Shown piece after piece: positions 1-64,000 of a stretch of 64,000 nt of DNA. The number at the start of each line of letters is the position of its first letter. The first letter of the stretch is position 1. The notes beneath the pieces are model-generated. The model saw only the letters and a program-made list of their open reading frames with translations. It was not told the origin of the DNA and ran no database searches. Origin of the DNA: Sphingopyxis sp. PET50 (lineage in GTDB: Bacteria > Pseudomonadota > Alphaproteobacteria > Sphingomonadales > Sphingomonadaceae). Location: positions 1,922,001-1,986,000 of the forward strand of contig NZ_CP104207.1 in the NCBI RefSeq assembly GCF_025244705.1, read 5' to 3'. The position numbers and the translations under genes are program-made.

Positions 1-687
1 GGCCCAGTAGCTGCCCGCGGTGATGCCGAGCGTCAGGAAGATCCAGCTCCCCAGCACCCACGGCCGCATCGCGCGGGCGAAGGCGGGTCCGATCTCGCGC
101 GTGATCAGCGCGCCGACCGCGAAGCTGAACGCCACCGACAGCCCGACATAACCGACGTAGAGCGTCGGCGGGTGAAAGGCGAGGCCGGGGTCCTGGAGCA
201 GCGGATTGAGACCCTGCCCGTCGGGCGGCGCCACCGGCAGGCGCTTGAACGGGTTCGACGAAAAGATCAGGAAGGCGAAGAAACCGAGGCTCAGCGCCGC
301 CTGCGCCGCGAGCGTCGCGATCAGCGTATCCTCGCGCAACCTTTTCTCGAAGATCGCGACCAGCGCCCCTGAAATGCCCAGGATCGTCAGCCACAGCAGC
401 ATCGACCCTTCATGATTGCCCCATGCCCCCGCGACCTTGAACAGCATCGGTTTCAAACTGTTGCTGTTGCGCGCGACCAGCTCGACCGACATGTCCGACC
501 GCACGAACAGCGCGATCAGCAGGGCAAAGGCGAGTGCGGTCAGCACCCCCTGCGCCACGCTCGTCGGCCGCACCAGCGCCGCCAGATCCTTCTGCCCGCC
601 GCGCAGATAGATCGTGCCCGCGACCAGCGACAGGCACGCGAGCGCCGCCGCGATCCAGAGCAGCGCGAGGCCGAGTTCGGCGATCAT
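1..687 (-). CDS. ccmF: Cytochrome c heme lyase subunit CcmF, N-terminal part (cut by window edge)
   Basis: Multi-pass inner-membrane protein that, with CcmH, attaches heme delivered by CcmE to apocytochrome c in the periplasm. The first 229 codons are visible, reading from an ATG at 685-687 out through base 1 with no stop. The N-terminal hydrophobic helices are followed by a stretch containing KVAGAWGNHEGSMLLW, which is the tryptophan-rich WG-NHEGS signature of the CcmF/NrfE family. Further on comes a second conserved run, GLAFHPPTLYVGYVG. The gene follows ccmE in the same direction, but a palindromic repeat lies in the 127-bp gap. The remaining two thirds, including the WWD heme-handling domain and any ccmG/ccmH neighbours, lie outside the window. 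The assignment rests on the signature and on the ccmC-D-E context. Confidence 0.93.
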   Translation of the reverse strand, partial: MIAELGLALLWIAAALACLSLVAGTIYLRGGQKDLAALVRPTSVAQGVLTALAFALLIALFVRSDMSVELVARNSNSLKPMLFKVAGAWGNHEGSMLLWLTILGISGALVAIFEKRLREDTLIATLAAQAALSLGFFAFLIFSSNPFKRLPVAPPDGQGLNPLLQDPGLAFHPPTLYVGYVGLSVAFSFAVGALITREIGPAFARAMRPWVLGSWIFLTLGITAGSYWA

Positions 688-710
688 CCGATCGTCGCCC
701 TGATTTCGAA

Positions 711-800
711 CGCCGCCCCCGCGCAGGCGGGGGCCGCATCCGGTTTACGCGGCGGCGCAGGAACAGGCCGACAGCGGCCCCCGCCTGCGCGGGGGCGACG
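711..800. repeat. GC-rich palindromic repeat, family B copy 1
   Basis: Two inverted arms, each built on CCCCCGCGCAGGCGGGGG, bracket about 40 bases containing a GGTTTACGC word. A second copy in the opposite orientation lies at 17175-17265 and shares both arms and the GTAAACCGG word. It fills the gap between ccmE and ccmF, so it would be transcribed as a strong stem-loop inside the ccm operon. No coding potential is visible. Confidence 0.8.
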
Positions 801-814
801 GGAATGAAGCAGGC

Positions 815-1255
815 TCATCCCTGCGGCGCCGCCTTGGCCAGGCCCTTGGGCATCTCGCCCATCTGCGGCGGCATGTACCGCTCGTCGTGCTTCGCCAATA
901 TGCGGTCCGCGACGAAGGTCCCGTCGGCGCGCATCCGCCCGTCGGCGACCATGCCGCTTTCCTCGGCGAACAGGTCGGGGACGATGCCGGTGAACTGCAC
1001 CGGCACCGACGCCTTGCCGTCGGTTGCGACGAAACGGATCGTCACCCCGTCGGCCTGCCGTTCGATGCTCCCCGCCGCGACCATGCCGCCCAGCCGCATC
1101 GGCTCGCCGACGACCGCCTTGCCCGCCCTGATCTCCTGCGGGGTGCGGAAATAGGCGGCCTCGTCGCGCAGCGCGCTCGCGCCGAGCACCCCCGCCCCCG
1201 CGACACCGGCAAGCGCGACCAGCGCCAGGATCAGTCTTTGATGCTTCGCCTTCAT
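815..1255 (-). CDS. ccmE: Periplasmic heme chaperone CcmE
   Basis: 146 residues. CcmE takes heme covalently from the CcmABCD complex and hands it to the CcmF/H lyase. A single N-terminal membrane anchor (about residues 7-28) is followed by the OB-fold periplasmic domain. The heme-binding motif is LAKHDERYMPP, with the covalent heme ligand at His123 and the conserved tyrosine at 127. The start is fixed by an ATGA overlap with the ccmD stop, which also excludes the much longer open frame that runs upstream through ccmD and ccmC out of their frames. It ends just before the family B repeat. Length and motif are typical of the family. Confidence 0.96.
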   Translation of the reverse strand: MKAKHQRLILALVALAGVAGAGVLGASALRDEAAYFRTPQEIRAGKAVVGEPMRLGGMVAAGSIERQADGVTIRFVATDGKASVPVQFTGIVPDLFAEESGMVADGRMRADGTFVADRILAKHDERYMPPQMGEMPKGLAKAAPQG

Positions 1256-1407
1256 TTGCGATTCCTGCGCAGCGCGTCGCTGCGCTTTTCGGCCTTGGTC
1301 ATCGCGCGCCAGCTCGTCCACAGCACCGCGCCGGTCAAGAACATGGTCAGCCCATAGGCGGCGGCCACATAGGCCCATTGCCCGCTCCCGCTGATCACCC
1401 CGGTCAT
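1252..1407 (-). CDS. ccmD: Heme exporter accessory protein CcmD
   Basis: A 51-residue protein with one membrane helix (about residues 12-32, WAYVAAAYGLTMFLTG), followed by a basic tail rich in Lys and Arg. CcmD is a tiny inner-membrane protein needed to release holo-CcmE from the CcmABC complex. Identity rests on size, topology and position between ccmC (21 bp upstream) and ccmE (ATGA overlap). Sequence conservation in this family is low, so context carries most of the weight. Confidence 0.88.
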   Translation of the reverse strand: MTGVISGSGQWAYVAAAYGLTMFLTGAVLWTSWRAMTKAEKRSDALRRNRK

Positions 1408-1428
1408 GCGTCAATGCCCCCGGCCATA

Positions 1429-2160
1429 TCAATTCTCGTCGTCGGCGAGCCGCCGCAGCCGCGCCGCGACGCGGTTGTCGGCGATGATCCGCCGCATCCG
1501 CATCAGCACGATGGCGCCGAATAGCAAGGAAAAACCCAGCAAGGTCAAGCCCAGCGGCCACAGCAGCGCGCCGTCGATGCTCGACCCGCGCACGGTGATG
1601 CTCGGCCCCTGGTGCAGGCTGTTCCACCACACGACGCTGCGGTTGATGATCGGGATGTTGATCGCGCCGACCAGCGCATAGACGGCGGCGCCGCGCGACA
1701 GCGTCCCGCCCTGTTTCTGCCCCTCGTCGCCGCCCGTCAGCGCGATGAAGCCCGCATAGAGAAAGAGCAGGACGAGCATCGAGGTCATCCGCCCGTCCCA
1801 TTCCCACCAGGTCCCCCAGGTCGGCTTGCCCCAGATCGACCCGGTGGCAAGACAGAGCGCGGTAAACAGCATCCCCGGCACCGCGATGGCGCGCGCGGCG
1901 ATTCCCGCCAGCGGATGCCGCCAGACGAGTTGCACGAGTCCCGCGACCGCCAGGCTCGTCCAGCCGCCCATGCCCAGCCACGCCGACGGCACATGAACGT
2001 AGAGGATGCGCGCGGTTTCGCCCTGCTTGTAATCGCCCGGCACCAGTGCCAGCCCCGCCCACGCCCCGCCGAGCAGCAGCAACAGCCCGACGCCGAGCAG
2101 CCACGGCGTCAGCGGCTTCGCGATCGCGAGGAAGCGGGTCGGATTGGCGTAAGCGTGCAT
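1429..2160 (-). CDS. ccmC: Heme exporter protein CcmC
   Basis: 243 residues with six predicted membrane helices. CcmC binds heme in the inner membrane and transfers it to CcmE. The tryptophan-rich heme motif is present as WGTWWEWDGRMTS (about residues 115-127), preceded by HVPSAW and followed later by VVWWNSLHQG, both of which carry conserved periplasmic histidines. It is the first gene of the visible ccmC-D-E-F run. ccmA and ccmB, which are next to ccmC in many bacteria, are not upstream: that side holds a repeat and a DUF454 gene. Confidence 0.96.
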   Translation of the reverse strand: MHAYANPTRFLAIAKPLTPWLLGVGLLLLLGGAWAGLALVPGDYKQGETARILYVHVPSAWLGMGGWTSLAVAGLVQLVWRHPLAGIAARAIAVPGMLFTALCLATGSIWGKPTWGTWWEWDGRMTSMLVLLFLYAGFIALTGGDEGQKQGGTLSRGAAVYALVGAINIPIINRSVVWWNSLHQGPSITVRGSSIDGALLWPLGLTLLGFSLLFGAIVLMRMRRIIADNRVAARLRRLADDEN

Positions 2161-2327
2161 CGGTTCGCGTCGTCTTTAGGTGAGGCCGATTTATCGGTCC
2201 AGTGAATTGCCTGGCGCGACCCGGCGGCGCCTCTGTCGCGCGTGCCGCGGACGAGGTCAAGTCCGGGGCTTGCGGGACCGGCGCGGCGGGTTGCGGACGT
2301 TGGCGGACAGTGCAGGGATGATCTGAT

Positions 2328-2446
2328 CTCCCCTCCCGCAGGCGGGAGGGGCAGCGAGACTTACGAACTTGTTCGTTAGTCGCAGCGGGGTGGGCCATCG
2401 CACCGTCGATGCCCACCCCCAGCCCCTCCCGCCTGCGGGAGGGGAG
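2328..2446. repeat. Long palindromic repeat, family A copy 1
   Basis: Outer arms CTCCCCTCCCGCAGGCGGGA and its near mirror image enclose a core containing AGCGAGACTTACGAACTTG and a GCGGGGTGGG word. Other copies lie at 7835-7992 and 46430-46548, with divergent ones at 43070-43180 and 61909-62000. It occupies most of the gene-free stretch 2161-2489. Apart from it I see only possible promoter sequence for ccmC close to 2161-2230. Confidence 0.85.
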
Positions 2447-2489
2447 ATCGACATCCGCTCCGCACCCCAAACTCGCCCTCCCCGCCCCC

Positions 2490-2843
2490 TCACCCTTCCG
2501 GCCGCGTCCAGATCCAACTCCCCGTCACCCCCGCCGCGATCACCGGCGCCATGACCCACGGCCATGGCGAAAAGATCGCCGCCAGCACGATGCTCACCGC
2601 GAATGCCACCGTCGCCGCGATCTTGCCCTTGCGGCTGATCGCACCCTTCTCGCGCCAGGCGACGATGTGATGGCCAAAGGTCGGATGGTTCAGCAGCCAC
2701 GCCTCGAGCCGCGGCGACGAGCGCGCGAAGCAGAAGGCGGCGAGGATCACGAACGGCACCGTCGGCAGCAACGGCAGAAACGCCCCGATCGCGCCGAGCG
2801 CGAGCGACAGCCAGCCGCAGACGAGGTAGAAATGCCGCTTCAT
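2490..2843 (-). CDS. DUF454 (YbaN-type) inner-membrane protein
   Basis: 117 residues, predominantly hydrophobic. The N-terminal half carries the family pattern LSLALGAIGAFLPLLPTVPF followed by FARSSPRLEAWLLNHPTFG, which is the hallmark of the DUF454/YbaN family. Two further membrane segments form the C-terminal half (about 73-108). The molecular function of this family is unknown. The gene stands alone between two palindromic repeats and is separated from the ccm genes by a repeat-filled gap, so I would not infer a role in cytochrome maturation. Confidence 0.85.
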   Translation of the reverse strand: MKRHFYLVCGWLSLALGAIGAFLPLLPTVPFVILAAFCFARSSPRLEAWLLNHPTFGHHIVAWREKGAISRKGKIAATVAFAVSIVLAAIFSPWPWVMAPVIAAGVTGSWIWTRPEG

Positions 2844-2891
2844 TGCTCGAGGGCTTAGCGGAAATCGGAACCCGCGCCAGCCTTCTTCCCC

Positions 2892-2975
2892 GTTCCCCGG
2901 CGAAAGCCGGGGCCCAGAATGCCTAACGCCAGCTTCGCGCTCGTCCGCGCTGGACCCCGGCTTTCGCCGGGGAAC
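2892..2975. repeat. Palindromic repeat, family F
   Basis: GTTCCCCGGCGAAAGCCGGG and its inverted copy CCCCGGCTTTCGCCGGGGAA bracket about 40 bases. The right arm is itself a perfect stem-loop. It sits between the ldh stop and the DUF454 start and could act as a transcript end or stabiliser for the upstream ldh mRNA. No T-run follows. Confidence 0.75.
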
Positions 2976-2985
2976 AGCAACAGCA

Positions 2986-4035
2986 TCATCCCCGCCCGAT
3001 CAGCTTCTGCGCCATCCGGTCCGCGACCACCGACGCCGGTGTCCCGCTCGCCTTGCTCTCGGCCCAGATGTCGGCCAGCCGGCCGGGGATCTGGCGGATG
3101 CGGCTCTCGACCTCCTCGCGGCTCCCCTGCCCCAGATATTCGAGCGCGACGTTGATGATGCCGCCCGCGTTGATCACATAATCGGGGGCATAGACGATAC
3201 CGCGGTCGTGGATGCGCTGGCCGTCGGCCGTGGTCGCAAGCTGGTTGTTCGCGCCGCCCGCGACGATCGGCACGTTGAGCTTTTCGATGCTCTGCTCGGT
3301 CAGGATCGCGCCCAGCGCATTGGGGCTCAGGACATCGGCCTCGATCTCCATGATCGCCGCCGAATCGGCGAGCTCGGCGCCGAGTTCGTCGGCGAGCGCC
3401 TTCGCGCGCGCCAGATTGACGTCGGCCAGCGTCAGCTTCGCGCCGTCGGCCGCCAGCCGCCGCGCGACCCCGCCGCCGACGCTGCCCACGCCCTGGATCG
3501 CAACGCGCACGCCCCTGGCGCTGTCCGCGCCCAGTCCCTGCTTGATCGCGGCGCGAATACCCAGATAGACGCCGAGCGCGGTCAGCGGGCCGGGGTCACC
3601 ACCCGCCTCGCCGCTCGCCACCGGCAGGCCGCTGACGTGCTTGGTATGCTGCGAGATCGCGACCATGTCGGCGTCGGACATGCCGACATCCTCGGCGGTG
3701 ACATAGGCACCGCCCAGCGATTCGACCGCACGGCCGAACGCTGCGAGCAAGTCCGGCGTCTTCTCCACCCCCTCGTCGGCCAGGATCACGCCCTTGCCGC
3801 CGCCCATCGGCAGGCCCGCCATGGCATTCTTGTAGCTCATCCCGCGCGACAGGCGCAGCGCGTCGGTGATCGCGGCCTTGCGCTGCGGATAATGCCAGTA
3901 ACGCACCCCGCCCGCGCCGGGGCCGAGGTGGGTCGAGTGGACGGCGATGACCGCGGTCAGCCCGCTGTCGCGATCACGGAACATATGGACATGCTCATGA
4001 TCGTCGAAATCGGCGAAATCCCAGACAGCAGACAT
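2986..4035 (-). CDS. Leucine dehydrogenase family (Glu/Leu/Phe/Val dehydrogenase)
   Basis: 349 residues. The enzyme should oxidatively deaminate a branched-chain or aromatic amino acid to the 2-oxo acid using NAD. The glycine-rich substrate motif PMGGGKGVI carries the substrate lysine (Lys81). Lys69 in GMSYKNAMAGL matches the other conserved lysine of leucine dehydrogenases. A Rossmann fold follows with GVGSVGGGVARRL (about 182-194). Length fits leucine and phenylalanine dehydrogenases rather than the larger glutamate enzymes, but the exact substrate cannot be read from the sequence. An 18-bp palindrome lies 24 bp upstream of the ATG and is the likely control site. It is a monocistronic unit as far as visible. 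Confidence 0.88.
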   Translation of the reverse strand: MSAVWDFADFDDHEHVHMFRDRDSGLTAVIAVHSTHLGPGAGGVRYWHYPQRKAAITDALRLSRGMSYKNAMAGLPMGGGKGVILADEGVEKTPDLLAAFGRAVESLGGAYVTAEDVGMSDADMVAISQHTKHVSGLPVASGEAGGDPGPLTALGVYLGIRAAIKQGLGADSARGVRVAIQGVGSVGGGVARRLAADGAKLTLADVNLARAKALADELGAELADSAAIMEIEADVLSPNALGAILTEQSIEKLNVPIVAGGANNQLATTADGQRIHDRGIVYAPDYVINAGGIINVALEYLGQGSREEVESRIRQIPGRLADIWAESKASGTPASVVADRMAQKLIGRG

Positions 4036-4058
4036 GCGCGACTCCCTCGCGTTAGAAA

Positions 4059-4076
4059 ATTACGTCAAGACGTAAT
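4059..4076 (-). promoter_or_regulatory. Perfect palindromic operator candidate upstream of the leucine dehydrogenase gene
   Basis: ATTACGTC-AA-GACGTAAT is a perfect inverted repeat ending 24 bp before the ATG at 4035, in an AT-richer patch than its surroundings. TTACGT...ACGTAA half-sites are reminiscent of operators of MerR-family regulators of branched-chain amino acid catabolism such as LiuR. The regulator itself is not in the window. Confidence 0.55.
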
Positions 4077-4134
4077 AATCCGACAGGCGCTGGGTGTCAC
4101 CCCAAATCCCGCATAGGCGCAACGATCAAGAAAA

Positions 4135-4212
4135 TGGGGCGACCAACGGGGCTCGAACCCGTGACCTCCGGTACCACAAACCGGCGCTCTGACCAACTGA
4201 GCTATGATCGCC
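4135..4212 (-). tRNA. tRNA-His (anticodon GTG)
   Basis: A complete cloverleaf reads on the minus strand. The 7-bp acceptor stem is GCGATCA/TGGTCGC with one G-U pair. The D arm is GCTC...GAGC, the anticodon stem CCGGT/ACCGG has the loop TTGTGGT, and the T arm is ACGGG-TTCGAAC-CCCGT. CCA is encoded. The extra G(-1) facing discriminator C73, the identity mark of tRNA-His, is present. Confidence 0.97.
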
Positions 4213-4315
4213 ACACGCCGCGCGCAAAGCCGCTGCGACAGCGCGCGGCGATAGGCGCGGCAGGGCCCGTTCGTCAAGCATTGTTCGTGTCGTACATGCC
4301 CCCTAAAAGCGCGGC

Positions 4316-4993
4316 ATGAGCGACAAGATCGTGGACATGGCGACTTCGGGCGCCGACCGCACCGCCGAACGGCTCGCCGCCGTGCCCGGCGTCCGCCGCG
4401 CGCCGACCGCGAAGCTGCAGCAATTCATGCTGCCCGGCTTTCTCGATCCCGAAACCTGCGCCGCGCTGATCGAGCGGATCGACCGCGACGTCCGCCCCTC
4501 GACGATCGCCGACCCCAATGGCGACGACAGCTTTCGCACGAGCACGACCTGCGACCTCGACCACCGCGATCCCGTCGTCCGCGCGGTAAACGACCGGCTT
4601 CACGCGCTCACCGGCATCCCGACCGAATATGGCGAGCCGCTGCAGGGCCAGCGCTACGACGTCGGGCAGGAATTCAAGGCGCACACCGATTTCTTCGACC
4701 CGCGCGGCGCCGACTGGGACACCTATTGCGCCATCCCCGGCCAGCGCAGCTGGACATTGATGGTCTATCTGAACGAACCGCCCGCGGGCGGCGCGACGCG
4801 CTTCCTCGCCACCGGCAAGATGCACCAGCCCGAGGAGGGCAAATTGCTCGCCTGGAACAATGTCCGCCCCGACGGCACCACCAACGACGACACGCTCCAC
4901 CACGGGATGAAGGTGCGCAAGGGACGCAAGTACATCATCACCAAATGGTTCCGTGAGCGGCCCTGGCCGTGGGCGGAGGGGGAGCTGGACTAA
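4316..4993 (+). CDS. Prolyl 4-hydroxylase-like 2-oxoglutarate/Fe(II) dioxygenase
   Basis: 225 residues. The C-terminal two thirds match the P4Hc fold: QRYDVGQEFKAHTDFF supplies the iron ligands His123 and Asp125. LNEPPAGGATRF is the conserved strand before the distal part. LHHGMKVRKGRKYIITKW supplies the third ligand (His195) and the 2-oxoglutarate lysine (Lys205). The family hydroxylates prolyl residues in proteins, and bacterial substrates are often unknown, EF-Tu being one reported case. There is no signal peptide, so it is cytoplasmic. It is a single-gene unit just after tRNA-His on the other strand, followed by a palindromic repeat. Confidence 0.87.
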   Translation: MSDKIVDMATSGADRTAERLAAVPGVRRAPTAKLQQFMLPGFLDPETCAALIERIDRDVRPSTIADPNGDDSFRTSTTCDLDHRDPVVRAVNDRLHALTGIPTEYGEPLQGQRYDVGQEFKAHTDFFDPRGADWDTYCAIPGQRSWTLMVYLNEPPAGGATRFLATGKMHQPEEGKLLAWNNVRPDGTTNDDTLHHGMKVRKGRKYIITKWFRERPWPWAEGELD

Positions 4994-5010
4994 ACGCCAC
5001 CCTCAAAAAC

Positions 5011-5090
5011 CCGTTCGTGTCGAGCGTAGTCGAGACACTTATTTGACGCGCTTGCCTTCGTGGTGTCTCGACTTCGCTCGACACGAACGG
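5011..5090. repeat. Palindromic repeat, family C
   Basis: CGTTCGTGTCGAGCGTAGTC and the inverse GACTTCGCTCGACACGAACG face each other across about 40 bases. It lies between convergent genes (hydroxylase and SIMPL protein) and may serve both as a transcript end, but no T-run is present. Confidence 0.8.
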
Positions 5091-5125
5091 AAGTCGGGGG
5101 CGGTTCATACCGCCCCCCGATCCGC

Positions 5126-5875
5126 CTACCTCACCAGCCGATATTGAAAGCTCAGCGTCAGCGTGTTCGACACCTGCCCCGGCTCGACCGGCGTCGCCTT
5201 GCCCGCCGCTTCCATCGCCTGCAGGCGCACCATCGGGACCGGCGGCATCGGCCCGCCGAAGCTGCCCTCGCTGATCGACACCAGTTCGGCGCCGCGATAG
5301 CCCGCAAGCCGCGCATAGTCGGCCGCCTTCGCCTCGGCCTCCTTGATCGCCGCGCCGCGCGCGCCCACGAGCTGCGCGTCGGCATCCTTCACCCCGAACC
5401 ACGGTCCGTCGATATTGGTCCCGCCCGCCGCGACCAGCGCGTCGAGCAGCGCGCCGATTTCGTCGATCTTCGACGTCGTGGCGCGGACCGTGTTCGATAC
5501 CTGATAACCGACGAAGCGCGGGGACTGGCCGTTGCCGCTATTGTTGTAGTCGTATTGCGGCGACAGGCTGATACCGCTCGTCTGGATATCCTCGGCCTTG
5601 ATCCCGCGCGCCTTGGCGGCGGCGATCAGCTTGTCCATCGCGGCCGCATTGAGGCGCATCGCCTCGACCGCTGTCGGCGCGGTGGTCTGCACGCCCGCGC
5701 CGACCGTCGCCTGGTCGGGGCGCGAGCGCACCTCCTGGTTGACGCTGAAGCTCAGGATCGGTCCCTGCACATTCGCTGTCGTCACCGTCGTGCCTCCCTG
5801 CTGCTGTGCAAGCGCGGGCGTGGCCGCCATCAGCGCGAGTCCACTGGCCATAGCGGTGAGCATATGCTTCGTCAT
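5126..5875 (-). CDS. SIMPL domain (DUF541) periplasmic protein
   Basis: 249 residues starting at the ATG at 5873-5875, chosen because a clear AGGAGA ribosome site precedes it and the sequence then opens with a signal peptide (about residues 1-23, ending ALAQQ). The open frame runs further upstream but without signal character. The mature part follows the SIMPL/DUF541 pattern: a strand with ILSFSVNQEVRSRPDQATV, AMDKLIAAAKARGIKAEDIQT and the terminal NTLTLSFQYRL. Related proteins (Brucella BP26, E. coli YggE) are periplasmic and linked to oxidative stress tolerance, with uncertain biochemistry. It is divergent from uup with a 133-bp shared upstream region. Confidence 0.88.
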   Translation of the reverse strand: MTKHMLTAMASGLALMAATPALAQQQGGTTVTTANVQGPILSFSVNQEVRSRPDQATVGAGVQTTAPTAVEAMRLNAAAMDKLIAAAKARGIKAEDIQTSGISLSPQYDYNNSGNGQSPRFVGYQVSNTVRATTSKIDEIGALLDALVAAGGTNIDGPWFGVKDADAQLVGARGAAIKEAEAKAADYARLAGYRGAELVSISEGSFGGPMPPVPMVRLQAMEAAGKATPVEPGQVSNTLTLSFQYRLVR

Positions 5876-6008
5876 TGTTTTCTCCTGTGGCCGGAAGCCC
5901 GGCCGTGATGAATTCCCGCCCCCTAACGCAGACGGGGCCGGTGCGTTCCGGCCTTTGCGGCGACGGCGCTTGCATGACGCTGAACAGGCCAGTAGCGAGC
6001 CGTTCATC

Positions 6009-7787
<1,779 letters not shown>

Positions 7788-7834
7788 GCTGCATCACTGT
7801 GCCAGCCGATAGATGTCGGCTTTGGGGGGTGGGA

Positions 7835-7992
7835 AGCGGACATTTGAGGAATGAACTGGATTCCCCTCCCGCAAGCGGGAGGGGCAGCGAGACTTGGGCG
7901 CTTGCGCCCTAGTCGCAGCGGGGTGGGCTATTTCGACGTCGCTGCCCACCCCCAACCCCTCCCGCCTGCGGGAGGGGAGACAAACGTCCGCT
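7835..7992. repeat. Long palindromic repeat with terminal inverted repeats, family A copy 2
   Basis: The best-preserved copy. The termini AGCGGACATTTG and CAAACGTCCGCT form a 12-bp inverted repeat with one mismatch. Inside lie the arms TCCCCTCCCGCAAGCGGGAG and CTCCCGCCTGCGGGAGGGGA, and a core with GCGAGACTTGGGCGC. The total is about 158 bp. A small stem AGCCGA/TCGGCT at 7803-7820 just before it could end the uup transcript. Confidence 0.85.
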
Positions 7993-8016
7993 ATCGCCCG
8001 AAACCGGCCGCCCCCC

Positions 8017-8500
8017 TCACCCCGTCCCATAAAACCGCGCCAGCCGATCCAGCGCCAGGCCCAGCACCAGCTTCCCCGACCGCGCCTAGCCAGCCCAGCC
8101 CTTTCTCCGCGCAACCGATCCCCTCGCCCGCACAGATCACCCGCCAGCAGATGTCCGCCAGCCCCGGTCCCGCCGCGTCGAGCGCCGCATGAAAGCGCCG
8201 GTGCGCGTCGATCCGTGCCAGCGACGCATCCGCCGCCCTTGCTCCGCCAAGCGACTTCGCCGGCGCCGCGGCATCCCAGCGCATCGTCACCCGCGCCGCC
8301 AGCCCCGCGCGCTCATAATCGGCGCGCAGCCGTTCACCGGCGGCCAGTTGCGCCGCGCTCAGATGCCCGCGCGCCGCAAGCCAGGCGATCGGGCTTTCAG
8401 CGACATTGACCGTTACGTGCCGCATTACCTGCGGTCCCGCCTTGTCCGGATCGAGCCGGTCGTCCGGGTGAAGCTGTGTTTCGAGCCGGCGTGCCGTCAT
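8017..8500 (-). CDS. DUF6456 domain protein (apparent 1-base frameshift)
   Basis: 160 residues after correction. The N-terminal part reads VMRHVTVNVAESPIAWLAAR, then AGERLRADYERAGLAARVTM, both typical of alphaproteobacterial DUF6456 proteins. These often carry a DNA-binding type fold and are annotated as helix-turn-helix or ATPase-like, without experimental support that I know of. The C-terminal ARSGKLVLGLALDRLARFYG is also family-like but lies in another frame. Removing one G near 8086 joins the two and brings the stop to 8017. The gene diverges from the XRE gene with a 97-bp intergenic region, suggesting shared control. Confidence 0.75.
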
Positions 8501-8597
8501 GCGATTCTCCCTGCCAAAAGCCTTGCTTGACAATGGAATGTTTTTTAGGAAAGAAGAAACCGATTTGGTTATTGCACAAATTGACGATGAGGTCGCC

Positions 8598-9160
8598 ATG
8601 ATCAACAGCATCCGCGCCGTCCGCCGCGCCAAGGGACTGACGCTCGAAGAGGTCGGGCAGCGCTGCGACCCGCCGACCACCGCACAGACCATCGGCCGCC
8701 TCGAAACCGGAACCCGCACGCTGTCGCTCGGCTGGATGAACCGCATCGCGAGGGCGCTCGGCGTGGAGGCATCCGAACTCGTTCAACTCCCGCACGATAC
8801 CCAGCTCACGATCACCGCGCTGCTCGGCCCCGAAGGCGCCATCGCCCCGACGCGCGTCGAACAGGCGCTCACCGCCCGCCCGAGCGAGGATATGGTCGCG
8901 GTCCGCGTCTCGGCCTCGATCGGCGACTATCGCGCCGGCGACGAAATCTGGTGCCGCAAGCTTGAAGGCGACTGGGTCGGCGCGCTCAACCGCGACCTGC
9001 TCGTCCCTCGTCCCGCTCGGCCGCTTCTTTTTCGCGCGCCTGCTCAACGTCGACGGCGAAAAGCTCCACCTGCTCCCGCTCGGCGCCGAGCCAGCGGCAG
9101 CAGGTCGTCAGCAACCCGCCCTGGGCCGCGGTAGCCGTGCGGCTGATCCGCAGCCTATAG
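8598..9160 (+). CDS. XRE-type helix-turn-helix regulator (two apparent frameshifts)
   Basis: 186 residues after correction. Residues 1-60 form a Cro/CI helix-turn-helix (SIRAVRRAKGLTLEEVGQRC, then QTIGRLETGTRTLSLGWMNR). The remainder, SASIGDYRAGDEIWCRKLEG and RFFFARLLNVDGEKLHLLPL, looks like a small beta-rich sensing domain, possibly related to S24/LexA-like C-termini, but I see no clear catalytic dyad. One extra base near 9007-9013 and one near 9091 break the frame. With both removed the protein ends VRLIRSL at 9160. The start ATG has GAGG five bases upstream. Targets are unknown, and the divergent DUF6456 gene is the obvious candidate. Confidence 0.75.
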
Positions 9161-9169
9161 GAAAATCCC

Positions 9170-9257
9170 GCTCGCCATGAGCTTGTCGAAGGGCCGTCCT
9201 TTTTCTTCTTCGGCGTTACAAAGGAAGAACGGTGCTTCGACAAGCTCAGCACAGACG
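9170..9257. repeat. Palindromic repeat, family D copy 1
   Basis: GAGCTTGTCGAAGGGCCGTC and the inverse GCTTCGACAAGCTCAG frame a T-rich loop. A second copy is at 36090-36175. It lies between the XRE stop and the glycosyltransferase start, and creates a spurious N-terminal extension of the glycosyltransferase frame. Confidence 0.82.
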
Positions 9258-9272
9258 GACGATAGAGCGGAC

Positions 9273-10439
9273 ATGACCCCGCTCCGCGTCCTCAGCATCG
9301 CTACCCTTTTTCCCGACGCCGCGCGCCCGAACTTCGGGCTCTTCGTCGAAAGCAGCCTCCGCGCCCTCGCATCCCAGCCCGGTATCGACCTGACCGTCGT
9401 CGCGCCGGTCGGTCTGCCTCCCTTCCCGCTGTCGCTCCACCCGCGTTACCGGGCGTTACGCGCCCTCCCTCTGCGCGAGGATTGGAACGGCCTCGCCGTC
9501 CACCGCCCGCGCTTCGCCCTGCTCCCGAAGATCGGATCGCGCTTCAACCCGGCGAAGATCGCTCGCGCGGTCCTCCGCGCCATCGGCGACCGCCGGTTCG
9601 ATGTCGTCGATGCCCAATTCTTCTACCCCGACGGCCCGGCGGCAATGCGTGTTGCGAAAAAACTCGGTCTGCCCTTCTCTGCCAAGGCGCGCGGCGCCGA
9701 TATCAGCCATTTCGGCCACGACCCTGCCACCGCCCCGCAACTGCTCGAAGCCGCGCGCAAGGCCGCGGGCCTGCTCGCCGTCTCCGGCGCGATGCGCCGC
9801 GACATGGCCGCGATCGGCATCGACGCGGGCAAGGTCGCGGTCCACTATACCGGCATCGACACCGCACGCTTCACCCCCGGCGACCGCACCGCCGCGCGGA
9901 CCGCGCTCGGCATGGGCGGCGCCCCCGCGATCCTGACCGTCGGCGCCTTGATCCCGCGCAAGGGTCAGGCGCTCGTGATCGAAGCGCTTCCCGCGCTTCC
10001 CGGCGTCCATTACTGGCTCGCGGGCGCGGGCGAAGACCAGGCCCGCTACCGCGCCCTTTCGGAAAAACTCGGTGTCGAAACCCGCGTCCACTTCCTCGGC
10101 CCCGTCGCCAACGCCGGGCTGCCGCAGCTTTACCGCGCCGCCGATATCGTCGTCATGCCTTCCGCCAGCGAAGGGCTCGCCAATGCCTGGGTCGAGGCGC
10201 TCGCGTGCGGCACCCCGATCGTCATCAGCAGCGCCGGCGGTGCCGCCGAACTCGTGACCTCGCCCGTCGCCGGCCGCATCGTCGAGCGCACTCCGGCGGC
10301 CATCGCCGACGCCGTACAGGCGCTCCTTGCCGCCCCGCCCGCACCCGCCGAGGTCGCGGCCACGCTCGCCGGCCGTTTCGGCTGGGACCGCAACGGCCGC
10401 GAACTCGCCGCGCATCTGCGCCGCTGCGCACAAAAATAA
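9273..10439 (+). CDS. Glycosyltransferase family 4 protein
   Basis: 388 residues from the ATG at 9273. Earlier in-frame codons fall inside the family D repeat and are rejected. It has the GT-B fold: an N-terminal acceptor domain beginning RVLSIATLFPDAARPNFG, and a C-terminal nucleotide-sugar domain. The latter contains LTVGALIPRKGQALVIEALP, VHFLGPVANAGLPQLYRAAD and the E-x7-E motif SEGLANAWVEALACGTPIV. Retaining GT4 enzymes transfer sugars to lipid or exopolysaccharide acceptors, and the specific substrate is not visible. There is no polysaccharide cluster around it: it is a lone gene ending a few bases before the secF terminator on the other strand. Confidence 0.88.
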   Translation: MTPLRVLSIATLFPDAARPNFGLFVESSLRALASQPGIDLTVVAPVGLPPFPLSLHPRYRALRALPLREDWNGLAVHRPRFALLPKIGSRFNPAKIARAVLRAIGDRRFDVVDAQFFYPDGPAAMRVAKKLGLPFSAKARGADISHFGHDPATAPQLLEAARKAAGLLAVSGAMRRDMAAIGIDAGKVAVHYTGIDTARFTPGDRTAARTALGMGGAPAILTVGALIPRKGQALVIEALPALPGVHYWLAGAGEDQARYRALSEKLGVETRVHFLGPVANAGLPQLYRAADIVVMPSASEGLANAWVEALACGTPIVISSAGGAAELVTSPVAGRIVERTPAAIADAVQALLAAPPAPAEVAATLAGRFGWDRNGRELAAHLRRCAQK

Positions 10440-10457
10440 GGGGGGCCGAAGCCCCCC
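10431..10457 (-). terminator. Rho-independent terminator of yajC-secD-secF
   Basis: Read on the minus strand after the secF stop, GGGGGGC-TTCG-GCCCCCC is a 7-bp perfect stem with a UUCG tetraloop, followed by TTATTTTTG. It overlaps the end of the convergent glycosyltransferase gene. This is the clearest terminator in the window. Confidence 0.9.
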
Positions 10458-10484
10458 TCCGATCCCCTGTCCGGACGCCCGCGA

Positions 10485-11466
10485 TCAGACGACCGCACCG
10501 TCGTCCTTGCGTTCGACGCGCTCGGCGCCGCCGACGCCCGACGTCGTACGCGGCACGAAGCTGTCGGGTCCGACCTTCAGCCACACCAGCACCGGCGTCG
10601 ACATCAGCACCGACGAATAGCCGCCGATGAACACGCCGAACAGCATTGCGGCGGTGAAGCCGAAGATGACATCCGGCCCGAAGATCAGCAGCACGCCGAG
10701 CGCGAGCAGCATCGCGAGCGTGGTCATCACCGTCCGCGACAGCGTCTCGTTGATGCTGAGGTTGAGGAGCGGGATGATCTCCATCTTCCGGTATTTCTTC
10801 AGATTTTCGCGGATGCGGTCATAAACGACGATCGTGTCGTTGAGCGAATAGCCGACGATGGTGAGCAGCGCCGCGACGCTGTTCAAATCGAACTGCATCT
10901 GCGTCACCGCGAACAGGCCGAAGGTCAGCGACACCTCGTGGAACAGGCGCCCCAGCGCGCCGACGCCGAACTGCCATTCGAAGCGGACCCAGATGTAGAT
11001 CGAAATGCCCAATATCGCGAGCGCCAGGCTGATCGCGCCGGTGCGCAGCAATTCGCCCGACACCTTGCCCGACACGGTTTCGACCGTCCCGGTCCTGGCC
11101 GTCGGAAAGGCCTTGGCGATCCCCGCGACAAGCTGTTCGCCCGCGCGGTCGGCGGTCGCCTTGCCGCCCTCGGGCAGCGCGGTGCGGATCGACACCGCCT
11201 TGTCGGACCCGAATTGCTGGATCGTCGCTTCGCCGAGCCCGATGTCCGCGACCTTCTCGCGAGATCTCGTCGATCGGCGGCATTTCCTGGGTGAATTCGA
11301 CCCGCACCGACTGGCCGCCGACAAAATCGACACCAAGGTTGAGCCCCTTGTAGGCCACGAGCGCGATCGACACCGCCACGAGGAAAAAGCTCATGAAGGA
11401 TGCGACCTTCCGCCAGCGCAGAAAGTCGATGTTCGTGTTGTCGGGTACGAATTTCAGCAAGCGCAT
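10485..11466 (-). CDS. secF: Protein translocase subunit SecF (apparent 1-base frameshift)
   Basis: 326 residues after correction. SecF pairs with SecD to drive late steps of Sec-dependent export using the proton gradient. The N-terminus FVPDNTNIDFLRWRKVASFM and LGVDFVGGQSVRVEF are classic. The later segment with NSVAALLTIVGYSLNDTIVV, YDRIREN and NETLSRTVMTTL is the conserved RND-type membrane core. The halves lie in different frames: one extra base near 11264, in GAGATCTCGCGAG, accounts for it. It follows secD by 12 bp and ends in a strong terminator. Because the gene is important for growth, a real disruption is unlikely. Confidence 0.9.
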
Positions 11467-11478
11467 CCTGTCGCTCCC

Positions 11479-13091
11479 TTAAATATTGATCGACGTCGGA
11501 CGCGCGGTCCGCAGCCAGTGCGCCACGAACATGCGCGTCACGGTGACGGCGGTGAAAACGCTGGTGACGATGCCGATCGTCAGCACGACCGCAAAGCCCT
11601 TGATCGGTCCGGTGCCGAACCAGAACATCAGCGCCGCGGCGATGACATTGGTGACGTTGGCGTCGAAAATCGCGCGGCTCGCTTCGCTATAGCCCAGCTC
11701 GACCGCCTGGAATACGCGCCTGCCGCGTTTCAATTCCTCGCGTATTCGCTCGTTGATCAGCACGTTGGCGTCGACGGCGGCGCCGATCGTCAGCACGAAG
11801 CCGGCGATGCCCGGCAGGGTCAGCGTCGCGTTGAATGCCGCCATGATCGCGATGATCAGGAACACGTTGAACGCCAGCGCGATATTCGCATAGACGCCGA
11901 AGCGGCCATAGACGACGAGCATCAGAGCCAGCACCGACGCGGTGGCGATGATCCCGGCGATCACGCCCTTGCGGATCGAATCGGCGCCGAGTTCGGGGGT
12001 GACGGTGCGTTCCTCGACGACGTCCATCTTCACCGGCAGCGAACCCGAACGCAGCGCGATCGCCAGTGCGTTGGCGGTCTGGACCGTGAAATTACCCGAA
12101 ATCTGGGCGCTGCCGCCCAGGATCGGCTCGTTGATCGACGGGGCCGACAGCACCTTGCCGTCGAGCACCATCGCGAAACGCTTGCCGACATTCTGGCCGG
12201 TGACGCGCGCGAAAGTGTTCGATCCCGCCGCGTCGAAACGGATGCTGACCGCGGGCAGGTTCGACTGGTTGAAATCCTGCCGCGCGTCGATCAGCTGGTC
12301 GCCGCTGATCATCACCTGGCGGCGCAGCACCTCGCCCGGCACGCCATAGCCCTCGCCTTCGGCATAGGGCACGAACTCGCTGCCGACCGGGACATTGCCC
12401 GCCAGCGCGGCATTCACGTCGCCATTGGGATCGACCATGCGGAATTCCAGCCGCGCGGTCTTGCCGATCAGTTCCTTCAGCGCCGCCGGGTCCTGCAGAC
12501 CGGGGACCTGCACGACGATGCGGTCATTGCCTTCGCGGATGATCGTCGGTTCGCGCGTGCCCAGGCTGTTGACGCGCGTATCGACGATGTCGCGTGCCGC
12601 ATCCATCGCGCGCGCGGTCGCCTGGTCGCGGTCGAAGCGGCGGTCAGGGTCAGGACGATGCGCGTGGTGTCGACGACATCGATGCGCCAGTCGCGCTGCC
12701 CGGTCATGCTCGCGCCCTGGGTTTCCTTGAACAGCCGGTCGCGGGCGTCGTCGAGCTGCGCCTGGTCGCGGATCAGAAAGCTGATCGTGTTGCCCGACGC
12801 CTTGAAATCGCCGATCGCGATATCGTCGTCGGGACCGCTCTCGCCCCGCATCGCGGCGCGCACGGTCTTTTCCATATTGGTCAGCTGCGTCTTGTTAAGG
12901 TCGGCAAGGTCGGCTTCGAGCAGCAAATGACTGCCGCCCGCCAGATCGAGGCCCAGATTGACCTTGATCTGCGCAAGGCCCGGCAGGCTGTCGAACGTCT
13001 TCTGCGGCAGAAAGGTGGGGATGGCAAAGAGGATACCGAGCAGCAGGATGATGCTGATGCCGATGGTTTTCCAGCGCGGGAAATCGAGCAT
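11479..13091 (-). CDS. secD: Protein translocase subunit SecD (apparent frameshift)
   Basis: 537 residues after correction. It opens MLDFPRWKTIGISIILLLG and has the D1 motif GLDLAGGSHLLLEAD. A large periplasmic domain follows, with DTRVNSLGTREPTI and RIVVQVPGLQDPAALKELIG. The C-terminal membrane half contains GAAVDANVLINERIREEL and FDANVTNVIAA. The two halves are in different frames around 12636-12645, and one added base is needed (the other breaks in this window mostly need one removed). It is the middle gene of the operon, 51 bp after yajC. Confidence 0.9.
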
Positions 13092-13142
13092 GGTCTATGG
13101 TCCGATAACTGGGTGCGGGGCGCGCGGACGCGCGCCGCCGGA

Positions 13143-13472
13143 TCAATCGTTGGCGGGCTTGGCGCCGGGCTGCAGCACGTCGGACAGGGTCGCCTTGACG
13201 ACCTTGATCTTCACGCCCTGCGCAATTTCGACATCGGCATAATCGTCATCGACGCGGGTGACCTTGCCGACGATGCCGCCGCCCGTCACGACCTGGTCGC
13301 GCGGCTTCACCGCCGCGATCTTGGCACGATGCTCCTTCATCCGCACCTGCTGCGGACGGATCAGGAAGAACCAGAAGACGACGAAGATCAGCAGATAAGG
13401 CACCAGCATCAGGAAACCGGCGGCCCCGCCGCCCGATCCGGCCGCCTGGGTCAGAAGCAAAGACGTCGACAT
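13143..13472 (-). CDS. yajC: Sec translocon accessory protein YajC
   Basis: 109 residues from the ATG at 13470-13472 (upstream in-frame sequence lacks family character). One membrane helix (about 22-42, LMLVPYLLIFVVFWFFLIRP) is followed by the conserved QQVRMKEHRAKIAAVKPRDQ and a small beta domain, VVTGGGIVGKVTRVDDD. YajC binds SecDF-YidC in the inner membrane. It is the first gene of yajC-secD-secF. The 270-bp region upstream to tRNA-Pro must hold the operon promoter, though no clear -35/-10 pair stands out. Confidence 0.95.
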   Translation of the reverse strand: MSTSLLLTQAAGSGGGAAGFLMLVPYLLIFVVFWFFLIRPQQVRMKEHRAKIAAVKPRDQVVTGGGIVGKVTRVDDDYADVEIAQGVKIKVVKATLSDVLQPGAKPAND

Positions 13473-13742
13473 GGATGAAAAACTTTCCGTTATCAGCGGC
13501 GCCCTCCCCACCCGGGCTAGGCGCGCAATCAATGGCGCGGCGCCTATCACGCGGGGGCGCGGCGTGCAACCGGCGGCTGCGCGTCCCTCCCCACGGCAGG
13601 CGCGCCCGAAATGGGGTGCGCGGCGCGAAGGTCAAGGCGGGCGCGAGCGATAGCGCCCGCCCCGCCCATCGTCCCCGCTCAGGAGGGCCTTGCATCGCCC
13701 GCCAAGGCACGCTAGGGGCCTCGCCTGCCCAATCGGGCCGGT

Positions 13743-13819
13743 CGGGACGTAGCGCAGCCTGGTAGCGCATCACACTGGGGGTGTGGGGGTCGGAGGTTCG
13801 AATCCTCTCGTCCCGACCA
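13743..13819 (+). tRNA. tRNA-Pro (anticodon GGG)
   Basis: Acceptor stem CGGGACG/CGTCCCG, D arm GCGC...GCGC, anticodon stem TCACA/TGTGG with loop CTGGGGG (anticodon GGG), T arm GGAGG-TTCGAAT-CCTCT, discriminator A and encoded CCA. All elements are intact. Confidence 0.97.
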
Positions 13820-13867
13820 ATTTACCGCCGAAGCCGCGGTGGCAAGCCCGGACCGAGGCAGGAACCG

Positions 13868-14611
13868 ATGCAGGCAAGCGTGCTGATCGTCATCGCCGCC
13901 TTCCTGACCGCGATCCTCTCGGGCATCTTCGGCATGGCGGGCGGCCTCGTCTTCATGGGCGTGCTCGCATGGATGCTCCCCGCGGCAATGGCGCTCGCGC
14001 TCCACGGCGTGGTCCAGTTCGCCTCGAACCTCTGGCGCGCGACCCTCCATCGCCGCCATGTCGCCTGGCCCGTGCTGCTGTGGTTCGGTCTCGGATCGGC
14101 GGCGGCGATCGGCCTCTTCTCGCTCATCCTTTTCCAGCCCACCCGCTTCGCGGTTTTCCTCGGCCTCGGGCTGATGCCGGTCCTGGTCTGGCTGCCCGAA
14201 CGCTGGATCCGGCTCGACGCCGCCAACCGCGGCCACGCGCTCGGCGGCGGCTTCGTTTCGACCGGTCTCGCGCTGGTCTCGGGCGTCTCGGGGCCGGTCA
14301 CCGACCTCCTCTTCATCCACAGCCGCCTCACCCGGCACCAGGTGGTCGCGACCAAGGCGCTGATGCAGGCGATCGGCCATGCGTCGAAGATTCTCGTCTA
14401 CGGCGCCGTGCTGCTCGGCGCGGCGGGCCGCGCGGCCGTCCCGCTGCCGGTCACCGCCGCCGCGATTGCCGTGTCGATGGCCGGCATCATGGCCGGCGGG
14501 GTGATCCTCGAGAGGATCAGCGAAGCGCAGTTCCGCTTCGTCCGCCGCTGGCTCGTCACGCTGATCGGCGCGGCCTTCCTGTTCCAGGCGGCGCGCATCG
14601 CGCTGGCCTGA
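13868..14611 (+). CDS. TauE/SafE family membrane permease
   Basis: 247 residues, with seven to eight predicted membrane helices. The start at 13868 follows GCAGGAACCG and gives a hydrophobic N-terminus; the longer frame overlaps tRNA-Pro and is rejected. The N-terminal ILSGIFGMAGGLVFMGVLAW and the mid-protein VSGVSGPVTDLLFIHSRLTR match the two repeats of the TauE/SafE (DUF81) family, which exports sulfite, sulfoacetate or related anions. The substrate here is unknown. It stands alone directly downstream of tRNA-Pro (49 bp) and converges with the EF-hand gene across a stem-loop. Confidence 0.87.
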   Translation: MQASVLIVIAAFLTAILSGIFGMAGGLVFMGVLAWMLPAAMALALHGVVQFASNLWRATLHRRHVAWPVLLWFGLGSAAAIGLFSLILFQPTRFAVFLGLGLMPVLVWLPERWIRLDAANRGHALGGGFVSTGLALVSGVSGPVTDLLFIHSRLTRHQVVATKALMQAIGHASKILVYGAVLLGAAGRAAVPLPVTAAAIAVSMAGIMAGGVILERISEAQFRFVRRWLVTLIGAAFLFQAARIALA

Positions 14612-14620
14612 CCCGAGTCC

Positions 14621-14646
14621 GGGGCGGCCAGCTTTCCGGCCGCCCC
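14621..14646. terminator. Stem-loop between convergent genes
   Basis: GGGGCGGCC and GGCCGCCCC form a perfect 9-bp stem around AGCTTTCC. It lies right after the permease stop, and after the EF-hand stop on the other strand, so it is a plausible bidirectional terminator, although neither side has a T-run. Confidence 0.6.
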
Positions 14647-14654
14647 GTCCCGCT

Positions 14655-14973
14655 TCACTCGCCTTCGAGCCGGCGGCGCCGAAGCCCGTGCCTTGCGCAT
14701 CGCTTCCATCTCGGCCTTGTCGATGAAGCCGTCGCCGTTGGTGTCGAGATGCTTGATGAAGGCCTCGACCTTTTCGGGCGAGGCCAGTGCCGGGTCGCCC
14801 TGCCGCTGCGCCCGCATTTCGGCCAGCTTGGTCACCTCGGCCTTGTCGAGCCTGCCGTCACCGTTGGTATCGATCATCGCGAACATCCGGCCGCCGTCCT
14901 GCGGGGGCTGCGCCGCCGCGGTCACCGATATGCCCAGGCCAAGTGCCGCGACCGTCATTGTCATTGTCTTCAT
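14655..14973 (-). CDS. Secreted EF-hand protein (apparent 1-base frameshift near the end)
   Basis: 105 residues after correction. A signal peptide (about 1-21, ending TAAAQ) precedes two canonical calcium loops, DTNGDGRLDKAE (35-46) and DTNGDGFIDKAE (77-88). Such small periplasmic EF-hand proteins are common in sphingomonads and probably bind calcium; no function is known. As given, the frame runs on 257 bp into the antisense of the permease gene. Removing one base near 14672 ends it with LEGE at 14655, just before the stem-loop, which is far more natural. Confidence 0.78.
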
Positions 14974-15072
14974 CGTCTGTCCTTCGGTTGTGTTCGGCGA
15001 ATTCGCCGGGACGCCCCGGCGCGGACATGCCAGTCCTGATGTCGCAAAACTATGCCAGGCGGACTCGGTTCG

Positions 15073-16052
15073 TCACGGTTTCAGCACGACCTTGCCCACC
15101 ACCTCGCGCCGTTCGAGCATCGCAAAGCCCTCGCGCCAGTCGGCAAGGTCGAGCGCGGCGTGGACATGCGGGCGGATCCGCCCCTCGGCCGCCAGCGCGT
15201 CGATCGCCGCGATATTCTCGGCACCCCGCTCGGGAAACCGATGTAGCCATATTCGCCCGCCCGCACCCCAACGACCGAGAATCCCTTGATCAACGGTATG
15301 TTGACCGACAGCTCGGGAATCCGGCCCGACGCGAAGCCGATCACCAGCAGGCGCCCGCCAAAGGCGATGCACCGCGTCGATTCGTCGAACACATCCCCGC
15401 CGACGGGATCGAAGATCACGTCGGCGCCCTGTCCGCCCATCAGCGCCTTCACCTCGTCCCGAAAGCCCGGGTCGGGCGCGATCACCGCATCAGGCGCATA
15501 GAGACCCGTCAGCATCGCGCGCTTTTCGGCGCTGCTCGCCGCCGCGATCACGCGTGCGCCCAGCGCCCGCGCCAGATCGACGGTCGCCAGCCCGACGCCG
15601 CCGGCCGCGCCATGCACCAGCACCCATTCCCCCGCCTGCACCTGCCCGCGCCGGACGAGCGCTACCCAGGCGGTGAGATAGGCGACGCCATAGGCCGCGC
15701 CCTCTTCCCACGACAGGCGCTCAGGCTTCGCGCGCAGGCTCGCCGCGGGCACCACGGCATATTCGGCCATTGCGCCGAACCGGTTGCCGCCGATCACCCG
15801 GTCGCCGGGCCGCCAGCCCGACACGCCCTCGCCCAGCGCATCGACCTCGCCCGCAAACTCCAGCCCCGGCACGAACGGCAGGTCGGGCTTCAACTGATAG
15901 GCGCCGCGCGTCATCAGCAGGTCGGGGAAATTCACCGCCGCGGCGCGGATGCGCACCCGCACCTCGCCCGGCCCCGGCGCCGGAATCGCCAGATCGGTCA
16001 GCGCGCAGCCGCCATGATTCTCCGCCAGTTCGCTGACCAAAAGCGCCTTCAT
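15073..16052 (-). CDS. NADPH:quinone oxidoreductase family (MDR/zinc-free alcohol dehydrogenase type; apparent frameshift)
   Basis: 326 residues after correction. N-terminal GroES-like domain: AAAVNFPDLLMTRGAYQLKP and LPFVPGLEFAGEVDALGEGV. Nucleotide-binding domain: WVLVHGAAGGVGLATVDLAR, with the AAGGVG motif of quinone oxidoreductases. The structural-zinc cysteines are absent, which fits the QOR branch. The last 55 residues, with GAENIAAIDALAAEGRIRPH and FAMLERREVVGKVVLKP, lie in another frame. The break is near 15240, beside CCCCGCTCGGG, and one missing base would repair it. It diverges from the lysis cassette. Confidence 0.84.
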
Positions 16053-16123
16053 GGAGAAAATCCTTTCCTATTTTATTCCTATATGGTTCGTTTTAGCTGT
16101 TCAACCAACCGGAGACGCGAATC

Positions 16124-16699
16124 ATGCCCACACCGAACAACCGATCACTCGACGCCGACACATTGATCGACGCCGTCATCGACCGCGAAGGCGGTTATGT
16201 AAACCATCCCGCCGACCGCGGCGGTCCGACCCGCTGGGGGATCACCGAAGCCGTCGCGCGCGCCGAGGGCTATGGCGGCGCGATGCGCGACCTGCCGCGC
16301 GGCGAGGCCGAAGCAATCTACCGCCGCCTCTATTGGCAGCGCCCCGCCTATGACCAGGTCGCGCGCCGCGCCCCCGCGATCGCCGCCGAATTGTTCGATA
16401 CCGGCGTCAACATGGGCACCGGCACCGCGACCGGCTTTCTCCAGCGCGCGCTCAACGCGCTCAACCGCGCCGCGCGCGACTATCCCGACATCGCGGTCGA
16501 CCGCGCGATCGGCCCGCGCACCCTGTCGGCGCTCGACGCCCTTCTCCGCGTTCGCGGCGCCGGCGGCGAGACGGTGCTGCTGCGCGCGATGGAGGCGCTG
16601 CAGGGCGAACGCTACATCGCGCTCGCCGAACGCCGCCCGAGCCAGGAGGCCTTTCTCTACGGCTGGCTCGCCAATCGCATCGGACAGAGCGACGCGTGA
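16124..16699 (+). CDS. Glycoside hydrolase family 108 endolysin (N-acetylmuramidase), GTA/phage type
   Basis: 191 residues. The N-terminal motif DREGGYVNHPADRGGPTRWG carries the catalytic glutamate (Glu22) of GH108 muramidases. The C-terminal IAVDRAIGPRTLSALDALL resembles the peptidoglycan-binding segment found in this family (PG_binding_3). There is no obvious signal peptide, so release depends on the holin encoded 53 bp downstream. In Rhodobacter capsulatus an endolysin and holin pair of the same types, placed away from the structural genes, releases the gene transfer agent. The AT-rich 71-bp region upstream, shared with the divergent oxidoreductase, has GGAG eleven bases before the ATG. 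Confidence 0.85.
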   Translation: MPTPNNRSLDADTLIDAVIDREGGYVNHPADRGGPTRWGITEAVARAEGYGGAMRDLPRGEAEAIYRRLYWQRPAYDQVARRAPAIAAELFDTGVNMGTGTATGFLQRALNALNRAARDYPDIAVDRAIGPRTLSALDALLRVRGAGGETVLLRAMEALQGERYIALAERRPSQEAFLYGWLANRIGQSDA

Positions 16700-16752
16700 A
16701 AGCCCGTCATTGGGCTGAAATTTACTGAACTTTGACATCATGGAGCATATCA

Positions 16753-17166
16753 ATGAGCATCATCGAAGGCCTGATCGGCCCCATCGCCAAGCTGATCGAC
16801 AAGATCATCCCCGACCCCGAAGCGCGCGACCGCGCGAAACTCGAACTGCTCAAGCTGGAGGGCAGCCAGGAAATGGAGGCGATCCGGACGCAGATGACCG
16901 CGATCGTCGCCGAGGCGAACAGCGCCGACCCCTGGACCAGCCGCGCGCGGCCGAGCTTTCTCTACGTGATGTATGCGCTGCTGCTCTGGGCGATCCCGAT
17001 GGGCCTGATCGCCGCCGCCCGGCCCGACATGGCCAAGGGCATCGCCGAAGGCATGAACGCCTATCTCGCCGGCATCCCGGAATCGCTCTACGCGCTCTTC
17101 GGCACCGGCTATCTGGGCTACACCGCCGCGCGGGCATGGGGGAAAGCCAAGGGGGTCGAGGCCTGA
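16753..17166 (+). CDS. Three-TM holin of the gene-transfer-agent release type
   Basis: 137 residues, starting at the ATG at 16753 with TGGAG eight bases upstream (an earlier in-frame ATG at 16732 lacks a site). An amphipathic N-terminus, GLIGPIAKLIDKIIPDPEAR, and a charged helix with LKLEGSQEMEAIRTQMTAIV lead to DPWTSRARPSFLYVMYALLL and a second hydrophobic stretch near LFGTGYLGYTAARAWGK. This is the GTA_holin_3TM pattern. It would permeabilise the inner membrane to let the GH108 enzyme reach the wall. The two genes form a lysis unit with no structural phage genes nearby. Confidence 0.85.
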   Translation: MSIIEGLIGPIAKLIDKIIPDPEARDRAKLELLKLEGSQEMEAIRTQMTAIVAEANSADPWTSRARPSFLYVMYALLLWAIPMGLIAAARPDMAKGIAEGMNAYLAGIPESLYALFGTGYLGYTAARAWGKAKGVEA

Positions 17167-17174
17167 CCCCAAAA

Positions 17175-17265
17175 CGTCGCCCCCGCGCAAGCGGGGGCCG
17201 GTAGGGGGTTTGCTCGGCATCGCTGCGTAAACCGGCTGCGGCCCCCCGCCTTTGCGGGGGCGACG
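17175..17265. repeat. GC-rich palindromic repeat, family B copy 2
   Basis: Arms CGTCGCCCCCGCGCAAGCGG and TTTGCGGGGGCGACG enclose a core with GCGTAAACCGGCTGCGG. It is the same element as 711-800 in reverse orientation. It lies directly after the holin stop. The whole gap 17167-17470 consists of this repeat, the long inverted repeat and the 9-bp tandem array, with no gene. Confidence 0.8.
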
Positions 17266-17277
17266 ATCTTTGAATGT

Positions 17278-17389
17278 TCACGCGGAGACGCGGAGAAGAG
17301 AATATTCGCGCAGAGATCGCAGAGCACGCAGAGAAAAAAGAAAAGGCGGCAAAGCCGCCAATCCCCTTTTCCTCCGCGTCTCCGCGTGA
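17278..17389. repeat. Perfect 18-bp inverted repeat around a G/A-rich core
   Basis: TCACGCGGAGACGCGGAG (17278-17295) and its exact inverse (17372-17389) are 76 bp apart. The interior is purine-rich with scattered CGCAGAG words and a small GGCGGC-AAA-GCCGCC hairpin at 17346-17360. It would fold into a long cruciform or RNA stem downstream of the convergent holin and SRPBCC genes. Confidence 0.85.
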
Positions 17390-17395
17390 AAAAAA

Positions 17396-17448
17396 TCTCT
17401 GCGCTCTCTGCGCTCTCTGCGCTCTCTGCGCTCTCTGCGCTCTCTGCG
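17396..17448. repeat. 9-bp tandem repeat, unit CTCTCTGCG, about six copies
   Basis: Five exact copies of CTCTCTGCG, preceded by one partial copy, run from 17396 to 17448. It starts seven bases after the long inverted repeat and ends 22 bp before the SRPBCC stop codon. The inverse word CGCAGAG recurs in the left part of the neighbouring inverted repeat. Confidence 0.92.
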
Positions 17449-17470
17449 CGAATCCAGCTCGAAACCGGCG

Positions 17471-17947
17471 TCAGTCTTCCACCACCGCCGCCAAATTCGC
17501 GAGCGACGACTGCAACCCCGCCACATGATCCTTCGCCGAAATCCCCGGCGGCACCTGATGCGCGTCGACCGTCACCAGCGTCCCCCCGCGCTGCCGCGAC
17601 AGATACCAGTGCATCGCCATCGTTCCCGAAAAGCGCGGATCGTCGGAAACGAATTCGACCTCCCAGACGACCAACCGTCCATCGTCGAGCACCGGAATAT
17701 CAACCTCGACGATGTCGCTGTCGTCGTCGCTCTTGGTCTCGACATCGGCATCATCGAAGGTCAGCCGCAGGCGGAACCCGCCACCCGCGCACAGATCGGC
17801 ATGCTCGAACACGCCGGTCGCGCCCTCGGGCGGCAGCCAGCGCGCCAGCTTGTCGGCGCTGGCAAAGGCCGCGAACACGTCGACGAGCGGCGCCGCGATC
17901 AGCCGTTCGGCATGATCGGTGCGCCGCGTCTTCTTCGTCGGTTTCAA
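17471..17947 (-). CDS. SRPBCC (AHSA1-like) domain protein
   Basis: 158 residues with the helix-grip START/Bet v1 fold typical of the AHSA1 branch: RLIAAPLVDVFAAFASADKL, ARWLPPEGATG, then FRLRLTFDDADVET, and the final helix region ISAKDHVAGLQSSLANLAAV. Such proteins bind small hydrophobic ligands or act as stress-linked proteins, and no function can be assigned. The start appears to be TTG (17945-17947), since no ATG or GTG fits before the conserved region. It lies 11 bp after the alaS stop in the same direction, so it is probably co-transcribed with alaS. Confidence 0.82.
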   Translation of the reverse strand: MKPTKKTRRTDHAERLIAAPLVDVFAAFASADKLARWLPPEGATGVFEHADLCAGGGFRLRLTFDDADVETKSDDDSDIVEVDIPVLDDGRLVVWEVEFVSDDPRFSGTMAMHWYLSRQRGGTLVTVDAHQVPPGISAKDHVAGLQSSLANLAAVVED

Positions 17948-17958
17948 ATCGGCCGGTT

Positions 17959-20604
<2,646 letters not shown>

Positions 20605-20661
20605 GCGCGCGATCTAGTGCGCTGCGGCGCGTTTCTCAAGCACGATACTTGGCTGAAGCGG

Positions 20662-21400
20662 CTATCGCTGACAAAGCCGGTTCAGTTCCTCGTCGCTGTA
20701 GCCAGGCTTCGTCGATCAGCGCCTGCGACACATAGCGCACGTCATATTGCGAAATCTTGTAGACCCCGGTCCGCTCGCGATAGAGCAGCAGCCCGCCGCA
20801 GGTTCCGGCGATCCCGGGATGCGAGCTCAGCACCGCGAAATAGGCATAGGCGCCGGGATAGGCGGCATCCTCGGGGTTGTTGAGCCAGCCGTCGAGCCGC
20901 GCCGTGAATTTACCCGCGCCGGTCTGATGCATCTTCGCCTCGCGGCTGAATCGCACCATTTCTTCGGCCGTCGCTTCGAGCGCCGGGTCCATCATCGCCG
21001 CCAGGGCGGCCCCGTTGCCCTTGTCGAGATTGTCCAGAAAACGCCCGGCGAACTGCGTCGCCGCCGCGACCTCCGCGGGGCTCGCCTTCCAGTCGGCGGG
21101 CACCGGCTTGTACGGATCGGTGGCGGGATCGAAACAGGAAAAATTCTGGCGGAAATTCTTGATCACCGTCACGCCGCGATCGACGTCGATCTGGTTGTCG
21201 AAATAATAGCGGCCGAAGCGGACTTTCAGGCTGCCGCAACGCTGGGCCGCCAGCACCTTGATGCGGCCGATGGTGGGGTCGTATTGATCGGCGTCGATCA
21301 GCGCGACCGTCGCGACAAAGCCCTTGCCGGGCACAGGCGCGACCTTGATTTCGGGCTGGCCGGCGGCCGCCGCCAGCAATGCGAGTGCCATCATCGCCAT
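20662..21400 (-). CDS. Secreted protein of unknown function (apparent frameshift near the end)
   Basis: 245 residues after correction. A short signal peptide (about 1-14) is followed by a globular domain with paired cysteines (RCGSLKV, NFSCFD, GTCGGLLLY). I do not recognise the family. As given, the last codons run on to 20636 with low-complexity residues. Removing one base near 20706 instead gives the natural ending PGYSDEELNRLCQR with a stop at 20662. Conserved-looking features are FGRYYFDNQIDVDRGV and GVYKISQYDVRYVSQALIDE. It lies upstream of alaS in the same direction and downstream of another secreted protein. Confidence 0.68.
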
Positions 21401-21503
21401 CGTCTTCCCCCCAACGCAGAGCCGCCGGCTGGCGGCGCGAGAACCTTGCCGCCGCCGGGCGCGCTCCGCAAGCCGAACTTATTTGGGCTTCGGACGCGCC
21501 GCA

Positions 21504-22094
21504 TCAAAAAGCGGTGGCGATCCCTTTGCCCAGATAGCAGGGCAGCTGGCGCAGCACATCGGCCTTCGGCACCCCGTCCTCGATCAGGTCGGGCGGCACG
21601 ATCGACACATTGCTGGTCGCGACGGCAAAGGCGGCGTCGGGCGCGGCGCGGTGAACGACGACATAGCCGCAATCCATCGTTCCGTCGGACCGGTCACCGC
21701 GAAAATCGAACGCGGCATAGAGCCCGGCGGGCTGCGCCGGCGGATCGAGATACCATTGCAGCCGCAGGATGCGTATGCGGCCGTCGGCCCACAGCCCGTC
21801 CTGCTTGCGCAGATTGCTCTCCCATTCGAGCCGCGGCGTCACCGCCTGCCGCGTCAGGCTCAGCATCGCATAGGCGGCCGCGAAATCACGCTTTTCAAGC
21901 GCCAGCGTATAGTCGACGAGGCGCGCCATTGCCGCCTTTTCGTCGTCCGTCGTCGGCACGAAGGGCGCCGCACCGAACGTCTCGACGCTTCGTTCGACCG
22001 CGGGGTCGAGCGCCGCCGGTTCGGCCGCAGCGGGCGCCGTGATGCCGGCCGCCAGCGCGAACGCGGCGATGCGCAGGACAGCTTCAGAAAACAA
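21504..22094 (-). CDS. Secreted protein of unknown function
   Basis: 196 residues with an N-terminal signal peptide (about 1-24, ending APAAAEP). The middle, ARLVDYTLALEKRDFAAAYA and QAVTPRLEWESNLRKQDGLW, looks like the DUF4019-type or NTF2-like arrangement of a small periplasmic protein, but the match is weak. The only start before the signal peptide is TTG (22092-22094), which overlaps the end of the glutathione S-transferase gene by 11 bp, suggesting translational coupling. Two cysteines (MDCGYVVVH, QLPCYLGK) could form a disulfide. It shares its two-cysteine, secreted character with the next gene downstream. Confidence 0.62.
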   Translation of the reverse strand: MFSEAVLRIAAFALAAGITAPAAAEPAALDPAVERSVETFGAAPFVPTTDDEKAAMARLVDYTLALEKRDFAAAYAMLSLTRQAVTPRLEWESNLRKQDGLWADGRIRILRLQWYLDPPAQPAGLYAAFDFRGDRSDGTMDCGYVVVHRAAPDAAFAVATSNVSIVPPDLIEDGVPKADVLRQLPCYLGKGIATAF

Positions 22095-22732
22095 AATAGG
22101 CTCCGCCCTTCTCGCGCGCCGCCTGCCAGGCGGGACGCGCGTGCATCGCCGTCACGAACGCCGCCAGTTTCGGGTAGCGCGCCGCCCCGCTCATCGCCGC
22201 GACCTCGGCGGGAAAGCTCAGCATGATGTCGGCCGCCGACAGGCTGTCGCCGATGAAATGGCCCGCACCGGTCAGTTCGCCTTCGAGATAGGCGAAATGC
22301 GCGTCGAGTTGCTCGTCGATCCGCGGTCTGACCGCCGCCGCCGCGTCGCCGAGCCTGCCGAGATAGATATTGAGCAGCACCGGCGTCATCGCCGAACCCT
22401 CGGCGAAATGGATCAGTTCGAGGTGGCGGACATGGTCGTCGGTGCCGCGCGCCGGAACCAGCGCCTCGCCGCCATGATGTTCGCACAGATATTCGACGAT
22501 CGCGCCCGATTCCTGGATCACGCGGCCCCTCCCGCCGGAGGCGGAATCGTCGAGACACTTCCAGCAACGGCGACTTGCCGAGCCGGTGGATCGCCTTCAA
22601 TTCGGGCGGCGCGAGGTTGGTCGTCGCATCGCGCTGATAACGCCTGATCTCGTACGGCACGCCAAGTTCCTCGAGCAGCCACAATATGCGCTGCGAGCGG
22701 CTGTTGTTGAGGTGGTGGACGATCAGGCTCAT
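22084..22732 (-). CDS. Glutathione S-transferase family protein (apparent 1-base frameshift)
   Basis: 215 residues after correction. The N-terminal thioredoxin-like domain is LIVHHLNNSRSQRILWLLEE and LKAIHRLGKSPLLEV. Its end is GRVIQESGAIVEYLCEHHGG, with the ES pair that binds the glutathione gamma-glutamyl group. The helical C-domain contains HFIGDSLSAADIMLSFP, the usual N-capping box. The domains are split by one extra T near 22551; taking it out yields LLEVLDDS and a continuous reading. It acts on electrophilic or peroxide substrates with glutathione, specificity unknown. It lies between the agmatinase-type gene (12 bp) and a secreted protein gene. Confidence 0.86.
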
Positions 22733-22744
22733 GTCTCTCTCCCT

Positions 22745-23560
22745 CTATCCTTCAAGGTGCCCGTTGCGGTCGATCAGCGCCGCGAGTTCGCGGACCAGCT
22801 TGGCCCCGAGGATCGCGGTAACATCCCCGACGTCGCGGCCGGGATGATATTCGACGATATCGGCGCCGACGATCGGCGCGGTCTGCTTGTGCAGAACGCC
22901 AAGCAACTCGCGTACCGTCAGCCCGCCGGGCTCGGGGTGCGCGACGCCGGGTGCCGCCGACGGGTCGATCCCGTCCAGGTCGATCGAGATATAAAGCGGG
23001 CCGTCGAGGACCGGCACGGCATCGGGGATGAAGCCCGCCATCGGCACGATCTCGGCCCCGAAGCGCGCGGCCTGTTCGCGGCAATGGCGGTTGAGCGTGC
23101 GGATGCCGACCTGCACCAGCCGCGCGGCATGGCCGGCCTCGCAAATACGCGCGAAGGGCGAGGCGTGGCTGCGTGGATTGCCGCCGAAATCGTCGTAGAG
23201 ATCGGGGTGGGCGTCGATGTGGAGAATGTTCAGCGGTCCGAAACAGGCGGCAGCGGCCTCGACGAGCGGGAAGGTGACCGCATGGTCGCCGCCGAGGGCG
23301 AGTGGGATTTCACCGTCTTCGCGCACAAGCGCGACGTGGCGGCGGATCATCGCGTCGTCGCGGCGCGTGTCCTCGGTCAGCGCGAGGTCGCCGTCGTCGG
23401 TGAAGGCGATGTCGGTGCCGAGTTCGGGGCCGAGTTCGCTCGCCATATTGCCGCGGTCGCTCCACAACTGGACGCGGATCGCCGCCGGGCCAGCGGCCGC
23501 GCCGCGTTCGAAGCTGCTGTTGATGTCGGTGGGCAGGCCGAAGAGGCGGATCGCGGGCAT
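22745..23560 (-). CDS. Ureohydrolase (agmatinase/arginase family)
   Basis: 271 residues. The di-manganese site is complete: LGGDHAVT (His93), HIDAHPD (Asp116, His118, Asp120) and SIDLDGIDPS (Asp194, Asp196). These enzymes hydrolyse a guanidino group, releasing urea. Arginase, agmatinase, guanidinobutyrase and formimidoylglutamase cannot be separated by these motifs, although the overall spacing is nearer to agmatinase. No polyamine or histidine degradation genes are adjacent, so context does not help. It is the first gene of a same-direction run with the GST and two secreted proteins. Confidence 0.85.
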   Translation of the reverse strand: MPAIRLFGLPTDINSSFERGAAAGPAAIRVQLWSDRGNMASELGPELGTDIAFTDDGDLALTEDTRRDDAMIRRHVALVREDGEIPLALGGDHAVTFPLVEAAAACFGPLNILHIDAHPDLYDDFGGNPRSHASPFARICEAGHAARLVQVGIRTLNRHCREQAARFGAEIVPMAGFIPDAVPVLDGPLYISIDLDGIDPSAAPGVAHPEPGGLTVRELLGVLHKQTAPIVGADIVEYHPGRDVGDVTAILGAKLVRELAALIDRNGHLEG

Positions 23561-23683
23561 CGGCTGCTTGTAGCCGCTGGCAGGGGCGGTGCAAGGATCA
23601 ACGATCGCGCCCGGTCGCGGCCTGACCTGTCACTTGAAAGGAAATTAAAACAATGACTCAGACCATGCTCCGTCCAAATTGAA

Positions 23684-23750
23684 CCGCAGCCCTGCGCCTG
23701 TTGAAGGGCGCCTCACAGAGAAGCGCCCTTCAACAGGCTCAGGGCTGCGG
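23684..23750. repeat. Palindromic repeat, family E, in the recA-agmatinase gap
   Basis: CCGCAGCCCTG...CTGTTGAAGGGCG and the inverse CGCCCTTCAACAG...CAGGGCTGCGG form an imperfect stem about 30 bp long. The rest of the 358-bp gap 23561-23918 holds another inverted pair (CCAACGGCGG near 23814 and CCGCCGTTGG near 23870), probably structure at the recA 3' end, and no credible gene. Confidence 0.72.
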
Positions 23751-23918
23751 GAATGAACGATTCGACCTGAACGGGCTGCCTGTAGCTGTCGCGCCCGGCG
23801 GGAGCGACAAGGCCAACGGCGGGCGGGCCAGTCCGCGAGAGGGCGCGGACCGAGGGGCAAGGAACCCGCCGCCGTTGGTGGGCCGCCCCGGTCACACGGG
23901 CCGGGCAGCCGGAGGCTA

Positions 23919-24995
23919 TCAGCCGTCGTCGCCCTCGTCGTCGGGGCCCGCCATCATTTCTTCGGCCACCGCGTCGGTGCGGCTGCGGATCGCGGCCTCG
24001 AGCCGTTCGCGCAGTTCGGGATTCTCGGCCAGGAAAGTCTTGGCGTTTTCGCGGCCCTGCCCGATGCGGATCGAGTCATAGCTGAACCAGGCGCCCGATT
24101 TCTCGACCAGCCCGGCCTTGACGCCGATGTCGAGGATCTCGCCGATCTTGGAAATGCCCTGGCCGTACATGATGTCGAACTCGACCTGCTTGAACGGCGG
24201 CGCGACCTTGTTCTTGACGACCTTGACGCGGGTGGTGTTGCCGACGATCTCGTCGCCATTCTTGATCTGGCCGGTGCGGCGGATGTCGAGGCGAACCGAG
24301 GCGTAGAATTTCAGCGCATTGCCGCCGGTCGTGGTCTCGGGATTGCCGTACATCACCCCGATCTTCATGCGCAGCTGGTTGATGAAGATCACCATGCAGC
24401 GCGAGCGGCTGATCGAGCCGGTGAGCTTGCGCAGGCTCTGCGACATCAGGCGCGCCTGGAGACCGACGTGACTGTCGCCCATCTCGCCCTCGATTTCGGC
24501 GCGCGGGACGAGCGCGGCGACCGAGTCGACGACGAGCACGTCGATCGCGTTCGAGCGCACCAGCGTGTCGACGATTTCGAGCGCCTGTTCGCCGGTGTCG
24601 GGCTGCGACACGATCAGTTCGTCGATATTGACGCCGAGCTTCTTGGCATAGATCGGGTCGAGCGCATGTTCGGCGTCGACGAAGGCGACGGTGCCGCCGC
24701 CCTTCTGTGCCTCGGCCAGCGTGTGCAGCGCCAGCGTGGTCTTGCCCGAGCTTTCGGGACCATAGATTTCGATGACGCGGCCGCGCGGCAGGCCGCCGAC
24801 GCCGAGCGCGATGTCGAGCCCGAGCGACCCGGTCGAGATCGACTCGACCTGCATCGCTTCCTTCGAGCCCAATTTCATCACCGAGCCTTTGCCGAAGGCA
24901 CGATCGATTTGCGCCAGCGCGGCGTCGAGCGCCTTCTGCCTGTCCGAGCTATTCACTGATTTCCCCGATTCCACGAGTGACAATTGACCGGCCAT
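23919..24995 (-). CDS. recA: Recombinase RecA
   Basis: 358 residues, full length. It has an N-terminal oligomerisation helix, Walker [25 protein letters not shown], the L1/L2 DNA loops around [20 protein letters not shown] and [19 protein letters not shown], and an acidic C-terminal tail (GPDDEGDDG). RecA drives homologous recombination and triggers LexA self-cleavage. A LexA box of the alphaproteobacterial direct-repeat type lies 77 bp upstream of the ATG and overlaps a candidate promoter, so the gene should be SOS-induced. Confidence 0.99.
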
Positions 24996-25048
24996 GACCG
25001 TCCCTTTCCTGCTCTATCGCGAAGGCAGAAGCATCGCAACGCCGGACC

Positions 25049-25086
25049 TGTGTACAGTGTTTGTTCTTTTGGAACAAGAGTAGAAC
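25049..25086 (-). promoter_or_regulatory. recA promoter with LexA (SOS) box GTTC-N7-GTTC
   Basis: On the minus strand GTTC-TACTCTT-GTTC occupies 25086-25072, the exact direct-repeat operator recognised by alphaproteobacterial LexA. The second half overlaps a TTGTTC hexamer (25077-25072), followed after 17 bp by TACACA (25054-25049), a plausible -35/-10 pair. An inverted pair GTTC-N5-GAAC also overlaps the box. Confidence 0.88.
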
Positions 25087-25117
25087 AAAAATTATTCCGG
25101 AACGCGGCGACGCGGAG

Positions 25118-25471
25118 CTAACCGCCGAAAAACCCGCCCAGTACCGCCTCGATCTCGCTCAGCCGGAATGGTTTCGACACCAGCGTGCGATGCGCGTGCG
25201 CCGGCGGAATCACATCGCCGCCGCCCGACGTGAAGGCGAAAGGGATATCGCGCGCGGCGAGCGCGTCGGCGACCGGCCAGCCCTTGGCTTCGCCGAGGTT
25301 GATGTCGATGAGCGCGGCATCGACCGGGTCCGCCGCGATGATCGCCAGCGCATCCTCGACGCTGGCTGCCTGTGCGGGCTCGGGATAGCCGAGCGCGTCG
25401 AACATGTCGGCGAGCATCATGCCGATCAGCACATCGTCCTCGACGAGCAGGATACGGCGACCATCCGCCAT
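25118..25471 (-). CDS. Single-domain response regulator
   Basis: 117 residues, only a receiver domain: acidic pair in LLVEDDVLIG, phosphoacceptor Asp56 in ALIDINLGE, serine in FAFTSGGG and lysine in LVSKPFR. Compared with CheY-type receivers the post-phosphosite segment is LGEAKGW rather than MP-x-MDG, as in the FixJ-like stand-alone receivers seen in alphaproteobacteria. Its start overlaps the cckA stop as TGATG, so it is translated together with cckA. It could therefore be a phosphate sink or modulator of the CckA relay; that role is inference. Confidence 0.85.
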   Translation of the reverse strand: MADGRRILLVEDDVLIGMMLADMFDALGYPEPAQAASVEDALAIIAADPVDAALIDINLGEAKGWPVADALAARDIPFAFTSGGGDVIPPAHAHRTLVSKPFRLSEIEAVLGGFFGG

Positions 25472-27909
25472 CACAAGGCCCGCTGGGCAGCGGTGTCGAG
25501 CGCCGCCGACACGGCCTCGGTCAACTGCGCGACCGAAAAGGGTTTGGGCAGAAAGGACACATGATCAATATCGATCGACTGGCGCAATTGTTCCTCGGCA
25601 TATCCCGACATGAACAGGACGGGCAGGTCCGGCCGCTTGGCGCGCAGCACGCGGACCATCGCGGGGCCGTCCATCGTCGGCATCATCACGTCGGTCAGGA
25701 TCAGGTCGACCTTGTCCATCTGGCCGAAGCGCTCGACCCCCTCCTCGCCCTGCGACGCGGTGACGACGGTATAGCCCGCGCGGGTCAGCGCCCGCTCGGC
25801 GACCGCGCGGACCATGTCCTCGTCCTCGACGAGCAGGATGGTGCCGGTGCCCCACTGGCTCTTCTTCGGCTTCGGCGGCGCGGCCGCCGCGGGCGCGTCC
25901 TTGTCGGCGCGGTGGACGGGAAGATAGATGGTGAAGCTGGCTCCCTCGCCCGGCTTGCTGTCGGCGAAGATGAAGCCCGCCGACTGCTTGATGATGCCGT
26001 AGACGGTCGAGAGGCCGAGCCCGGTGCCCTTGCCGACATCCTTGGTGGTGAAGAAAGGTTCGAAAATCTTGGGCAGCACCTCGGCGGGAATGCCGCCGCC
26101 GGTGTCGCTGACCTTGAGCGCGCTATAGTCGGCGGGCGGCATGATATCGCTGCCCATTGCGCGGACTTCGGCGGCGCTGACCGGATAGGTCTCCATCGTC
26201 AGCGTGCCGTGCCCGCCCATCGCATCGCGCGCATTGACCGCGAGGTTGATGATGACCTGTTCGAGCTGGCCGGGGTCGGCGCGCACCGCGCCCAGCCCGC
26301 GCCCGTGACGCACCGACAATTGCACCGATTCGCCGATCAGCCGCTTGAGCAGGTGCGACACCTCCGAAATCACGTCGGGCAGTTGCAATATCTGCGGGCG
26401 CAAAGTCTGCTGACGCGAGAAGGCCAGCAACTGCCGGGTCAGGCTGGCCGCGCGATTGGCGTTGCTGCGAATCTGCTGGATATCGTCATAATCGCTGTCG
26501 CCCGGCGTGTGCCGCATGAGCATCAGGTCGCAACTGCCGAGCACCGCGGTCAGGATATTGTTGAAGTCGTGCGCGACGCCGCCCGCGAGCTGGCCGACCG
26601 CCTGCATCTTCGACGCCTGCGCGACCTGGCGCTTCAACCGCGATTCCTCGCTCGAATCCTTGAGGCTCAGCAGCACCGCCGCCTCGCCCAGCCCGCGCAC
26701 CCCGACGACGCGCATCGACACCGGCTCGTCGCCCTGCCCCGCCAGCCGGATCGACAGGTCGCCGCCGACCTGCTGCCCGCTGCTGTGGCGGCGGATCATG
26801 TCGGCGAGCGGACCCTTGTCCTCGCTCACCACGATATCGCCGGGGTAGCGCGGCATCCGCTCCTCCGACAGACCGGCGGCGCGAACGAAGGCGCGGTTCA
26901 TGTAGAGGAAGCGCCCGTCGCGATCGACCATCGCGAGCCCGAAGGGCAGCAGCGACAGCAAGGTCTCGACATAGGTCTGCGCGGTGCCGCGGTCGGCCGC
27001 GCCCATCTCCTCGTCGATCAAGGCCAGCAGCATCGGGCCATGGCTGTCGGCAGGGATCAGCGGAATCTGGAGCAGGCGGACCGGCGTCGCCCGCTCGCCC
27101 TCGCGCCCGAAATAGAGCGTTCCCGCATCGTCGAGCCGGAGCAGGGGCGCAACGTCGCGGCCCGCATAATGCGCCTGGTCGCTCTCCCCCAGCGCGCGCA
27201 GCAGAAACGCCTGGTTGGCGACGCGCAGCCGCCCCTCGGCATTGACCAGCGCCGCCATGATCCCCGCCTGGCCCAGCGTGCGCCCGGCGGGCCCGTCCAG
27301 ATGGCGGCTGATTTCCGCGACGAGGTCGAGCCGCTCGACCGCCGAGAAGCGCCACACCAGATAATCTTCGGCCAGCCCCGAACGGATCACCTGCGCACGC
27401 AGATGGAGCGCGCCGACCGCCAGTTCGTGGACACTGCCCTCGCCGTCGCGCCACGCGGTCCGTCCGGCGTTTTTCAGGAGCTCGGCCCCGCGCCCCTCGA
27501 GCGGCAGCCCCGGCGGGGTGACGAAGCCGCCCATCCAGGTCGCGAACAGGTCATTGGCGCAGACGAGGCGCCCGGCGCGGTCGGTCACCGCGACGGCGAT
27601 ATCGTCATGATCGACCGCCGTGCGCAACATCGTCCAGTCGGGCAAGGCCGCCTCGCCCGCGACCGCCGCGGGGAACAGCCGCCGCAGCAGGATCACCGCC
27701 GCGCAGGCGATCGCCAAACCGCCGAGAAAACCCGCCGCGAGCACCGCATCGCGAGTCGCCCAGAACAGGAGGCCGACCGACAGGATCGCGAGTCCGCCGA
27801 GCAGCGCCGCGTCGACGCGCGACAGGCCCGCGGGAACCATCGCGACCGCGCCGGAACCCGCCCCCCTGCCGATATCGGAATCAGCGGAAGGCAGGCTCGT
27901 CGCGGTCAA
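25471..27909 (-). CDS. cckA: Hybrid sensor histidine kinase CckA
   Basis: 812 residues. Two N-terminal membrane helices (about 34-50 and 56-76) are followed by PAS-like regions (about 95-200 and 310-420). The HisKA motif is [20 protein letters not shown] with His447. The ATPase domain has [14 protein letters not shown] and [14 protein letters not shown], and the C-terminal receiver has the phosphoacceptor Asp740 in [13 protein letters not shown]. This order is that of CckA, which sends phosphate through ChpT to CtrA and CpdR to control cell cycle or motility. The first start is TTG at 27909; an ATG at 27840 is an alternative that keeps both helices. chpT is 14 kb away in this window. Confidence 0.93.
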
Positions 27910-27931
27910 TGGCTGAGACTCTCGCTAGGCG

Positions 27932-29995
27932 TCACCAGATGCGGACGCGTTCCTCGGGCTTCAGGAACAGCTTCTGCCCTTCCTTCACCTGATAGGCTTT
28001 ATACCAAGGGTCAAGGTTGCGCGAGACCCAAGTCCGCTGGATCGAGGGCGAATGCGGATCGGTGGTGATGCGCTGCGCCAGATTCTGCTCGCGATAGTTG
28101 CGCCGCCACACCTGCGCCCAGCCGAGGAAGAAGCGCTGGTCGCCGGTCAGCCCGTCGATCACCGGCGCTTCCTTGCCGCCGAGCGACTTCTTGTAGGCGT
28201 CGTAGGCGATGGTCAGGCCGGCGAGGTCGCCGATATTCTCGCCGAGCGTGAAGGTGCCGTCGAGATGTTCGCCGGGCAGCACTTCATAGGCGTCATATTG
28301 CGCGACCAGCGCCTTGCCCGCGGCCTCGAACGCCGCGACGTCCTCGGGCGTCCACCAGTCGGCCAGCTTGCCGGTCTCGTCATATTTCGCGCCCTGGTCG
28401 TCGAAATGGTGGCTGATCTCATGACCGATCACCGCGCCGATGCCGCCATAGTTGACCGCCGGATCGGCATTGGGGTCGAAGAAGGGCGGCTGCAGGATCG
28501 CGGCGGGGAAGACGATCTCGTTCATGCCGAAATTGGCATAGGCGTTCACCGTCATCGGGGTCATGCCCCATTCCCAGCGGCGGATCGGACCGCCCAGACG
28601 GCCGACATTGTCGTCATGCGCGAACTGGTTAGAGCGCAGCGCGTTGCCGAACAGGTCGTCGGCCTTGATCTCGAGCTTGCTGTAATCCTTCCAGCGGTCG
28701 GGATAGCCGATCTTGGTCGTGAAATTGGCGAGCTTCTTTTTCGCCTTCACCTTGGTTTCGGGCTGCATCCATTCGAGATTGCCGATGCGGGTGTCGAGCG
28801 CGGCGAGCACATTCTTGACCAGCACGTCCATCGCCGCCTTGGTTTCAGGCGGGAAATATTTCGCGACATAATCCTGGCCGACCGCTTCGCCGAGGTTGCC
28901 CGTCGTGAAATCGACCGCGCGCTTCCAGCGTTCCTGCATCTGCGGCGTGCCCGACAGCGCGGTGCCATAGAAGGAGAAGGCTTCCTGCGCGACGGCGTCG
29001 GGCAGCACATCGGAGAAGCCGTCGATGCTGCGGACGATCAGCGCGTCGCGAATGACCTCGATCGGCGCGTCGGCGAGCAGCTTGGCCTCGCCGGTGAAGG
29101 CGCTCGGCTGCGACACGAGCAGCGAATCCTCATCGACGCCGATGCCGCGGATGAAGCCCGTCCAGTCGAAACCCGGCGCGGCCTGCGCCAGCTCGGCGAT
29201 CGTCATCTTGTTATAGACCTTGGTCGCGTCGCTGCTGTCGTTCTTGTCCCAATGGACGGCCGCGACCTGCTTTTCGAAATCATAGATCGCCTGCGCGCGC
29301 GCCGCGGCATTGCCCTCGCCCGCCAGCGTCAGGACATTTTCGAGATGCTTGAGATAGGCGGCCTGCAGCTTGGTGTTGCGTTCGCCATCCTTCAGATAGA
29401 AATCGCGGTCGGGCATGCCGATGCCGCCCTGGAACATGGTGTAGATATAGACGTCGGGATTCTTGTCGTCCTGCCCGACATAGCCGCCGAAGAAATGCTG
29501 GACGCCGCTGCGGTCGGCCTCGGCGAGCAACTTGGCGAGGCCCGGCTTGTCGATGGCCTTGATCTTGGCGAGCCAGGGCTGGATCGGCGCCAGCCCCTTG
29601 GCTTCGACCGCCGCGCCGTCGAGATAGGAGGCATAGGCGCGGCCGATCATGCTGTCCGGGTTGCCCTTCGCCGCGTCGAGGATCTCGCGCGTGCGCTCCT
29701 GCGACAGGTCGGCGAGCGCGGTGAACATGCCGTAGTTCGACTTGTCGGCGGGGATCGGGGTATTCTTCGCCCAGGTTCCGTTGGCATAGGCATAGAAATC
29801 GTCGCCCGGCTGGACCGTCGTGTCCATGCCGGTCGCGTCGAAACCGAAATCGCCGATCTCGGGCTTGGCGGCGGACTTCGCTGCGGCTTCGGCCGTCGCG
29901 GCCTTTTCCTTGGCAAGAGCGGGCGTGGCCGCGAAGAGCAGGGCGCCAAGCGCGGCGGTCGCCAGCAGGCGCGATTGCGATGTCGGACGTGTCAT
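27932..29995 (-). CDS. M13 family (neprilysin-like) zinc metallopeptidase
   Basis: 687 residues from the ATG at 29993-29995, opening with a signal peptide (about 1-28, ending TPALAKE). The N-terminal M13 domain contains DDFYAYANGTWAKNTPIPAD. The catalytic region has NEIVFPAAILQPPFFD, VIGHEISHHFDDQG (zinc ligands His525 and His529, catalytic Glu526) and GENIGDLAG, where Glu586 is the third ligand. The end, VRIW, matches the family's conserved C-terminus. Such enzymes trim peptides in the periplasm or outside. It is 22 bp upstream of cckA in the same direction. Confidence 0.95.
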   Translation of the reverse strand: MTRPTSQSRLLATAALGALLFAATPALAKEKAATAEAAAKSAAKPEIGDFGFDATGMDTTVQPGDDFYAYANGTWAKNTPIPADKSNYGMFTALADLSQERTREILDAAKGNPDSMIGRAYASYLDGAAVEAKGLAPIQPWLAKIKAIDKPGLAKLLAEADRSGVQHFFGGYVGQDDKNPDVYIYTMFQGGIGMPDRDFYLKDGERNTKLQAAYLKHLENVLTLAGEGNAAARAQAIYDFEKQVAAVHWDKNDSSDATKVYNKMTIAELAQAAPGFDWTGFIRGIGVDEDSLLVSQPSAFTGEAKLLADAPIEVIRDALIVRSIDGFSDVLPDAVAQEAFSFYGTALSGTPQMQERWKRAVDFTTGNLGEAVGQDYVAKYFPPETKAAMDVLVKNVLAALDTRIGNLEWMQPETKVKAKKKLANFTTKIGYPDRWKDYSKLEIKADDLFGNALRSNQFAHDDNVGRLGGPIRRWEWGMTPMTVNAYANFGMNEIVFPAAILQPPFFDPNADPAVNYGGIGAVIGHEISHHFDDQGAKYDETGKLADWWTPEDVAAFEAAGKALVAQYDAYEVLPGEHLDGTFTLGENIGDLAGLTIAYDAYKKSLGGKEAPVIDGLTGDQRFFLGWAQVWRRNYREQNLAQRITTDPHSPSIQRTWVSRNLDPWYKAYQVKEGQKLFLKPEERVRIW

Positions 29996-30077
29996 GATGT
30001 TCCCCAGTGGTATCTGGCCCCGCGACGGGCGCGGGGCGATCTGCGATGGGAAATCTATAGACCCGCGCGGCGGGCGT

Positions 30078-30701
30078 TCAACCGGCGACCGTGTCGCTCG
30101 TCGATGCCTCAAGTCGTTGGTCGCGCGCGCGACGGATCTTGCGGCGCCAGCGCAAGCGAATCCAATTGTCCCAGATGACCGACGCGAGGACATAGCCGAT
30201 CACCGCCGACACGACCGAAATCACGAACAGACCCGCCAGGCCGCCGAGCAGCGCGGTGCCCGCATTGGCGGTGAACCAGTGCCACCATTCGACCAGCGAG
30301 GCGCCTTCGTCATAAAGGATGTAGAGGTTCGACACATTGGTGTGCAGGCCGAACAAGGTGCTGCCCAGCCACACCGATGCCGCGAGGATCAGCGGAGTCG
30401 TGACGGGATTCGACAGAAACGTCATCGCCGCGCCGATCGGGATATTGGCGCGGAACGGCAGCGCGAGCAGCGCGACGCCCAGGATCTGCACCCCCGGAAT
30501 CAGGAAGAAGATGCCGACGAACAGGCCGAGCGCGGTCCCGCGCCGCACCGAGGTGCGCGTGAAGCGCCACAAATGGCTGTGCGCAACCCTATGGGCGAAA
30601 GGCTTGATGAAGCGGCTCGCCAGCAGTTCCTCGCGGCTCGGCGAGTTGCGGCGGATCCAGTTCATCACGGCCGCCTTGTCGCGGGGCTTGCCGCCGCTCA
30701 T
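30078..30701 (-). CDS. DUF2062 membrane protein
   Basis: 207 residues from the ATG that overlaps the smpB stop (ATGA). A short basic N-terminus is followed by [20 protein letters not shown] and [20 protein letters not shown], the core pattern of DUF2062, with three membrane segments and a basic tail. The family is uncharacterised; some members are fused to glycosyltransferases. The start further upstream in the same frame would run through smpB and is rejected. Coupling to smpB suggests co-expression rather than a shared function. Confidence 0.85.
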
Positions 30702-31183
30702 CCGCGTTCCTTCATCAGCCGCTGCTTGTCGCGCTTCCAGTCGCGTTCCTTGATCGACTCGCGCTTGTCGTGCGCCTTCTTGCCCTTGGCGAGCGCGAGC
30801 TCGACCTTGGCGCGGCCGCGGCTGTTGAAATAGACCGACAGCGGCACGAGCGTCATGCCCTGCCGCGCCACCCCGGCGTGCATCTTGTTGATTTCGCGCC
30901 AGTTGAGCAGCAATTTGCGCGGCCGCTTCGGCTCGTGGTTGAAGCGGTTGCCGTGGCTGAATTCGGGGATGTTGGCGTTGATCAGCCACACCTCGCCGCC
31001 CGCCACCTCGGCATAGCTCTCCGCGATCGTCCCTTCGCCGAAGCGCAGCGACTTCACCTCGGTCCCCTGCAAGGCGATGCCCGCCTCGAACACCTGTTCG
31101 ATGCTATAGTCGAAACGCGCGCGCCGGTTCTCGGCGACGACCTTCTTCTTGTCGAATTCGGCGGCGGACTGCGGACGGGCCAT
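30698..31183 (-). CDS. smpB: SsrA-binding protein SmpB
   Basis: 161 residues. The hallmark region [20 protein letters not shown], followed by [15 protein letters not shown] and [15 protein letters not shown], identifies SmpB, the tmRNA partner for rescuing stalled ribosomes. The basic C-terminal tail ([20 protein letters not shown]) enters the mRNA channel. The ssrA gene is not in the window. It lies 9 bp after dapA, a linkage that is frequent in alphaproteobacteria, and overlaps the DUF2062 gene. Confidence 0.97.
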
Positions 31184-31192
31184 GGCGAAAGC

Positions 31193-32070
31193 TCAGATCA
31201 CTCCTGCCGCGACCAATGCGGCATCGACGGCCGCGCGCGATGCGTCGGACGCCGGGATGATAGGTAGGCGCACTTCGGGCGAAAACCAGTCATGGAGGCG
31301 CGACAGCGCATATTTTGCTCGGCGCGGGCGAGGCGTCGGAGAACATCGCCTTGTGCAGGTCGAACAGCCGGTCGTGCAGGACAAGCGCCCCCGTCCAGTC
31401 GCCCGCCGCGCAGGCGGCGGCGAAATCGGCGCACAGGCGCGGCGCGACATTGGCGGTGACCGAAATACAGCTCGGCGCCGCCCAGCACCGCGTGCGGCAG
31501 CCACAGATCGTCGTTGCCGCTGAGCTGGCAGAAATCCTCGCCAGCCCCCGCGCGGTGCATCGTCACGCGCGCGAGGTCGCCGCTGGCATCCTTGATCGCG
31601 ACCACGGAGGGCAGTTCGGCCAGCCTGTTCATCGTTTCGGCGCTGATGTCGGCGACGGTGCGGCCAGGGACGTTGTAGACGACGATCGGCAGGTCGCAGG
31701 CATCGGCGAGCGCGCTGAAATGGGCCAGCAGGCCCGCCTGCGTCGGCCGGTTGTAATAGGGCGCGACGACCAGCGCCGCGGCGGCGCCCGCCTTTTGCGC
31801 GTGGAGCATGTGGCGGACCGCGGTCGCGGTGTCGTTCGACCCGCAGCCCGCGATCACGGGCACGCGCCCCGCCGCCGCCTCGATGCAGGTGTCGATGACG
31901 CGATAATGTTCATCGAAACCCAGCGTCGGGCTCTCGCCTGTCGTGCCGCAGGGTACCAGCGCGCTCGTCCCCTCGTCGATCTGCCAGTCGATCAGCCGTT
32001 TGAACGCCGGGGCGTCGAACGCACCGTCGCGAAATGGCGTCACCAAGGCGGGAATCGACCCGGAAAACAT
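31193..32070 (-). CDS. dapA: 4-hydroxy-tetrahydrodipicolinate synthase (two apparent frameshifts)
   Basis: 291 residues after correction, exactly the family norm. DapA condenses pyruvate with aspartate semialdehyde in lysine and cell-wall precursor synthesis. The motifs are [52 protein letters not shown] and [12 protein letters not shown], with the Schiff-base lysine in AIKDAS. One extra base near 31472 and one extra A in an A-run near 31314 throw the C-terminal part out of frame. Correcting both restores [20 protein letters not shown] and [19 protein letters not shown]. It is upstream of smpB. Confidence 0.92.
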
Positions 32071-32169
32071 GCTCGGCTCCTTTACAAAGACTCCACCCGG
32101 CCGATAGACATGGCGGGCGCGCCGCTATTGGACGCCTATTCAGCGCCCCGCAAGGAGTTTGCCACTAAT

Positions 32170-34199
32170 ATGGCTTTCATGAATTCGCTGCCTTCCGTTT
32201 CCCGCCTCGCGCTCGCCGCGGCCCTGTTTCTTCCCTCCATCGCGCATGCCAGTGAACTCACGCCCGACCAGATGGCTTGGTATCGGGCGCAGATGGGGCT
32301 GGCGACCGCGTCGGCATCGCCGTCGGCCAGCACCAATTCGGTCGGCGACGCGGTAATGGAATGGCGGCGGCTGACCGCGAACAGCGGCGCCTCCTTCGAC
32401 CAGCTCTCGCGCTTCCTGCTCGCCAACCGCGACTGGCCCGATGCCGACAAGCTGCGCACCCGCGCCGAAAAGGCGATCGCCCTCGACAGCTATGATCCGG
32501 CGCGCACCCTCGCCTATTTCCAGGCCTATCCGCCGCAGACCGCAAGCGGACACCTCCGCCTCGCGCTTGCGCTCAACGCGACCGGGCGCCGCGACGAGGC
32601 CAATGCCGCGGTGCGCCGCGCCTGGACCATCGGCACGCTCGACGAGATGGAGACCAACCGCGCGCTCTCCTTCTTCCCCGGGGCGCTGTCGCTGGCCGAT
32701 CATGACGCGCGCATGGACCGGCTGCTCTGGTCGGGTGCCACCGGTGCCGCCAGCCGCCAGCTCGGCCTCACCTCGCCCGAAAAGCGGGCCGTTTTCGCGG
32801 CGCGCCTCGCCATGCGCAGCGGCGCCGTCGACGCCGCGCTGCAAGCCAATGCGGTCGAGGCCGCCAACCCGTCGCTGACCCGCACCGACGCGGGCTATAT
32901 CACCGACAAGGCGACCTGGCTGCGCAAGGCCAACCGCACCGGCGAGGCGCGCGCGCTGCTCGCCGCGCCGCGCAACCTCGCCAGCGCGCCGACCGATGCC
33001 GAGGAATGGCTCGAAACCCTTCTCACCAACGCGCGCGCCGCCGACAGCGCGGGCGACAAGCTGACCGCGTACAATATCGCGCGCCAGCTCGGTGACACCT
33101 TCCCTGCCGGAACCGTCATCCGCGAAACCCCGCTTGGCGTGCGCGACGATTATACCTCGCTCGCCTGGCTGGCGGGCCAGCTGGCCTATCGCGACCTGCG
33201 GCGCCCCGCCGAGGCGGCCCAACTCTATCGCCTCTATGGCGAAGCCGCCCGCTCGGCGCAGACGCGCACCAAGGGTTTCTATTGGGCCGGCCGCGCCGCG
33301 CTGGCAGCGGGCGACAGCGCCACCGCCAACGCTCATTTTGCCGATGCCGCCCAGCATTACGACCAATATTATGGCCAGCTCTCGCTCGAACGCCTCGGCC
33401 TAGCCGCAGCCGAAGCCGACCCCGGTTCCGACCATCCAGGTCAGCCAGGCCGAAAAGACGAATTTCGAGGACGACCGGCTCGTCCGCGCCGCGCGCGCGC
33501 TCGGCGAGATCGGGGCATGGCGCGAACAGTCGCTGTTCCTGCGCGCGCTCGCCAATCGTGCCCGCTCGCCCTCCGACCATGTCCTCGCGGGCCAGCTTGC
33601 CTCGCAAATCGGCCGCCCCGACCTTGGCGTGATGATCGGCCGCAGCGCGCAGGCAAACAGCCTTGACGCGGTCGAGGTGTCGGGTTTCCCGACCGTCCGC
33701 GTGCCCGCTCGACCACGAAGGCAACTGGACCTTCATCCACGCCATCACACGCCAGGAAAGCCAGTTCGACCGCCAGGCGATCAGCCATGCGGGGGCGCGC
33801 GGCATGATGCAGCTGATGCCCGGCACCGCGCGCGAGGTCGCGGGCAAGCTTGGCCTGTCCTATGACGCCGGATCGCTGACCAGCGACACCAATTACAACA
33901 TGACGCTGGGATCGACCTATTTCCAGCAGATGCTGAGCTATTTCGGCGGCAGCTATCCGCTGGCGGTCGCGGCGTATAACGCCGGGCCGGGCAATGTGAA
34001 CAAATGGCTGCGCGCCAATGGCGATCCGCGCGGCGGCGGCATCGAAATGGTCGACTGGATCGAGGCGATCCCGATCTTCGAGACGCGCAACTATGTGCAG
34101 CGCGTGCTCGAAAACGCCGTCGTCTACGACACGCTGCGCGACCGGCCGCTGCCCGCCGCGCCGCTGAGCTTCTATCTCGGCAAGCGCACGCCCGGCTGA
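32170..34199 (+). CDS. Soluble lytic transglycosylase, Slt70-like (two apparent frameshifts)
   Basis: 675 residues after correction. The start at 32170 has AAGGAG twelve bases upstream and gives a signal peptide ending AHASE. A long alpha-superhelical region (about 30-480) is followed by the SLT domain. That domain contains ITRQESQFDRQAISHAGARG with the catalytic glutamate in RQESQFD, then MMQLMPGTAREVAG and VAAYNAGPGNVNKWL. It cleaves peptidoglycan with formation of 1,6-anhydromuropeptides in the periplasm. Single extra C residues near 33421 and 33705 split it into three frames. It diverges from dapA and is followed by greB after 5 bp. Confidence 0.92.
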
Positions 34200-34204
34200 C
34201 CGCC

Positions 34205-34687
34205 GTGGCGGGGGAACGCAGCAACATCATCAGCCCGGCGGGCTTCGCCGCGCTGCGCGCCGAATATGACGCGCTGCTCGGGGATGAGCGCCCCAGGCTG
34301 GTCGAAGTGATCAGCTGGGCGGCGGGCAACGGCGACCGCAGCGAGAATGGCGACTATATCTACGGGCGCAAGCGGCTGCGCGAGATCGACCGGCGCCTGG
34401 GCTTCCTCGCGCGCCGGATGAAGGCGGCGCGCGTCGTCGATCCCGCCGAACAGCCCGACAAGAGCCGCATCTGGTTCGGCGCGACGGTCGAACTCGCCGA
34501 CGAGGAAGACGTGCGCCGCATCGTGACCCTGGTCGGCGACGACGAGGCCGAGGCGGGCGACGGCCGCATCGGCTGGAACAGCCCCCTCGCCCGCGCGCTG
34601 CGCGGCGCGGCGGTCGGCGATCTGCGCACGGTACAATTGCCCGCCGGGCCCAAGGAGTGGGAAGTCGTGGCGATCGAATATCCCTGA
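34205..34687 (+). CDS. greB: Transcription elongation factor GreB
   Basis: 160 residues from a GTG start at 34205, five bases after the slt stop. It has an N-terminal coiled coil (SPAGFAALRAEYDALL, LREIDRRLGFLARRM) bearing the acidic tip DYIYGRKR, and a C-terminal FKBP-like domain, RIWFGATVELADEEDVRRI and GRIGWNSPLARALRGAAVGD. The GDRSENGDYIYGRKRLREID region is characteristic of GreB rather than GreA. It rescues backtracked RNA polymerase by stimulating transcript cleavage. It is probably translated from the slt mRNA. Confidence 0.93.
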   Translation: MAGERSNIISPAGFAALRAEYDALLGDERPRLVEVISWAAGNGDRSENGDYIYGRKRLREIDRRLGFLARRMKAARVVDPAEQPDKSRIWFGATVELADEEDVRRIVTLVGDDEAEAGDGRIGWNSPLARALRGAAVGDLRTVQLPAGPKEWEVVAIEYP

Positions 34688-34752
34688 AGTGCGCGCGATC
34701 ACTGCGTCCCGAAGGGCTATCGGCAATCCCGTGCTGACGGGATGGAAGGGGA

Positions 34753-35406
34753 ATGACGATGCGAGGCGGGTTCCTGATCGCGATGTTGCTGGCGGCTGGT
34801 CCGGCTTGCGCCGCACAGCGCCCCGCGGCCCCCCGCCTCGGTGATGAGGAAATCCGCGCCGATCTGAAGGATGGCGAGGAGATCGAGAGCCGGGTCGACG
34901 GCGACCTCAACGGCGATGGCAATATCGACACCGCCTATATCGTCCGCAGCGACGACCTCCGCACACTCAACGTCCGGTTCGCCGCACGCGGCGTCGATCC
35001 CGATCACCGGCTCGCGGGCCGCGTCGAACTCGACCCCTATCCGATGGGCGCCGCCGAACTGTCGGTCGTCAAGGGCGTGCTGGTGGTGAAGGATCTGACG
35101 GGCGGCACCACCGCGACGATGGCAACCTATCGCTATCGCGGCGAAAAAGGGCAGCCGAGGATGAAACTGATCGGCCTCGACGTCACCGTCTACAGCCGCA
35201 CCTTCTCTCACGACGGCAGCGAGATGAGCTGGAACCTGCTGACCGGCGACGTGACCGCGACGAAGCTGAAGCTCACCGGCGCCGACGACGGCACGGCCTA
35301 TGACAAGCGCGAGTCGCTGCGCTTCAAGCGGCTCGTGCGAACCTATTATATGGAAGAGACGCCCGACATCGGCGAGGCGCTGTGGATGGCGATGGAAGGC
35401 AAATGA
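34753..35406 (+). CDS. Secreted protein with a calcium-loop-like segment, unknown function
   Basis: 217 residues with a signal peptide (about 1-20, ending PACAAQ). Residues 49-62, DGDLNGDGNIDTAY, resemble an FG-GAP/EF-hand calcium loop, and the rest is predicted beta-rich. I do not recognise a family beyond that. The start ATG at 34753 follows GGAAGGGGA; a second ATG two codons on is possible. It lies 65 bp after greB in the same direction and converges with a short membrane-protein gene. Confidence 0.75.
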   Translation: MTMRGGFLIAMLLAAGPACAAQRPAAPRLGDEEIRADLKDGEEIESRVDGDLNGDGNIDTAYIVRSDDLRTLNVRFAARGVDPDHRLAGRVELDPYPMGAAELSVVKGVLVVKDLTGGTTATMATYRYRGEKGQPRMKLIGLDVTVYSRTFSHDGSEMSWNLLTGDVTATKLKLTGADDGTAYDKRESLRFKRLVRTYYMEETPDIGEALWMAMEGK

Positions 35407-35412
35407 TCCGCC

Positions 35413-35565
35413 CTATCGGATCAGCGCCGGAATGATCCAAACCGCGGACAGGACGACGATCGCCGCGATCAGCGAAACGGCGAGCACATAGCGGACATTG
35501 TGCCCCTTGACCCCGCTGCTCGCCTCGGTCTCGGTCACTTCGACATGCTCATCGACGACTTTCAT
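35413..35565 (-). CDS. Small single-TM protein, unknown function
   Basis: 50 residues: an acidic N-terminus (MKVVDEHVEVTETEAS), then one hydrophobic helix (about 27-47, YVLAVSLIAAIVVLSAVWII). A strong ribosome site, AAAGGAGACGAACC, precedes the ATG at 35563-35565, which is the main support for it being a real gene. The frame is open further upstream into rnpB, which is rejected. It lies 77 bp downstream of the rnpB 3' end on the same strand. Confidence 0.68.
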   Translation of the reverse strand: MKVVDEHVEVTETEASSGVKGHNVRYVLAVSLIAAIVVLSAVWIIPALIR

Positions 35566-35642
35566 GGTTCGTCTCCTTTTCCGCTCCGAACAGGAACGCG
35601 GGCCCGTGCCGCGCGGTTCCCGCGGCGTGCGGGGAGAGAATC

Positions 35643-36029
35643 GCCAGAGGGTCTGTAAGCCGGGTTCTGTCCACCCCCGAAGGGGATAGGCGATCATTCC
35701 TCTAGGCGGCCGGTTGCCCGGACGCTCAAGCAGTCAACCCGGACGGCGGGGCCGGAACCAGCCCTGGGACTTAACCCGTGCCATCCCTATTCGACCTTGC
35801 TCCCGGTGGGGTTTGCCGTGCCGCGTCCGTTACCGTCCGCGCGGTGCGCTCTTACCGCACCCTTTCACCTTTCGCCGGGCCGAAGCCTTTGGCGGTCTGC
35901 TCTCTGTGGCACTTTCCCTTGCTCCGGCTTCCCGGAGCCGCCGGACATTATCCGGCACCGTGGTTTCCGTGGAGCCCGGACTTTCCTCCCCCTCGCTTGC
36001 GCGAAGCGGCGATCGCCCGACCCTCTGGC
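35643..36029 (-). ncRNA. rnpB: RNase P RNA (rnpB), bacterial type A
   Basis: About 387 nt. The P1 helix closes between GCCAGAGGGTC at the 5' end and GACCCTCTGGC at the 3' end. Universally conserved blocks are present in order: GAGGAAAGTCCGGGCTCC, AAAGTGCCACAGA, GGTAAGAGCGCACCG, AGAGGAATGATCGCC and ACAGAACCCGGCTTACAGAC. It is the catalytic subunit that removes tRNA 5' leaders. Exact ends are set at the P1 helix. Small open frames inside it are not genes. Confidence 0.97.
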
Positions 36030-36089
36030 GAGTGAAGGTATAGCAATGTTGCTCGGAGTTGGCGAGTGTCGGTCGCCAATATCTATATC

Positions 36090-36175
36090 CGTTCGCCCTG
36101 AGCTTGTCGAAGGGCCGTTCTTTCTGGGCGAGGTCGAAAGGAAGGACGGTCCTTCGACAAGCTCAGGACAAACGG
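36090..36175. repeat. Palindromic repeat, family D copy 2
   Basis: GAGCTTGTCGAAGGGCCGTT and GGTCCTTCGACAAGCTCAGG are inverted around about 30 bases. It shares both arms with 9170-9257. It lies between rnpB and the amidase gene, 15 bp from the amidase stop. Confidence 0.85.
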
Positions 36176-36190
36176 AACAGAGGCTGGTCT

Positions 36191-36880
36191 TCAATCCCCC
36201 TCGGGCTGCGGCAACAGCAAGGCCAGCAGGATCGCCCGGCATTCGCCGTCGATCGTCCCGTCGATCAGTTCGGGACGGAAGCGCCGCTGGAACGCAACGG
36301 TTGCCGCGAACCCGTCGGTCACGTCGTAACCGAACCGCTCCAGCGCCAGCAGGAACCCCGCGTCGGTCCACAGGGGATCGGTCAGCTTCTTCGTCGGTCG
36401 CGGCAGCGCGAGGCGGCGGCGCGCCAGTTCTTCCCACGGGAAAAGCTCTCCCGGGTCCTGCTTGCGCGTTGGCGCGATGTCCGAATGGCCGACGACATTG
36501 CCGCGCGTGATCGCGTGGCGATCCTTGATCAGATGGACGAGCCGCACCACCGAGGCGACCTGCGGGTCGGGGAATGGGACATAGCCGAACTCGTGGCCCG
36601 GATTGACGATCTCGATCCCGACGCTCGCCGAATTGATGTCGCTGACCCCGCGCCAGTGGGACTTGCCCGCATGCCAGGCGCGCTTCTCCTCGGGCACCAT
36701 ATGGGTGATCTGCCCATCCTCGCTGACGACATAGTGGGCCGACACCTTGGCCTGGGGATCGGCAAGCCGATCAATGGCTTCGGCACCGGTCTTCATGCCG
36801 GTATAGTGAAGCACGATCATCGAGATGGGCAGCGCGCGCTCGTCGAAATTGGGTGACCAGCGTTCGATAAAATCGCTCAT
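36191..36880 (-). CDS. N-acetylmuramoyl-L-alanine amidase (AmpD/AmiD type)
   Basis: 229 residues from the ATG at 36878-36880. Amidase_2 zinc ligands are visible: SMIVLHYTGM (His25), GHSDIAPTRKQDPG (His132 and Asp142, with the catalytic Lys140). The C-terminal helical part (about 160-229, DGFAATVAFQRRFRPELIDG) resembles the peptidoglycan-binding domain of AmiD-like enzymes. It removes peptides from (anhydro)muropeptides. There is no signal peptide, so a cytoplasmic recycling role like AmpD is more likely than a periplasmic one. It is downstream of the che genes in the same direction with a 71-bp gap. Confidence 0.88.
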   Translation of the reverse strand: MSDFIERWSPNFDERALPISMIVLHYTGMKTGAEAIDRLADPQAKVSAHYVVSEDGQITHMVPEEKRAWHAGKSHWRGVSDINSASVGIEIVNPGHEFGYVPFPDPQVASVVRLVHLIKDRHAITRGNVVGHSDIAPTRKQDPGELFPWEELARRRLALPRPTKKLTDPLWTDAGFLLALERFGYDVTDGFAATVAFQRRFRPELIDGTIDGECRAILLALLLPQPEGD

Positions 36881-36951
36881 GCGTGTCGCGGCCCGATCCT
36901 GCAAAAACCAGCCTTCACCTGCGCCAGCGACGCGCAAATTGCAAGGCGGGT

Positions 36952-37809
36952 TCAGGCGGCCGCCATGCGGCGGACCTGCTGGTCGGCGGGCTCGTACAGG
37001 CCGCGCAATCTCGGACTGGCGACGAACTGGTCGGTCTGGCCGAGCACCGTCTCGCCCGCGCCGAGCACGAGGAAGCATTGCGGCGCGGCGACCATGCGCA
37101 GCCGCGCAAACGCCTTCTGCCGCATCGGCAGCGCGAAATAGAGGAGCAGGTTGCGGCAGAAGATCAGGTCGGCGGGGCTGGCGAGCGGCGGCCGGTCGGT
37201 CAGCATGTTCTGCACCGAAAAATCGATCCGGCGGCGCAGGTCGGCCTTCGCCAGCCAACCCGCCTCGGTCTGGTCGAACCAGCGGACCATGCGCTGCACC
37301 GGCAGCCCGCGCTGGATCTCGAACTGGCTGTACAGGCCGACGCGGGCGCGGCTGATCGCGTGATAGCTGACGTCGGTGCCGACGATATCGACCTGCCACC
37401 CCGCCCATTTTTCGGGCTGTTCGGCGAGCAGCATCGCCATCGAATAGGCTTCCTGCCCCGTCGACACGCCGCAATGCCAGATGGTCAACCGCCGCTTGTC
37501 GGCATTGATGAGGCGGAGCTGTTCAAGCGCGGTCTTCGCAATGTCGTCGAATACACTATGTTCGCGATAGAAAAATGTCTCGTTGTTGAGCATCGCGTCG
37601 ATCGTGTCGTCGAGCAGCTGACGGCTGGTCGATGTTACCAGCGCCGCCACGAGCGCGTCGAGATCGGCGATGCCGTGGCGCTGCATCACCGGCTTCAGCG
37701 ACATTTCGATGCGCCAGATACGGCTCGGCGACAGCGTCTGGCCGGTCCGCGATTCGAGCACGCCCATCAACACGCGATAGGCCGATTCGCTGGCCGTCCC
37801 GCCCATCAT
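36952..37809 (-). CDS. cheR: Chemotaxis methyltransferase CheR
   Basis: 285 residues. The N-terminal helical domain ([40 protein letters not shown]) leads to the SAM-binding domain with [40 protein letters not shown] and [13 protein letters not shown]. It methylates glutamates of chemoreceptors. The start ATG overlaps the cheB stop as ATGA. The upstream part of the long open frame is the out-of-frame end of cheB, so the apparent CheB-CheR fusion is an artefact. Confidence 0.95.
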
Positions 37810-38925
37810 GATTTGGTCCGCCCCTTGAGGAAACTGCCGAGCATCAGCGCGATCGCGTCGGGATTGAGCGTCGCCGCCGCGATTCCCGCCTTCGCCACCG
37901 CGCCGGGCATGCCCCAGATCACGCAGCTTTCGGGCGCCTGCGCAAAGACCGTGCCGCCCGCCTGGCGGAGCCGCGCCGCGCCGTCGGCGCCGTCGCGGCC
38001 CATGCCGCTGAGCACCACTGCCGCCGCCCGCGCGCCATAGACCTCGGCGAGCAGAATCGAACATCGGGTCGGCCGAGGGGCAGCAGCCGTTGGCGACCGG
38101 GCGCCGGTCGAGCGCGATTTCGCGGCGACGCCCGTTCGCGACGACGACCAGATGCGCGTCGCCGGGCGCAAGATAGATATGGTTCTTCTCGATCGTCATG
38201 CCCGCCGCCGCGACGACGACCTTGCGCGTCGTCATCGTCGCGATCTGCCTGGCATAAAACTCCATGAAGGCGTCGGGCAGATGCTGGGTGAGCAGGATCG
38301 GCGCGGCGATGCGCCGGTCGAGATGGGTCACGAAGCTGGCGAAAGCCGGGATGCCGCCCGTCGAGGCAGCGACGGCGATGCATTCGAGGGGCTGGTCGGT
38401 GTCGATCGCGACCGGCGCCGGAGTCGCCATGGGCCGCGCGGCGGGGCGGACGGCGGTCGGTCCGTGCGGCTGCTGCTGTCCAAGCGTGCGGATACGCTCG
38501 GTGAGGATTTCGGCGAAGCGCCCCGAAAAACTGCCGCGTCCCGGCTTGGCGAGCGTGTCGCTGGCGCCCAGCGCCAGCGCCTCGATCGCCGCGGGGCCGC
38601 CCTCGATGCAGTTCGACGACAGGATCAGCACGCGCGCCTTCTCGGCGCGTTCGAGGATCAGGGGCAGCGCGGTGATGCCGTTCATGCCCGGCATCTCGAT
38701 GTCGAGCACGACGACATCGACGGGTTCGCGGGCGAGGAACGCCAGGGCATCCTGCGCCGAGGCGATCGAAGCGCAGACAGTCAGGCCCTCGGTCTGGTCG
38801 ATGATCCGTTCGAGGATGCTGCGCACGACGAGGCTGTCGTCGACGAGCATGACGCGGACGTCGCGCGCGCCGGGCAGCGGCACATCCGCGGCGCTTTCGC
38901 GTGCCAGGGGCTGGGAAGCCGCCAC
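37806..38925 (-). CDS. cheB: Chemotaxis methylesterase/response regulator CheB (apparent 1-base frameshift)
   Basis: 372 residues after correction, from a GTG at 38923-38925. Receiver domain: [17 protein letters not shown], phosphosite Asp75 in [13 protein letters not shown]. Methylesterase domain: [11 protein letters not shown] with the nucleophile serine, [13 protein letters not shown] with the histidine and [13 protein letters not shown] with the aspartate. The break is one extra base near 38053 (TTCGATTC[T]GCTCGCC); without it the sequence reads [20 protein letters not shown]. It removes methyl groups from receptors when phosphorylated by CheA. Confidence 0.93.
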
Positions 38926-38935
38926 CCGCGCCGCC

Positions 38936-39313
38936 TCAGGCGACGCCGACGAGCTGCAATTTTCCTTCGAGCGTTTCGCGATCGAACGGCTTCATCACAT
39001 ATTCGTCGGCCCCCGCCTCGATCGCGGCGCGGATATGGTCGATGCTGTTCTCGGTGGTGCAGAAAACGACACGCGGACGCTCTTCATGCCCATAGTCGAG
39101 ATCGTTGAACGCGCCGAGGAACTCCATCCCGCTCATCACCGGCATGTTCCAGTCGAGCAGGATCACGTCGGGGCGGTTGACACGGCAAAAGGTCAGCGCC
39201 TCCTGCCCGTCGGCGGCCTCGTCGACCGAAAAGGCCATGCTTTCCAGGATGTGACGCGCGACCTTGCGAATCACCTTGCTGTCATCGACGACCAGACAGG
39301 ATTTCGACATCAT
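38936..39313 (-). CDS. Chemotaxis response regulator CheY-like
   Basis: 125 residues. A lone receiver with SCLVVDDSKVIRKVARHILE, phosphosite Asp54 in ILLDWNMPVMSGMEF, threonine in FCTTE and lysine in VMKPFDRETLEGKL. GGAG lies just upstream of the double ATG at 39308-39313. The order cheW-cheY-cheB suggests it is the CheA output (flagellar switch) or a phosphate sink. Only one cheY is visible here. Confidence 0.9.
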   Translation of the reverse strand: MMSKSCLVVDDSKVIRKVARHILESMAFSVDEAADGQEALTFCRVNRPDVILLDWNMPVMSGMEFLGAFNDLDYGHEERPRVVFCTTENSIDHIRAAIEAGADEYVMKPFDRETLEGKLQLVGVA

Positions 39314-39375
39314 TTCACTCCAGCCCCCGGGGAATTTCGGTGGGATAACCAAAAGGGGTATTCAGCCCGTTAATA

Positions 39376-39813
39376 TCAGGCCGCCTTCGCAACCGGCAGG
39401 GTAACGAAATGCGAAGGGTCAACGACGAGCAGCGAGGCGCCCTCATGCTCGATCATCGCGTCCGCGACACGCGCCCACCCGGGCAGCAGCCAGCCGGTCA
39501 CACGCGTCTCGGGCGCTTCGATGAAGCAGACGTCCTCGATCGCATCGGCGAGCAGCGCATAGCCATGGTCGGCGACATCGACGACGATCACCCGCTGGCC
39601 GGGCGCGACGGCGACCGCGGGCAGTCCGATCACGACATGCGGGTCGATCAGGGTGAAGACCCGGCTGCGCAGCGCGAACAGCCCCGCGACGTGCGGCGGC
39701 GCGGCGGGGACATTGACCGGTGTGCCCACCGTCACGACCGAGTTGATCGCGCGGCTGCGAAGCGCGACGCGCGTATCGGCGATGCGCGCGATCAAATAGA
39801 GTTTTTCCATCAT
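39376..39813 (-). CDS. cheW: Chemotaxis coupling protein CheW
   Basis: 145 residues forming a single CheW domain: LYLIARIADTRVALRSRAIN, HVAGLFALRSRVFTLIDPHV and RVIVVDVADHGYALLADAIE. It couples receptors to CheA. The start lies three bases after the cheA stop, so the two are translated together. It is somewhat divergent from enterobacterial CheW but of normal length. Confidence 0.9.
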   Translation of the reverse strand: MMEKLYLIARIADTRVALRSRAINSVVTVGTPVNVPAAPPHVAGLFALRSRVFTLIDPHVVIGLPAVAVAPGQRVIVVDVADHGYALLADAIEDVCFIEAPETRVTGWLLPGWARVADAMIEHEGASLLVVDPSHFVTLPVAKAA

Positions 39814-39816
39814 GAG

Positions 39817-42205
39817 CTAGGCTCCTGCCACGCGGACGCGCAGCGCTTCGAGCAGCGCGCCGCGGTCGTACCGATAGATGCTGTCGTCGTCGGGTCCGCT
39901 CGCGGCGACCGAGGCGCGCAGGCGGACGAGCGGGATATCGGCCGCGACGGGCGCCGCGGGTCCATCGACCAGGCACAGCTGGACGTCGGGCCGCTCGCCC
40001 TCGACGACCTCGTCGCCGCCGATCACGCGATATCCGGCGCTGCGCAGGATCGGCGCGAGGAAATTGCCTGCCCAGCCATCGGGATCGTCGGCCAGGCGGC
40101 ACAGCGGCTGGCGCCGCAGCGGCGCGGTCTGGCCCGCGCCATATTGCGCCATCAGCCAGAAGGGATCGATCAGTTCGACCGGCTGGCCGCCGATCAGCAC
40201 CACCCCGGCGATCAGGCCGGGCGCCTGCGCCGGCTGGACCGCATCGGGCAGCCGCACGATGTCGATCACCGCCTCGATCGGATAGCAGAGCACCGACCGG
40301 CCGTCGTGCAGGCGCAGCAGCTTCACCGCATCGCGCCCGCCCGGCGCGGCGGCGGCGTGGACCGGGAAGATGTCGGTGCCGATCTTGGCCTGCACCCTGC
40401 CCGCGCTTTCGAACAGCGCCGCGGCGGGAACCTCCTCGACGCGCTCGATCACCGACAGGCGAACGCCGCGCATCCGGCCCCCGACATCGCAGAACAGCAG
40501 CAGTTGCGCGGCATCGCGCGCCGCGGCGACTTCGGCCTCGGCCTCCGCATCGGCGTCATGGCTGCGCCCCGCCTCCGACGCGTCGACTCCCGCGGCGGCG
40601 AGCAGTCCCTGCACGTCGAGCAGCAGCACCGGGCGGCCATTGTCGGGCAGCGTCGTACCGGCATAAAGTCCGGTCGCCATGATGATCGGCGCGGCGGGCT
40701 TGATCACCAGTTCCTCATGATCATGGATCGCGGCGACGCTCAGCGCATAGCTATGCCCCTGCCCCGGCCGGATGAGGATGATGGCGCGGTCGTCCTGATC
40801 CTCGCTCGCGTCGATCGCCGATCCCAGCGCATGTTCGAGCCGCAGCAGCGGAAATTGCTCGCCGCGAACGGTGACCAGTTCGCCGCCGCCGACGCGGTCG
40901 ATCCGCACCGAATCGCTCATTTCCAACAGGATTTCGCGCACCGACCCGCGCGGAATCGCAAAATATTGACCGGCCGCGCGGACCATCAGGCCCGAGATGA
41001 TCGTCAGCGTCATCGGCACGCGCAGCACGATCGTCAGGCCGCGGCCCTCCTCGTTGCGCAGTTCGACGACGCCGCCGATCTTTTCGAGGTTCGCCTTGAC
41101 GATATCCATGCCGACGCCGCGCCCCGACACCGCGGTGACCTTGGCGGCGGTCGAAAAGCCGGGACGGAAGATGAGTTCGAGCTTTTCGCGCGGGGTCAGC
41201 GCCTTGGCCTCCGACGCCGTGACCACCCGCGCCGAAATCGCCTTGGCGACCAGCGCCTCCGGCGACAGCCCGCGCCCGTCGTCGCGCACCATGATCTCGA
41301 TCTGGTTGCCCGACTGGCGCGCCGACACGTCGATATGCGCGGTGACGCCCTTGCCCGCCGCGACGCGCTCGTCGAGCGGCTCGATGCCATGGTCGATCGC
41401 GTTGCGGACGATGTGGATCAGCGGGTCGCGGATATTCTCCATCATCTCGCGGTCGAGTTCGACCTCGCCCCCACTGCTTGAAAAGCGCACTTTCTTGCCG
41501 AAATCCTGCGCCAGATCGCGGACGATGCGCGGCAGCGGCGAGAAGAGCTTGTCGATGCGCTGCATCCGCATCTGGCTGACCGACTGGCGCATGCCCGCGA
41601 TCGAATCGGACAATCGGTCGAAGGAGGCGATCACCGATGCGTCGGCGCCCGATTCACGGAGCAGCCGGGCGAATTCGTTGCGCGCGAGCACGATGTCGGT
41701 GACCCCGGTCATCACGCTGTCGAGCAACGGCAAGGGCACGCGGATCGAGCGCCAGCTCTGCAGTTCGGCGTTGACCTCTTCGTCGGCCGGCGCCGGGACA
41801 GACTCAGCGGAAGCGGGTTCGGCGGCCGGGCGGTCATCGGCCATGGCGAGCGCGCCGATCACATCGCTGTCGTCGCCCTGCGGCTCCTGTCCCATGCTGC
41901 CGAGCGCGGCGCACAGGCTCGACAGCCGGTCGATGATCGCCAGCACCGCGGTAACGAGTGCGGCATTGGCGGGGCGATTGCCGCGCCGCACCTGATCGAG
42001 CGCGTCCTCGGCCGCATGCGACAAGGCGGTCACGCGCGGCAGAGAGAGGAAACCCGAGCTGCCTTTGATCGTGTGGACAAGGCGGAAAATCGCGTCGAGT
42101 TGCGCGCGATCGGCCGGGTCGGCCTCCCACGCAACGAGCGCACCGCTCGGCCTCGGCCAATATTTCGGCCGTTTCGGCCAGAAAATCGTTGAGCAGATCG
42201 TCCAT
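39817..42205 (-). CDS. cheA: Chemotaxis histidine kinase CheA with two CheW-like modules and a degenerate receiver-like end (apparent 1-base frameshift)
   Basis: 795 residues after correction. P1/HPt: LDAIFRLVHTIKGSSGF with phospho-His44. There is no clear P2. The P3 helices (about 200-270) are followed by the P4 ATPase with MENIRDPLIHIVRNAIDHGI, RDDGRGLSPEAL and VSGRGVGMDIVKANLEKIGG. The P5 CheW-like module (about 430-550) is followed by a second CheW-like stretch (QLLLFCDVGGRMRGVRLSVI to about 690) and an end with FLAPILRSAGYRVIGGDEVV that resembles a receiver without the phosphosite context. The extra base is near 42142. The start ATG at 42203-42205 begins MDDLLNDFLAETAEIL. Confidence 0.93.
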
Positions 42206-42252
42206 CACGTTGCCGGTGCGCCCCTGAATTCAGGCGGCCACCATGACGGACA

Positions 42253-42260
42253 ATGGTTAA
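42253..42260 (-). promoter_or_regulatory. CtrA-type half-site TTAACCAT between chpT and cheA
   Basis: On the minus strand TTAACCAT lies 48 bp upstream of the cheA ATG and 25 bp after the chpT stop. This octamer is the half-site used by CtrA in several alphaproteobacteria. Only one half is clear; the second TTAA of a full site is not present at the usual spacing. Confidence 0.4.
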
Positions 42261-42284
42261 CGGAGCGTTTGCCCGCCGCCGAAA

Positions 42285-42923
42285 TCAGCCGCGCAAAACG
42301 GCCCCGACGAGCAGCGAAGTCGGCGTTTCGCGCGCCAGCATCACCGTGCCGCCATTTTGCGCCGCGACCGCCTGGACGAGGATCGCGGGCGCGGTGCGCG
42401 ATGTCATGGCTGCGGCCCCCTCGCCCTCGGCCAATATGCGTTCGACATCGGCGTCGAGAAAGATGCGCTCGGCCTCGACATGCAGGGCGATCTCGATTCC
42501 GCTCCCCTGACTCTCGCATCCGATATCGAGCCGCCCGCCGCGCACCAGCGCATCGACGAGCAGCAGCGCGAGGTTGAGGATGATCTTCACCGCGGGCTTG
42601 GGCAAAGGATCGGCGCCGATCATCCAGTTGAGGTCGATCGCGCGGTCGCCGATGATCCCCTGGATCGCGGACTTGGCCTCATCGGCCGGCACCATTTCGC
42701 CGAACCCGCCCGCCGACCCGAAGGCGAGGCGGAAAAATTTGAGCTTGTTCGCCGATGTCCGCGCGCTCTGTTCGAGCAGTTCGGTGACCCGCGCGCGCAT
42801 CTCGGGATCGCGCTCGTCGGCGAGCAGTTCGAGCCCGTTGGCAAAGGCGCCCACCGGGCTCAGCAGATCGTGACACAGGCGCGAGGCCAGCATCGAGGCG
42901 AAATCGACGCGATCGTCGGACAT
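42285..42923 (-). CDS. chpT: Histidine phosphotransferase ChpT
   Basis: 212 residues. The N-terminal dimerisation helix, FASMLASRLCHDLLSPVGAF, carries the phosphorylated His18. The rest is a degenerate HATPase-like fold (KPAVKIILNLALLLVDALVR, GTVMLARETPTSLLVGAVL). ChpT passes phosphate from CckA to CtrA and CpdR. It is followed by cheA in the same direction after 79 bp, forming the head of the chemotaxis cluster. The frame is intact. Confidence 0.94.
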   Translation of the reverse strand: MSDDRVDFASMLASRLCHDLLSPVGAFANGLELLADERDPEMRARVTELLEQSARTSANKLKFFRLAFGSAGGFGEMVPADEAKSAIQGIIGDRAIDLNWMIGADPLPKPAVKIILNLALLLVDALVRGGRLDIGCESQGSGIEIALHVEAERIFLDADVERILAEGEGAAAMTSRTAPAILVQAVAAQNGGTVMLARETPTSLLVGAVLRG

Positions 42924-43069
42924 GGATGGTAAAGCTCCCCGCGAAGCCGGCAGTTTCCGGCCGGCGACGCTGTTAGGGCAGGCGCCCCCCGATGGGCAAG
43001 AGCGATCCGGTCTCTTCTTGGGCCATGCGTGGGTTGGTCGGCAGATTTCGGGCGGTTGCGGTCATTTAT

Positions 43070-43180
43070 CTCCCCTCCCTGCAAGGGAGGGGCTGGGGGT
43101 GGCCGCCGAAGGCGGCGCTCTTCCTTCTTGCTCGCTGCGCTCGCTACCCACCCCTAACCCCTCCCTAAAAGGGAGGGGAA
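43070..43180. repeat. Palindromic repeat, divergent family A copy
   Basis: Arms TCTCCCCTCCCTGCAAGGGA and CCCTCCCTAAAAGGGAGGGG, with GGGGGTGGC and CCACCCCTAACCCC inside, enclose a different core that contains GCTCGCTGCGCTCGCTACC. It lies in the 319-bp gap between divergent chpT and rluD (42924-43242). The remaining sequence there must hold both promoters, but I cannot place them. Confidence 0.75.
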
Positions 43181-43242
43181 TGACGGCTATCCACCCCATA
43201 GCCGACCTTGAATTTCAAGGCCGCAAGCCCATATCCCAACCA

Positions 43243-44196
43243 ATGCAGGGGGATGACGAAGTCTTGACCGTGGCGCTTGGCGACAGTGCCGCCGGGCTGC
43301 GCCTCGACCGGGCGCTGGCCGAGGCTTTGCCCGATCTGTCGCGCGAACGGCTGAAGTCGCTGATCAAGGGCGGCCGCGTCAGCGACGCCAGGGGCACGAC
43401 CCTTTGGGATCCGTCGGCGAAGGCCCCGGCCGCAACGCTGGAACTGCGCCTGCCCAAGCCCGCTCCCGCGCACAATGTCGCGCAGGACCTGGACCTTGTC
43501 ATCGCCTATGAGGACGAACATCTGATCGTCGTCGACAAGCCGTACGGCCTCGTCGTCCATCCGGCCGCCGGCAATCTCGACGGCACGCTGGTGAACGCCC
43601 TGCTCCACCATTGCGCCGGCCAGCTTTCGGGCGTCGGCGGCGTCGCGCGTCCGGGCATCGTCCACCGCATCGACAAGGACACCAGCGGGCTGATCGTCGC
43701 CGCCAAGCACGACAAGGCGCACGAGGGCCTTGCGAAGCAATTCGCCGCGCACAGCATCGACCGCCGCTATCTGGCGCTCGCCACCGGGCGCCCGATCCCC
43801 GCGAACGGCACGATCAACGCCGCGCTCGGCCGCTCGGCGACCAACCGCAAGAAGATGGCGGTGGTCGCGACAGGCCGCGGGAAACATGCGGTGACGCACT
43901 ACCGCACGGTCGAACCGCTGCAGGGCGCGACGCTGATCGAATGCCGGCTGGAGACCGGCCGCACGCATCAGGTCCGCGTCCATATGGCGCATATCGGCCA
44001 CCCGCTCGTCGGCGATCCGGTCTATGGCCGCGCCAAAAAGCCGCTGTCGGACGTGCTGAAAGGCCGGAATTTCGTGCGCCAGGCATTGCACGCCGCCCAT
44101 TTGGGCTTTATTCATCCGGTGACCGGTAACGTCATCGCGCTCGACAGCGAACTCCCTACGGATATGCGGGAACTGATCGACAAATTGCGCGTTTAG
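43243..44196 (+). CDS. rluD: 23S rRNA pseudouridine synthase RluD
   Basis: 317 residues from the ATG at 43243, choosing the start where the S4 domain begins (AAGLRLDRALAEALPDLSRE, RLKSLIKGGRVSDARG). The catalytic domain has LIVVDKPYGLVVHPAAG, GIVHRIDKDTSGLIV with the catalytic Asp144, and ECRLETGRTHQVRVHMAHIG. The upstream in-frame extension runs through a repeat and is rejected. It modifies three uridines of helix 69 in 23S rRNA. It lies upstream of rpoH in the same direction with a promoter in between. Confidence 0.93.
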   Translation: MQGDDEVLTVALGDSAAGLRLDRALAEALPDLSRERLKSLIKGGRVSDARGTTLWDPSAKAPAATLELRLPKPAPAHNVAQDLDLVIAYEDEHLIVVDKPYGLVVHPAAGNLDGTLVNALLHHCAGQLSGVGGVARPGIVHRIDKDTSGLIVAAKHDKAHEGLAKQFAAHSIDRRYLALATGRPIPANGTINAALGRSATNRKKMAVVATGRGKHAVTHYRTVEPLQGATLIECRLETGRTHQVRVHMAHIGHPLVGDPVYGRAKKPLSDVLKGRNFVRQALHAAHLGFIHPVTGNVIALDSELPTDMRELIDKLRV

Positions 44197-44216
44197 GTTT
44201 CGAATAAAAATCTATT

Positions 44217-44245
44217 TTGACCGCGCGATCCAACCGCGGCATCAT
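44217..44245 (+). promoter_or_regulatory. Candidate sigma-70 promoter for rpoH
   Basis: TTGACC (44217-44222), 17 bp, CATCAT (44240-44245), ending 30 bp before the rpoH ATG. The -35 matches five of six positions and the -10 four of six. It is preceded by an AT-rich run. Confidence 0.5.
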
Positions 44246-44275
44246 GGTTCAAGGATTTAGGGAAGACGCTCTCCA

Positions 44276-45180
44276 ATGACCAACAAAAGCAATGTTCCCG
44301 CGACGGTGCTTGGCGCTAGGCGGCGAAGCCAGCCTCAACCGCTACCTGTCCGAAATTCGCAAATTCCCGCTGCTCACGCCCGAGCAGGAGTTCATGCTCG
44401 CCAAGCGTTTCCAGGAACATGGCGACAATGAAGCCGCGGCGCAGCTCGTCACCAGCCACCTGCGGCTCGTGGCCAAGATCGCCATGGGCTATCGCGGCTA
44501 TGGCCTGCCGGTCAGCGAGCTGATCAGCGAAGGCAATATCGGCCTGATGCAGGGGGTGAAGAAATTCGACCCCGATCGCGGCTTCCGCCTCGCCACCTAT
44601 GCGATGTGGTGGATTCTGCGCCTCGATCCAGGAATTCATCCTCCGCTCGTGGAGCCTCGTGAAGATGGGTACCACCGCGGCGCAGAAGAAGCTGTTCTTC
44701 AACCTCCGCCGGATGAAGAACAACCTCGAGGCGTTCGAGGACGGCGACCTGTCGCCCGAACATGTCGCCAAGATCGCGACCGACCTCGGCGTGACCGAGG
44801 ACGAGGTGGTCAGCATGAACCGCCGCATGGCGATGGGCGGCGACACCTCGCTCAACGTGCCGATGGGCGAGGATGGCGACAGCCAGTGGCAGGATCTGCT
44901 CGGCGACGAAGGCCCGCTGCAGGACGAGCGCGTCGCCGAAGCGCAGGAGCGCGACGTGCGGCACGAACTGCTGACCGAAGCGCTGGCGACGCTCAACGAG
45001 CGCGAACGCCACATCCTGACCGAACGCCGCCTGACCGACGATCCCAAGACGCTCGAGGATCTGAGCCAGGTCTATGACGTCAGCCGCGAACGCGTCCGCC
45101 AGATCGAGGTGCGCGCGTTCGAGAAGCTGCAAAAGGCGATGCTGAAGCTGGCGGGCGACCGGCGGCTGGTCGGGGCCTGA
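44276..45180 (+). CDS. rpoH: RNA polymerase sigma-32 factor RpoH (two apparent frameshifts)
   Basis: 300 residues after correction. Region 1.2/2: ASLNRYLSEIRKFPLLTPEQ, SHLRLVAKIAMGYRGYGLPV and FRLATYAMWWIRASIQEFIL. The RpoH box, LRSWSLVKMGTTAAQKKLFF, distinguishes heat-shock sigma factors. Region 4: LNERERHILTERRLTDDPKT and YDVSRERVRQIEVRAFEKLQ. One extra base near 44312 and one extra T near 44617 put the start, middle and end in three frames. Single-base corrections give a normal RpoH starting MTNKSNVPA. It directs transcription of heat-shock genes. Confidence 0.94.
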
Positions 45181-45241
45181 CGACACACGGGGGCCGATGG
45201 GGCGACACCCGCCGGATTTTCCGGCCGAAGGAGTGTGTGCC

Positions 45242-45628
45242 ATGCGTATTCCGATTCTCGCAACAGCGGCTCTCGCCATCGCCCTGCCCGTCACCGCCGC
45301 CGAAAATCCGGCGAAGGTAACGGTGACGCTGGCCAATTTCAGCTACACGCCGGCCGACCTTCATCTTCATGCCGGCCACAGCGTGACGATCCATTTCGTC
45401 AACGAAGGATCCGGCGGCCATGACTTTACCGCCGCCGAGTTTTTCGCCGCCGCGACGATGGACGCCGCGAACCGCGCCCATGTCGGCGGCACCAAGGGCC
45501 GCGTCTCGCTCACCAAGGGCGAAAGCGCCGATGTAACGCTGGTCCCGAAAGCCGGAACCTACAAGGTCCATTGCTCGCATTTCGGCCACACCGCGCTCGG
45601 GATGACGGGCAAGATCATCGTCGATTGA
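45242..45628 (+). CDS. Secreted type 1 copper protein (cupredoxin)
   Basis: 128 residues with a signal peptide (about 1-20, ending VTAAE) and a strong ribosome site, GAAGGAG, before the ATG. The copper ligands are placed as in plastocyanin-like cupredoxins: His60 in GSGGHDFTA, then Cys111, His116 and Met121 in YKVHCSHFGHTALGMTG. It should carry electrons in the periplasm, with an unknown partner. It is 61 bp after rpoH and 48 bp before mtgA; whether it shares their transcript is unclear. Confidence 0.87.
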   Translation: MRIPILATAALAIALPVTAAENPAKVTVTLANFSYTPADLHLHAGHSVTIHFVNEGSGGHDFTAAEFFAAATMDAANRAHVGGTKGRVSLTKGESADVTLVPKAGTYKVHCSHFGHTALGMTGKIIVD

Positions 45629-45676
45629 GGTCAAACAGCTGCTTGCCTCACCGGGGTGAGCGACTAATTTGCCCGC

Positions 45677-46384
45677 ATGGCAACCAAGTCCCGCGCGACG
45701 AAGCGCAAGCTCCCCTGGTATCTGCGGCCGTTCAAATGGCTGCTGTGGTTCGTGATCGTCTCGGTCGTCTGGGTGCTGATCTATGCGGTGGTGCCGCCGC
45801 CGGTGACGGTCACGATGCTGACCGACGGCAACGGCATTACCAAGGATTGGGAGAGCCTGTCGAACATCGACCGCAACATGGTGCGCGCCGCGATCGCGGC
45901 CGAGGACGGCAAATTCTGCAGCCACGACGGTTTCGACCGCGACGCGATCGAGGATGCGATCGAGCGCAACGCCAGGGGCAAGCGCCTGCGCGGCGGCTCG
46001 ACGATCAGCCAGCAAACCGCGAAGAACGTCTTCCTGTGGCAGGGCAGCGGCTGGACACGCTACGTCCGCAAAGTCCCCGAAATCTGGTTTACCTTCCTGA
46101 TCGAAAAAATCTGGGGCAAGCGGCGGATCATGGAGGTCTATCTCAACGTCGCCGAGACCGGGCTCGGCACCTATGGCGTCGAGGCGGGGGCGCAGCGCTA
46201 TTTCAAGCACGGCGCAAGCCTACTGACCCCGATCGAGGCCGCGCGTATCGCCGCGATCCTGCCCTTGCCCAAGAAGCGCGAAGCGATCAGCCCATCGGGC
46301 TTCACCCGGCGTTACGGCAACACGATCCGCGCGCGGATAGGGGTCGTCGGGCGCGATGGGCTGGATGCGTGTATTTATAAATAG
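45677..46384 (+). CDS. mtgA: Monofunctional biosynthetic peptidoglycan transglycosylase MtgA
   Basis: 235 residues: a basic cytoplasmic end, one membrane helix (about 20-40) and a GT51 domain. The GT51 motifs are AAIAAEDGKFCSHDGFD with the catalytic Glu76, RGGSTISQQTAKNVFLW, KRRIMEVYLNVAETGLGTYG and PIEAARIAAILPLPKKREA. It polymerises lipid II into glycan strands on the periplasmic face and has no transpeptidase domain, which separates it from class A PBPs. Confidence 0.95.
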   Translation: MATKSRATKRKLPWYLRPFKWLLWFVIVSVVWVLIYAVVPPPVTVTMLTDGNGITKDWESLSNIDRNMVRAAIAAEDGKFCSHDGFDRDAIEDAIERNARGKRLRGGSTISQQTAKNVFLWQGSGWTRYVRKVPEIWFTFLIEKIWGKRRIMEVYLNVAETGLGTYGVEAGAQRYFKHGASLLTPIEAARIAAILPLPKKREAISPSGFTRRYGNTIRARIGVVGRDGLDACIYK

Positions 46385-46429
46385 GGGCCGCTTTGGGGTG
46401 GAGAGCGGAGGTTCGAGGAATAGGCTGGT

Positions 46430-46548
46430 CTCCCCTCCCGCAAGCGGGAGGGGCAGTGAGACTTACGAACTTGTTCGTTAGTCGCAGCGGGGTGGGCCAT
46501 GGCAATGTCGCTGCCCACCCCCAACCCCTCCCGCCTGCGGGAGGGGAG
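46430..46548. repeat. Long palindromic repeat, family A copy 3
   Basis: Almost identical to copy 1, including GAGACTTACGAACTTGTTCG and the outer GGGAGGGGAG arms. Flanks carry GAGCGGAGGTTCG and CAAAGGTCCGCC, weaker versions of the terminal inverted repeat seen in copy 2. It lies between convergent mtgA and the J-domain gene. Confidence 0.85.
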
Positions 46549-46568
46549 AACAAAGGTCCGCCGCCGCC

Positions 46569-47114
46569 CTACGCCGGCTTCCAGCTCTTCCGGTCTTCGG
46601 CCTGTTTCAGCACCTCGAACGCCGCCTGCCCAGCGGTGAAGCGCTTGGCCGCCTCGGCGTCGCCCGGCTTCACATCGGGATGGCATTCCTTCGCATAGGC
46701 ACGCCACGCCTTTTTCGTCGCGTCGAAATCGGCGTCGGGGTCCAGCCCCAGCACCTCGAGCGCGCGCATCTCGTCGGCGCTGCGGCTGCCGTCGCCCGAG
46801 CCGCCCCAGGCATAATGCTGCGCGCGGGCATAGCTGCGCGCGCCGCGTGCTTCCTCCGCGGCGCGGGCGGCGGCGTCCTCGGCGGACAGGCCTTCGAAAT
46901 AGTCCCAGCCGCGATTATATTCGGCGGCGTGCGCCTCGCAGAAATACCAGCGGTCGGGGCTGTTCGGCGATTTGGGCGCGGGGCAGTTGCCCGGCTCGGT
47001 GCAGCCGTGGCGGTCGCAGAGCCGCACCTGCTGCGCTTCGCGCGACGACCCATAGGGTCGCCAGCGGGGGAAACCCCAGTCGTCGGATCGCTTCGCGCGG
47101 CTCATCCATCCCAT
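46569..47114 (-). CDS. J-domain protein
   Basis: 181 residues. The C-terminal J domain (about 115-175) reads MRALEVLGLDPDADFDATKK, AWRAYAKECHPDVKPGDAEA with the essential HPD tripeptide, then KRFTAGQAAFEVLKQAEDRK. The N-terminal half has two CxxxC-like pairs (RLCDRHGCTEPGNCPAPK, WYFCEAHAAEY) that may bind a metal. It would stimulate DnaK for particular clients. This domain order (Cys-rich head, C-terminal J) is typical of a short family in sphingomonads and related alphaproteobacteria. Start ATG at 47112, or 47103. Confidence 0.87.
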   Translation of the reverse strand: MGWMSRAKRSDDWGFPRWRPYGSSREAQQVRLCDRHGCTEPGNCPAPKSPNSPDRWYFCEAHAAEYNRGWDYFEGLSAEDAAARAAEEARGARSYARAQHYAWGGSGDGSRSADEMRALEVLGLDPDADFDATKKAWRAYAKECHPDVKPGDAEAAKRFTAGQAAFEVLKQAEDRKSWKPA

Positions 47115-47265
47115 GTAGCGATTGGGGGCGGAGATGGCTAGCCGAGCTTAGCCGAATACCGCCGAAAAAAGCGCTTTCCTAAAATATCCGGCCATGCCAG
47201 CCTTGTGCTTCGGCTCTTTGCGATCGTCGATATTCCCGAACGATTCCGCCCGCTCGCTCGAAGGC

Positions 47266-47324
47266 CTTAAAGCGACAAAGGAGACAATTTCGGCGCGTGC
47301 GACCGTATATTTTGTCGCTTTAAG
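47266..47324. repeat. Perfect 14-bp inverted repeat in the ppk2/J-domain gap
   Basis: CTTAAAGCGACAAA (47266-47279) and its exact inverse TTTGTCGCTTTAAG (47311-47324) are 31 bp apart, in a patch richer in A and T than its surroundings. The inner edge of the right arm is preceded by GTATAT. It starts three bases after the ppk2 stop (minus strand). It could be a terminator, an operator or a binding site. Confidence 0.85.
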
Positions 47325-47327
47325 CCA

Positions 47328-48113
47328 TCAATCTTTCGGCGCGTAACCGAACGCCTTCTGCGCCAGCTTGACCGTCGCGGGGTCGCGTTCGGGCGGCGTC
47401 ATCGGCACCGCCGCCTCCAACGTGTCGGCGATATGCGTCAGCGCCGCGATGCGCCCCGCCTTCTTGTTGTTGCCGTCGATCACTTTCCACGGCGCCCAGC
47501 GCGTATTGGTCTGCGCGAACATGTCGTGCATCGCGGCCAGATAATCGGCACGCTTGGCGCGGTTCCGATAATCCTCGGCGCCGGTCTTCCAGCGTTTCCA
47601 CGGATCGTCGAGCCGGTCGGCGAAGCGCTTGTCCTGTTCGGCCTGCGTGATGTGGATGAACAGCTTGACCAGATTCGTCCCGCTGCCGGTGAGTTGTGCC
47701 TCGAACTCGTTGATCTCGTCATAGCCCTTGCGCCACTCGCCCTCGCTCGCATAGCCTTCGACGCGCTCGACAAGGACGCGGCCGTACCAGCTGCGGTCGA
47801 AGACCGCGATTTCGCGGTTGCCGGGCAGCCGCTTCCAGAAGCGCCACAGGAAATGCCGCGCCTTTTCCTCTTCATTCGGGGCCGCGATCGGCCACACTTC
47901 GAAATAGCGCGGGTCGAGCATCGCGGTCAGCCGGGTGATGACCCCGCCCTTTCCCGCCGCGTCCCAGCCTTCGAACATGATGACGCTGCGCTGGCCGTGC
48001 GTGATATGCGCCGCCTGGATGCGTTCGAGCCGCTGCTGGAGCGCGTACAGATCGTCGCTATAGTTGCCGCCATATTTGGCGCCGGATTCGAAGTCGGACA
48101 GGTCTATGGTCAT
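47328..48113 (-). CDS. ppk2: Polyphosphate kinase 2 family protein
   Basis: 261 residues. Walker A VIMFEGWDAAGKGGVITRL (Lys55) and Walker B AVFDRSWYGRVLVERVEG are the family hallmarks, followed by KLFIHITQAEQDKRFADRLD and the lid region DDPWKRWKTGAEDYRN. PPK2 enzymes phosphorylate nucleoside mono- or diphosphates with polyphosphate. Class I (NDP) versus class II/III (NMP) cannot be decided reliably from motifs alone. It is a single gene with a 14-bp perfect inverted repeat right after its stop. It complements ppk1 and ppx 8 kb away. Confidence 0.92.
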   Translation of the reverse strand: MTIDLSDFESGAKYGGNYSDDLYALQQRLERIQAAHITHGQRSVIMFEGWDAAGKGGVITRLTAMLDPRYFEVWPIAAPNEEEKARHFLWRFWKRLPGNREIAVFDRSWYGRVLVERVEGYASEGEWRKGYDEINEFEAQLTGSGTNLVKLFIHITQAEQDKRFADRLDDPWKRWKTGAEDYRNRAKRADYLAAMHDMFAQTNTRWAPWKVIDGNNKKAGRIAALTHIADTLEAAVPMTPPERDPATVKLAQKAFGYAPKD

Positions 48114-48197
48114 GCCGCATGCCCTAGCGCAGGCCGGCGTGCGATACCAAGCCCGGCTTTGCGCTGTCGCGCTTTGGCACAGCGGCGCGTCGGTGCC

Positions 48198-49139
48198 TTA
48201 CTCGTAGCCCATCAGCACCTTGCGCGCCTGCCACGCGGCCAGCGCGCGGCGATGACCGCCGATGCGCGCGAGCGCGGCAGGAATCTCGCGGCTTTTCGAT
48301 CCCAGCCGCTGCGCCTGCCCGAACCAGTCGACCGCCGCATCGAAATCGCGCCGCGCTTCGGCGCACAGGCCCAGGTTGAAGGCGAGTGCCGCGGTCGGCT
48401 CGGCGCTGCGGCCGATCGCCGCCCAGCTGTCGCACGCCCCCGCTTCGTCGCTCTTGGTCTGGCGGATCGCCGCCTTGAACGCCTCCGCCGCATCCTTGGG
48501 CAGGCCCTTGCGATTCTCGTCGACGCGCACCTCGATCCGGTAGCCGCTGGGCGCCAGATCGCCGCGCAGGCGCGCCGCCTCGTTGCGCAGCACCGTCGCG
48601 ACGAATTCCTCGACGCTGCGGCTCGCCTTGCGGTCGGGGCACCATGTCTGTTCGTCGCGTACCGATTGCGGCCAGCTATGGCGGATCGTCCCGTCGCCCA
48701 TGGCGACAAGCCGGATATTGCTGTTCACCGTCGCGACGCGGCGCCGGCACCTGATATCGACTTCGACCTCCTTCAGACACTTCTTGTCGTCGGCAGGGTC
48801 CTTCTCCTCGCAGCGTGTCCGCTTTTCGGTCACCGGCGTTTCATCGACAGCGACCCGCACATTGCCGGTGATCAGCCCGTCGACGGGCACCCCCGATTCG
48901 GGCGCGACGATGCGGAACCAGGGGCGTCCACCGAACTGCGCCGCGCCGAGTTCGCTCTCGACCATGTCGGACAGCGCAGGACCATCGGGGCCCTCGAACC
49001 GCTGCACCGCGATGCTGGCGAGATCGTTCGCGACCGCACGGCCGGGCGGATTGCTGCCGCTGATCGTCAGCACCTCCGCCGCGGCGGGCGAAGCGCCCGC
49101 CAGCAGGACAACCGCAATCATCGCCCGGACCTTGCCCAT
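48198..49139 (-). CDS. Secreted protein with CsgG/LpoB-like start and TPR-like end, unknown function
   Basis: 313 residues from the ATG at 49137-49139, which follows GGGGGGCAG and starts the signal peptide (MGKVRAMIAVVLLAGASPAA). The stretch IAVQRFEGPDGPALSDMVES, then LGAAQFGGRPWFRIV, looks like the start of CsgG/LpoB-type proteins, but this is a weak pattern. Four cysteines (RCEEKDPADDKKCLKE, DIRCRRR, TWCPDR) suggest disulfides. The C-terminal 80 residues, AALAFNLGLCAEARRDFDAA and VDWFGQAQRLGSKSREIPAA, form TPR-like helices. It is alone between the hydrolase and ppk2, with no partner gene obvious. Confidence 0.7.
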   Translation of the reverse strand: MGKVRAMIAVVLLAGASPAAAEVLTISGSNPPGRAVANDLASIAVQRFEGPDGPALSDMVESELGAAQFGGRPWFRIVAPESGVPVDGLITGNVRVAVDETPVTEKRTRCEEKDPADDKKCLKEVEVDIRCRRRVATVNSNIRLVAMGDGTIRHSWPQSVRDEQTWCPDRKASRSVEEFVATVLRNEAARLRGDLAPSGYRIEVRVDENRKGLPKDAAEAFKAAIRQTKSDEAGACDSWAAIGRSAEPTAALAFNLGLCAEARRDFDAAVDWFGQAQRLGSKSREIPAALARIGGHRRALAAWQARKVLMGYE

Positions 49140-49211
49140 CTGCCCCCCATTGAGCGCCATGCGCCCGACCGATCGCCCCCGCCGCCGGGCTATCCCAGCC
49201 CGGTGCTGCTG

Positions 49212-50081
49212 TCAAAGCGCGGTGGCGATGAGGTCGGCGAGGCGCTGCGGCGCTTCCATCGGGATGAAGTGGCTGAGGTCGCCCCATTGCTCGTCGCGCA
49301 CCGCCCCCAGCGCGGCGCCGAGACCGGGCCAGGTCGGGCTGACCGAAAAATCGAGCGCGCCCTCGCGCTCGCCCGTCCGGGCACGGATCACGCTGACCGG
49401 CGCCGCGATGCGGTCGAACCAGGCATAGGGGCTCGTGCGTAGCGCGCTGAGATAGACCGACGCTTCCAGCGCGGGCGGGCATGCCAGTTCCCACTCCTCG
49501 CCTTCCGTCGTCGGCAGCAGGCCATAGCGACAATAGTCGGCGAGCACTTCGGGCCGCCAATGCGCATAGGGCGCGCGCGTCGCGAAATGCGCCGCCATCC
49601 CCTCCCAGCCCTGCCAGCGGTTCCGCCGCCGCACCACGGGATGCTCGGCGGGATCGGGGATCGGCTGCGCCTCGCCGGGGTAGAATTCGGGCGGCATAAT
49701 GACCGGGTCGATCAGGAACAAATGCCGGAAAGCGGCGGGCCGGGCGGCCCCCAGCCGGGTCAGCACATAGCCGCCCATGCTGTGTCCGCATCCGACAATC
49801 GGCGTCCCCGCGAACCGGTCGACCAGCGGCAGCAGAAAATCCGACGTCGCCCCCCAGTCGGACAGCGACGCGGGCCTGGCGCTCCGCCCATGCCCGCGGT
49901 GATCGGGCGCGACAACGTGCGTTCCGGCAGGAAGCGACGCCACGACCTGGTCCCAGAGCCGGGCGTGAAAACCCGTGGCATGGAGCAGCAGCACCGATGG
50001 CCGATCCGACCGTTCCCCCCATTCGAACCAGCATATATCGCCGTCCGGCGCGGCGAGCCGGTGTTCGCGCGGCCCGCTCAT
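49212..50081 (-). CDS. Alpha/beta hydrolase
   Basis: 289 residues. Oxyanion region VLLLHATGFHARLWDQVV, strand VVAPDHRGHGRSARP, nucleophile elbow VGCGHSMGGYVL with Ser101, and the C-terminal histidine in GDLSHFIPMEAPQRLADLI. This is the usual esterase/epoxide hydrolase/haloalkane dehalogenase fold with serine as nucleophile, hence an esterase-like activity; the substrate is unknown. It starts 5 bp after the aspS stop and is presumably co-transcribed with it, but no functional link is evident. Confidence 0.86.
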   Translation of the reverse strand: MSGPREHRLAAPDGDICWFEWGERSDRPSVLLLHATGFHARLWDQVVASLPAGTHVVAPDHRGHGRSARPASLSDWGATSDFLLPLVDRFAGTPIVGCGHSMGGYVLTRLGAARPAAFRHLFLIDPVIMPPEFYPGEAQPIPDPAEHPVVRRRNRWQGWEGMAAHFATRAPYAHWRPEVLADYCRYGLLPTTEGEEWELACPPALEASVYLSALRTSPYAWFDRIAAPVSVIRARTGEREGALDFSVSPTWPGLGAALGAVRDEQWGDLSHFIPMEAPQRLADLIATAL

Positions 50082-50086
50082 GCGGC

Positions 50087-51869
50087 TCAGCCCTTCGGCC
50101 CGTCCACGATACGGATGCCGAGTTCCTTGAGCTGCTTCTCGCTGACCGGCGCCGGGGCGCCCATCATCAGGTCCTCGGCCTTCTGGTTCATCGGGAAGAC
50201 GACGACCTCGCGGATATTCGGCTCGTCGGCGAGCAGCATCACGATGCGGTCGACGCCCGGCGCCGAACCGCCGTGCGGCGGCGCGCCATATTTGAAGGCA
50301 TTGATCATGCCGCTGAAGTTCGCATCGACATCGGCCTGGCTGTAGCCCGCGATCTCGAACGTCTTATACATGATGTCGGGGCGATGGTTGCGGATCGCGC
50401 CCGACGACAGTTCGACGCCGTTGCAGACGATGTCATATTGCCAGGCAAGAATGTCGAGCGGGTCCTTGGTCTCCAGCGCTTCGAGCTCGCCCTGCGGCAT
50501 CGAGAAGGGGTTGTGGCTGAAGTCGATCTTGCCCGTCTCTTCGTCGGCTTCGAACATCGGGAAGTCGACGATCCAGCACATTTCGAACCTGTTCGGGTCG
50601 ATCAGTTCCAGCTGTTCGGCAACGCGGGTGCGGGCAAAGCCGGCGAGCTTGGCGGCGGTCGCTTCCTTGCCCGCGGCAAAGAACAGCCCGTCGTCGGGGC
50701 CGATGCCGAGCTCGGCGGCCAGCACGTCCATCTTGTCGGACCCATGGTTCTTGGCGATCGGACCGCCCCACTCGCCGCCCTTGCGCGTCGCATAGCCGAG
50801 GCCCGCGAAGCCCTCGCCCTGCGCCCAGCTGTTCATGTCGTCGAAGAATTTGCGGCTCTTCTCGGCGGTCGCCGGCTGCCGGAATCGCGCGCACCACGTC
50901 GCCCGCCGCGACGATATCGGCGAAGCGGCCGAAACCCGACCCCACGAAGTGCGACGAGACATCGGTGATGATGAGCGGGTTGCGCAGGTCGGGCTTGTCG
51001 TTGCCATATTTGAGCATCGACTCGCGGTACGGAATGCGCGGGAACGAACCGGCCGGCGTCACCGACCTGCCGTTCGCATATTCCTCGAATACGCCCGCGA
51101 GCACGGGCTCGATCGCATTGAACACATCGTCCTGCGTGACAAAGCTCATCTCGAAGTCGAGCTGATAGAACTCGCCCGGCGAGCGGTCGGCGCGCGCGTC
51201 CTCGTCGCGGAAGCAGGGCGCGATCTGGAAATAGCGGTCGAAGCCCGCGACCATCAGCAACTGCTTGAACATCTGCGGCGCCTGCGGCAGCGCGTAGAAT
51301 TTGCCGGGGTGGACGCGGCTCGGCACCAGATAGTCGCGCGCGCCCTCGGGCGACGAGGCGGTCAGGATCGGCGTCTGATATTCGGTAAAGCCCTGTTCGA
51401 CCATACGGCGGCGCAGGCTGGCGATGACGTTCGAGCGCAGCAGGATATTCTGGTGCAGGCGGTCGCGGCGCAGGTCGAGGAAGCGGTATTTCAGGCGGAT
51501 ATCCTCGGGATATTCCTGTTCGCCCGCAACCGGCATCGGCAGCTCGACCGCCGCCGACTGCACCGCGACCTCGCGCGCACGCACTTCGATCTCGCCCGTC
51601 GGCAGGTTGGCGTTGACCGTCTCCGCCGAGCGCGCGACGACGTCGCCGGTCACCGTCACGACGCTTTCGGCGCGCAGGCCGTCGAGGATCGCGAAGGCCG
51701 GATCGCTCGAGTCCGCGACGATCTGGGTCAGGCCATAATGGTCGCGCAGATCGACGAACAGCAGCCCGCCATGGTCGCGCTTGCGATGCACCCAGCCCGA
51801 GAGGCGGACATTCTGGCCGACATGCTCGGCGCGAAGCTGACCGCAGGTGTGCGTGCGATAGGCGTGCAT
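50087..51869 (-). CDS. aspS: Aspartate--tRNA(Asp/Asn) ligase (apparent 1-base frameshift)
   Basis: 593 residues after correction, from the ATG at 51867-51869 ([20 protein letters not shown]). It has an N-terminal OB fold ([20 protein letters not shown]) and class II motif 2 with [20 protein letters not shown]. The bacterial GAD insert follows, then motif 3, [20 protein letters not shown]. One extra base near 50876 (CCGGC[A]GCCGG) breaks the frame before [20 protein letters not shown]. It charges tRNA-Asp. If no separate AsnRS exists in the genome it may also charge tRNA-Asn, with GatCAB. Confidence 0.95.
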
Positions 51870-51973
51870 TTTTTCATCTTTCAATATCCGGGGGAGCGCG
51901 GGCGAAAAGCCGCGCCGACATGGCCGCGCCTAAGGCAGGGCGACGCGCCATTTGTCAAGGGTGAAGGGCCGTT

Positions 51974-53486
51974 TCAGCCGGTCAGGCCCAGCCTGTCGAG
52001 CACCTCGCTGCGAAACATCGCGCGATGCGCCGGATCGGGGATCAGCCGGTCGCGCGCCCTGCGCCATCGCTGCAAATCTTCCCCGTAATCGGCCGCGACG
52101 CGCGTCCCATCGAGCCGGCAGCTTTTGGCCCAATGGCGGGTGAAGGCCACCTTCTCCCGGTCGAGCAGTTCGACGACACGGGCATAAGCGTCTTCGGTGC
52201 GCGGACTGCGCGGGCCATCGAAGTCGATCACCGCATTATGGGTGAAACGCGCCGGGGCGAGCAGCCCTTGGGCGCGCTCCATGAAGCGCAACGTCACCGC
52301 GGTGGAACCGCCGTGCCGCGTATAGATGCCGCAGATCAGTTCGAACACATGCGACAGATCGCTGCGGTCGATCGTCACCGAGGCGTTGAACAGGTCGGCG
52401 AGCGGCCGATGGGTATCGAGCCCCTCGCCCCACGTGCCGTGCACCGGCGGGTGATCGACATCGGGGCCCGCCGCATAGCCCATCTTCATCGCGAACTGGA
52501 GCAGGGCGCCGCGCGCCCAGGGATAATCGTCGAGCAGGCGACCGAGCAGGCTGAGTGCGTCATAACCCGCGCCGAGCTGGCCCGGCGTCGCCCGGTCGTA
52601 ATCGGCGCGCCATGGTTCGGCATAGAGGAAACGCAGCATCGCTCGGCCGTTTGAACGGCTTGTACGGATTGACGATCATCTGGACGAAATCGGGATCGCG
52701 ATCGAGCGCATACGCCGCCGAGAAGCGCCGGAAATCCCCCGCCGCCAGCCAATCGATCGCCACGCGATCCACTTTCCGCAGATTCTGGATCGGGCGGACG
52801 AGGAATTTGGGGACGCTGTCGACGACCAGCGCGGTAATGATCCCGAGCGCGCCGATCGGAAGCTGGGCGGCCGCGAAGACATCGTCGTCGCGAAGCGGCA
52901 CCGAACCGGTTGCTGCGATGAAGGCGTCGCTCATCACACCCGCCGCCGGTTCGATCCAGTGAACGCCACCCGGCGTCACCAGTTGCACTGCGCGGATATG
53001 GTCCTGAATGCCGCCGCGCACCACCATCGACCCGTGCGTGCCGGTCGCCGCGGCGCCCGCGAACGTCTGCCCGTTGCCCGCCCCGCTCGTCCACAAGGAG
53101 CGCTGCTGTTCCTCGAGCTTGTCCGACACCTCGTCGACGAGCGCGCCCGCCTCGACGAGCATCAGCCCGGCGGCATCGACGCCTGGGCGCACATCGCCGG
53201 ACGCGACCCGGAAACAGCGGTTGAAGCGGCGCGTGTGGAGCAACCAGGCGTCCGAGCAGATGTTGACGTTCGACGGCGACCAGCCCGCTCCCAGCGGGCG
53301 CACGCGCTTGCCTTCGCGCTGCGCCGCCGCCAGCCAGTCCCGCACCGCCGCCGCCGCGATCGCGAGTTCGTCGCGGCCCCGCGCGGCGTCGCCGCTGCGC
53401 AGCGCGAATCGGGCCGCATTCTCGCACACGCCGGTCCCGTGATAATTGGTCCAGCGCCCCGCTTCGCCGATAGGAATAAGCGGCAT
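51974..53486 (-). CDS. FAD-binding oxidoreductase, sugar-1,4-lactone oxidase-like (apparent 1-base frameshift)
   Basis: 503 residues after correction, starting at an ATG overlapping the stop of the upstream gene (TGATG). The PCMH-type FAD domain is visible in RPLGAGWSPSNVNICSDAWL, GAGNGQTFAGAAATGTHGSM and AQLPIGALGIITALVVDSVP. The C-terminal ALO-like domain (about 280-503) has a FVQMIVNPYKPFKRPSMLRF joint, where one extra G near 52641 breaks the frame, and ends MFRSEVLDRLGLTG. The family oxidises aldonolactones or related alcohols. The usual C-terminal HWxK-type motif is represented by FTRHWAKSCRLD. The substrate is unknown. Confidence 0.83.
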
Positions 53487-53815
53487 CAGGCGTCTCCCAG
53501 CGGCTGGATGCCGGCATGGGCGCGCCAGGCAACGGTGACGGGGCGCTTCAGGCCGAGCGTGAAGATGGCGGTCAATATCTGCCGCCGCGTCGTATAGACG
53601 CGCAGGTCGCACAGGCCGTGATCGGCCTCGGGCGTCACGAACGGCTGCCGCGCTTCGGCGGCCAGACCCCAATATTTCAGCGTTACGACCATCGATTCTT
53701 CGTCGAGCGGCCGCGGATTGGCGATCGAGACGAAGAGATCGCCCTGCCCCGCCATATATTGCCCGACGAGCAGCAGCAGAAACAATGCCGCCAGCCCCCA
53801 TCCGACCCACATCAT
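53486..53815 (-). CDS. Small membrane-anchored protein, unknown function
   Basis: 109 residues with one N-terminal membrane helix (about 3-20, WVGWGLAALFLLLLVGQY) and a soluble domain: FVSIANPRPLDEESMVVTLK, DLRVYTTRRQILTAIFTLGL. I do not recognise a family. It is coupled to the FAD oxidase (TGATG overlap), so it may anchor it or serve as its partner at the membrane, which is inference. It diverges from rnd with a 110-bp shared promoter region. Confidence 0.7.
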   Translation of the reverse strand: MMWVGWGLAALFLLLLVGQYMAGQGDLFVSIANPRPLDEESMVVTLKYWGLAAEARQPFVTPEADHGLCDLRVYTTRRQILTAIFTLGLKRPVTVAWRAHAGIQPLGDA

Positions 53816-53925
53816 GCCCCAAAATCCCTTCGTGCATTGGCGGCTAAGCGTTCCGGCTCTGCGACCCCGAAGAGCGTGGGCAATTTTTCCTGCCCGTCCG
53901 CATCAACTAGCTGTATAGGCGCCGC

Positions 53926-55116
53926 ATGCAAGTCCATCCGCTCATCGAAACCAGCGCCGCGCTCGTCGAATTCTGCAACCTCATCAAGGCCAGCGACTTC
54001 ATCGCGGTCGATACCGAGTTCATGCGCGAGAACACCTTCTGGCCCGAGCTCTGCCTGATCCAGGTCGCCAACAGCGAGCATGCCGCGGCGATCGACCCGA
54101 TGGCGAAGGACATGGACCTTGCGCCCCTGCTCGACCTGCTGGTCGGCAATGAGGATATGCTGAAGGTTTTCCATGCCGGCGGGCAGGATGTCGAGATCAT
54201 CTTCAACCTGACCGGCAAGACCCCGCACCCGATCTTCGATACGCAGATCGGCCAGATGGCGCTCGGTCAGGCCGAACAGGTCGGCTATTCGAATCTGGTC
54301 GAGGCGTGGGTCGGCGTCCAGCTCGACAAGGGCGCGCGCTTCACCGACTGGAGCCAGCGTCCGCTCGACAAGCGCCAGATCGACTATGCGATCGGCGACG
54401 TTACCCATCTCGCCAAGATTTTCCCGATGATGCTGAAAAAGCTCGTCAAGACCGGGCGAGGCCACTGGCTCGACGAGGAAATGGAAAAGCTCGCCGATCC
54501 GTCGAACTACAGCGTCGATCCCGATCAGGCGTGGCACCGGATCAAGATACCGTCGCGCAAGCCCGATGTGCTCGGCCGGCTGCAGGCACTGGCTGCCTGG
54601 CGCGAGCGCGAAGCGCGGTCCAAGAATCTGCCGCGCGGCCGCATCGTCAAGGACGAGACGCTCGCCGACCTCGCCGCGCATCCGCCGAAGGATCAGGACG
54701 GCCTCGGCCGCGTGCGCGGGCTTTCGGCGACGTGGAAGTCGAACGACATCGGCGGGCGGTTGATGGATGCCCTCGCCAACGCGAAACCCCTCGGCCGTGA
54801 CGATATGCCCGACCGCGCGCCGCGCGGGCCAGGACTCGGCAAGGAAGGCGCGCTGGTCGCCGATCTGCTCAAGCTGCTGCTCAAAATTCGCGGGCGCGAA
54901 CTCAATGTCGCGGCGCGGCTGATCGCGCGCAGCGACGATCTGGAAGCACTCGCCGCCGGCCGCCGCGACGATATCGCGATGCTGCAGGGCTGGCGCTACG
55001 AGGTGTTCGGGCAGGCCGCGCTCGACCTGGTCGAGGGGCGGATGGGCTTCGCCGTGCAGAACGGCAAGCTGGTGATGAGCAAGATCGAGGCGCCGACCCC
55101 GGTCGAGACCGCCTAA
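53926..55116 (+). CDS. rnd: Ribonuclease D
   Basis: 396 residues. DEDDy exonuclease: FIAVDTEFMRENTFWPELC (Asp29, Glu31), FHAGGQDVEIIFNLTG with the second aspartate, and QIDYAIGDVTHLAKIFP with the tyrosine and final aspartate. The HRDC domain (about 205-285) follows, with RLQALAAWREREARSKNLPR and RIVKDETLADLA. It trims tRNA 3' ends. The stop overlaps the ppx stop on the opposite strand by 4 bp (53926-55116 versus 55113-56608). Confidence 0.94.
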   Translation: MQVHPLIETSAALVEFCNLIKASDFIAVDTEFMRENTFWPELCLIQVANSEHAAAIDPMAKDMDLAPLLDLLVGNEDMLKVFHAGGQDVEIIFNLTGKTPHPIFDTQIGQMALGQAEQVGYSNLVEAWVGVQLDKGARFTDWSQRPLDKRQIDYAIGDVTHLAKIFPMMLKKLVKTGRGHWLDEEMEKLADPSNYSVDPDQAWHRIKIPSRKPDVLGRLQALAAWREREARSKNLPRGRIVKDETLADLAAHPPKDQDGLGRVRGLSATWKSNDIGGRLMDALANAKPLGRDDMPDRAPRGPGLGKEGALVADLLKLLLKIRGRELNVAARLIARSDDLEALAAGRRDDIAMLQGWRYEVFGQAALDLVEGRMGFAVQNGKLVMSKIEAPTPVETA

Positions 55117-56608
55117 AGCAAAATCATGTCGGGCTTGGTGTCGAGCGCCTGCGCCAGCGAGCGCAGTCGGCGATCGACCGACTCGCTCGGCGAGATGATG
55201 CCAGCCCGGGTCGAGGCAAAGCGTCAGCTTGCCCTTGTCGAGCGCGATGCGGCTGGCCTTGAGCGGCGCTTCGACCCCGCCGGTCAGGCGTTGCGCGAGG
55301 CGGATCGCGAGACCCCATTGTCGCGCGCGGGCCAGCCGCTCACCCGACACGAGCGATCCCATCGGCGGAAAATCGCCGTCAGCGCCGCCGAAGCCCGCGT
55401 GGAGCGCCCGCGCCAGCAGGATGCGGCCCGGAATGTCGATACCGCGCCAGTTGCCGTGCAGGCCGATCTCGGTGCCGCGGTCGGCGCGGAAATCGGGGTT
55501 CGCCGACCAGGCGACATCGCTGAGCAGGCTCGCGGCAAGACGGATGCGGCTGTCGGCGGTATCCTCGCTGGCGAACAGCGGTGCGATCCAGTCGGCGAGC
55601 GCCGGACCATGCGGAGCGAAGCGCGCGAGGCGACGGCCCTCGAATTCGGCGGCGACGATCAGGGGATCCTGCGCGCGCGTCGCGGGGTCGAGCGCCTGAT
55701 AGAGCAGGCCTTCGCGAAGGCCCGACGATGAAACCGTCATCTCGGGAACGTCGATGATGTTGACGAGCGCCGCCAGCAAGGCCGCCGCATCGGGCAGCGA
55801 CGCCGCGCGGTTCGACGCCATGCCGGGGATCGCCTTCAATTCCTCGAAACTCAGCCTCCTCGTCGCCCGAATCAGGCGACGAATCGCCGTACGCGGCAGC
55901 GTATGCTGGTCGAGTACCGCGAGCGGATCCTTGGTGATTTCAAGATCAAGACGCGACAGCGCGCGCCACGATCCGCCGACCAGATAGAGCGGCAGGCCCG
56001 CGCAATCGCCCGGCCAGCCCTTGGCGCGCAGCATCTTGCGGATCGTGCGCTCGAACGCCTGCGGGCCGTCCTTGCGCAGCGCGGGGAGGCGCAGCACGCC
56101 GAGCGGGAAGCTGTTGCGGCGCCCGACTTCGCCATTCGACACCTGCGCAAGTTCGAGGCTGCCACCGCCGAGGTCGACCGCGATGCCGTTCGCATCGGGA
56201 ATCGCCGCGATCACGCCAAAGCCCGCAGCTTCGGCTTCTTCCTGTCCGGACAGGAGGCGAATCGTCAGGCCGGCATCGGCGGCGCCCGCAATGAAGTCGG
56301 GTCCGTTGGGTGCATCGCGTACCGCAGCGGTGGCGACGCATTGCAGGTCCTGCACCTCCATGAGCCGCGACAGCAGCGCGTAGCGGCGGAGCGCATAGAG
56401 ACCGCGCTCGGCATCTTCGGGAGCGATCCGGCCATCGACCGAAAGCCCGCGGCCGAGGCCGCATGGCGACCTTTTCGTTGAAGATCACCGCGGGCGCGCG
56501 CGGCGGGCCTTCATAGACCACGAGGCGGACCGAGTTGGAGCCGATGTCGATGACCGCCGAGCGGTGAAGTTTGGGGGCGGGGGTTCGGCGGTTCGGCAAT
56601 TGTGTCAA
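55113..56608 (-). CDS. ppx: Exopolyphosphatase/GppA-type phosphatase (two apparent frameshifts)
   Basis: 497 residues after correction. The ASKHA nucleotide fold is evident: SAVIDIGSNSVRLVVYEGPP, TIRLLSGQEEAEAAGFGV, GIAVDLGGGSLELAQV. An HD-like helical region follows, with RLRAASLL-type segments around DSRIRLAASLLSDVAWSANP. The start codon is TTG (56606-56608), overlapping the ppk1 stop. Extra bases near 56460 and 55182 (the second before GCTCGGC) split the frame. Correcting them gives NEKVAMGLGRGLSVDGRIAP and the end SLAQALDTKPDMILL. It hydrolyses polyphosphate from the end, or pppGpp. Confidence 0.9.
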
Positions 56609-58773
56609 TCTTCACGCATATTGAGGAGCAGCGTCGGGACGTCCTGGCGTTGGTGGAGCGCGGTGCCGCGGCCCGAGAGCGACGGGTTGGTCATGAAATA
56701 ATGGTGCAAGTTAAACGGCTTGTCGCCCGGAGTTAAGCGAGCGTAAGTGCCGTCGGGCTGCAGCACCCAGCTCTGTTCATTGTCGATCAGGTTCGCGACG
56801 AGCACCTGGTCCAATATCTGGTCGTGCACGGTCGGATTTTCGATCGGGATCATATATTCGACGCGGCGGTCGAAGTTGCGCGGCATCCAGTCGGCGCTGG
56901 AGATGTAGAGTTTCGCCTTCTGGTGCGGCAGCGCCGCACCGTTCGCGAAGGCCCAGATGCGGCTATGCTCGAGGAAGCGGCCGACGACCGATTTGACGCG
57001 GATCGTTTCGGAGAGGCCCGGCACGCCGGGGCGCAGGCAGCAGATGCCGCGCACCACCAGTTCGACCGGCACCCCCGCCCCGCTCGCCTCGTACAATTTG
57101 TCGATGATGTCGGGATCGACGAGGCTGTTCATCTTGGCCCAGACGCCCGAGGGCAGGCCGGACCGCGCGGCGGCGATCTCGGCGTCGATCAGCTGGCAAA
57201 GATGCGCGCGCATGTTGAGCGGCGACATGGTCAGCAGCTCCAGCCGCTCGGGTTCGACATAGCCGGTGATGTAGTTGAACAATTGCGCGGCATCGCGGCC
57301 CGCGCGCGGATCGGCGGTGAAGAAACTGAGGTCGGTATAGATGCGCGCGGTGATCGGGTGATAATTGCCGGTGCCGAAGTGGCAATAGGTCTTGTACCCC
57401 TGCCCTTCGCGCCGCACGACCATCGAGATCTTGGCGTGGGTCTTCCACTCGATGAAGCCATAGACGACCTGCACCCCGGCGCGTTCAAGCTGGTTCGCCC
57501 AGAGCAGATTCTGTTCCTCGTCGAAGCGCGCCTTGAGCTCGACCACCGCGGTCACCGACTTGCCCGCCTCTGCCGCCTCGATCAGCGCGCGGATCACCGG
57601 CGACTGATTGCCCGCGCGATAGAGCGTCTGCTTGATCGCGACGACGTCGGGATCGGCCGCCGCCTGGCGCAGGAAGGAGAGCACGACGTCGAAGCTCTCA
57701 TAGGGATGGTGGACGAGGATATCCTTGCTGCGGATCGCCGCGAAGCAGTCGCCGCCATGTTCGCGGATGCGTTCGGGGAAACGCGCCGAAAAGGCCGGGA
57801 ATTTGAGGTCGGGGCGATCGACGTCGACGAGCGCCGACAGCGCAGCGAGGCCCACGAAACCGTCGATCTTCGCCACGATCGCCTCGTGCCCCTGAATATC
57901 GGCGTTGAGCACCGCGGCGAGTTCGCCGGGCATGTCGGCTTCGAGTTCGAGCAGGATGACGCGGCCGCGGCGGCGGCGGCGGATCGCGGTGCGGAACAGG
58001 CGGACGAGATCCTCGGCCTCTTCTTCCAACTCGATATCGCTGTCGCGGATGATGCGGAACACCCCGCGCGAGCGGATGCGGTAGCCGGGGAACAGGGTGT
58101 CGCCGAACAATTCGATCAGATATTCGATCGGCACGAAGCTGGCCGGATCGCCGGGCACCGAGACGAAGCGTGACAGCGACGGCGGGATCATCACCAGTTC
58201 GCGGATATGTTCGCCGCCGGCCTTGCGTTCGAGGTCGAAGATGACGCCGAGGCCGCGGTTCGGAATGAAGGGAAAGGGGTGCGCCGGATCGAGCACCTGG
58301 GGGGTGAGGATCGGGAAAATCTGGTCGATGAAATATTGGCGCAGCGCCGGGCGCAATTTTTCGGGGTCCGACCCTTCGCCGTGGACCGTGATGCCCTGTT
58401 CGCCGAGCAGGCGGTGGAGCAATTGCCATTCGCTCTGCTGCTGGTCGACGAGGCGGTTCACCTCGGCCTCGATCTCGGCAAGCTGCTGCCCCGGCGAGCG
58501 GCCGTCGGCGCTGGGGTCGTCGATGCCCTGAAGCTGCTGGCCCTTCAGCCCCGCGACGCGGACCATGAAGAATTCGTCGAGGTTGCTGCCCGAGATCGAC
58601 AGGAAGCGCAGCCGTTCGAGCAGGGGATGCGCGGGATTGCGCGCCTCCTCCATCACCCGCCGGTTGAAGGCCAGCCAGCTGAGTTCGCGGTTGAAGAAAC
58701 GTTCGGGGCCGAAACTGGGGCCCGCCGTGTCGGCGTCGTTATCAGCGCGAAGAGGTCCACCGGCTATCGACAT
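56605..58773 (-). CDS. ppk1: Polyphosphate kinase 1
   Basis: 722 residues. N-terminal FNRELSWLAFNRRVMEEARN and SGSNLDEFFMVRVAGLKGQQ. The catalytic C1/C2 domains have SVTAVVELKARFDEEQNLLW, YCHFGTGNYHPITARIYTDL with the phosphohistidine candidate in GTGNYH, and KAKLYISSADWMPRNFDRRV. It makes polyphosphate reversibly from ATP. It overlaps ppx by 4 bp and hdaA by 10 bp, giving a translationally coupled synthesis-degradation pair. The frame is intact. Confidence 0.97.
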   Translation of the reverse strand: MSIAGGPLRADNDADTAGPSFGPERFFNRELSWLAFNRRVMEEARNPAHPLLERLRFLSISGSNLDEFFMVRVAGLKGQQLQGIDDPSADGRSPGQQLAEIEAEVNRLVDQQQSEWQLLHRLLGEQGITVHGEGSDPEKLRPALRQYFIDQIFPILTPQVLDPAHPFPFIPNRGLGVIFDLERKAGGEHIRELVMIPPSLSRFVSVPGDPASFVPIEYLIELFGDTLFPGYRIRSRGVFRIIRDSDIELEEEAEDLVRLFRTAIRRRRRGRVILLELEADMPGELAAVLNADIQGHEAIVAKIDGFVGLAALSALVDVDRPDLKFPAFSARFPERIREHGGDCFAAIRSKDILVHHPYESFDVVLSFLRQAAADPDVVAIKQTLYRAGNQSPVIRALIEAAEAGKSVTAVVELKARFDEEQNLLWANQLERAGVQVVYGFIEWKTHAKISMVVRREGQGYKTYCHFGTGNYHPITARIYTDLSFFTADPRAGRDAAQLFNYITGYVEPERLELLTMSPLNMRAHLCQLIDAEIAAARSGLPSGVWAKMNSLVDPDIIDKLYEASGAGVPVELVVRGICCLRPGVPGLSETIRVKSVVGRFLEHSRIWAFANGAALPHQKAKLYISSADWMPRNFDRRVEYMIPIENPTVHDQILDQVLVANLIDNEQSWVLQPDGTYARLTPGDKPFNLHHYFMTNPSLSGRGTALHQRQDVPTLLLNMRED

Positions 58774-59420
58774 ATATCGCTTTCCTGTCGTTCGAGGAGA
58801 TCGGGATCGATCAGCCCCTGTGACAGTAATGTTTCACGCGTGAGACGGACGCCGATGCTGCGCCCGGTCTCCAGCGACGCGGCGTCGAGCGCGGCGACGA
58901 TGCGGTGGATCATCGCATAGCTGCGCTCCATGCGCGGCACGATGTAGGAGGCGACCTCCGGCGCGAGCGCGATGCCGCGCTGCGCGAACAAGGCCTCGAT
59001 CAGGTCGCGGGCAAGGCAGTCGTCGGGCTCGCCGATCGCCAGCACCGGCACCGCGGCCAGCCGCGAGCGGAGGTCGGGAAGCCGGATGTTCCATTCGGCC
59101 GGCGGCGCGTCAGCGATGATCAGCAGCGGGACGCCGCTCATCTGCGCGGCGTTCCAGGCGTGGAACATCTCCTCTTCGGAGACGCTGCCGTGCCCGTCGA
59201 TCACCCGCCCCCCCGTATCGCGTGCGAAGAGGCGCCCGATCAGGCTGCGTCCCGAACCGCGCGGACCGGTCAGCACCGCGGTACGCACCGGCCAGGTCGC
59301 GACATGACGCAGATAGCGCACCGCATCGGCATTGCTGGTGCCGACGATCAGCGGGCCGTCGTTGCTGCCGCCCGCGCTCCAGTCGAGCGGGAGCGCGATC
59401 TGTCCTGGCGCGCGCGCCAT
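58764..59420 (-). CDS. hdaA: HdaA-type DnaA-homologous regulator of replication initiation
   Basis: 218 residues, a DnaA-like AAA+ module without the DNA-binding domain IV. It begins PGQIALPLDW, the clamp-binding motif (QIALPL) expected at the N-terminus of Hda/HdaA. The P-loop is TGPRGSGRSLIGRLF, the Walker B/sensor region is VPLLIIADAPPAEW and sensor II is near the end (MERSYAMIHRIVAALDAASL). HdaA with the beta clamp promotes DnaA-ATP hydrolysis. It is coupled to ppk1 (10-bp overlap) and to the upstream DUF2066-like gene. Confidence 0.88.
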   Translation of the reverse strand: MARAPGQIALPLDWSAGGSNDGPLIVGTSNADAVRYLRHVATWPVRTAVLTGPRGSGRSLIGRLFARDTGGRVIDGHGSVSEEEMFHAWNAAQMSGVPLLIIADAPPAEWNIRLPDLRSRLAAVPVLAIGEPDDCLARDLIEALFAQRGIALAPEVASYIVPRMERSYAMIHRIVAALDAASLETGRSIGVRLTRETLLSQGLIDPDLLERQESDICR

Positions 59421-60703
59421 CAGCGGCTGATCCGGAGCGTGCTCCCGCTCGCCTGCACCTTGTAGCCGCGCGCCTCGAGCGCGGCCTTGAGCGCCGCAAG
59501 GTCGCCGCGGAAGTTCACCCGCATCACCGACGTGCCGCCGAGCGCGAGGCTGCTCGTCGCGGCCGACTGAACGCCGGGGACGGCACCGACCGCTCGCTCG
59601 GTCGCCGACACCGATTCGACGTCGGGCGAGCTATATTGAACCGAGAAGCTCTGCGCCCCGGCGACGGGCGTCGTCGGCACGCTGCTGTCGGTTTCGGCGG
59701 GCAGCGCGTTGGCGTCGGCTTCGGTCGCTTCGGGCAGTTCCTCGACCGCCACCGGCTTTTCGAGGACCAGATAGGTGTCGGTACGCAGCACCCCGGCGGC
59801 GAGCGCGTCGGTGTAGATGCGGTCCATCCGTGCGACCGCCTTTTGCATCATGTCGGGCAGCGCGGCGGGGCTGGGGCCGGTCATGGTGAAGCTGCCGATC
59901 AGCTTGTTGTCGGGGCCGAAGCGCGCGGTGAAGTGGCCGGTGATCGGTCCGCCCGGATAGCTGTATTCGACCCGCGCGATCGGCACGAGCACGTCGGCGG
60001 CGCCATATTGGTCGAGAATCACGCGCCACCAGACGCGGCCGCGGCGGCCGATCTGCCCCGAATTGAGCAGCAGGGTATCGGGCCCGGTGCCCGCCGTGCG
60101 GACATAGTCGATCGCGCTCTGCCCCGTATTATATTCGGCCCAGGCGCGTTGCCAGGCGCTGCGCTGTTCGAACACCTGCTGCAGGCCGTCGATCGAATAG
60201 ACCGGAATCACGAGCAGCGGCGGCGAGCGCAGCGTCCGGCCGCTGACGCCGAGAATCTGGCCCGCGCGGACGCGGTCGAACTGGACGCCGAGCCTGGCCA
60301 CATAGCGGCGCGGGCCGATCTGTTCCTCCTCGACGACGATCGCGGTGACGATGCCGTCGAGCACCGAATCGCCGAGCGTCGGCCCGTCGCTGCCGTTGAT
60401 CTGGCGGTACAGCTGTTTCCAGCCCTGCCGCTGCGCCTCGCGCCAGCCTTTGCTCCGCGCATCGTCGGCATTGTCGCCGGTCACATCGACGAGGATGCCG
60501 CTCGCCAGGAAATCGCCGCTGCTGTTGATCGGCGTGATGCCGCGGTTGCCGCGCGTGATCTGTCCGTCGACGACGCCGGCGATCAGAATCAGCGCGAGAA
60601 AGCCGAACAGCGGGGCGAAACGCCAGTCGCGGCACAACGCGGACGGCCAGCGGAGAAGCGGGGCGAAGCGCGGGGCGTGCGAAGGGAAAGCGGCCGAAAT
60701 CAT
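59420..60703 (-). CDS. Secreted/membrane-anchored protein, DUF2066-like, unknown function
   Basis: 427 residues. An N-terminal hydrophobic segment (about 30-47, [15 protein letters not shown]) acts as signal or anchor. [20 protein letters not shown] and [18 protein letters not shown], then [20 protein letters not shown], resemble DUF2066. The C-terminal 110 residues, [20 protein letters not shown] and [20 protein letters not shown], look like a pair of small alpha/beta repeats. I chose the ATG at 60701-60703; a GTG one codon earlier is possible. Its stop overlaps the hdaA start (TGATG). It diverges from purM with 85 bp between, which should hold both promoters. Confidence 0.75.
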
Positions 60704-60788
60704 CACTTCTCTATGCTCTGCCCCGAACCTGCGTCCGGGACAAGGAAATCATGGCAATTGTCGGCCGGAACCGTTAGTCGCGCGTGCC

Positions 60789-61897
60789 ATGGATTCCAAG
60801 CACAACCAACCCCCCGCCTACACTTATGCCCAGGCCGGGGTGTCGATCGACGCCGGCAATGCGCTGGTCCGTGCCATCGCCCCGCTCGCCCGCGCGACGC
60901 GGCGGCCGGGGGCCGACGCCAACCTCGGCGGATTCGGCGGTTTCTTCGACCTGAAGGCGGCGGGGTTCAACGATCCGTTGCTCGTCGCGGCGAACGACGG
61001 GGTGGGCACCAAGCTGAAGCTCGCGATCGAATCGGGGCGCCACGACGGGGTCGGGATCGACCTGGTCGCGATGTGCGTCAACGACCTGATCGTGCAGGGC
61101 GCCGAGCCGCTGTTCTTCCTCGATTATTATGCGACCGCCAAGCTCGACAATGACGTCGCGACGGCGGTGGTCGCGAGCATCGCCGAGGGGTGCAAGCAGG
61201 CCGGATGCGCGCTGATCGGCGGCGAGACCGCCGAAATGCCGGGCATGTACGGCGCGGGCGATTACGACCTCGCGGGCTTCTGCGTCGGCGCGGTCGAGCG
61301 GCACGAGGTGCTGACCGCCGACAAGGTCGCGGCGGGCGACGTCATATTGGGCCTCGCCTCTTCGGGGTTGCATTCGAACGGCTTTTCGCTCGTGCGCCAG
61401 CTCGGCGGCGGACAAGGGATGGAAGCTCGACCGCCCCGCCCTGTTCGACCAGGAGATACTGCTGATCGACGCGCTGATGGCGCCGACCCGCATCTATGTG
61501 AAGAGCCTGCTGCCACTGGTGAAAAGCGGCAAGGTCCATGCACTGGCGCATATCACCGGCGGCGGATTGCTCGAGAATATCCCGCGGATTCTGGCCGCTC
61601 GGCCTGCACGCCTTCGTCGATGCAGACGCCTGGGCGCAGCCGCGGCTGATGGCGTTCCTGCAGGCGCAGGGGAATATCGAACCCGAGGAAATGGCGCGGA
61701 CCTTCAACTGCGGGATCGGCATGGCGGTCGTGGTCGCCGAGGGTGATGTGGACAGCGTTACCGCCGCCCTGACCGAGGTGGGCGAGACGGTGTTGCGGAT
61801 CGGTCATATCGGCGAAGGTGCTAAGGGCTGTACGGTGCGCGGCAGTGCCGGAACATGGAGCGCGATGGGCGCGTGGAGCGCGACGCATCATGCCTGA
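60789..61897 (+). CDS. purM: Phosphoribosylformylglycinamidine cyclo-ligase PurM (two apparent frameshifts)
   Basis: 368 residues after correction. It has [111 protein letters not shown] and [16 protein letters not shown]. PurM forms AIR from FGAM with ATP in purine synthesis. Extra bases near 61408 and 61595 (the second before GCTCGGC) split it into three frames. It pairs with purN 105 bp downstream, as in many bacteria, but a family A repeat has come between them. Confidence 0.94.
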
Positions 61898-61908
61898 GGC
61901 GGCCAAGT

Positions 61909-62000
61909 CCCCCTCCCGCTTGCGGGAGGGGTTGGGCCTGTTTAGGCGCTTCCCCATTCGACATGCCCTCCCCCAACCCCTCCTGCAAGCGGGAGGGGAG
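61909..62000. repeat. Palindromic repeat, divergent family A copy, between purM and purN
   Basis: Arms CCCCCTCCCGCTTGCGGGAG and CTGCAAGCGGGAGGGGAG with GGGTTGGGC and CCCCAACCCC inside. It ends two bases before the purN GTG, so its right arm GGGAGGGGAG also provides the ribosome site for purN. Folding of this stem in the mRNA would occlude it. Confidence 0.8.
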
Positions 62001-62002
62001 CG

Positions 62003-62950
62003 GTGAAAGCCCGTGTCGCCGTCCTGATCTCGGGCGCCGGGACCAATATGGCGGCGCTGCTCTATGCGGCGAAGGCGGCCGATTGCCCCTATGAGCTGGT
62101 GCTGGTGGCCAGCAACGATCCCGACGCGCCGGGGCTGGCGATCGCCGAGGCGGAGGGCATCGCGACCTGGAGCCTCTCGCACAAGGGCCTGAACCGCGAC
62201 GCCTTCGACGCGCTGGTCGATGAGCGGTTGCGCGACGCGGGCGCCGAGTTCGTCGCGCTCGCGGGCTATATGCGGATTTTGAGCGACGATTTCGTGGAGC
62301 GCTGGGCGGGGCGGATGATCAATATCCATCCCAGCCTGCTGCCGCTCTACAAGGGGCTCGACACCCACCAGCGGGCGATCGACGCGGGCGACCGCTTCGG
62401 CGGGTGCAGCATCCATATCGTGACCCCCGGGGTCGACGACGGGCCGGTGCTGGCACAGACGCCGGTGGCGATCATGGCCGGCGATACGGTCGAAACGCTC
62501 GCGGCGCGGGTGCGGATCGCCGAGCATCAGCTCTATCCGCCGACGCTCGCCGCCTTCGTGATGCGCGAGCGGTCGCCCGGCTGGCTGCTCGGCCGGGTGC
62601 GCGAGCTGGCGATGGCGCTGCCCGAGGCCGACGAGGTGACCTCGCACGGCATGCCCTGCTTCGGGATCGTGAAGGGCAAGAAATTTGCCTATTTCACCGA
62701 GGATCATCATGGCGACGGCAAGACCGCCATATTGGTGAAGATCAGCGGGGCGGACGAGCAGGCGGCGTTGATCGAAATGGACGCGGCGCGCTATTACCGG
62801 CCCGCCTATTTCGGCGACGGCTGGATCGGCATCCGGCTCGACCTCGGCGATACCGACTGGGATGCGATCGGCGAGTGGCTGCGCAAAAGCTGGCTGGCGG
62901 TGGCGCCGAAGAAGCTGGCGGGGCTGATGGGGGTTGCGGAGGCGTTCTAG
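62003..62950 (+). CDS. purN: Phosphoribosylglycinamide formyltransferase PurN fused to a MmcQ/YjbR domain
   Basis: 315 residues, whereas PurN alone is about 190-215. Residues 1-190 form the transformylase: VAVLISGAGTNMAALLYAAK, GRMINIHPSLLPLYKGLDTH (Asn107, His109) and HIVTPGVDDGPVLAQ with the catalytic aspartate. Residues 193-310, LLGRVRELAMALPEADEVTS, HGMPCFGIVKGKKFAYF and YFGDGWIGIRLDLGDTDWDA, match the MmcQ/YjbR (DUF419) fold, a small DNA-binding-like domain of unknown role. The frame is continuous and there is no start between the parts with a ribosome site. The start is GTG at 62003; GGGAGGGGAG from the repeat serves as the site. Confidence 0.9.
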   Translation: MKARVAVLISGAGTNMAALLYAAKAADCPYELVLVASNDPDAPGLAIAEAEGIATWSLSHKGLNRDAFDALVDERLRDAGAEFVALAGYMRILSDDFVERWAGRMINIHPSLLPLYKGLDTHQRAIDAGDRFGGCSIHIVTPGVDDGPVLAQTPVAIMAGDTVETLAARVRIAEHQLYPPTLAAFVMRERSPGWLLGRVRELAMALPEADEVTSHGMPCFGIVKGKKFAYFTEDHHGDGKTAILVKISGADEQAALIEMDAARYYRPAYFGDGWIGIRLDLGDTDWDAIGEWLRKSWLAVAPKKLAGLMGVAEAF

Positions 62951-63951
62951 GCGCGCTCCATCGCCCAGACGTCGTTCGAATATTCGAACACCGTCTCGCC
63001 ATTTTCGACGTGCGAGCTCTTGCCGCCGGTCATCAGGAGGCGGCGCCCGTCGGTCCAGGTCGCCATCGCGCCGCGCGCGCTCCACGGCGCCGAGACGGGC
63101 GTCCAGTCGCTGCCGTCGGCGGAAACGATCATCGCGCTGGTGAAGGCGCCCGAGCGGTTGGCGCCGACGAGCCACAGCTTGCCGTCATAGACCTGCGGCA
63201 CGAAGCCGGCCGGATCGGGGCTACCGACATGGTCGGCGAGTTTCTCCCAGGCCCGGCCGTCGCGGGTCGCCCAGACCTCGCCCGTCACTATCTTGCTGCC
63301 CGGCTCGCCGTCGATCGCACCGCCGCCGAGCAAAAGCAGCCGGTCGCCGAACACCGCCGCATTGCCCCGCGCACGCGGCGACCAGGGCGGCGCCGGCATC
63401 GCTTCCCACGCGATGCCGTCGGGCGAGCGCCACACCTGATTGACCGGCGCGCGCCCGTCATGGCCGCCGAGCATCCAGATATGGCTGTCGAAACTGGCGG
63501 CGGCATAGAAGATCAGCGGCGGCAGGTCCGGCGCATCGGCCGCCGCCCACGCCGCATAGTCGGCGGTGCGCCAGACGCGCGGCTCGATCGCGAAGCCCTG
63601 ATAATTGCCGCTGTGGCGGCCGAGCGCCACGGTGGCGCCGCGGTGCGAGACCGCGGCGAGATAGGCGGTATTGTTCGGGATCGGCGGCAATGCTTCCCTT
63701 GTCCATGCCACCGCGTCGCGCGACGACCATGTCCCTTGCGGATGGAGCGCCACGAAGCGGCCGTCGGCGGCGATATGGACGGGATAATTATAGGATTTGG
63801 GATAGGGCGCGGCGTCGAGGATACGCGTCCAGCGATAGGCGCCGCTTTCGCCCTGCTTCGCATCCGCAACCGCACGTCCGCAGCCCGCCACCGCGAAAGT
63901 GGCGATCATCGCCAGCGCCTCGCGCCGGCCGACCGGAAGCCCCGTCGTCAT
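62947..63951 (-). CDS. Kelch-type beta-propeller protein, probable lipoprotein
   Basis: 334 residues. The N-terminus MTTGLPVGRREALAMIATFA-VAGCGRA has a twin-arginine-free signal and a lipobox-like VAGC, suggesting membrane anchoring at Cys24. The mature part contains five to six kelch-like blades, for example HIWMLGGHDGRAPVNQVWRS, RLLLLGGGAIDGEPGSKIVT, VWATRDGRAWEKLA and MATWTDGRRLLMTGGKSSH. Function is unknown; such propellers bind ligands or partner proteins. Its stop shares CTAG with the purN stop (4-bp convergent overlap). Confidence 0.8.
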   Translation of the reverse strand: MTTGLPVGRREALAMIATFAVAGCGRAVADAKQGESGAYRWTRILDAAPYPKSYNYPVHIAADGRFVALHPQGTWSSRDAVAWTREALPPIPNNTAYLAAVSHRGATVALGRHSGNYQGFAIEPRVWRTADYAAWAAADAPDLPPLIFYAAASFDSHIWMLGGHDGRAPVNQVWRSPDGIAWEAMPAPPWSPRARGNAAVFGDRLLLLGGGAIDGEPGSKIVTGEVWATRDGRAWEKLADHVGSPDPAGFVPQVYDGKLWLVGANRSGAFTSAMIVSADGSDWTPVSAPWSARGAMATWTDGRRLLMTGGKSSHVENGETVFEYSNDVWAMERA

Positions 63952-64000
63952 GGCCGCATTTTACAGCCCGGCCGCCCCCTCGACAAGGATGGCCGGAACC

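Follow-up and report, generated by a model that had tools for sequence, protein, structure and literature searches.

The question raised by two adjoining lysis genes in Sphingopyxis sp. PET50, an endolysin followed by a holin in a 64,000-nt stretch of the genome (the window), is whether they serve to release a gene transfer agent (GTA), as the first-pass annotation proposed, or belong to the host or to a former prophage. The gene types assigned to the pair at 16124-17166 were borne out by Pfam and PHROG matches and by intact reading frames (Table 1). In profile searches, the endolysin passes the curated cut-off of PF05838 (Glyco_hydro_108; 93 bits, cut-off 21.2), carries a C-terminal peptidoglycan-binding domain (PF09374, PG_binding_3; 66.9 bits, cut-off 24.6) and matches the PHROG endolysin family phrog_315 at 2.6e-46. 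The PF11351 match of the holin (112.7 bits, cut-off 24.8) spans positions 2-122 of 123 in the profile, and is thus full length, with a further match to the PHROG holin family phrog_3427 at 4.6e-26. The score of the endolysin against NF040573 (holin-associated N-acetylmuramidase), 61.9 bits, falls under the cut-off of 240 for that model. Its N-terminus is not hydrophobic (best 19-residue mean hydropathy of 0.16 within the first 40 residues), as expected for a holin-dependent endolysin. For the holin, the mechanical call of an ORF start at a TTG codon (16732) is probably too early. Both reading frames are intact despite the frame breaks seen in adjoining genes of the assembly, and the pair constitutes the sole PF05838 match and the sole PF11351 match of the genome, which consists of one 3.80-Mb contig and is estimated to be 87% complete. 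The endolysin matched 484 phage records and the holin 15, and neither GH108 nor PF11351 alone is therefore diagnostic of a GTA; the description of the pair as a GTA-type lysis module is thus right as to gene types, without the diagnostic value that it implied. Directly downstream of the holin lies a short tandem repeat of CTCTCTGCG units (17396-17450). CckA, ChpT and LexA had also been named as relevant to this locus, and a hybrid histidine-kinase ORF at 25474-27924, detected by motif scan, is the sole find related to any of them.

Table 1. Coordinates of the lysis genes, the candidate regulator gene and their promoter elements within the 64,000-nt window.
Feature	Position	Strand	Basis or remark
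GH108 endolysin, N-acetylmuramidase type, 191 aa	16124..16699	+	PF05838, PF09374, phrog_315, hydropathy
GTA_holin_3TM holin, 137 aa from ATG	16753..17166	+	PF11351, phrog_3427
Conserved lysis-promoter motif CCTTTCCTA...CCTATATGGTTC	16062..16089	+	62 nt 5' of endolysin start codon
Candidate operator, TAACC-N5-GGTTA type (here ATTCC-TATAT-GGTTC)	16075..16089	+	14.6 bits, GTA-only matrix
XRE/CI-like regulator gene, in-frame first 146 of ~186 residues	8598..9035	+	HTH families (G122 protein), predicted fold
Candidate operator AAACCGATTTGGTTA in XRE promoter	8557..8571	+	sequence match

The prediction of a domesticated GTA in this sphingomonad is supported by a whole-genome search with g12, g15 and capsid markers, which located an RcGTA-like head-tail cluster at approximately 90-107 kb of the single contig (G000:C1), with the capsid gene (PF05065) at 94.3 kb, g12 (PF09343) at 102.5 kb and g15 (PF23666) at 106.1 kb; these three lie outside the window, which had been described as free of phage structural genes, and a second capsid match was counted besides the one listed at 94.3 kb. 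This 20-kb stretch encodes terminase, portal, capsid, tail tube, gp10, g12, g13 and g15 domains in an RcGTA-like order that is the same in the GTA cluster of a relative (G122), and its NlpC/P60 match lies below the cut-off for that domain. The lysis pair is located 1.83 Mb from the cluster in the same genome, in agreement with the annotated separation of lysis and structural genes. PF13547 (GTA_TIM) was dropped as a GTA marker, given that it has no match in this genome, where g12, g15 and the capsid do find the cluster, and that 0 of 199 family genomes score over its cut-off (one sub-threshold match). In G122 (L028:4753-7074), g12 has 774 aa and joins a non-contractile tail-sheath N-domain to its TIM barrel and to DUF2460, where RcGTA g12 is a protein of about 200 aa with DUF2460 only. 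The GTA tail in the Sphingomonadaceae may carry a sheath.

The GTA genes of this genome contain seven frame breaks in 10.2 kb, including terL and g12. Their interpretation as decay was rejected on the grounds of a similar break density around the regulator and lysis locus (5 breaks in 3.6 kb and 4 in 11.1 kb, secD included), in a comparison where some of the ORFs are antisense. Since the density is about equal elsewhere in the window, frame breaks are uninformative on GTA decay. Near the lysis pair, secD (12477-12606) and a quinone-oxidoreductase-like gene (15081-16052) are frame-shifted in the assembly, probably through sequencing errors.

In Rhodobacter capsulatus, rcc00555 and rcc00556 likewise encode an endolysin (lysozyme) and then a holin away from the structural cluster, a likeness established by gene type, order and location from descriptions. 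Disruption of rcc00555 lowers gene transfer and leaves particles trapped (excerpts of PMC3423380), and both genes are named as RcGTA genes in the available part of PMC8601537. Phage GH108 endolysins are also similar to the Sphingopyxis protein, reaching 68% identity across 93% of its length in phage records, but most of the Sphingopyxis-group loci that were read differ from phages in placing the endolysin beside secD-yajC and a chromosomal regulator.

The first-pass annotation's reading of the pair as a lysis module is supported, and its strongest support comes from an element that had not been foreseen, a candidate operator shared by the lysis and GTA promoters. A T[TG]TCCTACA-N3/4-AACC-N5-GGTTA motif is found about 60 nt upstream of the start codon of the lysis operon in 54 of 61 loci, as scored by a matrix fitted on those 61 loci themselves. 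Its position is the same whether the first gene is an endolysin or a holin, in a scan where some start codons are misplaced (L049, L054, L058, L060 and others). Of 27 Sphingopyxis-group loci, 24 preserve the motif exactly, and the spaced lysis pattern has a single match in the PET50 genome, at 16066-16088. Upstream of terL, a GTA promoter (TTGACATCGTCACGCT) is present in 38 of the 43 GTA loci scanned (a 44th, L032, is truncated at the cluster start and was left out), two of the 38, that of PET50 among them, with low scores. A TAACC-N5-GG element begins 21-23 nt 5' of TTGACA in 37 of these 38 promoters, only 20 of which have an operator within two mismatches of TAACC-N5-GGTTA; the only perfect TAACC-W5-GGTTA of the PET50 genome lies in its own GTA promoter, at 89,435.

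A matrix derived from the 38 GTA operators only reaches at least 10 bits in 50 of the 61 lysis promoters, as against 12 of 610 shuffled sequences, in which dinucleotides are preserved only approximately, and 4 of 550 random windows. Among other promoters of the lysis loci, 4 of 96 attain this score, three of them (QOR) in a divergent intergenic region common with the endolysin. The full lysis matrix was discarded as the common element because it misses most GTA promoters, and the operator part alone is shared. Bare motif counts are no higher than those of reversed-pattern controls (8 versus 8 places) and fall below them in many genomes, and the spaced pattern yields 48 places versus 35 for its reversed control; the operator signal lies in the location of the sites and hardly in their number. 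Such locations suggest that the lysis operon and the GTA cluster are under common control. Two GTA promoters stand apart. After its -35 box, that of PET50 (L027:1436-1500) differs from those of genus neighbors and contains an inverted repeat (GATGTAGA...TTCTACATC), an oddity that could be genuine or reflect an error of the assembly. In G061, a well-conserved GTA-type promoter with the operator and TTGACATCGTGACGCT (L172:2316; G061:C1:75815) occurs in a genome with no g12, g15 or capsid match, and is probably the fossil of a lost GTA cluster.

The 48 spaced-pattern places come from a set of 24 genomes, and 20 of them are lysis promoters by comparison with holin and GH108 coordinates, one for each of the 20 genomes that have any match. 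Among the 28 non-lysis places, 27 were read, and 18 of these 27 precede a gp1-like ORF, compared to 8 of 270 control stretches taken from loci that include GTA clusters. The terminase small subunit family phrog_4044 was matched by two in-cluster and three dispersed gp1 proteins among those scanned, and gp1 is the small terminase of RcGTA (available text of PMC6854486). Chance-like sites occur among the remaining nine places. From this distribution of sites we infer that packaging, structure and lysis may form one regulon. In G158, a small ORF with a lysis-type operator (L328; G158:C1:380831), some 30-40 kb from the GTA cluster, is a possible accessory GTA gene.

A candidate for the protein that reads this operator is encoded in the window by the XRE gene, the remainder of which, past residue 146, lies in other frames of the assembly. 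The encoded protein shares 81-91% identity with its counterparts at 49 Sphingopyxis-group loci, and the gene is present in 191 of 199 genomes, whether or not a GTA is present. Its promoter contains, besides the operator, an inverted CTTTCCTA. As modelled for S. microcysteis (pLDDT 86.6, pTM 0.62), the protein combines an HTH with a predicted C-terminal domain like that of LexA and lambda CI repressors. Foldseek matches to 7jvt_D (1.3e-7) and 3bdn_A (1.2e-4) were obtained for this model, and its HppE matches were set aside because they rest on their HTH; VIA-align gave Z-scores of 10.4 to 3k2z over 107 residues and of 9.8 to 2hnf over 116, in alignments dominated by the HTH domain. Unlike LexA and CI repressors, the XRE protein shows no conserved Ser-Lys dyad: across 44 sequences there is no invariant or near-invariant Lys, and no such Ser after S43, which makes self-cleavage unlikely.

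Binding of the operator by the XRE protein is suggested by the placement of the sites. With the GTA-operator matrix, 58 of 60 XRE upstream stretches (from 60 of 80 loci) score at least 10 bits, as would be the case for an autoregulated protein. Among the matches listed, which cover 150 of the 191 genomes, 59 of 79 same-contig genomes have the XRE gene within 40 kb of the holin, and 25 of 64 have it within 40 kb of the GTA g15; in 84 of the 150 it is near one of the two loci, lysis or GTA, and never near both. Inherited synteny alone may account for the linkage to the holin. Both the operator upstream of XRE and the proximity of the gene to lysis or GTA loci speak against an alternative that is compatible with a lysis module and that we doubt while taking it seriously, namely that the operator co-regulates GTA and lysis genes through a GafA/GafY-like activator or CtrA and not through XRE. 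TAACC resembles a CtrA half-site, which would favor this alternative, and the half-sites of the operator are inverted, unlike those of CtrA sites, which would not. The position of the operator in the GTA promoter, upstream of the -35 box, is that of an activator, while in the lysis promoter it falls within the putative spacer. In R. capsulatus, moreover, the lysis genes are controlled by GafA and CtrA: GafA reportedly binds at the endolysin promoter, and endolysin expression requires CtrA (excerpts of PMC6363796). In Sphingopyxis the candidate operator is a different one and is accompanied by an XRE gene. The control proposed here finds a parallel in Caulobacter crescentus, where, according to the accessible sections of PMC13236601, the XRE repressor CdxB acts on GTA activation and lysis genes. 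The same sections describe CdxB as a protein of 132 aa with a dimerization domain that reaches the GTA via gafYZ and not through the cluster promoter, and attribute CcGTA lysis to LypABC, holin-endolysin homologues not having been found in Caulobacter.

The holin was detected in 147 of the 199 family genomes, GH108 in 67 and the adjacent pair in 41. Holin presence is associated, in tests that ignore phylogeny, both with any GTA marker (both in 120 genomes, holin only in 27, GTA only in 27 and neither in 25; p=7.8e-5) and with g12 alone (104, 43, 24 and 28, respectively; p=0.0023). A GTA marker is likewise present in 38 of the 41 genomes with an adjacent pair (p=0.0013, phylogeny again ignored), and no enrichment of the pair is seen against the strict presence of g12 and g15 (29 of 41; p=0.28). 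For these counts and those of XRE proximity, G155, G177, G031 and G120, and later G001, were left out of g12 as phage-like or partial, G001, G155, G177 and G031 were left out of g15, and GTA presence in G018 and G151 was added by capsid score. In 21 genomes g12 and g15 are present and the PF11351 holin is absent.

The surroundings of the holin were compared in 61 lysis loci, comprising the window and 60 of the other 146 holin-positive genomes. Upstream of the holin, secD or yajC is found in 37 of the 61, and downstream, aroQ or accB in 21; one locus scan left minus-strand loci unturned, and blanks in it do not denote absences. The pair lies about 6.5-9.4 kb past the XRE regulator in 27 of 40 Sphingopyxis-group loci, these being the loci, out of 49, whose downstream flank reaches 9.3 kb or more or in which the pair is in view; in the other 13 the pair is farther away or absent. 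Occurrence in 41 family genomes and this synteny dispose of the concern that the pair might be a remnant confined to one strain. The holin is single-copy in nearly all holin-positive genomes, and purifying selection is strong, the median dN/dS over 28 sequences being 0.059 in the holin and 0.171 in the endolysin.

These distributions bear on the proposal that the host employs the pair, or at any rate the holin, for lysis, secretion or programmed death, as a module not specific to the GTA and only secondarily linked to it, a proposal that we consider improbable. On the one hand, 27 of the 52 genomes free of any GTA marker keep the holin, as do 22 of 28 GTA-negative genomes that have a congener positive for both GTA and holin, a set that includes some incomplete assemblies, and 106 of the 147 holins have no GH108 neighbor. 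Holin dN/dS in GTA-minus/plus pairs, furthermore, resembles that of plus/plus pairs, with no visible relaxation of selection. On the other hand, the adjacent pair occurs almost always with a GTA marker (38 of 41 genomes), and the operator of the GTA promoter recurs in the lysis promoter and elsewhere mostly upstream of gp1-like genes. Recent loss of the GTA, or a second function of the holin, would explain the holins found without a GTA. The notion that the cassette is a leftover of a decayed prophage with no present function, which the carriage of GH108 endolysins (484 records) and PF11351 holins (15) by phages might invite, is highly implausible and at odds with what selection and synteny already show, given a neighborhood that is constant across genera and in 27 of 40 Sphingopyxis-group loci, the near-universal single copy, strong purifying selection and a conserved lysis promoter.

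With a probability of roughly three in four, we assign the pair to a vertically inherited RcGTA-like GTA as its lysis module, encoded at a distance of 1.8 Mb from the head-tail cluster. In the mechanism that we propose, the CI/LexA-like XRE protein, devoid of a conserved Ser/Lys pair, would bind the operator and jointly repress packaging, structure, lysis and its own gene, and lifting of this repression would start the GTA programme. The holin would then open the inner membrane, the leaderless GH108 muramidase would cross the holin opening and cut the peptidoglycan, and GTA particles would leave the lysed cell. More tentatively, at somewhat less than even odds, the sphingomonad GTA can be viewed as a repressor regulon, in which a non-cleavable, domesticated CI/LexA-like protein acting on one operator (TAACC-N5-GGTTA) would keep in check, as a single switch, the head-tail cluster, the lysis operon encoded elsewhere and several scattered small-terminase-like genes, along with its own gene, the holin being put to a second use after GTA loss.

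GTA clusters in the Sphingomonadales are already known; the portions of the literature examined describe no release module or control element for them, and an earlier report of the TAACC-N5-GGTTA operator was not found in those portions. If the repressor regulon is real, it would contrast with the activation by GafA/GafYZ that operates in Rhodobacter and Caulobacter. The operator would provide a family-wide handle, predicting which genes join the GTA programme, and the XRE gene would become one named candidate whose loss could switch a silent GTA on. Through the operator and the XRE gene, GTA function in the Sphingomonadales would become directly testable.
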